Positions 1 through 64,000 of a stretch of 64,000 nucleotides of DNA are shown here, in pieces. The notes below the pieces were generated by a model that was given only the letters and a program-made list of their open reading frames with translations, was not told where the DNA came from and did no database searches. The stretch is from Closterium sp. NIES-65 (lineage: Eukaryota; Streptophyta; Zygnematophyceae; Desmidiales; Closteriaceae): NCBI GenBank assembly GCA_948144175.1, contig CANXME010000875.1, positions 496,001 through 560,000 on the forward strand. Reading direction: 5' to 3'. A program made the translations under genes and the position numbers. Position 1 is the first letter of the stretch; the number at the start of each line of letters is the position of its first letter.

Positions 1-3000
1 CTTTCAGCACCTCAACCCCTTTCTGCTTCACCTGTGCAGATGCGGAGTATTGAACTCCAATGCTTGAACTCCACCAATTCACCACAGGCCCAGCTGCATC
101 CACCTGCTCCTCTGAGCCAGCTGCCCAACCGAGGAAGAGATGTCACGCCTCGTGTGAACAGCTACATACAGGAGGCTGCCCACCAAGGACTGAAATTGCT
201 GCTGCTCCTCAGCTGCAACCCCTTCATCCTCTGCAGCCTTTACAAGCTTGAATTCTGCTGGCAGGGAAGTTGCAGCCTTGCGCTCATTCTCAATCCCATA
301 CTTCTCCCCCAGCTCCTTGATGAACTTCTCCTGGTGCAGTTTCAACCATCTGTGATCTGGATCCCTCTCTATGTGCATCCCGAGGTAGAATTTTACCTCC
401 CCAAGGTTCTTGCACTTGAAGTTCACCATCAGCTACTGCTGCACTTTTTGGATCTCCTTCATGCTGCTGCTGAAGAGAAGAATGGCGTCCACGTAGACCA
501 GAAAAAACACCAGCTTCTCCCCCTCCCCTTTGAGAAAAAGGCTCTCATCACAGCTGCTGGTCCTGAATCCTATCTCCTCTAAAACAGCTGCCAGCTTCTG
601 GTACCAGCAGCGTGGCGCCTGCTTCAAGCCGTAGATGGACTTTTTCAGCTTGCACACCCTGCTCGTACCATCCTCATACCCAGACGGCTGCATCATGAAC
701 ACCTCCTCCTCTAAAATCCCGTTGAGGAATGCCGTTGATATGTCCATCTGGATAATGAACTTCCCACTAACGGCAGCATCTGCCAACAAGACATGAAGGG
801 TAGGGGGTTTGGCAGTGGGAGCAAAGATCTCGTTGAAGTCCTGCTTCTCCTTCTGCATAAACCCATTAGCCACCAACCTACTCTTGTAGATGGTGACCTG
901 CCCCTTGTCGTCAGTCTTGATCCTTAGAACCCACTTGCCCCTCAGGCAGCACCACTAGTTCCCAAGTCCCATTCTCTAGCAGGCTCTGGTACTCAGCATC
1001 CCTAGAAGCCAGCCATTTGTCCCTATCTGGTCCAACTAATGCCTCCTCCATGCTAGCTGGTTCCTCTGGTGCAGGGGCAAGAAAACAGTACACAGACTCA
1101 TCCTCCTCATCCGGGTCATAGCCATGCGGTAGAATCAGGAATGCCTCCTCGGTCCCAAGCTGCTGCTCCGCTACATCAGCTCCTGCAGTCAGCTTCTTAG
1201 TAGCCATACGGGGACGTCCTGGCCTGGAGACGGGTGTCTCCCAACCCTTCATAACGACACCCTTCGGCTTCTTAGTTTTCCCCTGCTGCTGCTCTCCCAC
1301 CTCAGATCCAGCAGCTCCACTAGTCCTAGTCTCCACATCATTTTCTCCACCAGCAGGTGCCTCATGTACCTTCTCTCCATCACCACCCTCTGCAGCTGCC
1401 TCTTCTCCCTCCTCCCACACACTAGGAGTCAGATCCAGCTGCATGGTGATCTGCTCCATTTGCTGGGACACCCTGGCCTCCGGCTGTTTCTCCCAGCTCC
1501 CATACATCATGCCCTTAACAAACTTCACATTCCTGCTGTCAAAAAACACACCCTTGGAAGGCTCCCACAGCAGCCATCCCTTGCTCTCAGCAGCCAGCCC
1601 CGAATGCACGCACCAGATTGCACTCGCCCCCAACTTACTACGGTAGGTCTTGGGGACGTGAGCGACTGCCATGCAACCGAACACCCTCAGCATGTCCACC
1701 GGCGGCTTCCTCCCAAGCCACCTCTCCAACGGCACCCACGAGTCATCCCCAACCTTAGTGAGTACCCTGTTCCTAGCGACGGTAGCGTGCCGAACAGCAT
1801 GGGGCCACATCAAGTTGCCCAGCCTAGATTCTATGAGCAGCACCCTAGCTGTCTCCAGAATTGTCCGGTTCGCCCGTTCTGCTACACCGTTGGACTGTGG
1901 GGTGTGAGCCGTGGTCAGCTCCCTTTGGATGCCCTGCTTCTTGAGCCTGGCTGTCATCTCAGCTCCAAGGAACTCACCACCCCGATCTGTCCTAATCCGC
2001 TTCACCACACACTCCGCTTGCTTCTTCACGAACGGCAGCCAATCGTCCCGAATCGTGGAGGCGGCGTGATCTTTCTGCTTGAGCGGATACGCCCACATTA
2101 GCCTGCTCCTGTCATCCACTATGGTTAGGAAGTACCCCTCCCCCTTGTTCCCTTGCACCGGCAGCGGCCCCACAAAGTCCATGTGGACCAGCTCCAATGG
2201 GATTTTGCTCCTGCCAACCACACCGTGGAAGGGGAAACGGGTGAACTTTGAAAGGAGGCAAATTTCACAGTTATCATCGGGTGGTTGTCCGTTCAGCTTC
2301 AAGCCCTTAACACCTCCATCCTTCTCGAGCTGCTTCAGCAAAGGCATTGCCACATGCCCCAAGCGTCGGTGTGCAGTTGCCCAATCCGTCTCCCCAGATC
2401 TGGCCGACAATTTCACACCAACCCCTCCAACGGCGTTGCACTCTCCAGCCTGCCCCCCACCGTGCCACGCCAGCGCCGGCAGCTGCCACATAGATCTGTA
2501 CACGTCCTTGCTCTCATGCCAATCCCAAAGCACCCGATTACCCAGCTTCCCCTTATAAGTGCGAGCCCCATCCGTGTTGGTGTTCACCCCAGCCTTGCCA
2601 AGCTTACGGAAGGAGATAAGGTTGGCCTTCAGGTCGGGAACGAGGAGAACGTCGTGCAGCACCACCGGCTTGCCATCCGCTCCCTTAAACGCAGCTCGTC
2701 CCGCAGCAGCCACCTTCAACATGTGTCCAGAGGCAGAGCCCACCTCGTTAATCGGTGCAGCGCGTACGTTGTCGAGCAGGTCCTTGCGCGGCGTCATTGT
2801 CCAAGCAGCGCCTGTGTCCAACACCCAATAGTCCAGGGGGTGCAGCTCTGCTCCAACCTTAGCAGATGCGTCTCCTTGCTCCCCCTTGTCTCCCATATGG
2901 AAGAATTGGCCCGCGGTGCGCTCCTTCTTCTTCTCCGCACCGTCGTTGCCCTTCGGGTTGTTGTCAGACGAATCAGCGACCATGTTGGCGCCATTTTTCT

Positions 3001-4009
3001 GGTTCCTCCGCGCGCCGCCATCCTGGTGACGATTCTGGGGGGTCCATCCATCGGGTTTCTTATAGCACAAAAACCAGGGGTGCCCTTCCTTCTCACAATA
3101 CCAGCAACTCCCTTTCATTTTGCCACCAGCACCCGACTTGCCCCCACGTCCAGATTTCGCACCGCGACCCCAACCGGTACCTCCTTGTTGGTCGTTGGAG
3201 TCGTCGTCTTTCTTTGCACCGCGTCCAGCACCACCGAAGCAACGTCCTTTGCCACGTCGGCTCCCTTGCATCTCGTAGCTGCTGCTGCCGTCGTCTCCAC
3301 CCCTCAGTTGGCGGCGACGGAAGTCCTCCTCCAGAATCTTCGTCCGCACCCACTCGAGCGTCCACAAGCTCTGGTTCTGCGGCACGCTCAATCCGCTCGT
3401 TAATTGAAGCCACGATTCCGGCAGCAGCTAGAGCATCTTCAGGCACTTGGTCTGCTCCGGGTAGGTGATTCCCGCGATCGCCAGCTTCGCGTAGAGATCA
3501 CGCATCTTGTCTAGGATGGGTTGTACCGGCTCTCCCTTGCTTAGGCGCAACGGGGACAGCTCCCTCTCCATCATAAGTGTCGTAGCGACGGAGGTAGGGG
3601 CGTGCAGCTCCTTCAACACCGTCCACGCCTTCGGACCGCACTCAACCTCCGGCAGCAGGTGCATGACGTGGTGACGCTGGTTCAGCTCCAAACTCTGCGA
3701 CATCAAGTAGTAGCCAGCCAAGGCGCGCTCGTCCCAATCTTCCTGAAGGGCGGGGTCACTCGGTCTAGGCTCCTCCCCAATCATTAGCTTCAGCAAACCG
3801 ATCTTACGGAAATAAGTTTGCGTTTTCCAGGCCCAATCATCATAGCCATCACCATTGAACTTCTCGACGGTGAAGTTTATCAGCACCTCCTTGATCAGCG
3901 AGCCCTGGCTTGTTCGCGCTCCCCTTGGCGCAGAAGTACCAGAATCTTGGCTGCCGCTACGATCTTGGGCTGAAGATTCACCAGCTACCGCCGAGGTGTT
4001 GCCTGCCAT
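1..4009 (-). pseudogene. Copia gag-pol of element A, broken
   Basis: Starts at 4009 with a gag closely matching that of H. It has a CX2CX4HX4C zinc knuckle near 3100, a protease with Asp-Thr-Gly near 2810, an integrase with HHCC and DDE residues, and an RT. Breaks seen by alignment to H: an in-frame TAG at 3428-3430 in gag; a deletion of about 17 bp near 930 at the integrase/RT linker that shifts the frame; a TAG at 430-432 where H has a Gln codon; and further loss near 75-125. The reading frame is otherwise kept for 826 codons, from about 3391 to 911. The element cannot make a full polyprotein. Confidence 0.9.
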
Positions 4010-4055
4010 AGCTACCTATAACGAGGATCACAATAGCGCAGCTCTGATACCAGCT

Positions 4056-5147
4056 TGTCGGTGTAAGGGTCTAATAAACTCAAGCTATTAAGACTTTATC
4101 AAACTTAAAACCTCTCCTCGGGGTCACCTCCAAGGGTCCTTGGGTGCCTGGTACAAGACCAGCCCCTATCCTCGGGTCCGAGTTTGTAGAGAGAGGGATC
4201 AAGAGGGACTTAGTCAAAACAGCAAGAGTACCTTGAACGTCGCGCAGTGTATCGTGAAGACCGTTGATCGGATTAAGCTGAGAATTTACTATATCGAAGC
4301 TCGCTCCAAGAACTTTAATATGAACCAAGTTGCCTCGCGAAACGTTCTGCCATTACGAAGTTATGGCTCGGACAGCGTTTGCCTAGTGTTGGAGTGCTAG
4401 CGTACTAGCGTTGACTTGGGTAGCATTACGCCGTTGAACCGCGTAGAAACGAAATTCCAGGAAGGGAGGAATTTGCTCGAATCAAATTGACTGTATTCAG
4501 GTACAAACAGAGAAGGAATAAATAGTTCTAGCTAGCAAGGACCTTGGGAATCAACCTGGGAACAACCAGGGATGATCCCAAATAATTCCAAGCAACAGAA
4601 CCAACCTGGCTGGACAAAACAGCAGGTGGTAGGTTGGAAAACAACCTCTGGTTCTGTTTTTCCAACCTGGGAAAACAACAACCAGATTCAGGTTCCAAAA
4701 ACAGAACCTGTTTTGTCTTTGCCCAACCAGCCAAATGCTGGTTCCGCTGGTTTCCCCTGGCCTTGTAGCATGCAGATACAGACAAACAACATCCAACCTT
4801 CACCTAAATTGTACCCCTATAGTGCCTGCCCTGCTACACTAAAGTTAACCAAACAAAACAGTACAATTACAAGTTGGATAGAACTGAATCTGCGCAATCA
4901 ATTCGACCGAACTGCAAAGCTTCCATCTTGGGTTCCTTTGCGAGCTCGTCCTTTCTGCTTGCACTGTTCATAGTGCGTACAATGTTGTCCCAAAGCGCAC
5001 ATTGTGCGAGTACCTGCAAATGCTTCAAGCAAAAATTGCGAACGCAAACAAACACACCAACATACTATTCACACGCAAATGCATTCGCACACGCATACTC
5101 GTACAAACAGACAGCAGGATGTCATGCAATGTGAATTTGCACCCAAC
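4056..5147 (-). repeat. 5' LTR of copia element A
   Basis: About 1.09 kb, matching the LTRs of H in reverse orientation. It is flanked on its inner side by the primer-binding site, which reads TGGTATCAGAGC on the minus strand. It keeps the LTR hairpin built from GGTTCTGTTTTT and its complement (about 4648-4708). The last base of the usual ...CCCAACA end is missing at 5147. Confidence 0.9.
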
Positions 5148-6858
5148 TCTGTGCAGCCATGGCCCCAGCATAGATCTCGGCCTCGCAGCTGGAGCCAAGC
5201 ACAGAGGAAGAACAAGTGGAACACCACGAGACAGAACCAGAGCCAAGACTGAAGGTGTAACCCTTTGACTAACGCTGAGTCGTGTGGTCGTCGGCCCAAG
5301 AAGCATCAGAGTGTCCTGTGAGGACCACTGAACCCCGTCCTCCAAGCACGAGCCCCATGCCCGATGTACAGCACAAGTAATGCAGTACCCTCTTTGCAGT
5401 ATCTCAGTGCACCTTTCAGTGTCTACTAGGTGCCACGTAGCAAGCCATGAGGTTGAGAGGGTACGCGAGGTCAGGTCGTGTGCACGTTATCAGGTACGTG
5501 AGGCAACCCACAAGCTCTGAGTACAGACCACTCGGCTCTACGGACTCGTCCGAAGGTGGAGCTGAGAGCTAGTGACCGGTAAACAGAGGAGTGGGATGTG
5601 GCAGGGAGTGTTGGAAGCCAAAGCGCTAGAGGACATGGTGCACCATGTGTGACTGAGTCAGGGTGATGGTGCTCCGTGCTCTGTCCTGGGTTATATGCAA
5701 GCCAAGATAGCTCCGCAGCTCACCCAGGTCAGTGCAGGTGTGTCTCTCCTGCAGCTTCGCCTTCACTAGAGCCAGCGTCCTTGTGTCAACAGTAGCAAAG
5801 ACCAAGTCGTCGACGTACACGAGTCGAAGAACGGCGGCAGGGTAGTGTCAGTGCGCAGAAACAGCGACGGGTCAGCAGTCGAAGGAGCAAACCCAAGAGC
5901 CGCAAGTGTCGTCCACAGTGTGTCATGCCACTCGCGAGGTGCTTGACGGAGGCCGTACACTGGTCACCGTAGGCTTCACTGCGTACTCTCAGGAAACGAC
6001 CTAGAGAAGCCAGGTGGACGTCGCAGCCAGATGGCCTCGTGAAGGCTACCCTGCAAGAAAGTTGTCGAGAAGTTGAGGGAGTGCAGCTTGTAGTGATGCT
6101 GAGCTGCAACGTGTAGTAACACCTGAAGAGTGGTCATCTTTGGGGTGGGGGAGAAGGTCTGAAAAAGTCAATTCCTCACACTGACTGAAGCCTCGAGCAA
6201 CGTAACGTGCCTTGAAGGCAGGCGAAGAACCCGGCGGCGGCTTCACCCTGAAAATCCACATGCCACTGACAATGTTCGCCCCAGGTGGGGGAACCTCATC
6301 AACTTAGGTTCCTGTGTACTTATAGGAAGCTATCTCTGTGTCCATGGTTGTCTGCCACTGAGAGGAGTACTCACCCGAGATCGCCTCTGTGTAAGAGCGC
6401 GGGGTGGAAATGTCAACTGCATTCGGGTCTCCCTCTGGGGCAAGGACCATGCTCGCGAGATGAGGTACAGCAGCCGCAAGACACTCCAGCTCCTCCTGTC
6501 TGTCCTATAGAACGTCACAGCTAAGGGCAACCTCACCCCCGACAAACGGAGGACAGGCAGGGCCAGGGTCAGAAACAAGACTCGCAAGGTAGTCTAGGCG
6601 GCGCGCAGCAGCAAAGTGAACTAGCTCAGCGACTAAGGCAGAGGCAGCAGGAGCCGAGAACGTAGGGTCCGTCATATCTGTAGCCAGCAAGCGAGTGACA
6701 GTCAAATTGAAAGCACGAGCAAGGTCAGACGGAGGGTCAGCAACGTCAGGAAGAGAAGGCGCAGGAGGTGACGGTAGGATAACATGCTGTGGAACAGAGG
6801 AAGGATGGAGTGTCATATCGTGAGTGCCTGGGACAGACGGAGTACGAGGACGACGCAC
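5148..6858 (-). pseudogene. RT-RNase H remnant of element G
   Basis: Minus-strand fragments match E's reverse transcriptase, including the YVDDLVFA catalytic loop near 5815 and a QAPREWHDTL stretch near 5940, plus part of the RNase H domain near 5150-5345. Frameshifts and stops break it into short pieces. A's LTR joins it within RNase H at 5147/5148. Confidence 0.8.
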
Positions 6859-7072
6859 ACGACGAACTCAAGCAGGAACAGGCTCTCTACGCTCAGGAGT
6901 GGAAGCACGAGTCTCAGGCTTTTGATGCTCAGTCAAGGACTTTGTTGCTGTAGTGTATGAAGCAGGAGCAGGCAGTGGGGAGTGAGGCAGTAGCGGTGGG
7001 AACAGTAACGGAGGAGTAGTACCAGCAACTAGGAACTCAGTAAAAGCTGGCGGAAGACCGAGAAGGTGGCGA

Positions 7073-7700
7073 AGCGCGCCAACACGTCCAGCACCCCCAG
7101 AACCCAGCAGCACCTCAAGCACTAGCAGCTCCAGCACCTCCAGCACCTCTAGCACCTCCAGCACTAGTAGCACCTCCAACACCTCCAGCAGTACCTCCAG
7201 TGCCTCTAGCAGTGGCAGCTCCAGCACTTCCAGCACCAGTAGCACCTCCAGCACGAGTAGCTCTAGCACCTTCAGCACCTCCAGCACCAACAGCACCTCC
7301 AGCAGTAGCAGCTCCAGCACCTCTAGCACCAGCAGCACCTCCAGCACTAGCAGCTCCAGCACCTCCAACACTAGCAGCTCCAGTACCTCCAGCACCTCCA
7401 GCACCACCCGCACCTCCAGCAGTGGCAGCTCCAGTACCTCCAGCACCTCTAGCACCTCCAGCACTAGCAGCACCTCCAGCAGTAGCAGCTCTAGTACCTC
7501 CAGCACCAGCAGCACCTATAGTACCTCCAGCAGGGTCACTTGCTCCACCGCCACAAGAACTCGCAGCACCCCCAGAGTCAACACCCCCAGTCGTAGCACC
7601 CCCAGAACCTGCACCCCTAGTTGCAGCACCCCCAAAACCCTCACCCTCTGTTTCAGCACCCCCAGGCTCAACACCAGCAGTCTCAGCGGCAGAGTCCACA
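7073..7700 (-). repeat. Minisatellite coding a Gly/Ala-rich linker in element G
   Basis: Tandem units of about 9-15 bp with consensus close to CAGCACCTCCAG, read on the minus strand as GGAGGA/GTGAA repeats. It occupies the position between integrase and reverse transcriptase where D and E carry a different Gly-rich repeat (GGAEP units). Confidence 0.8.
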
Positions 7701-7949
7701 GCAGCAGGCTGTGGAGGCGGTGAAGATGGCCGAGATGGAAAACCAGCGGGGGGTCGTTAAGCGTGGAGAGCAGCGAGTGGCCATCGTGTCGTCAGCGGCG
7801 GGGTCACCCCCATCAGCTGGGTCAGAAGGGTCGGAAGAGACACACCTGAGGCAAGGGGGGTCACCTGAGACACACCAAAGGCTCAACCAAGGGGGGTGGG
7901 TCAACCTGAGATACACCTGAGGGAGCAGGATCCTGTGGGGGGAGGGGGT

Positions 7950-9616
7950 CTACCGGGGGGGGGGGACTGGTATCAGGAAGAGAGGCGCGAGGGAGACCGG
8001 GTGGGACGCGTGCGGGTGTAGTCTGTAGAAACAAACAGACTCGTCAAAAGTCACGTATTGGGAAGAAAATACTCGACGCGAGTGGTGGTGGTAGAATTGC
8101 CACGGCGGGGTGTCGTTGGGGAAGCCAAGGAAGACGCAGCGGAGAGTGCGAGAGGAGAGCTTGCACGCTTTGGCATCGTCAACAAGGGAGAGCGCGCCCA
8201 AGACCCAAAACACCGATGCATTGTCAACCTTCCTCGTCCACCGGAGCGTGGGCAAGGTCTCTGGCTCAGAGACACGGGGCCAGAAGTTGAGTTGATGTGC
8301 AGCGTATCGGACCGCAGACGGCCACAGAAAATGGGGAGCAGCTGCAATGATCATGGAGGTACGAGCAACCTCCATGATCAAGCCAATGCGACGCTCAGCA
8401 ATCCCATTCTGCTGAGGAGAGGCCAGAAGCGTGAACGTCTGGTGGATGCCCTCGTCTCGACAGAACTCCTCAAGGAGGCCGGAAGAGAACTCACCGCCCC
8501 TGTCAGAGTGCAGGCGCAGGACTGGCGAGTCCCGACGAAACCGCTCGCGCAGCTGGCGACGAGTAGCATGGATCCAGGGAATCAAAACACCGCTTACGTC
8601 CGCCTGCGCTGCAAGGGGAAGACAGTGGTGTATCGTGTGTAGCCGTCAATTACCAGCAGGAAGTAGCGCTCCTGGCCCCACACGTCCATGTGGAGATTCT
8701 GCAGAGGAGCAGTGGTCGGAGGAAACTCGGAGGAGTGAGGAACGGCGCGCTGCCGCCCCTAGACGTAGGGAAGGCACGGCGCTACAGGCGAGCACGGGAG
8801 GGAGGGCAGGGACCTGGGGAGGCCAGAGACAAGGAGACGGGAGTGCATGCTGCGGAGACGCGGCAGCGAGGGGTGACCGAGGCGGTGGTGCCAGAGGAGA
8901 GTCTGGTGAGAGAGTACCCGACATGAGCAAGACGCTGCAAGCTGACCAAACGCAGACACCCGACTGGACGCAGCCACCTGACCTGACTCAGCCACCTGTG
9001 CAGACGCAGTGGTCAGTGTGTACAGACTAGAACCAGGCCGTCGAGTGAACGTAGCTAGGTGACGGCCAGTCCGGGAGCACGTACAGATTGCCACATGCTG
9101 CCCTTCATGAATAAAGGTATCAATCCAGTCATCCTGAATGGCAGCATTGCTCACCAAGTTCGTCGAAAACGTGGGGAGGTGGAGACCTGACAGAGAACCA
9201 GATAACACTGCTGGACACGGGAGGACAGTGGAGGCTCGTGCGACTACTGGGCCCCCAGAGGGGGTCAGCCAGTGAGACTGGGACAGGTGCAACTAGTGGT
9301 GTGAGTGTGTCATGAAAGAAGCAACGAGACGCGCCTCAGTCACGTGTGAAAGTGTTGCCTCAGCGGAGGCAGCAGACTCACTAGCAGCAGACTCACTAGC
9401 TCCTGTGACAGCAGATGCACTAGCATATGTGACAGCAGACACACTAGCACCTAGAGCTGCAGCAGACTCACTAGCACCAAGAGCAGTAGCAACGACACCA
9501 GCATCACCAGGGACATACGAGTAACACGCACCCTCATCACTAAGCTCAGTCACATACATAGCATAGATAGCCTTCTTGATCCGAACAAAGTCAAGAGCAT
9601 ATACATCTACTCCCAT
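7950..9616 (-). pseudogene. Protease-integrase region of element G, broken
   Basis: Pieces of a copia integrase in several frames. They include the HHCC zinc site (WHHRLGHPSL near 8990), the catalytic stretch LHSDRGGEF near 8490, and SPQQNGIAERR near 8400. Frame changes lie around 8590-8760 and 9290. The degree of damage is higher than in D or E, so this is an older copy. Confidence 0.8.
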
Positions 9617-9735
9617 CCCCTACAGTTTCAGCCAGTTGGGGGCTGGCAGCTCATCCCCGTATCCATCCACCCATGCATCCTCAAGACGGCCGAAGCAACG
9701 ATACTCAGTGTGCGCCTTCCCGCAGGTCTGGCCCT

Positions 9736-10406
9736 TCAGTTTCGCTGTGCGCCTAACGTACGGGCAGCGACCAGAGCCCCCAGAGGAACCACGCTGGACA
9801 ACCCACTCACGAAGATGCTGAAGGGTGGGGTGGTCCGGGAGGCGTGGCAGCTGCTGTCCACTCCCAATGCCTCCACTGCTACGTGTGGAAGCGCCACGGC
9901 CTCCACCCTTGCCAGCTCCACCCCGACCTCCTCCACCATCCCGCTGCCTCCACCACCCCAGCCACCTTCACCACCCCCGCCGCCTCCACCACCCCGTCCG
10001 TCTCTATTGTCTCCACCCCCAGAGCCACCACCACTGCCTCCACCCCCGCCACCACCACCGCCTCCACCCCCGCCACCACCACCCCCGACACCTCCACCGC
10101 TGGTGCCGCCCCCACCACCCTTGCCCCATTTGCCCTTGCTGTTGTTGCGCCTCCCCCTAGGAGCAGACGCAGCGCCAACTTCCGCAGCACCAAGGAGGTC
10201 CACAGCATCAGTATAAGCAGCAGGGGGGAGGAGAGGGAAGGGAGCACACCCCTCAAAGAAGGGGGAGCGGTAAGTGCCGCAAGAGGCAGCGACAGCAACA
10301 ATGCTCTTCTCAGCCTCGAGAAGGGACTTCTCGAGCGAGTCAAGCGTGAGCTCAGTGGGGCCAAGGGTTAGGAACTGGTCCCTGACAATACAAAGGGAGT
10401 CAAGGA
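9736..10406 (-). pseudogene. gag fragment of element G with poly-Gly tract
   Basis: Minus-strand reading matches the middle of E's gag (the stretch around TLDSLEKSLLEAEKSIVAV), then a run of almost pure glycine (about 9950-10110), then a Cys/His segment like the atypical zinc knuckle of E. The N-terminus is replaced by B's LTR. On the plus strand the glycine tract reads as polyproline; that reading is a shadow. Confidence 0.8.
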
Positions 10407-11488
10407 TGTTGGTGTAAGGGCCTAATAAACTCAAGCTATTAAGACTTTATCAAACTTAAAAACTTCTCCTCGGGGTCACCTCCAAGGGTCCTTGGGTGCC
10501 TGGTACAAGACCAGCGCCTATCATCGGGTCCGAGTTTGTAGAGAGAGGGATCAAGAGGGACTTAGTGTACCTTGAACATCACGCAGCGTATGATGCAGAC
10601 CATCGATCAGATTAAGCTGAGAATTTCCTGTATCGAAGATCGCTCCAAGAGCTTTGAAATGAACCAAGTTGCCTCGCGAAAAGTTATGTCATTACGAAGT
10701 TATGGATCGGACAGCGTTTGCCTAGTGTTGGAGTGCTAGCGTACTAGTGTTAACTCGGGTAGCATTCCGCCGTTGCACCGCGTAGAAACAAAATTCCAGG
10801 AAGGGAGGAATTCGCTTGAATCAAATTGACTTTATCCAGGTACAAACAAAGAAGGAATAATTAGTTCTAGCTAGCAAGGACCTTGGGAATCAACCTTGGA
10901 ACAACCAGGGATGATCCCAAATAATTCCAAGCAACTGAACCAACCTGGCTGGACAAAACAGCGGGCGGTAGGTTGGTAAACAACCTCTGGTTCTGTTTTT
11001 CCAACCTGGAAAAAACAACAACCAGGTTCAGGTCCTAAAAACGGAACCTGTTTTGTCTTTGCCCAACCAGCCAAATGTTGGTTCCGCTGGTTTCCCCTGG
11101 CCCTGTAGCAAGCAGATACAGACAAACAACATCCAACCTTCACCTAAATTGTACCCCTATAGTGCCTGCCCTGCTACACTATAGTCAACCAAACAAAACA
11201 GTACAATTTCGAGTTGGATAGAACTGAATCTGCACAATCAATTCAACCGAACCGCAAAGCTTCCATCTTGGGTTCCTTTGCGAGCTCCTCCTTTCTACTT
11301 GTACTGTTCATAGCGCGTACAACGTTGTGCCGAAGCGCATAATGCGCGAATACCTGCAAATGCTTCTAGCAAAAATTGCGAAAGCAAACAAACACACGAA
11401 CATTTTATTCATACCCAAATGCATTCGCACACGCATACTCGTACAAACAGACGGGAGGATGCCGTGCAATGTGAATTTCCACCCAACA
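10407..11488 (-). repeat. 3' LTR of element B
   Basis: About 1,082 bp, matching H's LTRs in reverse. It ends at the TGTTGGGTGC terminus (minus strand, 11488), which is preceded by the polypurine tract TGAGGGGGAGTG at 11489-11500. Small deletions compared with H (for example near 10565) mark it as older. Confidence 0.9.
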
Positions 11489-11500
11489 CACTCCCCCTCA

Positions 11501-13426
11501 GCCTGCCGGTTGCATCCCCATCATTCCATACTAGTACATGCCCATTCCACTCATGCGCACACAACGCCAATGAGGCTCATCTGCAAGCCTCTTGGTGAGG
11601 AAGTCTGCTGGCTTCTGGTGAGTCTTGATGTAGATCGGATTCACCGTCCCCCTCTTCACCTCCTTACGCAGCTAGTGCCACTTGATTCGCATGTGCTTGT
11701 TCAGCCCATGAAGCACAGCGTTCCTGACCATCCCAAGAGCTCCCTTGCTATCACAAAACAGCGGCGTAGCAACCTTTTGCTCCTGGCCAATCTCCTCTAA
11801 CAGCCTCCTCAGCCAAATCACCTCCTTGACCCCATGAAACATTGCCATGTACTCTGACTCCACAGAAGAGAGTGCCGTCTCCGTCTGCTTCTTTGACCTC
11901 CAACTAACCGGTCCTCCCCCAACTACACAGATGTATCCTCCCACAGATGAGGAATCCTCCTTCTCAGAGGCCCACGTAGCATCGGTAAAGCAAGTGAGAA
12001 AGAGCTTGCCTTCTCCAAGCCTCTCCCCCTTCTCTTTCAGCACCTCAACCCCTTTCTGCTTCACCTGTGCAGATACGGAGTATTGAACTCCAATGCTTGG
12101 TTGAGAGTTCAGATACTTCACCACACGCTTACCTGCATCCATCTGCTCCTCTGATGGAGTCTGCACCACCCTAGCCCGCTGCCCAACCGAGAAAGAGATG
12201 TCGGGTCTCGTGTGAACTGCTGCATACAAGAGGCTGCCCACCAAGGACTGAAATTGCTGCTGCTCCTCGGCTTCAACCCCTCCATCCTCTGCAGCTTTCA
12301 CAAGCCTGAATTCTGCTGGCAGGGGAGTTGCAACTTTGCGCTCATTCTCAATCCCGTACTTCTCCCCCAGCTCCTTGATGAACTTCTCCTGGTGCAGCTT
12401 CAACCACCTGTGATCCAGATCCCTCTCCACGTGTATCCCGAGGCAGTACTTTACCTCCCCAAGGTTCTTGCACTTGAAGTTCTCCATCAGCTGCTGCTGC
12501 ACATTCTGGATCTCCTTCATGCTCCTGCTAAAGAGAAGAATGTTGTCCACGTAGACCAGAAACAGCACCAGCTTCTCCCCCTCCCCTTTGAGAAAGAGGC
12601 TCTCATCACAGCTGCCTGTCCTGAATCCCATCTCCTCTAAAACAGCTGCCAACTTCTGGTACCAGCAGCGTGGCGCCTGGTTCAAGCCATATATGGACTT
12701 TTTCAGCTTGCACACCCTGCCTGTACCATCTTCATACCCAGGCGGCTGCGTCATGTACACATCCTCCTCTAAAATCCCATTAAGAAATGCAGTTGATATA
12801 TCAATCTGAATGATGAATTTCCCACTAACGGCTGAATCTGCCAACAAGACACAGAGGGTAGGGGGTTTAGCAGTGGGAGCAAAGATCTCATTGAAGTCCC
12901 GCTTCTTCTTCTGCATAAACCCCTTAGCCACCAGCCTACTCTTGTAGATGGTGACCTGTCCCTTGTCATCGGTCTTAATCCTTAGCACCCACTTGCATTG
13001 TACGGCTTTCTTCCCCCTAGGCAGCACCACCAGCTCCCATGTCTCATTCTCTAGCAGGCTCTGGTACTCAGCATCCCTGGAAACCAGCCACTTCTCCCTA
13101 TCTGGTCCAGCTAATGCCTCCTCCATGCTAGCTGGTTCCTCTGGTGCAGGGGCAAGAAAACAGTAGGCAGGTTCATCCTCGTCATCCGGATCATAGCCAT
13201 GCGGTAGAATCAGCAATGCCACCTCGGTCCCAAGCTGCTGCTCTGCTACATCAGCTCATGCGGTCAGCTTCTTAGTAGCCATACAGGTACGTCCTGGCCT
13301 GGAGACGGGTGTTTCCCTTCCCCTCATAACGACACCCTTCGGCTTCTTAGTTTTCCCCTGGTGCTGCTCTCCTCTCTCAGATCCAGCAGCTCCAATAGTG
13401 CTACTGCTAGTCTCCACACCATTGTT
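11501..13426 (-). pseudogene. RT-RNase H part of element B gag-pol
   Basis: Minus-strand open frame 13222-11672 covers the RT with YVDNILLF (H has YVDDILLF, so the second catalytic Asp is replaced) and most of RNase H. It stops at a TAG (11672-11674) where H has a Trp codon in the KWHWLRKE stretch. The remaining C-terminal codons follow to about 11545. Upstream, near 13250, a small lesion shifts the frame before element C interrupts the gene. Confidence 0.85.
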
Positions 13427-13665
13427 TGTCAGAATGACTAAGGACATCTAGGCTTAGGAGCCATAGCTTTAGTGGTTAAGAACTTAGGTTTTAGGGTTGA
13501 AGGAGGTGTCGAGAGAGTTGAAGCAGGAAGAAGTGACTTCACTAAGAACGATGAGTACAAAATATAGCAAGGAGAAGCATGGTGCACCACCTACAGCAAA
13601 TTGGGATGTTCTACACTCTACACTGCAGACAATTATAAAGAACATATATAAATATAGTTCAACCA
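13427..13665 (-). repeat. 3' LTR of element C
   Basis: Near-identical to 14887-15124 with a handful of differences. On the minus strand it starts TGGTTGAAC and contains an AT-rich TATATTTATATATG promoter-like stretch close to its start. Confidence 0.8.
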
Positions 13666-14869
13666 TGTACAGAACACCCCCTGAAGTGGTACACCCTGCA
13701 GGGCGCAACTGAAGAAGAGGCGAAGTGAGGAGGAGGAGGAGGGACTGTGAGAGGACTGGAGATAGGAGGCGACAGGTGAAGCCACAGTCACACGGGCAAC
13801 AGGAGCAGCGCGCACAGTGGCTACCGAGCGCACGAAGGCACCAGACTACGGGAGTATCTGGCTCTGCGGCTACGATGAGCGGCAGGAGCAACGGACCCAC
13901 AGGCGACTGGCGAAGCAGGCTCGCTCGGCTACCGAGAGCACGAGGGCTCTGGACTACTAGCGCTGCTGACGACACGACGGCGGCCTCCGCTCTACCTCCC
14001 CTAGCAGTCCCACACCCCCCCCTTCTCACACACCCCTTTGCTGCACCCCTGTCTCCACTCCCACGACACCCTCTTAGCTCCACTCCCTTCGGCTCCCACA
14101 TATCCACCCCCCTTCAACAGCAGCTGCAGCAGTGGGAGACAAAGAAGGAGGAGGAGGAGGGGAAGGGTAGCACCCACACTCATCACCCCCACACTCGCCA
14201 CCCCCATACCCTACCCCCACGGCTGCACAGGGTCCAGGAGCGGCGTCGCGGGCAGCTGCAGGGTCGGCTGCTGCAGGGGTGGCTGCTCTAGGGGCCAGGG
14301 GCGGCTGCTGCAGGGGCAGCTGCTCCAGGGGCCAGGGGCGGCTGCTCCAGGGGCCAGGGGCAGCAGCTCCAGGGGCCAGGGGCGGCTGCTGCTGGTGCAG
14401 AGGCTGGTCGCGCGCTGCTGCAGGGGCGGCGTCGCGAGCTGCTGCACGGGCAGGTCGCACGCTGCTGCAAGGTTGCGACGGGAGGGGGGGGGGGGGGAGC
14501 AGCGGGCGGGCCCCCTAAAGGCGCCGCGACGGGCGACGGGGGGAGCAGCAAGCGGGCCCCCTGAAGGCGCCGCGACGAGCAACGGGGGGGGGGGGGGGGG
14601 GGGGGGGGGGGAGGTGGGGGGCAGCTCGCACGCCCCACGGGCGCCGCGACGAGCGACGGAGGGGGGCAGCGCGAAGGCCCCCGTGAGGGCGCCTCGACGG
14701 ACGGTGAAACCGCCACGCGCCCCGAGCAAGTGGCGGGCAAAAAAATCCGCCACGCGCTCGGAGCGCATGGCGGGAAGAAAAATGCAGCGCCGCGCACCAC
14801 GGGGCGCGTGACGGACAGTACGGCAGCAGAAGCAGTTGGTGGGCCCGTTAAGCTAGGCGGCATGAACAT
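13666..14869 (-). other. Interior of element C, GC-rich, no recognisable gene
   Basis: Contains a block of repeated GGGGCCAGGGGCGGCTGCT units (about 14285-14400), alternating gcgccgcgacg motifs, and a run of more than 25 G (about 14585-14612). Reading frames here are open only because of base composition. It resembles the repetitive leaders of family 2 copia elements in style, not in sequence. Confidence 0.6.
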
Positions 14870-14886
14870 GCTCGCTCTAGATACCA

Positions 14887-15124
14887 TGTCTGAATGACTA
14901 AGTACAGCTAGGCTTAGGAGCCATAGCTTTAGTGGTTGAGAACTTAGGTTTTAGGGTTGAAGGAGGTGTCGAGAGAGTTGAAGCAGGAAAAAGTGACTTC
15001 ACAAAGAAAGATGAGTACAAAATATAGCAAGGAGAAGCATGGTGCACCACCTACAGCAAATTGGGATGTGCTACACTCTACACTGCAGACAATTATAAAG
15101 AACATATATAAATATAGTTCAACA
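14887..15124 (-). repeat. 5' LTR of element C
   Basis: 238 bp; on the minus strand it runs from TGTTGAAC to TTCAGACA, with a TATATTTATATATG box near the start. Directly inside it, 14870-14886 reads CATGGTATCTAGAGCGA on the minus strand, the likely primer-binding site. Confidence 0.8.
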
Positions 15125-15670
15125 TTTTTTTCACCGGCAGGTGCCTACTGCACTTTCTCTCCATCACCACCCTCTGCAGATGCCTCCTCTCCCTCCTCCC
15201 ACACACTAGGAGTCAGGTCCAGCTGCATGGTGATCTGCTCCATTTGCTTGGACACCCTGGCCTCCGACTGTTTCTCCCAGCTCCCATACATCATGCCCTT
15301 AACAAACTTCACATCCCTGCTGTCAAACAACACACCCTTGGAAGGTTCCCACAGCAGCCATCCCTTGCTCTCAGCAGCCAGCCCCGAATGCACACACCAG
15401 ATTGCACTCGCCCCCAACTTACTTCGGTTGGTCTTGGGGACGTGGGCGATTGCCATGCAACCGAACACCCTCAGCATGTCCACCGGCGGCTTCCTCCCAA
15501 GCCACCTCTCCAACGGCACCCACGAGTCATCCCCAACCTTGGTGAGTACCCTGTTCCTAGCGACGATAGCATGCCGAACAGCATGGGGCTACATCAATTT
15601 GCCCAGCCCAGACTCTATGAGCAGCGCCCTAGGTGTCTCCAGAATTGTCCGGTTTGCCCGTTGTGCTACA
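15125..15670 (-). pseudogene. Integrase C-terminal part of element B, between C and H
   Basis: Matches H's integrase core end and downstream region on the minus strand (WLGRKPPVDMLRVFGCMA near 15480). It is bounded on the left by element C and on the right by H, whose target duplication CTACA is at 15666-15670. The gene resumes at 22526 with the TPQSNGVAE region, so H hit B right at the third catalytic segment of integrase. Confidence 0.9.
15666..15670. repeat. Target-site duplication of H, left copy (CTACA)
   Basis: CTACA directly before the 5' LTR, repeated at 22526-22530 directly after the 3' LTR. Element A has the uninterrupted sequence GCTACACCGTTGG at 1889-1901. Confidence 0.95.
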
Positions 15671-16763
15671 TGTTGGGTGCAAATTCACATTGCACGACAT
15701 CCTGCCGTCTGTTTGTACGAGTATGCGTGTGCGAATGCATTTGCGTGTGAATGGTATGTTTGTGTGTTTGTTTGCTTTCGCAATTTTCGCTTGAAGCATT
15801 TGCAGGTACTCGCAAAATGTGCGCTTCGGCATAACATTGTACGCGCTATGAACAGTACAAGCAGAAAGGACGAGCTCGCAAAGGAACCCAAGATGGAAGC
15901 TTTGCGGTTCGGCTTACTTGATTGCGCAGATTCAGTTCTATCCAACTCGAAATTGTACTGTTTTGTTTGGTTGACTATAGTGTAGCAGGGCAGGCACTAT
16001 AGGGGTACAATTTAGGTGAAGGTTGGATGTTGTTTGTCTGTATCTGCATGCTACAGGGCCAGGGGAAACCAGCGGAACCAGCATTTGGCTGGTTGGGCAA
16101 AGACAAAACAGGTTCTGTTTTTAGGACCTGAACCTGGTTGTTGTTTTCCCAGGTTGGAAAAACAGAACCAGAGGTTGTTCACCAACCTATCACCTGCTAT
16201 TTTGTCCAGCCAGGTTGGTTCTGTTGCTTGGAATTATTTGGGATCATCCCTGGTTGTTCCCAGGTTGATTCCCAAGGTCCTTGCTAGCTAGAGCTATTTA
16301 TTCCTTCTCTGTTTGTACCTGAATATAGTGAAATTGATTCAAGCGAATTCCTTCCTTGCTGGAATTTCTTTTCTACGCGGTGCGACGGCGGAATGCTACC
16401 CGAGTCAACGCTAGTACGCTAGCACTCCAACGCTAGGCTAACGCTGTCCGAGCCATAACTTCGTAATGGCAGAACTTTTCGCGAGGCAACTTGGCTTATT
16501 TTAAAGCTCTTGGAGTGAGCTTCGATATAGGAAATTCTCAGCTTAATCCGATCGACGGTGTGCACGATACGCTGCGCGACGTTCAAGGTACTCTTGCTGT
16601 TTTGACTAAGTCCCTCTTGATCCCTCTCTCTACAAACTCGGACCCGAGGATAGGGGCTGGTCTTGTACCAGGCACCCAAGGACCCTTGGAGGTGACCCCG
16701 AGGAGAGGTTTTAAGTGTGATAAAGTCTTAATAGCTTGAGTTTATTAGGCCCTTACACCAACA
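15671..16763 (+). repeat. 5' LTR of H
   Basis: Begins TGTTGGGTGC and ends CACCAACA. It contains a hairpin-forming pair, GGTTCTGTTTTT (16111-16122) and its complement (16158-16169), with a second nested stem AACCTGG/CCAGGTT. The promoter and polyadenylation sites were not located with confidence. Confidence 0.95.
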
Positions 16764-16766
16764 AGC

Positions 16767-16779
16767 TGGTATCAGAGCT
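16767..16779 (+). other. Primer-binding site of H
   Basis: TGGTATCAGAGCT, three bases after the 5' LTR, the classical copia primer site complementary to the 3' end of initiator tRNA-Met. Confidence 0.9.
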
Positions 16780-16809
16780 GCGTTATAGTGATCCTCGATA
16801 TAGGTAGCT

Positions 16810-19800
16810 ATGGCGGGCAACACCTCGGCGGTAGCTGGTGAATCTTCAGCCCAAGATCGCAGCGGCAGCCATGATTCTGGTGTTTCTGCGCCAAGGGGAG
16901 CGCGAACAAGCCAGGGCTCGCTGATCAAGGAGGTGCTGAAAAACTTCACCGTCGAGAAGTTCAATGGTGAGGGCTATGATGATTGGGCCTGGAAAATGCA
17001 ACTTTATTTCCGTCAAATCGGATTGCTGAAACTAATGATTGGGGAGGAGCCTAGACCGAGTGACCCCGCCCTTCAGGAAGATTGGGACGAGCGCGCCTCG
17101 GCTGGCTACTACTTGATGTCGCAGAGTTTGGAGCTGAACCAGCGTCACCACGTCATGCACCTGCTGCCGGAGGTTGAGTGCGGTCCGAAGGCGTGGACCG
17201 TGTTGAAGGAGCTGCACGCCCCGACCTCTGTTGTTGCAACATTGATGCTGGAGAGGGAGCTGTCCGCGTTGCGCCTGAGCGAGGGAGAGCCGGTGCAACC
17301 TGTCCTGGACAAATTGCGCGACCTCTACGCGAAGTTGGCGACCGCAGGAATCACCTACCCGGAGCAAACAAAGTGCTTGAAGATGCTCTCGCTGCTGCCG
17401 GAATCGTGGCTTCAATTTACGAGCGGATTGAGCCTGCCGCAGAACCAGAGCTTGTGGACGCTCGAGTGGGTGCGGACGAAGATTCTGGAGGAGGACTTCC
17501 GTCGCCGCCAACTGAGGGGTGGAGACGACGGCAGCAGCGGCTACGGGATGCAAGGGAGCCGACGTGGCAAAGGACGTGGCTTCGGTGGTGCTGGACGCGG
17601 TGCAAAGAAAGACGACGACTCCAACGACCAACAAGGAGGTACCGGTTGGGGTCGCGGTGCGAAATCTGGACGTGGGGGCAAGTCGGGTGCTGGTGGCAAA
17701 ATGAAAGGGAGTTGCTGGTATTGTGAGAAGGAAGGGCACCCCTGGTTTTTGTGCTATAAGAAACCCGATGGATGGACCCCCCAGAATCGTCACCAGGATG
17801 GCGGCGCGCGGAGGAACCAGAAAAACGGCGCCAACATGGTCGCTGATTCGTCCGACAACAACCCGAAGGGCAACGGCGGTGCGGAGAAGAAGAAGGAGCG
17901 CACCGCGGGCCAATTCTTCCATATGGGAGACAAGGGGGAGCAAGGAGACGCCTCTGCTAAGGCTGGAGCAGAGCTGCACCCCCTGGACTATTGGGTGTTG
18001 GACACAGGCGCTGCTTGGACAATGACGCCGCGCAAGGACCTGCTGGACGACGTACGCGCTGCACCGATTAATGAGGTGTGCTCTGCCTCTGGACACATGT
18101 TGAAGGTGGCTGGTGCGGGACGAGCTGCATTTAAGGGAGCGGATGGCAAGCCGGTGGTGCTGCACGACGTTCTCCTCGTCCCCGACCTGAAGGCCAACCT
18201 CATCTCCCTCCGTAAGCTTGGCAAGGCTGGGGTGAACACCAACACGGATGGGGCTCGCACTTATAAGGGGAAGCTGGGCAATCGGGTGCTTTGGGATCTG
18301 CACGAGAGCAAGGACGTGTACAGATCCATGTGGCAGCTGCCGGCGCTGGCGTGGCACGGTGGGGGGCAGGCTGGAGAGGGGTCTGCATCCCAGGGGGAGT
18401 GCAACGCCGTTGGAGGGGTTGGTGTGAAAGTGTCGGCCAGATCTGGGGAGACAGATTGGGCAACTGCACACCGACGTTTGGGGCATGTGGCAATGCCTTT
18501 GCTGAAGCAGCTGGAGAAGGATGGAGCCGTTAAGGGCTTAAAGCTGAACGGACAACCACCCGATGATAACTGTGAAATTTGCCTCCTTTCAAAGTTCACC
18601 CGTTTCCCCTTCCATAGTGTGGCTGGCAGGAGCAAAAAGCCGTTGGAGCTGGTCCACATGGACTTGGTGGGGCCGCTGCCGGTGCAAGGGCACAAGGGGG
18701 AGCGGTACTTCCTAACCATAGTGGATGACTGGAGCAGGCTAATGTGGGCGTATCCGCTGAAGCAGAAAGATCACGCCGCCTCCACGATTCGGGACGATTG
18801 GCTGCCGTTCGTGGAGAAGCAAGCGGAGTGTGTGGTGAAGCGGATTAGGACAGATCGGGGTGGTGAGTTCCTTGGAGCTGAGATGACGGCCTGGCTCAAG
18901 AAGCAGGGCATCCAGAGGGAGCTGACCACGGCTTACACCCCACAGTCCAACGGTGTAGCAGAACGGGCGAACCGGACAATTCTGGAGACAGCTAGGGCGC
19001 TGCTCATAGAATCTGGGCTGGGCAACTTGATGTGGCCCCATGCTGTTCGGCACGCTACCGTCGCTAGGAACAGGGTACTCACAAAGGTTGGGGATGACTC
19101 GTGGGTGCCGTTGGAGAGGTGGCTTGGGAGGAAGCCGCCGGTGGACATGCTGAGGGTGTTCGGTTGCATGGCAGTCGCCCACGTCCCCAAGACCTACCGC
19201 AGTAAGTTGGGGGCGAGTGCAATCTGGTGTGTGCATTTGGGGCTGGCTGCTGAGAGCAAGGGATGGCTGCTGTGGGAACCCTCCAAGGGTGTGTTATTTG
19301 ACAGCAGGGATGTGAAGTTTGTTGAGGGCATGATGTATGGGAGCTGGGAGAAACAGCCGGAGGCCAGGGTGTCCCAGCAGATGGAGCAGATCACCATGCA
19401 GCTGGACCTGACTCCTAGTGTGTGGGAGGAGGGAGAGGAGGCAGCTGCAGAGGGTGGTGATAAAGAGAAGGTGCAGGAGGCACCTGCTGGTGGAGGTGAT
19501 GGTGTGGAGATTAGCGATAGCACTAGTGGAGCTGCTGGATCCGAGGGAGGAGAGCAGCAGCAGGGGAAACCTAAGAAGCCGAAGGGTGTCATTATGAAGG
19601 GATGGGAGACACCCGTCTCCAGGCCAGGACGTACCCGTATGGCTACTAAGAAGCTGACTGCAGGAGCTGATGTAGCGGAGCAGCAGCTTGGGACCGAGGA
19701 GGCATTGCTGATTCTACCGCATGGCAATGACCCGGATGAGGAGGATCAACCTGCGTACTGTTTTCTTGCCCCTGCACCAGAGGAACCAGCTAGCATGGAG

Positions 19801-21390
19801 GAGGCATTAGCTGGACCAGATAGGGACAAATGGCTAGCTTCCAGGGATGCTGAATACCAGAGCCTGCTGGAGAATGGGACTTGGGAACTAGTGGTGCTGC
19901 CTGAGGGAAAGAAAGCGGTACAATGCAAGTGGGTGCTAAGGATCAAGACTGACGACAAGGGGCAGGTCACCATCTACAAGAGTAGGTTGGTGGCTAAGGG
20001 GTTTATGCAGAAGGAGAAGCGGGACTTCAATGAGATCTTTGCTCCCACTGCCAAACCCCCTACCCTTCGTGTCTTGTTGGCAGATGCAGCCGTTAGTGGG
20101 AAGTTCATTATCCAGATGGACATATCAACGGCATTTCTCAACGGGATTTTAGAGGAGGAGGTGTTCATGACGCAGCCACCTGGGTATGAGGATGGTACGG
20201 GCAGGGTGTGCAAGCTGAAAAAGTCCATCTACGGCTTGAAGCAGGCGCCACGCTGCTGGTACCAGAAGTTGGCAGCTGTTTTAGAGGAGATGGGATTCAG
20301 GACCAGCAGCTGTGATGAGAGCCTCTTTCTCAAGGGGGAGGGGGAGAAGCTGGTGCTGTTTCTGGTCTATGTGGACGACATTCTTCTCTTTAGCAGCAGC
20401 ATGAAGGAGATCCAGAAGGTGCAGCAGCAGCTGATGGAGAACTTCAAGTGCAAGAACCTTGGGGAGGTAAAGTACTACCTCGGGATGCACGTGGAGAGGG
20501 ATCTGGATCACAGGTGGTTGAAGCTGCACCAGGAGAAGTTCATCAAGGAGCTTGGGGAGAAGTACGGAATTGAGAATGAGCGCAAGGTTGCAACTCCCCT
20601 GCCAGCAGAATTCAAGCTTGTGAAAGCTGCAGAGGATGAAGGGGTTGAAGCCGAGGAGCAGCAGCAATTTCAGTCCTTGGTGGGCAGCCTCTTGTATGCA
20701 GCAGTTCACACGAGACCCGACATCTCTTTCTCGGTTGGGCAGCTGGCTAGGGTAGTGCAGAATCCATCAGAGGAGCAGGTGGATGCAGCTGAGCGTGTGG
20801 TGAAGTATCTGAACTCTCACCCAAGCATTGGAGTTCAATACTCCGCATCTGCACAGGTGAAGCAGAAAGGGGTTGAGGTGCTGAAAGAGAAGGGGGAGAG
20901 GCTTGGAGAAGGCAAGCTTTTTCTCACTTGCTTTACTGATGCTACGTGGGCCTCTGAGAAGGAGGATTCCTCATCTGTGGGAGGATACATCTGCGTAGTT
21001 GGGGGAGGACCGGTTAGTTGGAGGTCAAAGAAGCAGACGGAGACAGCACTCTCTTCCGTGGAATCAGAGTACATGGCGATGTTCCATGGGGTGAAGGAGG
21101 TGATTTGGCTGAGGAGGCTGTTGGAGGAGATTGGCCAGGAGCAAAAGGTTGCTACGCCGCTGTTTTGTGATAGCAAGGGAGCTCTTGGGATGGCCAGGAA
21201 CGCTGTGCTTCATGGGCTGAACAAGCACATGCGTATCAAGTGGCACTGGCTGCGTAAGGAGGTGAAGAGGGGGACGGTGAATCCGATCTACATCAAGACT
21301 CACCAGCAGCCAGCAGACTTCCTCACCAAGAGGCTTGCGGATGAGTCTCATTGGCGTTGTGTGCGCATGAGTGGAATGAGCATGAACTAG
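16810..21390 (+). CDS. Copia gag-pol polyprotein, intact (element H)
   Basis: A single frame of 1526 residues, the usual size for a Ty1/copia polyprotein. The first ATG lies 31 bp after the primer-binding site. In order: gag with the retrotransposon capsid helices (residues about 35-220); a Gly/Arg-rich stretch and a CX2CX4HX4C zinc knuckle (from Cys302) for RNA binding; an aspartic protease with Asp398-Thr-Gly; an integrase with an HHCC zinc site (about 550-600) and catalytic Asp618, Asp682 and Glu718; a variable acidic linker (about 870-990); a reverse transcriptase with YVDD at 1187-1190; and RNase H starting at Asp1377. It ends in the typical ADFLTKRL segment. There is no frameshift between gag and pol, so expression is from one polyprotein. 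It is expected to form cytoplasmic virus-like particles and copy its own RNA. Confidence 0.95.
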   Translation: MAGNTSAVAGESSAQDRSGSHDSGVSAPRGARTSQGSLIKEVLKNFTVEKFNGEGYDDWAWKMQLYFRQIGLLKLMIGEEPRPSDPALQEDWDERASAGYYLMSQSLELNQRHHVMHLLPEVECGPKAWTVLKELHAPTSVVATLMLERELSALRLSEGEPVQPVLDKLRDLYAKLATAGITYPEQTKCLKMLSLLPESWLQFTSGLSLPQNQSLWTLEWVRTKILEEDFRRRQLRGGDDGSSGYGMQGSRRGKGRGFGGAGRGAKKDDDSNDQQGGTGWGRGAKSGRGGKSGAGGKMKGSCWYCEKEGHPWFLCYKKPDGWTPQNRHQDGGARRNQKNGANMVADSSDNNPKGNGGAEKKKERTAGQFFHMGDKGEQGDASAKAGAELHPLDYWVLDTGAAWTMTPRKDLLDDVRAAPINEVCSASGHMLKVAGAGRAAFKGADGKPVVLHDVLLVPDLKANLISLRKLGKAGVNTNTDGARTYKGKLGNRVLWDLHESKDVYRSMWQLPALAWHGGGQAGEGSASQGECNAVGGVGVKVSARSGETDWATAHRRLGHVAMPLLKQLEKDGAVKGLKLNGQPPDDNCEICLLSKFTRFPFHSVAGRSKKPLELVHMDLVGPLPVQGHKGERYFLTIVDDWSRLMWAYPLKQKDHAASTIRDDWLPFVEKQAECVVKRIRTDRGGEFLGAEMTAWLKKQGIQRELTTAYTPQSNGVAERANRTILETARALLIESGLGNLMWPHAVRHATVARNRVLTKVGDDSWVPLERWLGRKPPVDMLRVFGCMAVAHVPKTYRSKLGASAIWCVHLGLAAESKGWLLWEPSKGVLFDSRDVKFVEGMMYGSWEKQPEARVSQQMEQITMQLDLTPSVWEEGEEAAAEGGDKEKVQEAPAGGGDGVEISDSTSGAAGSEGGEQQQGKPKKPKGVIMKGWETPVSRPGRTRMATKKLTAGADVAEQQLGTEEALLILPHGNDPDEEDQPAYCFLAPAPEEPASMEEALAGPDRDKWLASRDAEYQSLLENGTWELVVLPEGKKAVQCKWVLRIKTDDKGQVTIYKSRLVAKGFMQKEKRDFNEIFAPTAKPPTLRVLLADAAVSGKFIIQMDISTAFLNGILEEEVFMTQPPGYEDGTGRVCKLKKSIYGLKQAPRCWYQKLAAVLEEMGFRTSSCDESLFLKGEGEKLVLFLVYVDDILLFSSSMKEIQKVQQQLMENFKCKNLGEVKYYLGMHVERDLDHRWLKLHQEKFIKELGEKYGIENERKVATPLPAEFKLVKAAEDEGVEAEEQQQFQSLVGSLLYAAVHTRPDISFSVGQLARVVQNPSEEQVDAAERVVKYLNSHPSIGVQYSASAQVKQKGVEVLKEKGERLGEGKLFLTCFTDATWASEKEDSSSVGGYICVVGGGPVSWRSKKQTETALSSVESEYMAMFHGVKEVIWLRRLLEEIGQEQKVATPLFCDSKGALGMARNAVLHGLNKHMRIKWHWLRKEVKRGTVNPIYIKTHQQPADFLTKRLADESHWRCVRMSGMSMN

Positions 21391-21420
21391 TATGGAATGA
21401 TGGGGATGCAGCCGGCAGGC

Positions 21421-21432
21421 TGAGGGGGAGTG
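21421..21432 (+). other. Polypurine tract of H
   Basis: TGAGGGGGAGTG immediately before the 3' LTR, the plus-strand primer site. The same tract adjoins B's 3' LTR. Confidence 0.9.
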
Positions 21433-22525
21433 TGTTGGGTGCAAATTCACATTGCACGACATCCTGCCGTCTGTTTGTACGAGTATGCGTGTGCGAATGC
21501 ATTTGCGTGTGAATGGTATGTTTGTGTGTTTGTTTGCTTTCGCAATTTTCGCTTGAAGCATTTGCAGGTACTCGCAAAATGTGCGCTTCGGCATAACATT
21601 GTACGCGCTATGAACAGTACAAGCAGAAAGGACGAGCTCGCAAAGGAACCCAAGATGGAAGCTTTGCGGTTCGGCTTACTTGATTGCGCAGATTCAGTTC
21701 TATCCAACTCGAAATTGTACTGTTTTGTTTGGTTGACTATAGTGTAGCAGGGCAGGCACTATAGGGGTACAATTTAGGTGAAGGTTGGATGTTGTTTGTC
21801 TGTATCTGCATGCTACAGGGCCAGGGGAAACCAGCGGAACCAGCATTTGGCTGGTTGGGCAAAGACAAAACAGGTTCTGTTTTTAGGACCTGAACCTGGT
21901 TGTTGTTTTCCCAGGTTGGAAAAACAGAACCAGAGGTTGTTCACCAACCTATCACCTGCTATTTTGTCCAGCCAGGTTGGTTCTGTTGCTTGGAATTATT
22001 TGGGATCATCCCTGGTTGTTCCCAGGTTGATTCCCAAGGTCCTTGCTAGCTAGAGCTATTTATTCCTTCTCTGTTTGTACCTGAATATAGTGAAATTGAT
22101 TCAAGCGAATTCCTTCCTTGCTGGAATTTCTTTTCTACGCGGTGCGACGGCGGAATGCTACCCGAGTCAACGCTAGTACGCTAGCACTCCAACGCTAGGC
22201 TAACGCTGTCCGAGCCATAACTTCGTAATGGCAGAACTTTTCGCGAGGCAACTTGGCTTATTTTAAAGCTCTTGGAGTGAGCTTCGATATAGGAAATTCT
22301 CAGCTTAATCCGATCGACGGTGTGCACGATACGCTGCGCGACGTTCAAGGTACTCTTGCTGTTTTGACTAAGTCCCTCTTGATCCCTCTCTCTACAAACT
22401 CGGACCCGAGGATAGGGGCTGGTCTTGTACCAGGCACCCAAGGACCCTTGGAGGTGACCCCGAGGAGAGGTTTTAAGTGTGATAAAGTCTTAATAGCTTG
22501 AGTTTATTAGGCCCTTACACCAACA
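21433..22525 (+). repeat. 3' LTR of H
   Basis: 1,093 bp, offset by exactly 5,762 bp from the 5' LTR and apparently identical to it throughout. Confidence 0.95.
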
Positions 22526-22530
22526 CTACA
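22526..22530. repeat. Target-site duplication of H, right copy (CTACA)
   Basis: Second copy of CTACA; the interrupted integrase sequence of B continues from here. Confidence 0.95.
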
Positions 22531-24605
22531 CCGTTGGACTGTGGGGTGTAAGCCGTGGTCAGCTCCCTCTGGATGCCTTGCTTCTTGAGCCAGGCCGTCA
22601 TCTCAGCTCCAAGGAACTCACCACCCCGATCTGTCCTAATCCGCTACACCACACACTCCGCGTGCTTCTCCACGAATGGCAGCCAATCTTCGCGGCGTGG
22701 TCCTTCTGCATTAGCGGATATGCCCACATAAGCCTGCTGCAATCATCCACTATGGTTAGAAAGTACCGCTCCCCCTTGTGCCCCTGAACCGGCAGCGGCC
22801 CGACCAAGTCCATGTGGACCAGCTCCAATGGCTTATTGCTCCTGCCAGCCACACTATGGAAGGGGAAACGGGTAAACTTTGAGAGCAAACATATTTCACA
22901 ATTCTCATCGGGTGGATGTCCGTTCAGCTTTAGACCCTTAACGGCTCCATCTTTCTCCAACTCCTTCAACAAGGGCATTGCCACATGCCCCGAGCGTTGG
23001 TGTGCCGTTGCCCAATCCGTCTCCCCAGATCTGGCCGACACTTTCACACCAACCCCTCCAACGGCGTTGCACTCCCCCTGGGATGCAGACCCCTCTCCAG
23101 CCTGCCCCCCACCATGCCACGCCAACGCCGGCAGCTGCCACATGGATCTGTACACGTCCGTGCTCTCGTGCAGATCCCAAAGCACCCGATTGCCCAGCTT
23201 CCCCTTGTAAGTGCGTGCCCTATCCGTGCCAGTGGTCACTCCAGCCTTGCCGAGCTTACGGAGGGATATGAGGTTGGCCTTGAGTTCAGGAACAAGGAGA
23301 ACGTCGTGCAGCACCACCGGCTTGCCATCTGCTCCCTTAAACGCAGCTCATCCCGCACTAGCCACCTTCAGCGCGTGTCCAGAGGCGGAGCACACCTCGT
23401 TGATCGGTGCAGCGTGTACGTGGTCCAGCAAGTCCTTGCGCGGCGTCATCGTCCAAGCAGCGCCCGTGTCGAACACCCAATAGTCCAAGGGGTGTAGCTC
23501 TGCTCCAACCTTGGCAGAGGCGTCTCCTTGGTTTCCCTGCTCTCCAATATGGAAGAACTGGCCCGCGGTGCAGTCCTTCTTCTTCTCGGCACCGCCGTTG
23601 CTCTTCGGGTTGTTGTCGGACGAATCGGCGACCATGTTCGCGCCATTTTTCTGGTTCCTCCGCGCGCCGCCATCCTGGTGACGATTCTGGGGGGTCCATC
23701 CATCGGGTTTCTTATAGCAAAAAAACCAGGCGTGCCCCTCCTTCTAGCAGTACCAGCAACTCGCTTTCATTTTGCCACCAGCACCCGACTTGCCCCCACA
23801 TCCAGATTCCGCACCGCGACCCCAACCGGTACCTCCTTGTTGGTTGTTAGAGTCGTCGTCCTTAGTTGCACCGCGTCCAGCACCACCGAAGCCACGTCCT
23901 CTGCCACGTGGTCTCCACCCTTCAGTTGGCAGCGACGGAAGTCATTCTCCAGAATCTTTGTCCGCACTCAGTCGAGTGTCCACGAGCTCTGGTTCTGCGG
24001 CATGCTCAATCCGCTCGTGAATTGAAGCCACGATTCCGACAGCAGCGAGAGCATCTTTAAACACTTGGTCTGCTCCGGGTAGGTGATTCCCACGGTCCCC
24101 AATTTAGCGTAGAGGTCGCGCATCTTGTCCAGGATAGGTCGCACCGGCTCTCCCTCACTCAGGCGCAACGCGGACAGCTCCCTCTCCAGCATCAACGTTG
24201 CAACAACGTAGGTCGTGGCGTGCAGCTCCTTCAACACGGTCCACGCGTTCGGACCGCACTCAACCTCTGGCAACATGTGCATGACGTGGTGACGCTGGTT
24301 CAGCTCCAAACTCTGCGACATCAAATAATATCCAGCCAAGGAGCGCTTGTCCCAATCTTCCTGCAGCGTGGGGTCATTCGGTCTAGGCTCCTCCCCAATC
24401 ATTAGTTTCCCGAATCCATCTTCCAAGCCCAATCATCACCTCACTGTTGAACTTCTCGACGGTGAAGTTCTTCAGCACCTCCTTGACCAGCGAGCCCTGG
24501 TTTGTTCGCGCTCCCCTTGGCGCTGAAACACCAAAATCTTGGCTGCCGTTACGATCTTGGGCTGAATATTCACCAACATCTGTCAAGGTCTTGCCCGTCA
24601 TAGCT
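22526..24605 (-). pseudogene. gag-protease-integrase part of element B
   Basis: Minus-strand reading from 24601 matches H's gag, zinc-knuckle region, protease (DTGAAWTMTP near 23460) and integrase up to the H insertion. It is broken by deletions near 24410, 23905 and 22690 and by several frame changes, so it is in about five pieces. The primer-binding site lies at 24632-24644. Confidence 0.88.
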
Positions 24606-24647
24606 ACCTATAACGAGGTTAATTATAACGCAGCTCTGATACCAGCT

Positions 24648-25471
24648 TTTTGGGGTAAGGGCCTAATAAACTCAAGCAATAAAGACATAATCAAACTTAG
24701 AACCTCTCCTCGAGATCACCTCCAAGGGTCCTTGGGTGCCTAGTACAAGACCAGTCCCTATCCTCGGGTTCGAGTTTGTAGAGAGAAAAGTCAAGAACAA
24801 CTTAGCCAACATAACAAGAGTACATTGAACGTCGCGCATCGTATCGTGCAGACCGTCGATCGGATTCAGCCGAGAATTTACTATATCGAAGCTCGCTCCA
24901 TGAGCTTTAAAATGAATTAAGTTGCTTCGCGAAAAGTTTTGCCATTACGAAGTTATGGCTCGTACAGCGTTTGCCTAGAGTTCGAGTGCTAGCGTACTAG
25001 CGTTGACTCGGGTAGCATTTCGCCGTCGCATAGCGTAGAAACGAAATTCCAAGAAGGGAGGAATTCGCTTGAATCAAATTTACTATATCCAGGTACAAAC
25101 AGAGAAGGAATAAATAGTTCTACCTAGCAAGGGAACAACCAGGGATAATCCCAAATAATTCCAAGCAAAAGAACCAGCCTGGCTGGACAAAACAGCAGGT
25201 GGTAGGTTTGTAAACAACCTCTGGTTCTGTTTTTCCAACCTGGGAAAACAACAACCAGGTTCAAGTTCTAAAAACAGAACCTGTTTTGTCTTTGCCCAAC
25301 CAGCCAAATGCCGGTTCCGCTGGTTTCCCGTGGCCCTGTAGCATGCAGATACCGACAAACAACATCCAACTTTCACCTAAATTGTACCCCTATAGTGCCT
25401 GCCGTGCTACACTATAGTTAACCAAACAAAAAAATACAATTACATGTTGGATAGAACTGAATCTGCGCAAA
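24648..25471 (-). repeat. 5' LTR of element B, truncated
   Basis: Matches H's LTR in reverse from its inner end and stops at CTGAATCTGCGCAA (25458-25471), where the sequence changes abruptly to the 3' region of element D. About 270 bp of the outer LTR are gone. A small deletion near 25130 is also present. Confidence 0.88.
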
Positions 25472-25597
25472 GTCACCACACATTCCGAGCACAAGTTCAA
25501 GGCCAGAAGGCCAGTTCACATGCAGGACCACACACATATATATAAAAGGCTAAACAAGCAAGAGCAGGAGTATATATATGTGACAGTACAAGCAAGG

Positions 25598-28500
25598 TCA
25601 AGAAGTGAGCAAGTGAGGCAAGACAGGCACAAGACCAAGCTGTGTACGGAAGCGATGATGATCACAAGACGCAAGTGAGTAAGTGAAGATATCAGCAGTG
25701 ATGGCCTCAGAGGCCACGTACGCAAGTCGCAACTGACCATGCTGCTGCAGCTCATGAGCAAGAAAATAGCGGAGAGCAATGTGCTTCGTTCTGTGCTCCA
25801 GGCGCTGCTCCTGACACAAGGCCAGCATGGCCTTGTTGTCTACGTACAGCACTGGAGGAGAACGAGGCGGCTCTCCGAGGTCAGTCAGCAGGTAGGTGAG
25901 CCAGCGAAGCTCCTGAGCAGCCATGGCTCCTGCGTAGATCTCAGCCTCACAACTGGAGCCGAGAACGGAAGACGAGCGAGTAGCCCGCCACGAAACAGAG
26001 CCGGAACCAAGGCTGAAGGTGTAACCCTGTTACGACCGCTGTGTAGCCTGGTCATCAGCCCAAGAAGCGTCCGCGTGCCCAGTGAGAACCACTGGACTCT
26101 GCCCTCCAATCACTAGCCCCATGCCCGACGTACTGCACAAGTAGCGCAACACCCTCTCCGCTGCAGCCATGTGCTCCGGTCAATGTCTCCCAGGAGCAAC
26201 ATAGCGTGCAAGAATGCTAAGAGGGTATGCAAGGTCAGGTCGTGTGCAGGTCATCAGGTACATGAGGCAGCCAACAAGCTCTGGGTACGAGCCACTCGAC
26301 TCTACGGACTCATCCGAAGGCAGAGCTGAGAGAGAGTGGCGAGTAGGCAGAGGAGTGGCCTGAGGCGAGGAGTACGTGAAGCCGAAGCGCTGAAGGACCT
26401 ACTGCACCATGTGTGACTGAGTCAGGGTAATGGTGCGGCATGCTTTGTCCCGCGTGATCTGCAAGCCAAGGTAGCTGCGCAGTTCACCCAGGTCTGTGCA
26501 CGTGTGTCTCTTCTGCAGCTCGAACTTCACGTGGGCGAGTCCAGCAGTGTAAGCAGTGGCAAAGACCAAGTCGTCGACGTACACGAGGATGTAGAACGGC
26601 GGCAAAGAGGTGTCGGTGCGCAGAAACAGCGATGGGTTGGCAGTAGAGGGAGCAAACCCAAGAGCCGCAAGCGTAGTCCTCAGTGTGTCATGCCACTCAC
26701 GCGGTGCCTGGCGGAGACCGTAGACTGGCCGCCGGAGGCTCCACTGGGTGCCAGGAGGAAAAGTCCCAGTGAAGCCTGGTGGGCGGCGCAGCCAGATCTC
26801 CTCGTGCAGGCTACCCTGCAGGAAAGCAGTGCTGAAGTCAAGAGAGTGAAGCTCGTAGTCGCGCTGAGCGGCTATGTGCTGCAGCACCCGAAGAGTGGTC
26901 ATCTTCGGGGTGGGAAAAGAAGGTCTGAAAATAGTCAGCTCCCTGCCGTTGTCTGAAGCCACGAGCCACGTACCGCGCCTTGAAGACAGGTAGAGAACCT
27001 GGCGGCCGCTTCACCCTGAAGATCCACATGCCACTGACGATGTTCGCCCCGGGTGGGGGAACCGCGTCAACGTAGGTGCCTGTGGACTTCCAATAAGCCA
27101 TCTCTGCATCCATAGCTGCCTGCCACTGAGAGGAGTAGGGACCCTCTATGGCCTCCGCGTAAGAGCGCGGAGTCGGGATGTCAAGTGCATCCGGGTCTCC
27201 CTCAGGGGTAAGCAGTACAGACACGAGATGAGGTGAAGCAGCAGCCAGACACTGGAACTCCTCCTGCCTGTCGTCAAGGACGTCCGTGCCAAGAACACAC
27301 TCACCCCCAACGGACGGAGGACAGACAGACGCAGACTCAACAACAAGACTAGCAGCAAAGTCGACGAGCTCAGCAACTAGGGCAGACGCAGCAGTGGACT
27401 CAAACGAGGGGTCAGTGACGACAGTACCAAGGAGACGCGTAACAGTAGGACTGGCAGCACGAAGAGAGTCCGACTCTGGGTCGGCAAGGGCAGGAAGAGA
27501 GGACGCAGGAGGAGAAGGCAAAGGGGCACGCAAAGGAGCAGTGGACAGACGCAGAGACATCCGGTGCGTGCCAGGGACAGGAGGAGGACGCTGACGCGAA
27601 CCGCGACCACTAGTGCGAGCAGCACGAACAGGCGACGCAGGACGAGATGCAGGCTCACGACGTTCATCAAGACCTCCAGTAGGACCAGTGTAGGGAGAAG
27701 GAGCAGGGAGTGGGAAGGCCGGCGGTAACTGTGACTGTGACTGGACAGGCGGTGGACACTCTAAGGGAGGAGGAGGACCAGTAGAAGGCGGGAGACCAAG
27801 AACCTGCTGAAGGAGCGGAACGAAGTATGGCCGAGGCCGCGCGGCGACTCCTGACACAGCAGGGACAGCACAAGCACCCTTAGCGGCAGCACCAGCACCA
27901 ACAGCACCTCCAGCTGCAGTACCTCCGGCATCACCAGCAGAAGCCGCAGCAGGACCGCCACCAGGATTGACAGCAGTAGCCTCAGCGCCAACACCCTCAG
28001 CAGCTCCAGCTTCAGTCGTACCCGCAGGCCCAGCAGCTCCAGCACTCCCATTATGAGCACCTCCGAGACCGGCGGCACCAGCACCCTCAGCAGCCGAAGA
28101 ACCTCCAGCTCCAGCAGTACGCCTCCAGCGCCGGGCAAACCACTCGCGCAGCTCCTGTGAAGAGAGTGGCTCTCGCCGAGACGAAGCACCCGGAGAACCT
28201 CCAGGCCCAGCACCGCCAGACGCCACACGAGCAGGCCAAGCGCCCGCGGGCTCCGCACCCCCAGGCTCAGCAGCTCCAGACGTGGCACCCCCAGGCTCAG
28301 CACCCCCAGACGTAGCACCCCCAGGCTCAGCACCCCCAGGAGTAGCACCCCTAGGCTTAGTACCCCCAGGCCCAGAACCCCCAGGCTCAGCACCCCCAGG
28401 CTCAGCACCCCCAGGCGTAGCACCCACACGCTCAGCACCCCCAGCGTCAGCACCCCCAGGCTCAGCACCCTCAGCAACACCAGAGTCACCAGTAACCTCG

Positions 28501-29486
28501 ACATGCTCGACTGCATCTACCTGGGACACACCTGAAGGGGCGAGACCCTGAGGGGGGAGGGGGTCTACCGGAGGGGGACCTGGAACAAGGAAGAGCGGTG
28601 GCGGGGGGAGGGACGGAGTGCGGTAGGGGAAGAGGCGGTAGTAGGGGACTGACTCGTCAAACGTGACGTCCTGGGAGGACAGAACACGACGAGAGGCGGG
28701 GTGGTAGAACTGCCACCCTGGCGCGTCAGGGGGGAAGCCAAGGAAGACGCAAGGAGAAGCACGAGGGGACAGCTTGTCCGCAGACAAGTCGCGGACAAAC
28801 GCCCGAGATCCCCAGACACGGAACGCAGACGCATCGCCTACCTTCCCCGTCCACAGCAAAGCTGGGGAGGTCTCCGGCATGGAGACCCTGGGGTGAAGGT
28901 TGATCTGATGCGCCGCGTACCGAACCGCAAACGGCCACAGAAAATGGGGGGCAGCCGCATGCATCATGGACGTACGGGCGACGTCCATGGCCATGCCAAT
29001 GCAGCGCTCAGCAATCCCATTTTGCTGTGGAGAGTCCGGAAGCGTAAAGGTCTGGCGGATGCCTCGCGCACGACAGTAGGCTCGCAGAAGGCCAGAAGAG
29101 AACTCTCCGCCTCGGTCAGAGTGCAGACGCAGAACAGGAAAGTCCGAGCCGAAGCTCCTCCTGAGCTGGAGACGAGCTTCGCGGATCCAGTCGATCAACA
29201 CCTCAGTGACATCACCCTTGCTGCGCAAGGGGAAGACTGTGGTGTAACGCGAGTAGTCGTCAACCACCAGCAGGAAGTAGCGCTCGTGACCCTGTCCACG
29301 GACGCGGGTCGGGCCCCACACATCCACGTGAAGCGTCTGCAGCGGGGCCTCTGTCGGGGGAAACTGAGAGGAGTGAGGGGCAGCCCGCAGCCGCCCCTCG
29401 ACGCAGGGGACGCAGGTGAGGCCAGGCCCCGGAGGAAGGGGAGGAAGGGACCGGGGAAGACCAGAGACAAGGACACGGGAGGCCAT
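25598..29486 (-). pseudogene. Integrase-RT-RNase H of element D
   Basis: The frame from 29486 to 26838 stays open for 882 codons: integrase core (LHSDRGGEF, SPQQNGIAERC), the Gly/Ala/Pro linker of GGAEP units (about 28200-28480), a long Pro-rich segment and the start of RT. A frameshift near 26920 moves the reading to 26962-26399 (RT with YVDDLVFA). Another break comes before the RNase H piece at 25924-25598. Compared with E, the position of E's stop codon is an Arg codon here (near 27835). Confidence 0.85.
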
Positions 29487-29489
29487 GCT

Positions 29490-31550
29490 TCAGAGACGAA
29501 GCAGGGAGGGGTGACCAAGGTTGTGGTGCCAGAGGAGAGTCTCGTGAGAAAAGAGGCGACACGAGCAGGGGGCAGACTCAGGACCAGACCTGGACGCTGC
29601 AGCAAACACCTGACCCGACGCAGCTACCTGACCAGACGCAAGGACAGGAGGAGACTCAGTGGTCAGGGTGTGCAGGCTCGACCCCGGCCGACGCGTGAAC
29701 GTGGCCAGGTGCCGGCCTGTGCGAGCGTCCGAGCAGTGGGTCACCCGCTGACTCGCAGGAGTAAACTGGTGAACCCCCGCATCCTGTAGGTCAGCACCAC
29801 TAACCAAGTTCGTAGAGAACGAGGGGAGGTAAAGACCAGACAAGGTGCCAGAGGGGGCCGCCGGACACGAGCGGACAGTGGAGAAGTGAGAAAAGACAGG
29901 ACCCCCAGAGGGGTCTGCCAGGGAGACTGCAACCGGCCGACCAAGCGGCGTGAGTGTGGTGCGGTCTCGAAAGAAGGAGCGAGAAGCCCCTGAGTCAAGT
30001 GTGAAGATGAGGGAGGCCGAAGCCGACGCGGTACCTGAGAGCGCAGAATCACCAGCACCTTAGGACGCAGACGCACTGGCACCTAGAGCAGCAGCCTGAC
30101 TGGCACCTAGAGCAGCAGCCTCAACAGTACCTAGAGCAGAAGTCTCAATGCGTGGGTCGGGCGGGAAACACCGGTAACAGTCACCCTCATCACTAATAGT
30201 CACAGCATACATGGCAGCAAGAATAGCATCAAAGTCAAGATCAAAGATAGCTACACCCGCCCTAGACAGCTCACCCCAGCAGGGGATCTCAGTGGCCTCC
30301 GAGAACTGGTGACGCCAAGCGTCCGTCAAGCGGCCAAAGCAGCGCTGGGTGGGGTGTGCACCCCCACACTGCTCACCCGCGCGGTTGCCGGTGCGTAGGA
30401 CGTAGGTGCACGGACCAGTACCCTCATTCCGCTAATGTGCAGCGTACGACTCACAAAGCTGCTGAGGGGGGGGGGATGTCCCGAGAACGCAGCTGCTGCT
30501 GCTGCTGGCGCTGACCACCACCGGAGCCGCCCCGCTGCGTATCGCCACCCTGACCAGCTTCACCTCCTCCACCACCGCCTCCTCCACCTCCGCCACCTAT
30601 GCCGCCTCCGCTCCCACCGCCACCGGCTCCGCCGCCTCCGCCTCCACTGCCGCCACCGACACCTCCACCCCCACCACCACTCCCACCGCCACCCCCACTC
30701 CCTCCGCCGCCTCCACCGCCGCCTCCACCACCCCCTCTAGCTCCTCCAGCGCCTCTGCCCCCCTTGCCCTTGCCAGAGCGGCGTCTCCCGCTGGGGGTAG
30801 ACGCCGCACCGACCGACTCAAGACCAACGAGGTCGGCCGCAGCAGCAGAGGTGACAGAGGGCAAAAGGGGGGAGGGGGAACACCCCTCAAAGATGGGGGT
30901 GCGAGGGTCACCACGAGAGGCTCCTACAGCGACTATGCTCTTCTCCGCCGCTAAGAGGGCCTTCTCGAGGAGGTCAACAGTGAGAGTGGTGGGACAGACT
31001 GAGAGGAAGTGGTCTCTGACTAAACAAAGGGAGTCAAGGAGGCGGGTGACAATGTAGTAGAGAGTGATGTACATGGGGGGGGGGGGGGGGTTCTTGGCGC
31101 AGAACTCAGCAGGAAGCGCAGCGCGGTAGAGAGTGTCACTAGTGCGGAGGTGCGTAATGAGGTCAGCGACTGTGGGAAAGGCAGCAAGGTCGGGAAAGAG
31201 GTACGGTAGCATGAGGCGGCTCAGTGCAGTAGTTCTAGGGGAAGAGTAGCGCGCAGCTACAGCGTCGTACAAGGTCTGAGCACTCTTGTACTGACTAAAG
31301 TGTGCGCGCTCAGTGGTAGGCAGGTGACGACGCACAGCAAGACGTGCAGCAGCATCTCGAGTGCCCACTGTGAGCGAACAGTGGCGTCGGCATCGGCAGC
31401 AGGGGCAGGGGAGGCACCAGAGGTGAGGTCAAAGAGGGAGAGACTGTCTGCCCTATCGCACTGTAGGAAAAGCTGCAGGTCATCTACCCAGACGTCAAAG
31501 TCAATGGCCCGACCCTCAGCGTCAAAAGTGAGAACACTGGGGGTAGCCAT
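29490..31550 (-). pseudogene. gag-protease region of element D, frameshifted
   Basis: Starts MATPSVLTFDAEGR at 31550, like E's gag. A one-base loss near 31370 shifts the frame; gag resumes to about 30470, including a pure glycine tract (30550-30760). A run of C/G near 30475 shifts it again, and a stretch of zinc-knuckle coding is missing. The protease region with a Ser-Gly-Ala site lies near 29985. A run of G at 31077-31090 is another slippage site. Confidence 0.85.
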
Positions 31551-31556
31551 GACAGC

Positions 31557-32341
31557 AGTAGACTAGCAGCGCTAACTGTAGAGCAAGGGCAGTGTAGTGA
31601 CAGAGGCGCTGCTCTCACTAGACAGTTCGGTTCGGGCAGCGCGGCAGCACACCAGCTCGGCAACACGGCGGCTCGGGTGACTCGGGCGGCTCGGCAGCAA
31701 CTGCGGCTCGGCGGCACCCGCGGCTCGGCTCCTCAGCTACTCAGGCGGCTCGGGCGGCTCAGGCGGCTCGGGCGGCTCGGGCGGCTCGGACGGAACGGGC
31801 GTCTCAGGCTGCTTAGCGGCGCGGGCGGCTCGGCTGCTAGGGCGGCGGGGCCGCTGTTAGGGCGGCGGGGCCACTGGTAGGGCGGCGGGGACGATGGTAG
31901 GGCGGCGGGGCCGCTGGTAGGGCGGCTGGGCCGCAGGTAGGGCGGCGGGGCGGGGCCGTAGGTAGGGCGACGGGGCCGGGTCGAAGGTAGGGCGACGGGG
32001 CCGGTACGCAGGTAGGGCGACGGGGCCGGGGCGCAGGTAGGGCGACGGGGCCTGGGTCGGAGGTGGGGCGACGGGGCCGGGGTCGCAAGTAGGGCGACGG
32101 GGCCGGGGCGCAGGTAGGGCGACGGGGCTAGGGCCGGGGCATAGGTAGGGCGACGGGGCCGAGGCGCAGGTAGGGCGACTAGGTCGCTAGGGCGACGAAT
32201 CAGGGGCCGCTAAGGCGGCGCGACGTGGCTGCTAGGGCGGCTCGACGAAGTCAGAGAGGGGAGCGCGACTCAGGCTGAGCGCGCTCCGGGCAGGAAGAAA
32301 AAAACTTTCGACTTGGTGGGCCCTATGCACAGTTCCCACGA
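31557..32341 (-). repeat. Leader of element D with about 20-bp GC-rich minisatellite
   Basis: Untranslated leader between primer-binding site and gag. From about 31855 to 32175 it consists of units close to GGTAGGGCGACGGGGCCGGG, about 20-30 bp each. A shorter repeat of GGCTCGGGC type lies at 31740-31800. No gene is seen. Confidence 0.8.
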
Positions 32342-32360
32342 GGGAACCTGCTCAATACCA
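32342..32360 (-). other. Primer-binding site of element D
   Basis: Reads TGGTATTGAGCAGGTTCCC on the minus strand, directly inside the 5' LTR; the same site in E is TGGTATCGAGCAGGTTCCC. Confidence 0.85.
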
Positions 32361-32483
32361 TGAGAAAACTTAAACGAGAATGGGTGCACTAAGGAATGGA
32401 ACGTGGTACAAATATGCAACCCTAGAGATGTGTACCCCATATAGGCTACCCCACTACAGCCTACACAACATTATGTTTTGACA
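32361..32483 (-). repeat. 5' LTR of element D (123 bp)
   Basis: On the minus strand it runs from TGTCAAAACATAATG to AAGTTTTCTCA. It shares with E's LTR the core GTAGGCT.TAGTGGGGTA and the pair of short GGGGTAC/GGGTT blocks. Very short for an autonomous copia element. Confidence 0.85.
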
Positions 32484-33723
32484 GTAGTTTGCGGCAATCA
32501 CCTGTTATTGGACTTCCATTTTTAGCCCCTCAGTATACGCTTGGATTTTTTCCCCTTCGGTCAGGTCGGTAATTCGGTTGAAGAGGCTCTCCATCTGCTG
32601 CGTGTACTGTGTTACACTGCCGAACTAGTTATGCCGATAAATCTGCTCCCGCGCCATGTAGCTGGAGTTGATTGGTTCGAAACGTTGAATTAAAGCTTTC
32701 CAAAACTGCGTCCATGACCCCTCGCCTCGGATCTCATCACTCTTGTGGATCCACTCGAGCCCCGGGCCTCTTAACAGTGTCGCTGCGAGCCAAAACCGCT
32801 TTGCATCGTATATTGGGGTCGTACATCCAACGGCCTTGAAGTAAATTTTAAGGGTAGCAATGAGTCGATGGACGTCGGTGTCTCTCGCATTCGGATTGAA
32901 CGTCTTCGGTTGCCTTGGACGTGCCGCCTCAAGATTCACTGTAGCCACTGGCGCTGCTGCTGGGTGAAGTGTTAGAGTCGCCGCTGCTGCTGCTGCCGTC
33001 GCTGCTGCATTCACTGGTGTGTTCGCTGCTACTATGGCGGCTGCCGACTGGTCCGCGAGAAGCTCCTCTATTCGCTGCAGTGCTGCTCGCGTCTAGTCCA
33101 GGCCGGTGTGTAACTCCGTAATTTTTTGTACAAATTGTCATCATTTTCCTCCATTTGGCGATTTACAGGAAGATGTGCAACGAAAATATTTGATTTCTAG
33201 GAGCTGGTCCACTCACTGCAAGTCGAATCGAATGTAGAAATGACGAGCGTTGTTTCTGTTTGTCGAGTAGTTCTCCCTTAGCTGAAATTCACGTCCAATC
33301 TCGGCCGTTGAGAAGAAATTCGATCCGACGCTCCCAATTCCAACTTTTTTGGGCGAAATTCACAGGGCCATTAAGATTCGAATCAATCTGACGATCAAAA
33401 TTCCAACTGCTCTGATTCCATGTGAGAATGAGAACGAGAATGAATGAACTATGAAAGGAGTGAGTACAAGTACTAACCCTAATTGGGTTGTACCCCCTAT
33501 GGGATACCCCACTATAGCCTACACAAATTTATAAGCTATATAGCATTCTGAGACCAACTTTTTTGCCCCTGGACCTGAGGAGTGTTTGAAAACTGGTTCG
33601 AAGAGGACGTTAAAAAATAGCACGGAACTGGTTTACGGAACTGGTTTAGCGCTTTTCGTCGTCGCCCCCGCGGCTTCAAAAGCTATGTTTTAGCGGTCGA
33701 AAAACTTCCCGTGCATTACCAAG
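32484..33723 (-). mobile_element. Ty3 leader plus gag fragment, tandem partner of F
   Basis: Minus-strand copy of F's primer region, leader and gag (gag about 33144-32500) with stops and frame changes. It directly follows the LTR at 33724-34092 in the same orientation, so the LTR is shared in an LTR-internal-LTR-internal arrangement. It ends at the same gag/RNase H fusion seen in F, where element D is inserted. Confidence 0.75.
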
Positions 33724-34092
33724 TGTGAGAATCTGGGATCGAGCTCAGAAAAGAGAATTGTAATTGAATGATTTACCTGGGTACAACACGAGGCTATATA
33801 TAGTCTCGACACAAGGCCAGTTACCCAGGTGTTACGCAAATGTTCTGAGGGTCGCGAAGCGTCCCGAACAGAACCTTCCCGAACTCAGTAGAAAGAATTC
33901 GGTGGAGACCGAATAGGCTTGAGTTCGGTACACATAACCTGGTTCGGTGCTAAAACTATCATAAAATATATGAATGCACCTAACCTAGGAAATCAAGCAT
34001 ATCTATGCATGATGAATAAAACCCAAGCTAGTAATAGCATAATAAAGTCTAGGCATGCTAGCAAAGCCAGCATAAGCCGTCGTAATCTCACA
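33724..34092 (-). repeat. Ty3 LTR, inner (369 bp)
   Basis: Perfect terminal inverted heptamer TGTGAGA/TCTCACA. Its 5' side on the minus strand is preceded by the purine tract GAGGGGGGGACG (34093-34104), as expected for a 3' LTR of F; its other side runs straight into a second leader. Confidence 0.85.
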
Positions 34093-34336
34093 CGTCCCCC
34101 CCTCAAAGTTGGGTGGCATGAGATACACCCTGCTTCACCAGATAGTCCTTGAGAGCACGGTGTGTGTTGCCCATATCAGCTTCTGCAACCCAACTGTCCT
34201 CAGTGGGGTCGTATCCCTGCCAGCGTATCAGGAACTCGAGGGCCTTGCCGCCGCGGCGCCGATGAGTGAGAACGCGCTCGATCTCGTACTCGGGTTCATT
34301 ATGTATGAGAACAGGTGGTGGTGGCGGTAAATGCCG

Positions 34337-35607
34337 TCACTGGAACTGTTGGTTCGGGTCCTTGTAGGGTTTCAGTAGCTGAATGTAGAAAGCGTTGTAA
34401 AGCTTCCATGTATCTGGTAAGCGCAAGCGGAATGTAACTGGTGTCACCTGTGCCTCAACGAGAAAAGGACCACAGAAGCGAGGCCGGAGTTTGGATGGGA
34501 GGTGAGACAGGTTCAAGTTGCGCGTGTCAAGAAGCACCTGATCTCCGACTGCTACTGAGTGATCTCGTCTCAGACGATCGGCATACTGCTTCTGGGAGTT
34601 TTGCATCGTAGTGAGACGTCGCCGAGTCTTCTCCCATAGCTGCTGCATGGTGGTGACGAAGTCATGTGCGGCTTGGACATGTGCCGGGGTGGTTGGCTAC
34701 TGTGGTGTGAGTGGTTCTCGTCCGTAACACAGAAAGAAGGGAGTTTTCCCTGTGGCCGCATGTGATGCGTTGTTGTAAGCAAACTCCATGGTCGGTAACT
34801 GTGTGTCCTATTGGCTGACGTCGTCTTTGCAAGCTGTGCGCAGTAACTGTTCAACCACTTGATTGAGTTGCTCAGTCTGTCCGTCAGTCTGTGGGTTGTA
34901 TGCTGAGGACATCGCAAGTTTGGTACCCAATAATCCCATGAGCTCTTTCCAGAACTTACTCGTGAATTTGGGGTCTCTGTCTGAGATGAGTGTAGCGGGG
35001 ATGCGGTGGATGGCGATGATGCGGTCGAAGAAGTGGTGAGCAGTTGCTTCAGCTGTAGCTGTGGCATTGGTCGATATGAAGTGAACCATTTTGGAGAACT
35101 TATGGATCACTACGAGGATGGAATCGTGCCCCCCTGAGGTTGAAGGAAGTCCTGTGATGAAGTCGAGGCTAACGACCTGCCATGGCTGCTCCGGTACGGG
35201 TAGAGGCTAAAGTGACCCTGTTTTTTTCTGCTTGCTGCTCTTCATCCGGTGGCACGTGTCGCAAGAGGTGACGAACTGCTGCACGTCTGCTGCCATCCTG
35301 CGCCAGTAATAATATTTTGCTATTCCCGCTAACGTCTTGTTGCTCCCGAAATGTCCCGCATATGGTACGTCGTGAACTTCCTCCAATAGGATCTGTCGTA
35401 GCGGGGCATAATTCGGTACCCAAATCTTTCCTGAACCCTTCCTTACAACTAATTCTTTCTCCCACTGTAACAACTTCTTAGTCTTTGCTGTAGCGATCTC
35501 TGCGTCCACGGAGTACCCATGTTGGAATAGACCCTTGAGCAGAGGGTTCATCCGGTCGAGCTATGCCTGCTACATGACCGGGGCCGGCTCAATGCGTCTG
35601 CCTTGTT
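34337..35607 (-). pseudogene. Ty3 integrase of element F, three amber stops
   Basis: A single reading frame runs through the H2C2 zinc domain (HFGSNKTLAG...CDTCHRMKSSKQK near 35300), the DDE core (LISDRDPKFTS, NPQTDGQTE near 34900) and the C-terminal GPF/LP module near 34480. It is broken only by TAG codons at 35207-35209, 34805-34807 and 34697-34699; no frameshift is apparent. All three could come from G:C to A:T transitions. No chromodomain is recognised after the module. Confidence 0.85.
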
Positions 35608-36259
35608 GTAGTTCGCGGCAATCACCTGTTATCGGACTTCCATCTTTAGCCCCTCAGTATACGCTTGGATTTTTTCCCTCGGTCAGGTCGGTAATTCGGT
35701 TGAAGAGGCTCTCCATCTGGTACGTGTAGTGTGTTACACTGCCGAAGTGTTTATGTTGATGAATATGCTGCCGCGCCAAGTAGCTGGAGTTGATTGGTTC
35801 AAAACGTTGAATTAAAGCTTCCCAAAACTGCGTCCAGGACCCCTCGCCTCGGACTTCATTGCTATTGTAAATCCACTCGAGCGCCGGGCCTCGTAACAGT
35901 GCCGTTGCAAGCCGAATCCGCATTGCATCGTCTGTCGGGGTCGTACAGCCAACGGCTTCGAAGTAAGTTTCAAGGGTCGCGATGAATCGACGGACGTCAG
36001 TGTTTCTAGCAGTCGGATTGAATGTCTCCGCTAGCCTCGGACGTGCCGCCTTAAGATTCAATGTAGCTGCTGCCACTACTACTGGGTAAAGTGTCGGTGT
36101 CTCCGCTGCTGCATTCGCCGCTGCGTTCATTGCTGCCGTGGCGGCTGCCGACTCGTTCGCGAGAAGCTCCTCTATTCGCTGGAGTGCCGCTCGCGTCTGG
36201 TCCAAGCCGGTGTGTAACTCCGTAATTTTTCGTACGGAATAATCACCATTTGCCTCCAT
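35608..36259 (-). pseudogene. Ty3 gag of element F
   Basis: Open from ATG at 36259 for 201 codons. An N-terminal coiled-coil-like stretch (residues about 10-40) is followed by the retrotransposon gag domain with RLATALLRGPALEWI and WTQFWEALIQRF. It stops soon after the domain, because the deletion joins it to RNase H near 35610-35650. There is no zinc knuckle. A capsid-only product is conceivable, but nothing shows it is made. Confidence 0.8.
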
Positions 36260-36689
36260 TTGGCGATTTACAGGAAGATTTGCAACGAAAATAAATGAAT
36301 TCTAGGTGCTGGTCATCTTACTGTGAGTCGAATCGAATGTAGAAATGACGAGCACTGATTCTGTAGGTCACATAATTCTCCCTTAGTCGAAATCCGCGTC
36401 CAATCTTGGCCGTTGAGAAGAAATTCGATCCGACACTCCAAATTCCAACATTTTTGGGCGAAATTCTCTAGGCCGTTGAGATTCGAATCGATCCGACGGT
36501 CAAAATTCCAACTTTTTCGACACTGGACCTGAGGAGTGTTCGAAAACCGGTTCGAGGGGGACGTTAAAAAATATCGCGGAACTGGTTTACGTACCCGAAA
36601 TCGGCGCTTTCCGTCGTCGCCCCCGCGGTTTTAAAAGCTAGGTTTTAGCGGTCGAAAACTTCACGTATAAACAAGTTCTGATTACCAAG

Positions 36690-37016
36690 TGTGAGGATCT
36701 AGGATCGAGCTCAGAAAAGAGAATTGTAATTGAATGATTCACACGAGGTACAACACGAGGCTATATATAGTATTGACACAAGGCCAGTCCCAGGTCTTTT
36801 GCGAATGTTCTGAGGGTCGCGAAGCGTCCCGAACAGAACCTTCCCGAACTCAGTAGAAAGCAATTCCGTCGAAACCGAATAGGCTTGAGTTTAGTACATG
36901 TAACCTGGTTCGGTGCTATAACTAAAATAAAATATAGAACCGCACCTAACCTAGGAAATCAAGCATATCTATGCAGGATGAATAAAACCCAAGCTAGTAA
37001 TAGCATAATAAAGTCT
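36690..37016 (-). repeat. Ty3 5' LTR of element F, outer end truncated
   Basis: Matches 33724-34050 with scattered differences and lacks the final 42 bp of the outer side, where it meets the copia fragment at 37017. Confidence 0.85.
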
Positions 37017-37700
37017 CCCCATTCTCGTCTTCTGAGACAATCACCTGCACTTGCCTCGAAGGCCGCTGCTAGGAAGCTTTTGTTGCTACTGCTTCAACTC
37101 CTTGAAGTACAAGGACTCAAGGAACTTCACATCCCTTGACACAGTCAGCTGCTGGCTGGTCAAGTCCCATATCAACCAGCCCTTGTGATCTTTAGCAAGC
37201 CCCAAATGCACACCCCATCTCCCATAAGCTTCTAGCTTTCCCCTCTTCTCCTTAGGCACATGAAACACCACCATGCAGCCATAGGCTCTCAGCATGGTGA
37301 CTGCTGATGCACTCCCATACCACTTAGTGTAGGGGACCCACTGCTTGTCCCCCACAATCGCCAGCACCCTGTTCTTCACAAGGGCGACCTGCCGCAGTGC
37401 AGTCACCGAAAACGGATCCGGCAGCCCTGCACGCCCAAGAAGAATGCGAGCACCTACTTGCAGGGTCCGGTTGAACTGCTCAGCCATGCCGTTCTGCTGA
37501 GGATTGTAGGGCACCGCGAGCTGATGCTGGCTCCCCTTCTTCTTCAGCACCGCCTCAAAATCAGCACGAACGAATTTCCCCCCATTGTCAGTGCGGATCA
37601 CCTTCACCTTGTGTCCGCTCTCTCTTTGAGCTCTTGGCATCCACTCCTTAAGAACAGCTGCTGCCACCTCCCCCTTAGTCTTGAGAGGGTACACCCATAC
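37017..37700 (-). pseudogene. Copia integrase fragment of a third family
   Basis: Minus-strand reading open from 37700 to about 37086. It carries the last two catalytic parts of a copia integrase (RTDNGGKF; NPQQNGMAEQFNRTL) and the following conserved region (MLRAYGCMVVFHVPK). The sequence differs clearly from families 1 and 2. It is bounded by F's LTR on the left and by a family 1 LTR on the right. Confidence 0.8.
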
Positions 37701-38450
37701 TGTTGGGTGCAAATTCACATTGCACGACATCCTGCCGTCTGTTTGTACGAGTATGCGTGTGCGAATCCATTTGGGTGTGAATGGAATGTTCGTGTGTATC
37801 TTTGCTTTCGCAATTTTTTCTTGAATCATTTGCAGATACTCGCGCATTGTGCGCTTCGGCACAACATTGTACGCGCTCTGAACAGTACAAGCAGAACGTA
37901 AAAGCTCGCAAAGGAACCCAAGATGGAATCTTTGCGGTTCGATTGAATTGATTGTGCAGATTCAGTTCTATCCAACTCGAAATTGTACTGCTTTGTTTGG
38001 TTGACTATAGTGTAGCAGGGCAGGCACTATAGGGGTACAATTTAGGTGAAGGTTGGATCTTGTTTGTCTGTATCTGCATGCTACAAGGCCAGGGGAAACC
38101 AGCGGAACCAGCATTTGGCTGGTTGGGCAAAGACATAACAGGTTCTGTTTTTAGGACCTGAACCTGGTTGTTGTTTTCCCAGGTTGGAAAAACAGAACCA
38201 GAGGTTGTTTACCAACCTACCACCTGCTGTTTTGTCCAGCCAGGTTGGTTCTGTTACTTGGAATTATTTGGGATCATCCCTGGTTGTTCCCAGGTTGATT
38301 CCCAAGGTCCTTGCTAGCTAGAGCTATTTATTCCTTCTCTGTTTGTTCCTGAACATAGTCAATTTGATTCAAGCAAATTCCTCCCTTCCTGGAATTTCGT
38401 TTCTATGCGGTGCGACGGCGGAATGCTACCCGAGTCAACGCTAGTACGCT
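37701..38450 (+). repeat. Truncated family 1 LTR, plus orientation
   Basis: Begins with the proper terminus TGTTGGGTGC and follows H's LTR for 750 bp, including the conserved hairpin. It stops at GCTAGTACGCT, about 340 bp short of the LTR end. Probably a solo or 5'-end remnant inserted into the integrase fragment. Confidence 0.85.
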
Positions 38451-39967
38451 CGTCGTTGGCCTCAGGTCCACTGGTGATCCCCGATTGATCCTAGGGAAGG
38501 GTTACAGGCACATTGGCTTGGGGGGTTATGCATCGCACATTTACATTTGTTGCCTCGCAGGTTGCGAGTAGTGATTTCGCTGATGATGGTTTCCGGAGTG
38601 CTGCGCGAGCACATATCTGGGAATTGGCGCGCATGCTTCCGGCGAGTTGCATTGGCTATGAATTTGCGCGCAGGCAGCACACGAAATCTGCCTGCCTATG
38701 GTCAACAACAATCTCAGAAGCGGGCAGCTGGTGCCACATTGGCGAACTCACAGATCCCGCGTATAGAGTTAAGGTCTCGATAGATGGTACAAAAAGTCAT
38801 TGCACAGCTACGAAAGTAATTATTTTAGTATAGTATCAAAGTTCATAGGAAATTCATCAGTGCCTGCATTACGGAATTTGTGCATGAAAAAATGTTTTAT
38901 TGTTACAGATTTCAAGTACAAAATAATTGTAAAAAAATCATAGGATTTTTACGTCTGGTCATGCTATCACAGTGCTAGGTGAGTTATTATTTAGAAACAG
39001 CATGTTTAGGGAGAAACTTGCCACAATATTTACAGTTGCAATATTCCAACCTGGCACACCCTTATGACGAAAACTGGGTTCCTTGCTAGTCAACATTCGT
39101 TGGCGACAAACCTGGGGGTCGCTAAGGGCTACGATTGGTCTGTACGTGGATTTTCGTCCTGCCAGCTGTCGCGACCTGCGGTTTTTTCCCTGCCTGCGAA
39201 TTTTGCCTTTCCTGGTGTCGCATCACGCGATTTTCGCATAACATGTCGCATTGTACCTTTCGATATTTCGCGCGACACCGTCGTTGGTGCAGAGCGCCAA
39301 GATGATTCGTCCACAGTCGCACTCCCAACCCTTGCGACCTGGACAACACTGTGTGTGGGGACAAACACCACCTGCTTGCTCACCTTCTTCCAAAGACTCA
39401 TCCTCCAATGGCCCTGACTGCAGTAAAAGTTGTGATTGTTAACGTTACGCTGCACTTAGTTTCCTTCAACAGCCATAATTACCGCCCGTTTTAGAGTTCA
39501 TTGGCATCGTAATGGCGCCAGTTAGATCACCCGATCTGCCTCTGGTGCCTAGCGATAAGATATAACGAGACGGTGTTTCCATGGCTTGGCCAGCTAAAGA
39601 ACAGTTTTGTATCCGAATGCTTTTTAAATTTATAGATGCAACTACACATATTCCATAGCGCTCTTCAAGCCTACGTGCAGACCTTTCGTGGGGCGCCTAT
39701 TCTCAGCTTAGTGATTGTGTAGAGCTTGTTGGACTTATAATTTATCTTAATCTCCTGGCTTAGTTAGTTTCCAGGTCTATATCAATTCTCATATTGAACC
39801 TGTGCTTCATTGAGCTGCAGTTTTGCCTGCAAAGAGAGGCGAGAGAGCTGGTGGCGTTAGCGGTGACATTAGCATTCGAATCTGGCCTGAAAGGCCTGCA
39901 TTGAGGGTTCTCAGCTCTACTATATAGTTGGTTTCCATGGCGGCGGACGTAGATATTGTAAGGCATC
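38451..39967. other. No gene recognised; probable flank of the Plavaka transposon
   Basis: AT-richer than the retroelements around it. Short open stretches (38513-38833 and 39064-39417) have no recognisable family and no clear splice partners. If the transposase gene at 39968 belongs to a DNA transposon, the left terminal inverted repeat should be here, but I could not identify it. Confidence 0.4.
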
Positions 39968-41711
39968 ATGCTGTTCGTGTGCTGTAATAGGTCGTTCACA
40001 AGTGGGAGAGCATATGAGAACCATAGAAAGGCTTGCAGAAAACGACCACGTGAGCAGGAGGAGGTGGAAGATTTGACCGCGCATATAAGACGTAGACAGG
40101 CGGATCAGAGCCAGCAGAACTCAGGCTCAGCAACAGCACTGCCAGCAGACACGGTGAGGACAGATATAGCACCCAGGAGCGCTCAGTCAGAGCAAGCAGA
40201 TGAGATCCCAGAGTTGCCACGGTATGAATTTCCATCTGAGTTACCAGCAGGTGCACCGACGTTTGATATTGACAAAGCGTTTCTGAAGGTCGTCCACAGT
40301 TGCAATGGTGGCATGGGTTTGTCTGCTACGGATACCAACAACATTTTAGCACTGTTTTGCAGGCCTACAGCGGAGAGGCCCAGCTATACAAACAGAGCAG
40401 GCATGGATAAGTATGCCAAGTCATTGCTTGTGCAAATGACAGGAATAGAGGAGTCGGAGTCGGTAGATGTTAGTCACAACAGTAACCACGTCGCTATACT
40501 CTATCTAACATCACTCTCCAAGGCAGTAAAGTCGCTATTTTTGGAGTGTAAGAATCATGAGGGATTTGTCCTGTGGGCGAAACCAATTTACACAGCGGAC
40601 GGAAAGCAGCGTATTTACGCGGGACCAGAGACCGGGAACATGTGGATTGAAACACAATCGCTACTGCCTAGAGGTGCTATACTGGTGCCCGTGATACTAT
40701 ACAGCGATGCGACTAACCTCAGTACTGACGGACGAGTAGTTGGGCATCCGGTGTACATGACGCTGGGTAACATTACAGTCAAGAACAGATGGCAGCCGCA
40801 TGGCCATATCATGATTGCCATGCTGCCACCCTTAACTGGCGTGGATGCAAAAACCGAAGCAGGGAAGGAGACGCGCCGCGTGGTGTTTCAAAAAGCCATG
40901 GATCGCATCATGCAAGACTTCCGAGAGGCTTCTAAAAGGTTGGTAATTTGTACATTTGATCCATTTGCCACCTACTCTTTCCAAAGCAGTAGATTTTCAT
41001 CCCGTGGCAAAATCAGATGTAATGTCATGCGTGTTCCTCTGTTTTTAATCCCTCACCTACCTACACACTCCAAGAACGTGTTTAGAACGAACAACAACAC
41101 TCCCTTATACTGTACCTATGCTTTCGTTTTACCATCACACACACATTCGTGACAAGCCTACCCATCCCACATCCCACCCCTTTCAGTCAACCCCCTCTCC
41201 ATCACATTCTATCTTGCTTATCACACACATTACACTCCACACAAGAACATCATGCAGATAACCCCCTTCTTCCTCCTACCCCTCGTTCTCTCTCTCTTCT
41301 ACCACTTCTTAACTCATTAGTCCATCAGACACATGCCTTCCCCCTTCTCTCGCATGCTGAATCCGTACACCTTTTCCGTGCCCCACCCCTCGCTTTGTTT
41401 GGTACTCCACAAACAGTGGGATCATCATGCGTGACCCATTCGGTGAACGTCATGAGGTCTACCTAGCCTTATATGCCTACGTTGCAGACCAACCGGAGGC
41501 ATGTAAGGTGGCAGGCACTTTTGCAAGCCACCAAGCGCAATATCCGTGTCACAGGTGTCTAGTGCGAAGAGAGGACATAAGCAACATGGAGATTTCATCC
41601 GAGTACCGAACGGAGGCGGGTCAAGCGGAGAAGGTCGAAGAGTTACTTGCAATACCGACACTTACTGCGCGGAATGATGCCGCAAAAGCCATGAGCATCC
41701 ACCCAGTCAAG

Positions 41712-42406
41712 GTGAGGGAGGGAGACGAGATGACAGAGATGGGAGTGAGGAGGGATGAGAGAGAGGAAGAAGGTAGGATAGAGTTGAGAGTGAGGAGGGA
41801 TGAGAGGGAGGAAGAAGGGAGGATATAGATAGGAGTGAGGAGGCATTTACAGGGAGGAAGATGTGAGGACAGAGATGGGAGTGAGGAGGGATGAGATTGA
41901 GGAAGAAGCGAGGACAGAGATGGGAGTGAGGAGGGATGAGAGTGAGGAAGAAGGTAGGACGAGGACTAGAGAGAGAATGGATCAGAGGGAAGAAGGAAGG
42001 AGAGAGATGGGAGTGAAGAGGGAAGAGAGGGAGGAAGATTGGAGGAGAGAGATGGCAGTGAGGAGGGAAGAGAAGACGGAAGAAGGGAGGACAGAGATGG
42101 GAGTGAGGAGGGAAGCGAGGGAGGAAGAAGGGATGAGAGAGATGGGAGTGAGGAGGGAAGAGAGGGAGGAAGATTGGTGGAGAGAGATGGGAGTGAGGAG
42201 GGAAGAGAAGAAGAAAGAAGGGAGGACAGAGATGGGAGTGAGGAGGGATGAGAGGGAGGGAGATGGGAGGACAGAGATTTACAGCATCTCTTCACTGTCA
42301 CCCACGCCCTACTCAACTCCTATCCCTTTCAGTTTCCAGGCCTGTTCCCCTCTTCTGATATACCTTCCGCAACCCATCACTTTCCCCTCCCTTTGTTCCT
42401 CAACAG
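41712..42406 (+). repeat. Intron 2 with purine-rich minisatellite (opposite orientation to intron 3)
   Basis: From about 41715 to 42275, units of about 43-45 bp close to GAGATGGGAGTGAGGAGGG followed by ATGAGAGGGAGGAAGAAGG. This is the reverse complement of the intron 3 minisatellite, apart from an extra GA in GTGAGGAGGG. Roughly a dozen degenerate units. The intron then has a normal pyrimidine tract and CAACAG acceptor. Confidence 0.85.
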
Positions 42407-42846
42407 GCAGCAATATGGGGGTTGGCCTTGGGCGGAACGGATGTCGGCAACCCGTACAGGGCACTTCTTATCGAGATCATGCATGCTCTTGATCTTGGCA
42501 TCTTCATGCATATCATCTCCTGCATCAGAGCCATGCTAAAAAAGAGGAAGGAAACACACGTGCTGAGAGAGCTAGATTTTGTCCTGCAAACAATAGCACG
42601 TGATACTTGAATCAGTGGTTTCCGGCTACCGGGTGGAGAGAAGGGTGGTTACTTTGCAGGTGCTGCAAAGTTTCAGGCGTTTGAACACCGTGCCATCATG
42701 CAAGTGTGCACGATTGTCCTTGCCGGGCGTGTAGATAAAAAAATTGTGGATGTTGTAGCTGCATTTGTCGACCTCTACATGCTGGCCTCCAGGAGGTGGT
42801 ACCATACGGACAACACCCTCCAAGAACTTGACCAGGCAATCAAAAG

Positions 42847-45800
42847 GTACTCCGAGTTTCTGCCCTGCCTTCTCTCCCAATTGGTTTCTGTTCTCATTCC
42901 ACTCCGTGCCCACACCTTCCATCCATTTCTGCAATTCCTATCTCTCCCATATCGGTCTTACCTTTCTTTCTCTCTATTATCACATCTCAATCTAATCCCT
43001 ACCTTGTTCAATCTGATCTCTTAAAAAATCGGAACCTGTCACTATATCTATCTCACCACTTTTCAACCCCATCTGTTTCCTAGATTGTGCCTTGTCTCTG
43101 TCCCTCCTTCATCCTCCCTCTCATTCCTCCACTCCCATCTCTGTCCTCCCCTTTTCCTCTCTGTCCTCACTTCTTCCTCTCTCTCATCCCTCCACTCCCA
43201 TCTCTGTCCTCCCCTTTTCCTCTCTCTCATCCCTCCAATCCCATCTCTGTCCTCCCTTCTTCCTCTCTCTCATCCCTCCACTCCCATCTCTGTCCACCCT
43301 TCTTCCTCTCTCTCATCCCTCCACTCCCATCTCTGTCCTCCCTTCTTCCTCTCTCTCATCCCTCCACTCCCATCTCTCTCCTCCCTTCTTCCTCTCTCTC
43401 ATACCTCCACTCCCATCTCTGTCCTCCCCTTTTCCTCTCTCTCATCCCTCCAATCCCATCTCTGTCCTCCCTTCTTCCTCTCTCTCATCCCTCCACTCCC
43501 ATCTCTGTCCTCCCCTTTTCCTCTCTCTCATCCCTCCAATCCCATCTCTGTCCTCCCCTTTTCCTCTCTCTCATCCCTCCACTCCCATCTCTGTCCTCCC
43601 TTCTTCCTCTCTCTCATCCCTCCACTCCCATCTCTGTCCTCCCTTCTTCCTCTCTCTCATCCCTCCACTCCCATCTCTGTCCTCCCTTCTTCCTCTCTCT
43701 CATCCCTCCACTCCCATCTCTGTCCTCCCCTTTTCCTCTCTCTCATCCCTCCAATCCCATCTCTGTCCTCCCTTCTTCCTCTCTCTCATCCCTCCACTCC
43801 CATCTCTGTCCTCCCTTCTTCCTCTCTCTCATCCCTCCACTCCCATCTCTGTCCTCCCTTCTTCCTGTCTCTCATCCCTCCACTCCCATCTCTGTCCTCC
43901 CTTCTTCCTCTCTCTCATCCCTCCACTCCCATCTCTCTCCTCCCTTCTTCCTCTCTCTCATCCCTCCACTCCCATCTCTGTCCTCCCCTTTTCCTCTCTC
44001 TCATCCCTCCAATCCCATCTCTGTCCTCCCTTCTTCCTCTCTCTCATCCCTCCACTCCCATGTCTGTCCTCCCTTCTTCCTCTCTCTCATCCCTCCACTC
44101 CCATATCTGTCCTCCCCTTTTCCTCTCTCTCATCCCTCCAATCCCATCTCTGTCCTCCCTTCTTCCTCTCTCTCATCCCTCCACTCCCATCTCTGTCCAC
44201 CCTTCTTCCTCTCTCTCATCCCTCCACTCCCATCTCTGTCCTCCCTTCTTCCTCTCTCTCATCCCTCCACTCCCATCTCTCTCCTCCCTTCTTCCTCTCT
44301 CTCATCCCTCCACTCCCATCTCTGTCCTCCCCTTTTCCTCTCTCTCTCATCCCTCCAATCCCATCTCTGTCCTCCCTTCTTCCTCTCTCTCATCCCTCCA
44401 CTCCCATCTCTGTCCTCCCCTTTTCCTCTCTCTCATCCCTCCAATCCCATCTCTGTCCTCCCCTTTTCCTCTCTCTCATCCCTCCACTCCCATCTCTGTC
44501 CTCCCTTCTTCCTCTCTCTCATCCCTCCACTCCCATCTCTGTCCTCCCTTCTTCCTCTCTCTCATCCCTCCACTCCCATCTCTGTCCTCCCTTCTTCCTC
44601 TCTCTCATCCCTCCACTCCCATCTCTGTCCTCCCTTCTTCCTCTCTCTCATCCCTCCACTCCCATCTCTGTCCTCCCTTCTTCCTCTCTCTCATCCCTCC
44701 ACTCCCATCTCTGTCCTCCCTTCTTCCTCTCTCTCATCCCTCCACTCCCATCTCTCTCCTCCCTTCTTCCTCTCTCTCATCCCTCCACTCCCATCTCTGT
44801 CCTCCCCTTTTCCTCTCTCTCATCCCTCCAATCCCATCTCTGTCCTCCCTTCTTCCTCTCTCTCATCCCTCCACTCCCATCTCTGTCCTCCCTTCTTCCT
44901 CTCTCTCATCCCTCCACTCCCATCTCTGTCCTCCCCTTTTCCTCTCTCTCATCCCTCCAATCCCATCTCTGTCCTCCCTTCTTCCTCTCTCTCATCCCTC
45001 CACTCCCATCTCTGTCCTCCCTTCTTCCTCTCTCTCATCCCTCCACTCCCATCTCTGTCCTCCCTTCTTCCTCTCTCTCATCCCTCCACTCCCATCTCTC
45101 TCCTCCCTTCTTCCTCTCTCTCATCCCTCCACTCCCATCTCTGTCATCCCCTTTTCCTCTCTCTCATCCCTCCAATCCCATCTCTGTCCTCCCTTCTTCC
45201 TCTCTCTCATCCCTCCACTCCCATCTCTGTCCTCCCCTTTTCCTCTCTCTCATCCCTCCAATCCCATCTCTGTCCTCCCCTTTTCCTCTCTCTCGTCCCT
45301 CCAATCCCATCTCTGTCCTCCCTTCTTCCTCTCTCTCATCCCTCCACTCCCATCTCTGTCCTCCCTTCTTCCTCTCTCTCATCCCTCCACTCCCATATCT
45401 GTCCTCCCTTCTTCCTCTCTCTCATCCCTCCACTCCCATCTCTCTCCTCCCTTCTTCCTCTCTCTCATCCCTCCACTCCCATCTCTCTCCTCCATTCTTC
45501 CTCTCTCTCATCCCTCCACTCCCATCTCTGTCCTCCCTTCTTCCTCTCTCTCATCCCTCCACTCCCATCTCTGTCCTCCCTTCTTCCTCTCTCTCATCCC
45601 TCCACTCCCATCTCTCTCCTCCCTTCTTCCTCTCTCTCATCCCTCCACTCCCATCTCTGTCCTCCCCTTTTCCTCTCTCTCATCCCTCCAATCCCATCTC
45701 TGTCCTCCCTTCTTCCTCTCTCTCATCCCTCCACTCCCATCTCTGTCCTCCCTTCTTCCTCTCTCTCATCCCTCCACTCCCATCTCTCTCCTCCCTTCTT

Positions 45801-46066
45801 CCTCTCTCTCATCCCTCCACTCCCATCTCTGTCCTCCCCTTTTCCTCTCTCTCATCCCTCCAATCCGATCTCTGTCCTCCCTTCTTCCTCTCTCTCATCC
45901 CTCCACTCCCATCTCTGTCCTCCCTTCTTCCTTTCTCTCATCCCTCCACTCCCATCTCTGTCCTCTCTGTCCTCACACCCATCCCTGCCCTGCCTTTGTC
46001 CTCCCTCTCAACCCTTCTCACTCCCATCTCTCTCCTCCCTTTCTCCTCCCTCTCGTCTCTTGTCAG
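42847..46066 (+). repeat. Intron 3 with large pyrimidine-rich 43-bp minisatellite
   Basis: About 2.9 kb (roughly 43095-45975) of tandem 43-bp units, near 65 copies, with core TCATCCCTCCACTCCCATCT and spacer CTGTCCTCCCTTCTTCCTCTC. Variants are linked: units with CCCCTTTT are followed by CCAATCCC, while CCCTTCTT units are followed by CCACTCCC; some units have CTCTCTCC. As the unit is 43 bp and nearly free of A, all three plus-strand frames stay open for about 1,000 codons. These are not proteins: they read as the same 43-residue peptide cycling through frames, and the exons on both sides splice across it in phase. Confidence 0.9.
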
Positions 46067-47086
46067 ATTGATTCCAATGTTGAAGGATGTGTTTGGCGAA
46101 TTTCAAGCATCCGAATTCAACATCGGTAAGGTGCACGGCCTTGTGCATTTGGTCGATGACATTCGACGCTCCGGTGTCCCCGTTCACTACAACGCTAACA
46201 TGTTCGAGTTTTTTCACCAACCTCTCGTAAAGAAGGCATACCGTGCAAGCAACAAACGTGACGCTATGCCTCAAATCGTGAAGCATAGTGTCATGGCACG
46301 AATGCTGCAAACTCTTGATGACTCGGACCACAACAAGGAGGATTCGCACAATCGAATGGTCGCCCTACAAAAGGTAGATGATGCACGGTATAACATAGTC
46401 CTCTAAATTGCTTCTAACCATCTTCTCTCTGTGTTATAACAAGTGCACCCCAATCCCGACCGCAGGCCATGGAAACTGGGAGAAACACACTCGTGGCCAC
46501 GTCGCACAAGGTGAACTGGAGGGACTCTCGAGTTGTTGGCGGCGATCTTTGGCGGGAATACGAAACCGCAGCACCTGGCGACATGTTGCAGCTCCGCGCC
46601 TTGTTGTCACAACGACAAGCCGATGGCGTTGAATTAAGCAACGAAATCCAAGTCAGAAAGGGCTTGGCTATACCAGGTGATGAGGACTTCACAAAGTATT
46701 CTAGTCAAACGCACTATGTGCGGGCAACTCCAATGCTCATGAAGGCACCTTGGTTCAGTGATGTTGCTGTTTTGGGATCTGAGGTGGAAGTGTTACCGGA
46801 TGGCACGAGGAAGCCCAAGGATGTGATCTGGTATGCGCGGTTGCTGCTCTTGTTCGTAGTTGCACCAAAGGATCCAGCAGCAAAATTGGCGGACCAGAAG
46901 GAGCGTGCGTTCGTTAGGTTCTACCGCGTTACCGACGAGGTGCATGCATCCCATTGTCCTGTGCTAAGGTGGGAGGAACCGGATAATGAGTATCAGGTGT
47001 TGGAGATTGACAGTATTTTGAGGGTGGCTCATGTGGTTCCTATTGCTGGGGATAAGTTTGTGCTCAATAAGTTCAAATTCTACTGA

Positions 47087-48324
47087 AAAACTCCTGATCT
47101 TCACTGGTTTTTGTTTAATCGTATGCAGCCTTTCACAATCGTTGCACCCCTTTCATAATCAGTAGGAAACCCATGCGGACCAAATTAGCCCCATTCTTAG
47201 CAAACCATTCTGTGAAGAGCATTTGTTGTTCATTCAAATCTGTTTGTTTTCTCACGCGGACATGCGAGGATTTCAATGTCGTAACTGCAACACTGTTTTG
47301 CTAAACAATGGAAATGTTATGCCGTGCGAGGTGCGAATCATATGTTTACGCTGAAATTTTAAACTCTCGATAAACTAGGTCGTGGTGACGAAATCAGTTT
47401 CTTGATTGTTTTTTTTTTTTTTTACACAGCTCACTCGATTGTTAACTGCGGCACTGTTTGGCAGCACTATCACTTTCGTGTTGTCTCTTTGTGCCAGCAA
47501 GTTGGCAGTTGGTCTGTGGGCTTGGTACAGCGTACATTACAGTTTTGGCTGGATTTCTGCACCAAGACTTCCGGTGAGCTGTTGCCTTGCTGGCTAGCCG
47601 AGGCGCTGTGCGAAAAAAGAGGCGTGAAACTGTCGCAACACTCTGACTCTGTGCTTCGCAAAGTCGGCTCGGTTTGCCCTGCTGGCTAGTTGCGCGACAA
47701 AAGAGCCCACCATCGATGTGCAGCGTTGACAGTTGGATGTTTCTGACTGTTGACATGTATGTGCATCGATCAAAATGTGGGCAGGGTCAATGTATTTTGT
47801 TGCGTGATTGCACGGTGCGGAACTGCAGAACCTTCTAAACATTCTTCTGTTCGACTCAAAAAAGATGTCGAAAAAAACAAACGTGTGATGTATCTGCCCG
47901 TCCGATCTGATTGGCAGTTCGCTAAAGTCCAGAAACACCGATGTCTTCTGTCCACGTCATTCCGACCTCATTCCGTTTTGCTAAACCGAGTCAGAAAATA
48001 CACAACTTTCTGTACCGTTGGGGAAACCGCGCCATGCCCTTTTGGTCGCAAATTTGCCAGTAGCCACATTAACAGATACTTTCACGCACCGCTTGTGCTC
48101 ACAGTATCCCGCCTAAAAAGAATCACAACGGTAGAAGCCTACGGGTAGCCTTTACTTCCCTGCTCTGTACCATATGCCATGTGTGCTCCAGCTATTCCTA
48201 AAGTTAAGTGCTTTGGACGGGGTAATTATAAAAAAAAATAGTACTGCCCCACAGCCATCAATCCCGACCTTTCGTTTCCATCGCTGTCCCCACTCTCTCT
48301 CCACCAGCGGATCCTCGTCCCCTC
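47087..48324. other. Spacer between transposase and downstream gene
   Basis: No gene seen. Contains a run of 15 T at 47409-47423 and AT-rich, non-repetitive sequence. The transposase 3' UTR and the promoter of the next gene should lie here; no certain polyadenylation or TATA site can be named. Confidence 0.5.
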
Positions 48325-49899
48325 ATGGCTGAACTGCCTCGTGAGTTTCTGGAGGGTCGTGCCAAGAGGAAGAAGAACATCCCTGCTAGGTTTCGTAATT
48401 ATGAAACAGAGTACCCTGGTTCACGCGGGCGAGCAGTAGCACATGGAGAGTTAAGCAAAGCACAGAAAACTACTCAGGCAGGTACACCAGTCAACCCTGC
48501 TCCCTTGGTTGGTAGTCCTGCACCTGCCGCAAGCGGTCCTCCAACGGTTGCAAGTGATTCAGCCGTGGTAACTAATGGTGCTACCGTAATTGGATTTACT
48601 GCAACGAACGTCAGCGCAGAGAACGTGATAGGTTCTCAGGAGGACGGCTCTCACGACAACCTTGCCGCCTCAGGGTCCGACCTCGCCGTCGTCCGCACAG
48701 GTACTATCCCTTTTCAACCCACGAAAACTATTGGTTTTCTTCTTGTGTGGTTCACTTTACTAAACCGTTTAGTTGTTTGTTTTCTTTTTCAGGGACCCCA
48801 ATCTCCTCATACCGGAACGTGTATCATCGGGAAGCTAACACGTTCAACTCGCTAGAGGCCTCAATTCGCGTTACACTCGCCACCATTGTGGATACGCTCG
48901 ACAGCGTCAACGAGAGGCTTCGGCACACCAAAGAAACACAGCGAGCCCTCCTCAAAATCGTCACCGAACTCTCCAAAAACATCAATCTACCTAGCTGGGG
49001 GTCTGATGTTCAAGTCCAGGTGTGTTTAGTTAACTGATTCGTTAACCGTTCCGTTTTCGCATCAATGCTTTCCAACATCAAGCTAACAAACTCTTCCGTT
49101 GCTCTTTGCTGCAGGATAAGTTTGGCGAAGTGTTTGACACGGTGTTGAACGGTGCTAAGCTCGAGAATCGGAGGATCTATCCGTCCCCCGAAGAGTTCAA
49201 GGCCGTTTTGTCTGATGTGCTAGATGTGCAGGTCGAAGAGGCTGCTAGGTTGAACTCTGATTTTAGGAACAAAAATTGGGGCGATAAAATGAGAACTCTT
49301 TGCAATGGCAGGAGAGGGAAGCTTAGCACCAAATTGCGGCAGTGTGCATATGCTCTTCTCAAAGATCCTCTTGACAAAGTCGTCCCGAATGACGTCGACG
49401 CTCGACGGAACTACGCTACGAACTACCTGTGTGGTGAGTTACTGATGTGCTGATTTCACTATTTGTGACTACTCTAATTTTTTCCTTTTTGGTCGCTGCA
49501 AAGTTGTTTGGCCTGCCATGGCATGCTCTGGGTGAAAATCCCCTAGCTAGCCCAGCCTTTATCACCGCCGCCAGTGCGTGGTACAAGGAACCCCCCGAAG
49601 ATGTTGCGCTCACGATCGATCAAGTCTGCTACACCCTGTATGCGGTGAGTGGTTTGAACTGTTTATATATTAAATACAAAGCTCCTCTTCTGTACTGATC
49701 AACTCTTAGTGTTGTCCGCCAGGTTGAGAACAGCATGATCACAACCATGAGTAGTCTGCATTCGGAACAGTCATCAAACAAGCGGGAAATGGACATCAGG
49801 AAGGCCCAGATTGAGCGGTGGATTGACAGGGCCAATATTCCTCTTATAGCTGGTCATTATGATTTCGGTGAAGTGTGTGTCCTCAATTGGCGTAGGTAA
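48325..49899 (+). CDS. Hypothetical spliced gene next to the transposase
   Basis: Five exons inferred from GT-AG sites: 48325-48700, 48793-49019, 49115-49433, 49504-49644, 49723-49899. The start ATG is followed by a basic N-terminus (GRAKRKKNIPARFRNYE) and an Ala/Val/Thr-rich stretch. Exon 2 is helical and heptad-like (ATIVDTLDSVNERLRHTKE). Exon 3 is acidic/basic with DKFGEVFDTVLNG. Exon 4 holds LFGLPWHALGENP, and exon 5 ends VCVLNWRR. Junctions 1-2, 2-3 and 4-5 keep phase; the exon 3-4 junction is off by one base, so either the splice site differs or a one-base indel damages the gene. I do not recognise the family. Its position just after a transposase on the same strand suggests a transposon accessory gene; a host gene is the alternative. 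Confidence 0.55.
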
Positions 49900-50487
49900 A
49901 ATGTAATGCCTTTTTAATGATATTTTGATTTTTTAATCTAGCCGAATTTATTGCATATAGCGATTAGAAATTAGCATTTGAGAAATTGGTTTACGTGCGT
50001 GCGTAAATTGGTGTACCAAGTTTTGAGTATAACGGATGTATCAATTCTATGCCAATTTGAGTATAACGGATATATCTATTCCAAATTTGATTCCATAGTG
50101 TCGTATCTTTTGTGATTCTAAAGGGAGTCAACTTTTATCCGTTTTTAGACCCTAGTACAAATAATGAAATGTTACGAAATGACATGTGTAACAACATTCC
50201 ATCCAAACCCTGCTGACATGGCAACATTTCGCGTGACTCCCAGCAGTCTGCCCGTGGTTGGCGAAGCTCCAGCATTCTCGAACACTTCAAGCACACTGTG
50301 TTTCCATGCAATCGCTACCCAGTATTTCGCACCAACATCGAGAACCCAACTGTCAGGCACATTCGAACCTGACTTCCAGATATTGGCGGGAATACTCAGG
50401 AAAAGGTGCGATGTAGGCGCACTGGCCCGCTACTTAAATAAGCCCTTTTATCCCAATGGTCTAGTGGTTGGAATTCTGACAGCGTGC
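49900..50487. other. No gene recognised; left flank of element E
   Basis: AT-rich sequence with a short direct repeat (GAGTATAACGGAT at about 50026 and 50056). The right end of the Plavaka element may lie here but was not identified. The last five bases, CGTGC (50483-50487), are E's target duplication. An open stretch at 50164-50520 runs into E's LTR and is not supported as a gene. Confidence 0.45.
50483..50487. repeat. Target-site duplication of E, left copy (CGTGC)
   Basis: CGTGC directly before E's 5' LTR, matched by 57830-57834 directly after its 3' LTR. Confidence 0.9.
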
Positions 50488-50619
50488 TGTCACAACATTA
50501 TAGCTTACTTATTTGTGTAGGCTATAGTGGGGTATCCCATAGGGGGTACAACCCAATTAGGGTTTCCTATTTGTACTCACTTCGTTCATAGTTCATTCAT
50601 TCTCGTTCACTTCTTCTCA
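50488..50619 (+). repeat. 5' LTR of E (132 bp)
   Basis: Starts TGTCACAACATTATAG and ends TTCACTTCTTCTCA. It differs from the 3' LTR at only two sites (C/G near the start, G/A in GTAGTGGGG/GTAGTAGGG). Confidence 0.92.
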
Positions 50620-50638
50620 TGGTATCGAGCAGGTTCCC
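50620..50638 (+). other. Primer-binding site of E
   Basis: TGGTATCGAGCAGGTTCCC directly after the 5' LTR, nearly the same as the site in D. It begins like the tRNA-Met primer site but diverges after TGGTATC. Confidence 0.8.
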
Positions 50639-50739
50639 CTGTGGGAACTGTTCTTAGGGCCCACCACCGCTACCTCGTAACTTTTTTTCTGCCCGGAGCG
50701 CGCTCCGTGCCCTAGTCCTTCCTTTTTTTTTCGATCTGC

Positions 50740-51400
50740 CCTAACGGCCCCTAGCGCCCGCGCGCTGCCTGCCCTAGAGCTCGAGCGCGGCCCGCCCTAG
50801 ATCCTGCCGGCCGCCCGCCCTAGAGCCCGAGCGTCGCCCGCCCTAGCGCCCGTGCGCCGCACGCCCTAGCGCCCGAGCGCCGCCCGCCCTAGCGCCTGAG
50901 CGCCGCCCGCCCTAGCGCCCGAGCGCCGCCCGCCCTAGCGCCCGAACGGCCGCCCGCCCTGAGGCCTGAGCGCCGCCCGCCCTAGCGCCCTGACGGCCGC
51001 CCGCCCTGACGCCTGAGCGCCGCCCGACCAAGCACCCTGACGGCCGCCCGCCCTGACGCCTGAGCGCCGCCCGTCGTCGCCCTAGCGCCCGACGCCCGCG
51101 AGCCGCCCGCCGAACCGCCCGTGCAGCCGTCCGTGCAGCCGCCCGTGCAGCCGCCCAGCGTGAGCCGCCCACGACCGCCCAAGCCGCCGTCCCTGAGCCG
51201 CCCGTGCCGCCGTCCCTGAGCCGCCCGTCCAGCCGCCCGCGAGCCGCTAGTGCAGCCGCCCGCGAGCCGCCAGCGAGCCGCCCGTGCAGCCGTGCCGCCC
51301 CAGCCGCCCGTGCAGCAGACCTGCCCGAGCCGCCCGAGCCGCCCGAGCCGCCCGAGCCGCCTGCGCCGCCCGCACCGCCCCAGCAGCACGAGCCGCCCGA
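50740..51400 (+). repeat. Leader minisatellite of E
   Basis: Units of about 22-24 bp close to CCGCCCGCCCTAGCGCCCGA repeat from about 50750 to 51070, then degrade into GAGCCGCCC repeats to about 51400. They fill the untranslated leader between the primer-binding site and gag. Reading frames in this stretch are open by composition only. Confidence 0.8.
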
Positions 51401-51544
51401 GCCGCCCGAGCACCCTGAGGTGCCGAGCTCCTGCTCCTGTTGGGCTGCTGCTGCTCCCGGGCCGGCGCAGCTGCTGTTCTGCCGTGTTGCTGCGCCGCTG
51501 TGCTACCCGACTCTTCCTGCCCGGTGAGACTATCAGCTGCTACA

Positions 51545-54500
51545 ATGGCCACCCCCAGTGTCCTGGCTTTTGACGCTGAGGGTCGCGCCATTGACTTTGC
51601 AGTCTGGATTGAGGACCTGCAGCTGTACTTACTGTGCGATGCGATCGATGAGTTTTCTCTCTTTGACTTTGTCTCTGGCGCTGTCCCTGCCCCTCCTGCT
51701 GATGCTGACCCCGCTGTTCGCTCCAAGTGGGCCACACGCGATGCTGCTGCACGTCTTGCTGTGCGTCGCCACCTCCCTTCCTCCGAGCGTGCCCACTTTA
51801 GTCAGTGCAAGACCGCTCAGGCCTTGTACGACGCTGTAGTTGCGCGCTACTCCTCCCCTTCCACTGCTACACTGAGCCGCCTCATGCTACCGTACCTCTT
51901 CCCTGACCTTGCAGCCTTTCCCACAGTCACTGACCTCTTTACCCACCTTCGCGCTAGTGACACTCGCTACCGAGCTGCGCTTCCTGCTGCCTTCCTTGCC
52001 GAAAACCCCCCTCCCATGTACATCACTCTCTACTTTCTAGTCACCCGTCTTCCAGAGTCCCTTCATGCTGTTAGGGACCAGTTTCTCTCTGTCTGTCCCA
52101 CCACTCTCACTGTCGACCTCCTTGAGAAGTCCCTGCTAGCGGCCGAGAAGAGCATAGTCGCTGTAGGGGCCTCTCGTGGTGACCCGCGCACCCCCATCTT
52201 TGAGGGGTGTTCTCCTTCCCCCCTGTTACCCTCTGTCGCCTCTGCTGCTGCGGCCGACCTCGTTGGTTTAGAGTCGGTCGGTGCGGCGTCTGCCCCCAGC
52301 GGTAGGCGTCGCTCTGGCAGGAGCAAGGGGGGCAAGGGAGCGGGTGGAGCTAGCGGGGGCGGTGGCGGAGGAGGTGGGGGCGGCAGGGGGAGTGCGGGTG
52401 GCGGTGGGGGTGGAGGCGGGGGTGGGGGTACTAGTGGCGGCAGTGGAGGCGGAGGTGGCGGCGGAGGTGGTGGCGGTGGAGGCAGTGGGAGCGGCGGAGG
52501 CGAGGGCGGCGGTGGCGGCGGTGGCGGCGGTGGCGGCGGTGGTGGCGGTGGTCGGAGTGGCTCGTCCCAGAGGAGCGGCACTGGGGGTGGCCAGCGCCAG
52601 CAGCAGCAGCAGCAGCGCTCTCGCGACGTCCCCGGCCCCCAGCAGCTCCGTGAGTGGTACTCGCAGCGTCAGCGTGGTGGGGCGTTCGGTCCCTGCACCT
52701 ACGTCCTTCGCACCGGCGACCGCGCGGGTGATCAGTGTGGGGGCACCCACACCGCTCGCCGCTGCTTTGCCCGCCTGACCGACGCTTGGCGCCAGCAGTT
52801 TCCGGAGGCCTCTGAGATCCCCCGCTGGGGAGAGCTGTCTAGGGCTGGTGTAGCTGTGTTTGATCTTGACTTTGATGCTATCCTTGCTGCCATGTATGCT
52901 GTGACTGTTAGTGATGAGGGTGACTGTTACCGGTGCTTTCCGCCTGACCCGGGCATAGGTACTGCTGTGCCAGGTGCCAGTGAGGCTGCTGCTCTAGGTG
53001 CCAGTGCGTCTGTGCTCTCAGGTGCTAGTGAGTCTGCCCTCTCAGGTACTGTGTCGGCTTCTCCCTCCCACACCTTCACCCTTGACTCTGGGGCGTCTCG
53101 CTCCTTCTTTCGGGACCGCACCACTCTCACGCCGCTTAGTCGGCCTGTTGCGGTGTCCCTGGCTGACCCCTCTGGGGGTCCTGTCCTGTCTCGTTTCTCC
53201 ACAGTCCTCCCGTGTCCGGCGGCTCCCTCTGGCACCCTGACTGGTCTTTACCTCCCCTCGTTCTCTACGAACCTGGTGAGTGGTGCTGACCTACAGGATG
53301 CGGGTGTCCACCAGTTCACTCCTGCTCGTCAGCGGGTGACACACTGCACAGAGGCTAGCACAGGTCGCCACCTGGCTACGTTTACACGTCAGCCAGGGTC
53401 GAGCCTGTACACACTGACCACTGCTTCTCCCCCAGTTCCTGAGTCTGGTCGAGTCCCTTCGTCTGGTCAGGTGTTTGCTGCAGCGTCCAGGTCTGGTCCT
53501 GAGTCTGCCCCCTGTTCGTGTCGCCGTCTGTCTCACGAGACTCTCCTCTGGCACCACCGCCTTGGCCACCCCTCTCTGCTTCGGCTCAGAGGCATGGCCT
53601 CCCGTCTTCTTGTGTCTGGTCTCCCCCAGTCCCTCCCTCCCCTTCCTCCGGGCCCTGGCCCTGCCTGTGTCCCCTGTGTCGAGGGGCGCCAGCGTGCTGC
53701 CCCTCACTCCTCCCAGTTTCCTCCGACAGAGGCTCCGTTGCAGACGCTTCACATGGACATGTGGGGCCCTGCCCGCGTCCGTGGACTCGGTCACGAGCGC
53801 AACTTCCTGTTGGTGGTTGACGACTACTCGCGTTACACCACAGTCTTCCCCTTGCGCAGCAAGGGTGATGTCACTGAGGTGCTGATCGACTGGATCCGCA
53901 CAGCTCGTCTCCAGCTCAGGCAGAGCTTTGGCTCGGACTTTCCTGTGTTGCGTCTGCACTCGGACAGAGGCGGAGAGTTCTCCTCTGGCCTTCTGCGTGC
54001 CTTCTGTCGTGTGCGAGGCATCCGCCACACCTTCACGCTTCCGGACTCACCGCAGCAAAATGGGATTGCAGAGCGCCGCATTGGCATGGTCATGGACGTC
54101 GCTCGTACGTCTATGATGCATGCGGCTGCCCCCAATTTTTTGTGGCCGTTTGCGGTCAGGTACGCGGCGCATCAGATCAACCTCCACCCCAGGGTCTCCA
54201 GGCCGGAGACCTCCCCAGCCCTGCTGTGGACGGAGAAGGTTGGCGATGCGTCGGCGTTCCGGGTCTGGGGATCTCGGGCGTTTGTCCGCGACTTGTCTGC
54301 GGACAAGCTGTCCCCTCACGCTGCTCCCTGCGTCTTCCTGGGGTTCCCCCCCGACGCCCCTGGGTGGCAGTTCTACCACCCCACCTCTCGACGTGTTCTG
54401 TCCTCCCAGGACGTCACGTTCGACGAGTCGGTACCCTACTACCGCCTCTTCCCCTACCGCACTCCGTCCCTCCCCCCGCCCCCGCTCTTCTTGGTACCAG

Positions 54501-55240
54501 GTCCCCCCCCGGTAGATCCCCTCCCCCCTCAGGGTCCTGCTCCTTCAGGTGTGTCTCAGGTAGACGCGGTCGAGCCTGTCGAGGTCGCTGGTGACTCTGG
54601 TACTGCTGCGGGAGCTGAGCCTGGGGGTGCTGGGACTGGAGGTGCTACACCTGGGGGTGCTGAGCCTGGGGGTGCGGAGTCTGGAGGTGCTGAGCGTGGG
54701 GGTGCTGAGTCTGGGGGTGCTGGGCCTGGGGGTGCTGGGCCTGGGGGTGCTGAGCCCGGGGGTGCTGAGCCTGGGGGTGCTGAGTCTGGGGGTGCTGAGC
54801 CTGGGGGTGCTGAGCCTGGGGGTGCTCTACCTGAGGGTGCTGAGCCTGGAGGTTCTCCGCCTGGAGGTGCTTCGTCTCGCCGAGAGCCACTCTCCCCGCA
54901 GAAGCTGCGTAAGTGGTTTGCCCGTCGCTGGAGGCGTGCTGCAGGTGCTGGAGGTTCTTCGACTACTGAGGGTGCTGCTGCCGAGGGTCCCGGAGGTGCT
55001 CGTCCTGGGAGTACTGGAGTTGCTGGGCCTGCGGGTTCGACTGGAGCTGGTGCTGCTGAGGGTGTTCGCGCTGAGACTACTGCTGGCGGTCTGACTGGCG
55101 GTGCTCCTGGTGCTGCTGGGGGTTCTGGTGCTGCTGGAGGTGCTGTTGGAGGTGTTGCTGGAGGTGCTGCTGGAGCGGGTACTCCTGCTTGGGGTCCTGG
55201 TGCTGTCCCTGCTGTTTCTCGCGTCGCCACGCGGCCCTGA
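51545..55240 (+). CDS. Copia gag-protease-integrase of E, up to the premature stop
   Basis: Starts MATPSVLAFDAEGR; the same start is conserved in D and I, so I prefer it to the upstream in-frame ATG at 51440. Gag helices (residues 1-250) are followed by about 75 nearly pure glycines, coded by 52345-52560. Next comes an unusual Cys/His knuckle, CX12CX3HX4C (GPCTYVLRTG onward). The protease has Asp514-Ser-Gly, and the integrase has an HHCC site and catalytic Asp738, Asp807 and Glu843. A linker of repeating GGAEP/GGAES units is coded by a 15-bp minisatellite at 54610-54850. The frame ends at TGA 55238-55240, where D has an Arg codon. What is made is therefore a truncated polyprotein without RT unless the stop is suppressed. 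Confidence 0.9.
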   Translation: MATPSVLAFDAEGRAIDFAVWIEDLQLYLLCDAIDEFSLFDFVSGAVPAPPADADPAVRSKWATRDAAARLAVRRHLPSSERAHFSQCKTAQALYDAVVARYSSPSTATLSRLMLPYLFPDLAAFPTVTDLFTHLRASDTRYRAALPAAFLAENPPPMYITLYFLVTRLPESLHAVRDQFLSVCPTTLTVDLLEKSLLAAEKSIVAVGASRGDPRTPIFEGCSPSPLLPSVASAAAADLVGLESVGAASAPSGRRRSGRSKGGKGAGGASGGGGGGGGGGRGSAGGGGGGGGGGGTSGGSGGGGGGGGGGGGGSGSGGGEGGGGGGGGGGGGGGGGRSGSSQRSGTGGGQRQQQQQQRSRDVPGPQQLREWYSQRQRGGAFGPCTYVLRTGDRAGDQCGGTHTARRCFARLTDAWRQQFPEASEIPRWGELSRAGVAVFDLDFDAILAAMYAVTVSDEGDCYRCFPPDPGIGTAVPGASEAAALGASASVLSGASESALSGTVSASPSHTFTLDSGASRSFFRDRTTLTPLSRPVAVSLADPSGGPVLSRFSTVLPCPAAPSGTLTGLYLPSFSTNLVSGADLQDAGVHQFTPARQRVTHCTEASTGRHLATFTRQPGSSLYTLTTASPPVPESGRVPSSGQVFAAASRSGPESAPCSCRRLSHETLLWHHRLGHPSLLRLRGMASRLLVSGLPQSLPPLPPGPGPACVPCVEGRQRAAPHSSQFPPTEAPLQTLHMDMWGPARVRGLGHERNFLLVVDDYSRYTTVFPLRSKGDVTEVLIDWIRTARLQLRQSFGSDFPVLRLHSDRGGEFSSGLLRAFCRVRGIRHTFTLPDSPQQNGIAERRIGMVMDVARTSMMHAAAPNFLWPFAVRYAAHQINLHPRVSRPETSPALLWTEKVGDASAFRVWGSRAFVRDLSADKLSPHAAPCVFLGFPPDAPGWQFYHPTSRRVLSSQDVTFDESVPYYRLFPYRTPSLPPPPLFLVPGPPPVDPLPPQGPAPSGVSQVDAVEPVEVAGDSGTAAGAEPGGAGTGGATPGGAEPGGAESGGAERGGAESGGAGPGGAGPGGAEPGGAEPGGAESGGAEPGGAEPGGALPEGAEPGGSPPGGASSRREPLSPQKLRKWFARRWRRAAGAGGSSTTEGAAAEGPGGARPGSTGVAGPAGSTGAGAAEGVRAETTAGGLTGGAPGAAGGSGAAGGAVGGVAGGAAGAGTPAWGPGAVPAVSRVATRP
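54600..54870 (+). repeat. 15-bp minisatellite coding the IN-RT linker of E
   Basis: About 17 units close to GGGGGTGCTGAGCCT, translated as GGAEP/GGAES/GGAGP. D has the same unit type in a different number and order; G has a different unit. Confidence 0.85.
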
Positions 55241-57499
55241 CCGTACTTCGTTCCGCTCCTGCAGCAGGTTCTTGGTCTTACACCTTCTCCTGGTCCTCCT
55301 CCTCCTCCCTTAGAGGGTCCACAGCCTGTCCAGTCCCAGTCACAGCTACAGCCTGCCTCCCCTTTGCCTGCTCCTTCTCCCTACGCTGGTCCGACAGGAG
55401 GTCTTACTGAGCATCGTGAGCCTGCGTCTCGTCCTGCGTCGCCTATTCGTGCTGCGCGCACTAGTAGTCGCGGTTCGCGTCAGCGTCCTCCTCCTGTCCC
55501 TGGCACGCACCGGATGTCACTGCGTCCGTCCACTGCTCCTCTGCGTGCCCCTTTGCCTTCTCCTCCTGCTTCCTCTCTTCCTGCTCTTGCCGACCCGGAG
55601 TCGGACTCTCTTCGTGCTGCCAGTCCCACTGTCACGCGTCTCCTTGCTACTGCTGTCATTGACCCTTCCTTCGAGTCTTCTGCTGCATCTGCCCTTGTCA
55701 CTGAGCTTGTCGACTTTGCTGCACGCTGTCCTCTAGACTACGCTGCTAGTCTTGTCGCTGAGTCTGAGTCTGCCTGTCCTCCGTCCGTCGGGGGTGAGTG
55801 TGCCCTAGGCACGGACGTCCTTGAGGACAGGCAGGAGGAGTTCCAGTGTCTGGTCGCCGCTTCACCTCATCTCGCGTCTGTACTGCTCGCCCCTGAGGGA
55901 GACCCGGATGCACTTGACATCCCGACTCCGCGCTCTTACGCGGAGGCGATAGAGGGTCCCTACTCCTCTCAGTGGCAGGCAGCTATGGATGCAGAGATGG
56001 CTTCCTGGAAGTCCACAGGCACCTACGTTGACGCTGTTCCCCCTCCTGGGGCGAACATCGTCAGTGGCATGTGGATCTTCAGGGTGAAGCGGCCGCCGGG
56101 TTCTCCGCCTGTCTTCAAGGCGCGTTACGTGGCTCGTGGCTTCAGTCAGCGGCAGGGAGTTTACTACTTTCAGACCTTCTCCCCCACCCCGAAGATGACC
56201 ACTCTTCGGGTACTGCTGCACGTTGCTGCTCACCGTGACTACGAGCTGCACTCTCTCGAATTCAGCACAGCTTTCTTGCAGGGCAGCCTGCACGAGGAGA
56301 TCTGGCTGCGCCGCCCACCTGGCTTCACTAGGTCTTTCCCTCCTGGTACCCAGTGGAGTCTCCGGCGGCCAGTCTACGGTCTCCGCCAGGCGCCACGTGA
56401 GTGGCACGACACACTGAGGACTACACTTGCGGCACTTGGGTTTGCTCGTTCTACTGCCGACCCGTCGCTGTTTCTGCGCACCGACACCTCTCTGCCGCCG
56501 TTCTACATCCTCGTGTACGTCGACGACTTGGTCTTTGCCACAGCTGACACTGCTGGACTCGCCTACGTGAAGTCCGAGCTGCAGAAGAGACACACGTGCA
56601 CTGACCTGTGTGAACTGCGCAGCTACCTTGGCTTGCAGATCACCCGGGACAGAGCACGCCGCACCATTACCCTGACTCAGTCACACATGGTACAGCAGGT
56701 CCTTCAGCGCTTCGGCTTCACGTACTCCTCGCCTCAGGCCACTCCTCTGCCTACTCGCCACTCGCTCTCAGCTCTGCCTTCGGATGAGTCCGTAGAGTCG
56801 AGTGGCCCGTATGCAGAGCTTGTTGGCTGCCTCATGTACCTGATGACCTGCACACGACCTGACCTTGCATACCCTCTGAGCATTCTCGCACGCTATGTTG
56901 CTCCTGGGAGACACCGACCAGAGCACATGGCTGCAGCGAAGAGGGTGTTGCGCTACTTGTGCAGTACGTCGGGCATGGGGCTAGTGCTTGGAGGGCGCAG
57001 TCCAGTGGTCCTCACTGGGCACGCGGACGCTTCTTGGGCTGACGACCAGGCTACGCAGCGGTCGTCACAGGGTTACACCTTCGGCCTTGGTTCCGGCTCT
57101 GTTTCGTGGCGGGCTACTCGCTCGTCTTCTGTTCTCGGCTCCAGTTGTGAGGCTGAGATCTACGCCGGGGCTATGGCTGCTCAGGAGCTTCGCTGGCTTA
57201 CCTACCTGCTGACCGACCTTGGAGAGCCGCCTCGTTCTCCTCCAGTCCTGTACGTAGACAACAAGGCCATGCTGGCCTTGTGTCGAGAGCAGCGACTGGA
57301 GCACAGGACAAAGCACATTGCTCTCCGCTACTTTCTTGCTCGTGAGCTACAGCAGCGTGGCCAGTTGCGACTTGCGTACGTGGCCTCTGAGGCCAACACT
57401 GCTGATGTCTTCACCAAGGCACTTGCGCCTTGTGATCATCAACGTTGCTGCACACAGCTGGGTCTTGTGCCTGTCTTGCCTCACTTGCTCACTTCTTGA
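55241..57499 (+). pseudogene. Copia RT-RNase H of E, in frame after the stop
   Basis: Same frame as the upstream gag-integrase part and open from the codon after the TGA to the natural stop at 57497-57499. It holds a Pro-rich linker, the reverse transcriptase (QAPREWHDTLRTTL, then YVDDLVFA with the catalytic Asp pair near 56522), the connection region, and RNase H (GHADASWADD near 57020, SSCEAEIYAGA, VDNKAMLAL), ending EANTADVFTKAL plus a short tail. Apart from the single nonsense codon no damage is visible, so the block is recent. Confidence 0.9.
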
Positions 57500-57697
57500 C
57501 CTTGCTTGTACCTTTACCTATATATACTCTTGACTCTTGTATATCTCTATATATGATCTTGCATGTGAACTGGCCTTCTGGCCTTTGAACTTGTGCTCGG
57601 AATGTGTGGTGACTTTGTGATCCACCCTGAGCTTTGTTTTGCTTTGCTTGACTGGTCTTGTGACCCCTTGTTCTCCCCCACTTTGCCTATGGGGGTC
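57500..57697 (+). other. 3' untranslated region and polypurine tract of E
   Basis: Contains TATATATACTC and CTATATATGATC stretches also present in D, and ends with ATGGGGGTC (57689-57697) directly before the 3' LTR, the likely plus-strand primer site. Confidence 0.7.
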
Positions 57698-57829
57698 TGT
57701 CAGAACATTATAGCTTACTTATTTGTGTAGGCTATAGTAGGGTATCCCATAGGGGGTACAACCCAATTAGGGTTTCCTATTTGTACTCACTTCGTTCATA
57801 GTTCATTCATTCTCGTTCACTTCTTCTCA
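57698..57829 (+). repeat. 3' LTR of E (132 bp)
   Basis: Starts TGTCAGAACATTATAG and ends TTCACTTCTTCTCA; two differences from the 5' LTR. Confidence 0.92.
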
Positions 57830-57834
57830 CGTGC

Positions 57835-57957
57835 ACCCAAAGAGTCTCGTATGCCTGAACCTAGCTCTCTAGGAGGCGGCGCGCATGCAGGAGCCAGACC
57901 GAGAACTCGAGTGGCCTACCCTCAGTGCTAAAGCGCAGGACCCTAGGGGTCGCCATA
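57835..57957 (-). pseudogene. gag N-terminus of element I
   Basis: Minus-strand ATG at 57955 opens about 32 codons matching the first residues of family 2 gag (MATPRVL.F...EGR...F.VW), followed by an in-frame TAG and then E's target site. Too short to be functional. Confidence 0.75.
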
Positions 57958-58029
57958 GCAGAAGCGTAGAGGTGGATACTACTGCTGCCAAAACCCTAAA
58001 CGCCTAGAGGGTCCGAGCAGGGCGCTTCA

Positions 58030-58780
58030 GGGTTGAGCAGAAGGCGCGACGCAACGGGACAACAGGGCACGACGCGACGGGGCGGGTAGGACGCGACTCG
58101 ACAGGACAGCAAGGCGCGACGCGACGGGCTGGGGGCGACTCGACGGGAGGGTGGGGACGAGACGCGACGGGCAGGGGACAAAACGCGATGGGACGGGCAG
58201 CGCCGACGCGCATGGGACGGGACGGACGGGCAGCACGACGCGCAGGGGACGGGACGGACGAGTAGCGCGACGCGCAGGGGACGGGAAGGGACGGGCATCG
58301 CGATGCGCAGGGGACGGGACGGACAGGCAGCGCGGCACGCAGGGGATGGGACAGACGGGCAGCGCGACGCGCAGGGGACGGGATGGACGGGCAGCGCGAC
58401 ACGCAGGGGACGGGACGGACGGGCAGCACGACGCGCAGGGGACGGGATGGGACGGGCAGCACGACACGCAGGGGACGGTAGGGGCAGCGCGACGCGACGG
58501 GCAGGGGACGCGACGTGCATGGGACGGGACGGGCAGGGGACGCGACGGGCAGGTGACGGGACGGGCAAAGGACGCGACGGGCAGGGGACGCGACGGGCAG
58601 GGGGCAGGGAGGCGCGTGCGACGGACACTACGAGCGCTACGGGCGCTTCGTGACGGAACGGGCAGGTGCTAAGGGCGCTACGGGCGCTTCGCGACGGAAC
58701 GGGCAAGCGCTAAGAGCGCTACAGGCGCTACGGGCGCTTCATGACGGAACGGGCAAGCGCTTAGGGCGCTATAGGATGGA
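58030..58780 (-). repeat. Leader minisatellite of element I
   Basis: Plus-strand units of about 31-32 bp around GCGCGACGCGCAGGGGACGG and GACGGACGGGCA from 58190 to 58490, then GCGCTACGGGCGCTTC/GACGGAACGGGCA units from 58640 to 58780. This corresponds in position, but not in sequence, to the leader repeats of D and E. Confidence 0.75.
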
Positions 58781-58880
58781 ACGAACGGCCACAAGAGGCG
58801 CTACGGGACGAAGCAGGCTCAACGGGAACGGTATACTACGTCCAACGGGCGCGAGAAGCTCTAGCGGGATCCCACAGGAT

Positions 58881-58899
58881 CTCAACCTAGGTGATGCCA
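58881..58899 (-). other. Primer-binding site of element I
   Basis: Reads TGGCATCACCTAGGTTGAG on the minus strand, directly inside the LTR. It is a variant of the TGGTATCGAGCAGGTT site of D and E. Confidence 0.6.
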
Positions 58900-59008
58900 T
58901 GTCAAGAATCAAAGTGTTGGTTTGACTAAGGTTGGTTGGGGTACATAAATCTAACCCTAACAGTTGTACCCCCTATAACACACACCACTAAGACTACAAC
59001 ATTTGACA
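58900..59008 (-). repeat. 5' LTR of element I (109 bp)
   Basis: On the minus strand it runs from TGTCAAATGTTGTAG to GATTCTTGACA and keeps the family 2 core ATAGGGGGTACAAC. Confidence 0.75.
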
Positions 59009-59265
59009 GTAAGGACCACTAGACTCAAAGGGTTCGTCAGGAAAAGGGCCCGTGAGTCTGTGGCCAACGGCAAGACGAGTGGGCTGTGTCATAGAAAACT
59101 GAAACTCGAATCGCCGAATGACCTGCTCCACCATGTGTGACTGAGTCAGAGCGATGGTGCGAGCGGTTCTGTCTCTGGTGATCTGCAGGCCAATGTAGTG
59201 GCAGAGCTCACCAAGGTCAGTGCACGTATGTCTCTTTTGCAGTTCTGATTTCACCTCAGCCAGCT
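59009..59265 (-). pseudogene. Copia RT fragment (family 2-like)
   Basis: Minus-strand stretch MKSELQKRHTCTDLGEL followed by a GLQITRDR region matches the RT thumb/connection of E. It is open for about 85 codons but cut on both sides: by I's LTR at 59008 and by another short LTR at 59266. Confidence 0.8.
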
Positions 59266-59387
59266 ATGAAACATAGGTATGCGACTTAGGAGAATAATGG
59301 ATAAGGGTAAAGGGGAGGGGTACAAGAAAGGTGTCGCGAGTAGTTTTTGTACCCCCTAGGATGCAACTCACTACAGCCTATCAAACA
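59266..59387 (-). repeat. Short family 2-type LTR (122 bp)
   Basis: On the minus strand it runs from TGTTTGATAGGCTGTAG to CGCATACCTATGTTTCA, with the shared CTAGGGGGTACAA core. It borders the RT fragment without a primer site, so it is a solo LTR or a recombination scar. Confidence 0.65.
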
Positions 59388-59783
59388 TATATCGCGGAAT
59401 GCAAAACCAACGTCTATCGATTACAAAACCAACCTGTTTCGCCCGCCAATCGAGACTACTGCCCCAACCAACCTACCTACCTCTGAATCCGTGAATGTCG
59501 GCTGCAATGCGTCTACAATGGCTGCCTTGGAAGACCCACTGTTATGCTGGTCACCTGGTCACCGACCGAGCGCCCATCTCAGGGACTTCGTGATGTCCGC
59601 TAGAATGACTGCCTTGAGAGCTCTTAGCATTTCACGTAGCCCGAGCCCATTATTCACTCATAAGCCAACTAGGTTCAACTTCAAAAGTCTTGGCGTTCCA
59701 AACTGCGGCTTTAAGGACCGACAGGTATCGCGATTTTAGTTGAAGAACTCTCCATATCTCGTTCCCTGTGAGCACTTCCCAGC
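59388..59783 (+). promoter_or_regulatory. Upstream region of the P1B-ATPase gene
   Basis: About 400 bp of unique sequence between the last LTR and the start codon. It should hold the promoter and 5' UTR; no TATA box or metal-response element can be named with confidence. Confidence 0.4.
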
Positions 59784-62700
59784 ATGTCGTCGCACCTATT
59801 CGACGCCGTCGTCGCCCACAGCGATCCCGCCGCGCATCTTCCCGACCCCGCCTCCGCCCCACTCTCCCATCCCCGGACCTCGCCGCGTGCCGTGCCGCCG
59901 CCGCGCGAGGCGCACCACCTGCTCGTCTTGGAGGGCTCGCGCTTCACGTGCGTCAGCGCGCCGCTCTCGCTCTCGCTGCGCCTCTGCTTCCAAGACCACA
60001 GCGCCAGAGGTACCGCCGCCGCTGACCGCTCGGACCACCATCAGCACGCCGAGCAGCGCGCGCAACTGCTCGCACCGCCCGTTGACAGCGGTTCCCCCGA
60101 TATCTCTCCCGAAAGGTCGGGAAGCGAAACCTTGCGTGAGTCCACGGGGATAGGCCTTGGCGCAAGGCAGGAGGCGGAGGAGGCAGAGGAAGAAGCGGGG
60201 GATGCGTGCTGCGAGCGGGAGGGGATGCACGTGCACGCACACGTGCATCATGGCGACGCGAGCACCGAAGACGTGCTGCTCGAACCGGTGCGTGCTGCTC
60301 GAACCGGTGCGCGGTCCAGCCCACCCGTGAGGGAATGACGTCGCTGCTGCCTTGCCTCGCCGTCGCCCTTGCCCTTCCCATTCCCACCTTGCGCTTGCCA
60401 TTCCCACCTTGCGCTTGTCATTCCCCCCCTGCGCTTGCCATTCCCCCCCTGCGCTTGCCATTCCCCCCCTGCGCTTGCCATTCCCCCCCTGCGCTTGCCA
60501 TTCCCCCCCTGCGCTTGCCATTCCCCCCCTGCGCTTGCCATTCCCCGCTTGCCCTTCCCATCCCCCCGTCGTGTTTCCCATTCCCCCTTGCGCTTGCTAT
60601 TCAATGCCAAGTTTCTGCTAGCCTAGTCAACCACAATGCCCGTCCCTTCGCCTTCCCCCGTTATTGTCACACTCCACAGTGCCTGCACGAAGGTGTGCTG
60701 TCGCCCTGCCTGCGCCCCTCCCCCGCCCCCTCGCCGCGCCTCCCCTCTCTTTCCACCGCATTTGGCGGGGAGCGGGGGAATGACGCGGTGAGGAGAGAGG
60801 GGGAGGGGGTGAGGGGGGCAGTGACGGAGGGGCATGGCGGCGCAGAGGAGCAGGGCGAGGGGGGGTGGCACGTGCATGCGGAGGGGTGTGGGCATGGTCG
60901 CATAGCGCATGGCGACCACGTGGACTACCTCATGCCGCTCCTCGATGGCTCCTTCCTGCTGCACCACGCTCATCACCTGCCCCATGCGCACCACGCGCAT
61001 CACTCACCCCCCCATGCGCACCACGCGCATCACTCACTCCGCCATGTGCATGCAATGCGTGGTCAGCACGGGCATGGTGATGCGCACGGGCATGGTGATG
61101 CGCACGGGCATGGTGATGCGCACGGGCATGGTGATGCGCACGGGCATGGTGATGCGCACGGGCATGGTGATGCGCGCCATGTGCACGAGGAAGCACATGA
61201 TGGCCATTCTGGCGATCCTGCTCCCCTCGCCACCCATGCTCACTCCCATGCCCACGCTCATACCCATGCGCATGCCCATCCTAGTTCGGACTCTCCTCCC
61301 CATGCGGCAGCAAGCGCACATGGCCATGGCATGGCAGCAGGGCCATCCGTGAGCCATCCCGTGCAGCCCCATTCCCGTGGATCCCCACCGCCTTGCGCCT
61401 CCTCGCCGGCCTGTGGAAGCAGGTGCAGTGCTGCCAGCCACGGCAGCACCGCGCATGTTGCGCACTCTGCCAGCACCACTGCCCCGCACACTCACCCCGC
61501 TGAGGCGCACAGGCATGACGCGGCGGCAAGCACATGCGGTTACCACGTGCACGAGCACGGGCGGCTGGTGAGGATCGGCGCTGCCACGGGGCTGCTGAGG
61601 CGGCGCGTGGGCAAGCAGCGTGTGGAGGTGTTTGACTACGTGCGCCATGCTCCCTCCCCCACCCTCACACCCACATGTGCTCGCACCTGTGGCAGTGCGG
61701 CAGCGGGATGCTGCTCTGATGCCATCTGCTCCTACACTCGGTTGCCGTCCCGTGATGAATGTGATTATATGGAGGGCAACGAAAGAGCAGTACAGATGGG
61801 GATGAAGCGGCGTGATGGTGGAGCGGAGGAGCAGGCAGGTCCGTGTGGGGAAGGTGCATCTGCACCTCCACCTGCCGGCTCTGCTGCAGCTGCAGCGAGT
61901 CTGCTTGACGCTGACGTGGCACAGGTGGTGAAGAGTGAAAGGGTGCAGGCAAAAGCAGCTTCTCTGATTGGCTGTCATACGCCGATGGCAGTGATGGCAC
62001 GTGAAGAGCAGCCCCGTGGCAGTGAACAGTCCACAGGCTGTACGCTTCATGAGAAAGACGATCATGGCTGCTGCAGCAGCGGCCATCACAGCAGGCACAG
62101 TCACACTCACGCTTGCATCACCAGCCATGATGCTGGCAGCGCTGATGGCGTTGAAACCAGCGAGGCAGCAGTGGGAGGGGCGATGTGGTGTAGCGGGCAG
62201 GGCTGCTGCACTCATGCAGAGGGCACTGGGAGTGCAGGCGAGATGGTGGTGCTGGTGGGTGGGGGCGACAGGGAGGGGGCTGGAGAGGAGACAGAGGTAG
62301 TGGGCGAGTGGATGGCCAGAAAGCCGTCTCCATTCGTCTGGTGGTCAACCACCGCGTGCAAGCGAGCAATCACTGCCGTGGCCAGCGCAGCAACCAAGGC
62401 CTTCCAAGGTCCCCAGCCGCACAGCAATGCTTCCGCCCCCGCTGCTGCCATTCCTGGTGCTGGTGGGGCAGTGGTGACGTCACGGGTGGACGTGTTGGGG
62501 CTGTGCTGCGAAGCGGAGGTGGCGGTGGTGCAGCGAGTGGTGGAGGCGCTGCCCGGCGTGCTGCACGTCGCCGTCTCCACGCCCACCAGGACGGCCCTCG
62601 TGCGCCATGACGCCTCCATCACCTCCACTGCTGACATCGGTGAGTGCGTGCTGCATGGGTGCGGTGAGTGCATGCTGCATGGGTGCGGTGAGTGCCGAGG

Positions 62701-63860
62701 GTGAGTGGAAGTCGTGTTGGTCGAGACCAACGGTGAGGTGAGGCAACCATGCATTGCATCCCCCACACGTCCTCTCCTGCGGTTGCGACTTCCCTCTCAA
62801 GCACGCAGCCCCAACCCCTCCTCTCCTCTCCTCCCACTCCCTCCCCCGCCTCCCCTCGTTTCCTCCTCTCCTGGCGTCCCACCAGTGGCGGCGCTGAACG
62901 ATGCGCATCTGAATGCCAGCGAGCAGCAGAGGGGGCGAGTGCGCATGGCGTCGTCGCTGCCGTCGCCCTCCACGCTGCTGTCGGGCGCGCTGCTGCTCGT
63001 CTCCCTCTTCCACTACCTCCTCCCCCCCCTCCAGTTTGTCGCCCTCGCCTCCATCGCCGCCGGCCTGCCACCCATTCTGCTCAGCAGCCTCGCTGCGCTG
63101 AGGAGGTTCATACTCGATATAAACACACTCATGGTCATTGCAGGTGAGCTCTGGTAACAAACAGCCATCAGGCTGTGCTTGTATTCCTGGCTTGGAGGCT
63201 CACAGGGGTCAGAGGAGGCACGGGGGATTTGAGAGGCGCCTCTGTGTGTGTGGCGCATCCTTTCCCTGCAAGTGTTCCTGCCTAGCGAGTGTCCATGCCT
63301 ATAAGTGAGTCCTTCCGTCTCTGCTTAGCGTCCCTTCTGAAGCATGTCCATGCATAGAAGTGTGTGTGCGTTCGAGTCCCTTGTGTGAGAGCGCACACAT
63401 GCCATGTCGCTCCCGCTTATCCTGCCTCATCTCTCCCCGTCCCCCACCGGCCTCTCATGGGCTCCCAGTGGGCGGCGCAATAGCCATTGGGGAGTATGTG
63501 GAGGGCGCGTCTGTGGTCTTCCTCTTTTCCCTCGCCCACTTCCTTGAAGCGCGCTCCACCCATAAGGTGGGCTGCACGCATCAGCTGGGCTGCACCGATA
63601 CATGCCAAACTTCCCCTTCCCCTCCCTTTGCATCCTTCCCATTTCCCACTTGCTCGCTCCCTCCCCCTTCTATCCGCACTCCCCTTTCCTTTCCTCCCTC
63701 GCGCATGTCCCCTCTCGCCCCATGCCCCCCAATGACGCATCGACCGCATGCCAACAATCCCTCCGCTGCCCATACGTGCCCCTCTCAGGCGCGGGTGGCC
63801 ATCCAGTCACTCATCGACCGCGCCCCACAGACGGCTGAGCTGGCCGCCACAGGCGAGCAG
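59784..63860 (+). CDS. Plant-type Zn/Cd P1B-ATPase with His-rich N-terminal extension, 5' part
   Basis: Five exons with GT-AG borders and matching phases: 59784-60287, 60680-62639, 62886-63143, 63469-63566, 63789-63860; the gene runs past the window end. The coded part is 964 residues. Residues 1-230 are unrecognised. Residues about 230-390 are extremely His-rich, with CGHGRIAHGDHVDYL and six HGHGDA units. A further Cys/His-rich stretch leads to an HMA domain (about 770-823) that starts DVLGLCCEAEV, the CC form typical of plant HMA2/3/4. Then come membrane helices (SGALLLVSLFHYLLPP; FVALASIAAGLPPILLSS; LDINTLMVIA onto VGGAIAIGEYVEGASVVFLF) and the start of the actuator domain (ARVAIQSLIDRAPQTAELAATGEQ). 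The CPC metal site, the phosphorylated DKTG and the ATP-binding domain lie outside. It is expected to export or sequester Zn/Cd at the plasma membrane or vacuole. The exon 1 start is the least certain part; exon 1 could also be a separate small gene. Confidence 0.85.
60378..60600 (+). repeat. 20-bp minisatellite in intron 1 of the P1B-ATPase gene
   Basis: About eleven units close to CATTCCCCCCCTGCGCTTGC, the last few degenerate. They lie between the donor at 60288 and the acceptor at 60679. The reading frame stays open through the array, so a retained-intron protein is not excluded by stops in that frame. Confidence 0.8.
60960..61180 (+). repeat. Coding repeats for His clusters in the ATPase
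   Basis: Two blocks: CCCCATGCGCACCACGCGCA units (60980-61040), translated as HAHHAHHS, and six 18-bp units CACGGGCATGGTGATGCG (61067-61174), translated as HGHGDA. They are expected to bind Zn2+ or related ions in a flexible cytosolic tail. Confidence 0.85.
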
Positions 63861-64000
63861 GTGGGGAGGGAGGGGGGGGTGGGGGGGTGGGAATGGGAGA
63901 CGCCTCTGGGTGGATGAGGGTGGAGGGCGGAGCCGCAGAGGGGGCTGAGACGGATAGGGTGGTTTGCATTGCAGGAGTGTGGTGGGGAATGGGTATGTAG
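63861..64000 (+). other. Intron of the P1B-ATPase gene at the window end
   Basis: Follows a GTGGGG donor. A candidate acceptor, GCATTGCAG, ends at 63974, but the 26 bases after it do not clearly continue the actuator domain, so the next exon is not called. Confidence 0.5.

Follow-up and report, generated by a model that had tools for sequence, protein, structure and literature searches.

How did one minisatellite come to lie in opposite orientations in two neighbouring introns of a single transposase gene, and what might this arrangement do to the RNA made from it? The locus lies in a 64,000-nt stretch of a contig of the zygnematophycean alga Closterium sp. NIES-65, which we refer to as the window and number from its first base. 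A first-pass annotation had noticed a purine-rich array in intron 2 and a complementary pyrimidine-rich array in intron 3, and had proposed that the two could pair around the exon between them. We examined the gene and its copies, the relation of the two arrays, and the pairing predicted for the transcript.

The gene, annotated earlier as a transposase, was of the Plavaka type, as PF18759 matched it with 77.7 and 34.1 bits against a curated cut-off of 26.3. Pieces of exons 3, 4 and 5, each searched alone, gave no Pfam match. Five exons joined through GT-AG introns gave one continuous frame save for one TGA in exon 3, and inspection of the translation by eye showed CHRC within exon 2 and HGLVH within exon 4 (Table 1). 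With this gene model the earlier statement that the length of exon 3 is not a multiple of three stands. The stop codon reported in that exon is indeed present, but it is missing at this position from the 16 other family A copies and therefore falls outside the repeat arrangement. Reading the intron 2 array as coding sequence was rejected: the frame from exon 2 remained open for 38 codons and then met a stop in all seven copies inspected, and sister copies have an intron at this place.

The left end of the element was placed where homology with the copy on C1934 begins (38532) and the right end where homology stops in four copies, which count as one breakpoint because all have one common downstream flank. 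The first 12 bases of the termini agree with one mismatch, and both ends fit CA..TG, with A in place of the first C in the C1934 copy. Since CATCG..CGATG is one base off the PlavakaB termini CATCA..TGATG, we did not file the element as PlavakaB. A 2-3 bp target-site duplication, as in PlavakaA and PlavakaB, was absent from the window copy, the sole copy with both ends compared, where the flanks are ATG and TAG. In the excerpts of PMC12730594 available, Plavaka belongs to the CMCT group, its termini are mostly CA..TG and its target-site duplications measure 2-3 bp; the element here likewise combines a PF18759 match with termini that start with CA and end with TG. The families of that account are fungal, and intron minisatellites were not seen in its excerpts. 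PF18759 had at least 133 matches in the host genome, where 123 of 1397 first-look candidates were scored, and the 14 control genomes gave none.

Table 1. Features of the transposon copy in the window (window positions).
Feature	Position	Strand	Basis or remark
Plavaka-type DNA transposon (family A)	38531..50413	+	termini CATCGCAC...GTGCGATG
Exon 1 of transposase, as drawn	39962..40938	+	PF18759 E 1.2e-21 for frame 39962-41149; phase fits exon 2
Exon 2	41417..41711	+	PF18759 E 2.2e-8 for 41361-41710; boundary kept in sister copies
Intron 2, 695 nt	41712..42406	+	GT-AG, frame open over junction; homologous intron of family B is 183 nt
Purine-rich minisatellite, 12.6 x 45 nt	41714..42278	+	TRF, alignment, copy comparison
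Exon 3, 440 nt	42407..42846	+	in-frame TGA at 42608, private to window copy
Intron 3, 3220 nt	42847..46066	+	GT-AG; 1090-4046 nt across other copies
Pyrimidine-rich minisatellite, ~65 x 43 nt, reverse complement of intron 2 unit	43095..46066	+	
Exon 4	46067..46373	+	open frame; 77% nt identity to family B
Exon 5 with normal stop codon	46466..47086	+	open frame

TRF resolved the intron 2 array with 81% matches and the intron 3 array, at 43158-45965, as 65.3 copies with 95% matches. Splitting the whole intron 3 minisatellite gave 64 units, with degenerate units at both edges and a 45-nt spacing at the 3' edge. The earlier placement of both arrays within introns 2 and 3 holds, but their bounds shift: the intron 2 array starts at the base that follows the donor GT, and that of intron 3 reaches the acceptor at 46066. 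After reverse complementation of one, the two consensus units are one substitution and a 2-nt gap apart. In a BLAST alignment of 571 columns, the entire intron 2 array matched the minus strand of its intron 3 counterpart at 83.9% identity (E 2e-149); the presence of such an alignment had been named as a check. The reverse-complement local alignment of the arrays scored 653, compared with maxima of 275 for dinucleotide shuffles of the intron 2 array and 401 for tandem arrays of shuffled units (n=200 each), and with a score of only 12 on the same strand. Purines make up 88% of the intron 2 array and 10% of the intron 3 array. As wholes, introns 2 and 3 also showed a same-strand excess (39 vs 19 for shuffles in the window copy, 27 vs 22 in copy L019), probably from the pyrimidine-rich tail of intron 2. 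Within the window copy, no other combination of introns (1-2, 1-3, 1-4, 2-4, 3-4) exceeded the maximum of 30 shuffles, and one equalled it. The tandem-repeat scan, BLAST and the scores above shuffles thus bear out the proposal of one minisatellite in opposite orientations in neighbouring introns.

We next turned to other copies in the 874-Mb host genome. From 40 scored candidates, a 601-base query around exon 3 yielded 17 places at 98-100% identity, the window among them, together with more remote relatives at 72-76%. With up to three mismatches allowed, a 30-nt core of the unit matched the genome 190 times in forward and 411 times in reverse orientation, whereas a reversed control pattern gave no match. 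The 17 copies hold 165 forward and 411 reverse matches. The remaining 25 lie, all in one orientation, in a truncated 18th copy on C2325 that was found through exons 4 and 5 and gave no match to exon 3 or intron 2 within the 5 kb fetched. All 601 matches therefore fall within 18 copies of one transposon family, with none elsewhere at this threshold, more diverged units being outside the reach of the search. Both arrays, in opposite orientation, were present in 17/17 family A copies with both introns, spread over nine contigs including that of the window; conservation in other copies had been named as a further check.

Across these copies the intron 2 array, the more diverged of the two, is nearly constant (intron length 692-695 nt in 16 copies and 658 nt in one), and that of intron 3 is a variable-number minisatellite of 17 to 87 units. 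Intron 3 falls into length classes of 1090-1091 nt (nine copies), 1561 nt (five), 2769, 3220 and 4046 nt (one each), with TRF counts of 17.3, 28.3, 57.3, 65.3 and 87.3 units, respectively. The common fraction of the five counts is what would be expected from gain and loss of whole units between fixed edges. The five length classes are a safer number than 17, as the copies do not represent 17 independent insertions: four copies of the 1561-nt class have one downstream flank in common, and the 1091-nt class recurs in similar settings on C1955, C2317 and C587. The origin is hence narrowed to one repeat in one transposon lineage, present as two opposite arrays of which one is variable in number; it is an inverted duplication inside that lineage. 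Compared with the exons of the window copy, 16/17 family A copies carry a stop, a frameshift or a missing part and one shows none (missing parts in exon 1 are relative to that exon as drawn), so most copies could hardly make transposase.

The edges of the intron 3 array retain some information about its history. In five copies, one per length class, the 3' edge scored 107-117 with the intron 2 unit against 83-92 with the 43-nt unit; it has the 45-nt spacing and is nearly identical among the five. The 5' edge leans to the 43-nt unit by 5 to 12 points. While not settled, this supports an ancestral unit of 45 nt that persists in intron 2 and in the 3' edge of the intron 3 array, and from which a 43-nt derivative would have been amplified within intron 3.

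Eleven other Plavaka copies were fetched, all of which lacked the family A unit. In family B (L025, L026 and L027; ~75% exon 3 identity), intron 2 is short and array-free and intron 3 carries an unrelated array with a 92-nt unit; a 31-nt array is also present in intron 1 of L026. In family C (L034 and L035, with L038 assigned from its intron 1 repeat), intron 1 bears a 21-nt array. In L034 and L035, intron 2 holds a same-strand array related to that of intron 1 (scores 134 and 137 against null maxima of 60 and 67), and intron 3 a 31-nt array of 4.3 and 31.3 copies. A 15-nt array occurs in the first intron of L037, and for L028, L036, L039 and L040 TRF detected no array in the introns recovered from the exon 1 to exon 4 part of the gene. 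Opposite-strand sharing between introns was seen in 0/9 sister copies tested, three of them with shuffle controls; L038 yielded one intron only, and L028 entered the tandem-repeat scan alone. In L026, L034 and L035 it never exceeded shuffles (30 per intron pair). Scores read without a control were 16 for introns 2 and 3 of L025, L026 and L027, the sole pair compared in L025 and L027, and 13 to 24 for L036, L037, L039 and L040. For some family B and C introns the cut points missed the splice sites by a few or somewhat more bases. Complementarity among introns was thus seen in family A alone and is not general to the Plavaka transposase gene, whereas intron minisatellites recur in some Plavaka genes.

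To judge what the arrangement could mean for RNA, we used equilibrium predictions of pairing. For five copies, RNAduplex predicted 494-498 pairs between the intron 2 array and a 700-nt stretch of its intron 3 counterpart, with energies of -903 to -934 kcal/mol, compared with -654 +/- 11 kcal/mol (minimum -691) for 20 shuffles of the window intron 2 array. Most of this energy would come from composition alone and the remainder from the common unit. Folded singly, the window arrays had almost no self-structure (-6.7 and 0.0 kcal/mol), and introns 2 and 3 of family B gave -41 to -45 kcal/mol from a shorter intron 2. When 150-nt segments of the intron 2 array were paired with intron 3, the head of that intron, which has no array, gave -125 and -137 kcal/mol and array windows about -225 to -264, with no clear preference for any one place along the intron 3 array. 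The predicted fold of copy L010, covering exon 2 through the beginning of exon 4 (2530 nt), contained 502 intron 2:intron 3 pairs, which span the third to the 564th nt of intron 2, with the outermost partner 60 nt before the end of intron 3. In this fold the GT of the intron 2 donor pairs upstream, and the acceptor of intron 3 stays unpaired. The two inner splice sites, namely the acceptor of intron 2 and the donor of intron 3, are both engaged in local pairs, so that their exposure is unsupported. As in circRNA-type intron pairs, complementary sequences lie in both introns flanking exon 3. The first-pass suggestion that introns 2 and 3 could pair over hundreds of bases around this exon agrees with these predictions.

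The overall explanation that we consider reasonably probable joins these observations as follows. A minisatellite private to one Plavaka lineage would have been copied, in inverted orientation, between neighbouring transposase introns, perhaps through template switching or fold-back repair within one element, and the element with its inverted arrays would then have spread via transposition and segmental duplication. Where intron 2 is still present while intron 3 is transcribed, the introns may pair over ~500 bp from beside the intron 2 donor and enclose exon 3. Such pairing would be expected to reduce linear splicing of transposase transcripts and to give rise to dsRNA and to some circles of exon 3 or mRNA that skips it, which we regard as by-products and not as a selected function. 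We infer these RNA consequences (circles, skipping, siRNA) from modelled pairing, and they form a testable prediction.

A substantial but lesser possibility is that the repeat is neutral and without RNA effect, either because the element is silent or because intron 2 is gone before the intron 3 array is made; its removal before transcription of that array would prevent pairing. Divergence is consistent with this: among seven representative copies the intron 2 array differs on average by 1.25%, compared with 0.92% in exons 2 and 3 (six copies), 0.93% in intron 1 and 1.26% in the intron 3 head, while the last 100 nt of intron 3, the intron 2 tail and the last 185 nt of exon 1 differ by 1.33%, 2.6% and 2.3%. 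The array diverges at the pace of its neighbours, and there is no sign of constraint on the arrays. The existence of sister Plavaka copies without complementarity and the lesions in 16/17 family A copies also point towards neutrality. The predicted duplex, on the other hand, lies far beyond shuffles, and the arrays have no competing self-structure, both of which count against this reading.

We think it unlikely that the arrays are kept by selection since their hairpin limits transposase through a retained intron 2, an exon 3 circle or skipping, or siRNA. The fuller form of this proposal, a self-limiting transposon whose variable intron 3 array pairs with the intron 2 copy and turns transcripts into circles, siRNA or skipped, frameshifted mRNA to a degree set by array length, seems to us equally improbable. 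Selection on the hairpin would account for the presence of both arrays in every copy with both introns, for predicted pairing that begins beside the intron 2 donor (one copy folded), and for the frameshift that skipping of a 440-nt exon would cause. However, copies this similar (0.9 to 2.6% divergence by region) would be expected to retain both arrays without selection, so that retention is not evidence of function. The arrays also show no concerted evolution, as their unit lengths differ and identity between them is 84%, and the arrangement is absent from 9/9 sister copies tested. As a separate candidate sign of selection, we considered that AG does not occur in intron 3 from nt 241 to the acceptor in 17/17 copies. 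In the five copies counted, GA and GG are likewise missing or almost missing, and base composition explains the pattern.

Two independent captures of a genome-dispersed minisatellite are very improbable: some other Plavaka genes do have intronic minisatellites, and tandem repeats abound in the window, but every unit-core match at up to three mismatches in 30 nt lies inside this element family. A false inversion by the assembly can be set aside almost entirely, for although long arrays are hard to assemble and intron 3 lengths could be affected, the opposite orientation recurs in 17 copies, nine contigs and five length classes.

Two known systems bear comparison with the inverted duplication favoured here. 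In mammals, according to the excerpts of PMC8516420 available, complementary young repeats in flanking introns promote back-splicing. The arrays resemble those circRNA pairs in being complementary repeats around an exon, young and lineage-specific; they differ in that the mammalian pairs are dispersed transposons in introns, whereas here a tandem minisatellite lies in the transposon's own gene, with ~500 bp of predicted pairing in many registers. Tetris, a foldback element of Drosophila virilis, is likewise indicated, in the excerpted account of PMC4079207, to be a DNA transposon linked to internal tandem repeats and an inverted structure. By the title of that account Tetris supplied a satellite, whereas both arrays here are intronic and the unit core, at the search threshold used, was not found outside the element. 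Among the matches listed from the open-licence literature, as excerpted, we found no description of paired inverted intron minisatellites in a transposase gene.

For the Plavaka genes of this alga, the unrelated units at homologous positions (intron 3 of families A, B and C) suggest that the introns of some of them gained minisatellites repeatedly. Family A offers a natural series of copies of one gene, in which one arm of the predicted duplex comprises anywhere between 17 and 87 units and the other is nearly constant. Such a series would allow tests, within one genome, of how the length of the duplex affects splicing, circular RNA and silencing.

Plavaka elements are abundant in the 874-Mb host genome, in which at least 133 matches were found when 123 of 1397 first-look candidates were scored, and several of the matches among these 123 carried long open frames. 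Copies of family A, the Plavaka-type transposon present in the window, were arranged on three contigs as inverted pairs spaced by approximately 14.2 kb, and on C1955 the pair occurred a second time approximately 66 kb beyond the first. One member of a pair comprised exons 2 to 5 together with a shortened exon 1, and its partner was truncated within exon 4.

Inverted pairs of family A copies in the host genome (strand in brackets)
Contig	First copy	Second copy
C1955	153970 (+)	168149 (-)
C1955	219954 (+)	234146 (-)
C2317	97365 (+)	111558 (-)
C587	69272 (+)	83449 (-)

Within the window transposon, open frames located 3' of the transposase (48232-49450) may represent an additional gene carried by the transposon; three pieces of them tested against Pfam gave no match. 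A further frame in the window (60140-62701) combined histidine-rich repeats with a heavy-metal-associated domain (PF00403), a make-up resembling that of plant zinc/cadmium pumps.

Intronic arrays were also observed in sister Plavaka copies. In family C, L034 and L035 had a related 21-nt minisatellite common to introns 1 and 2 on the same strand, and a 31-nt array in intron 3 that differed in copy number (4.3 versus 31.3, respectively). In L037, a further sister copy, the intron between exons 1 and 2 showed same-strand similarity to that between exons 4 and 5 (score 164, raw and without shuffle control). Intron 1 of the family B copy L026 contained a 31-nt array of approximately 40 copies (756-1967, as oriented for analysis). 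A 14-bp palindrome, read by eye, lies at the unit junction of this array and would allow its RNA to fold into consecutive hairpins.
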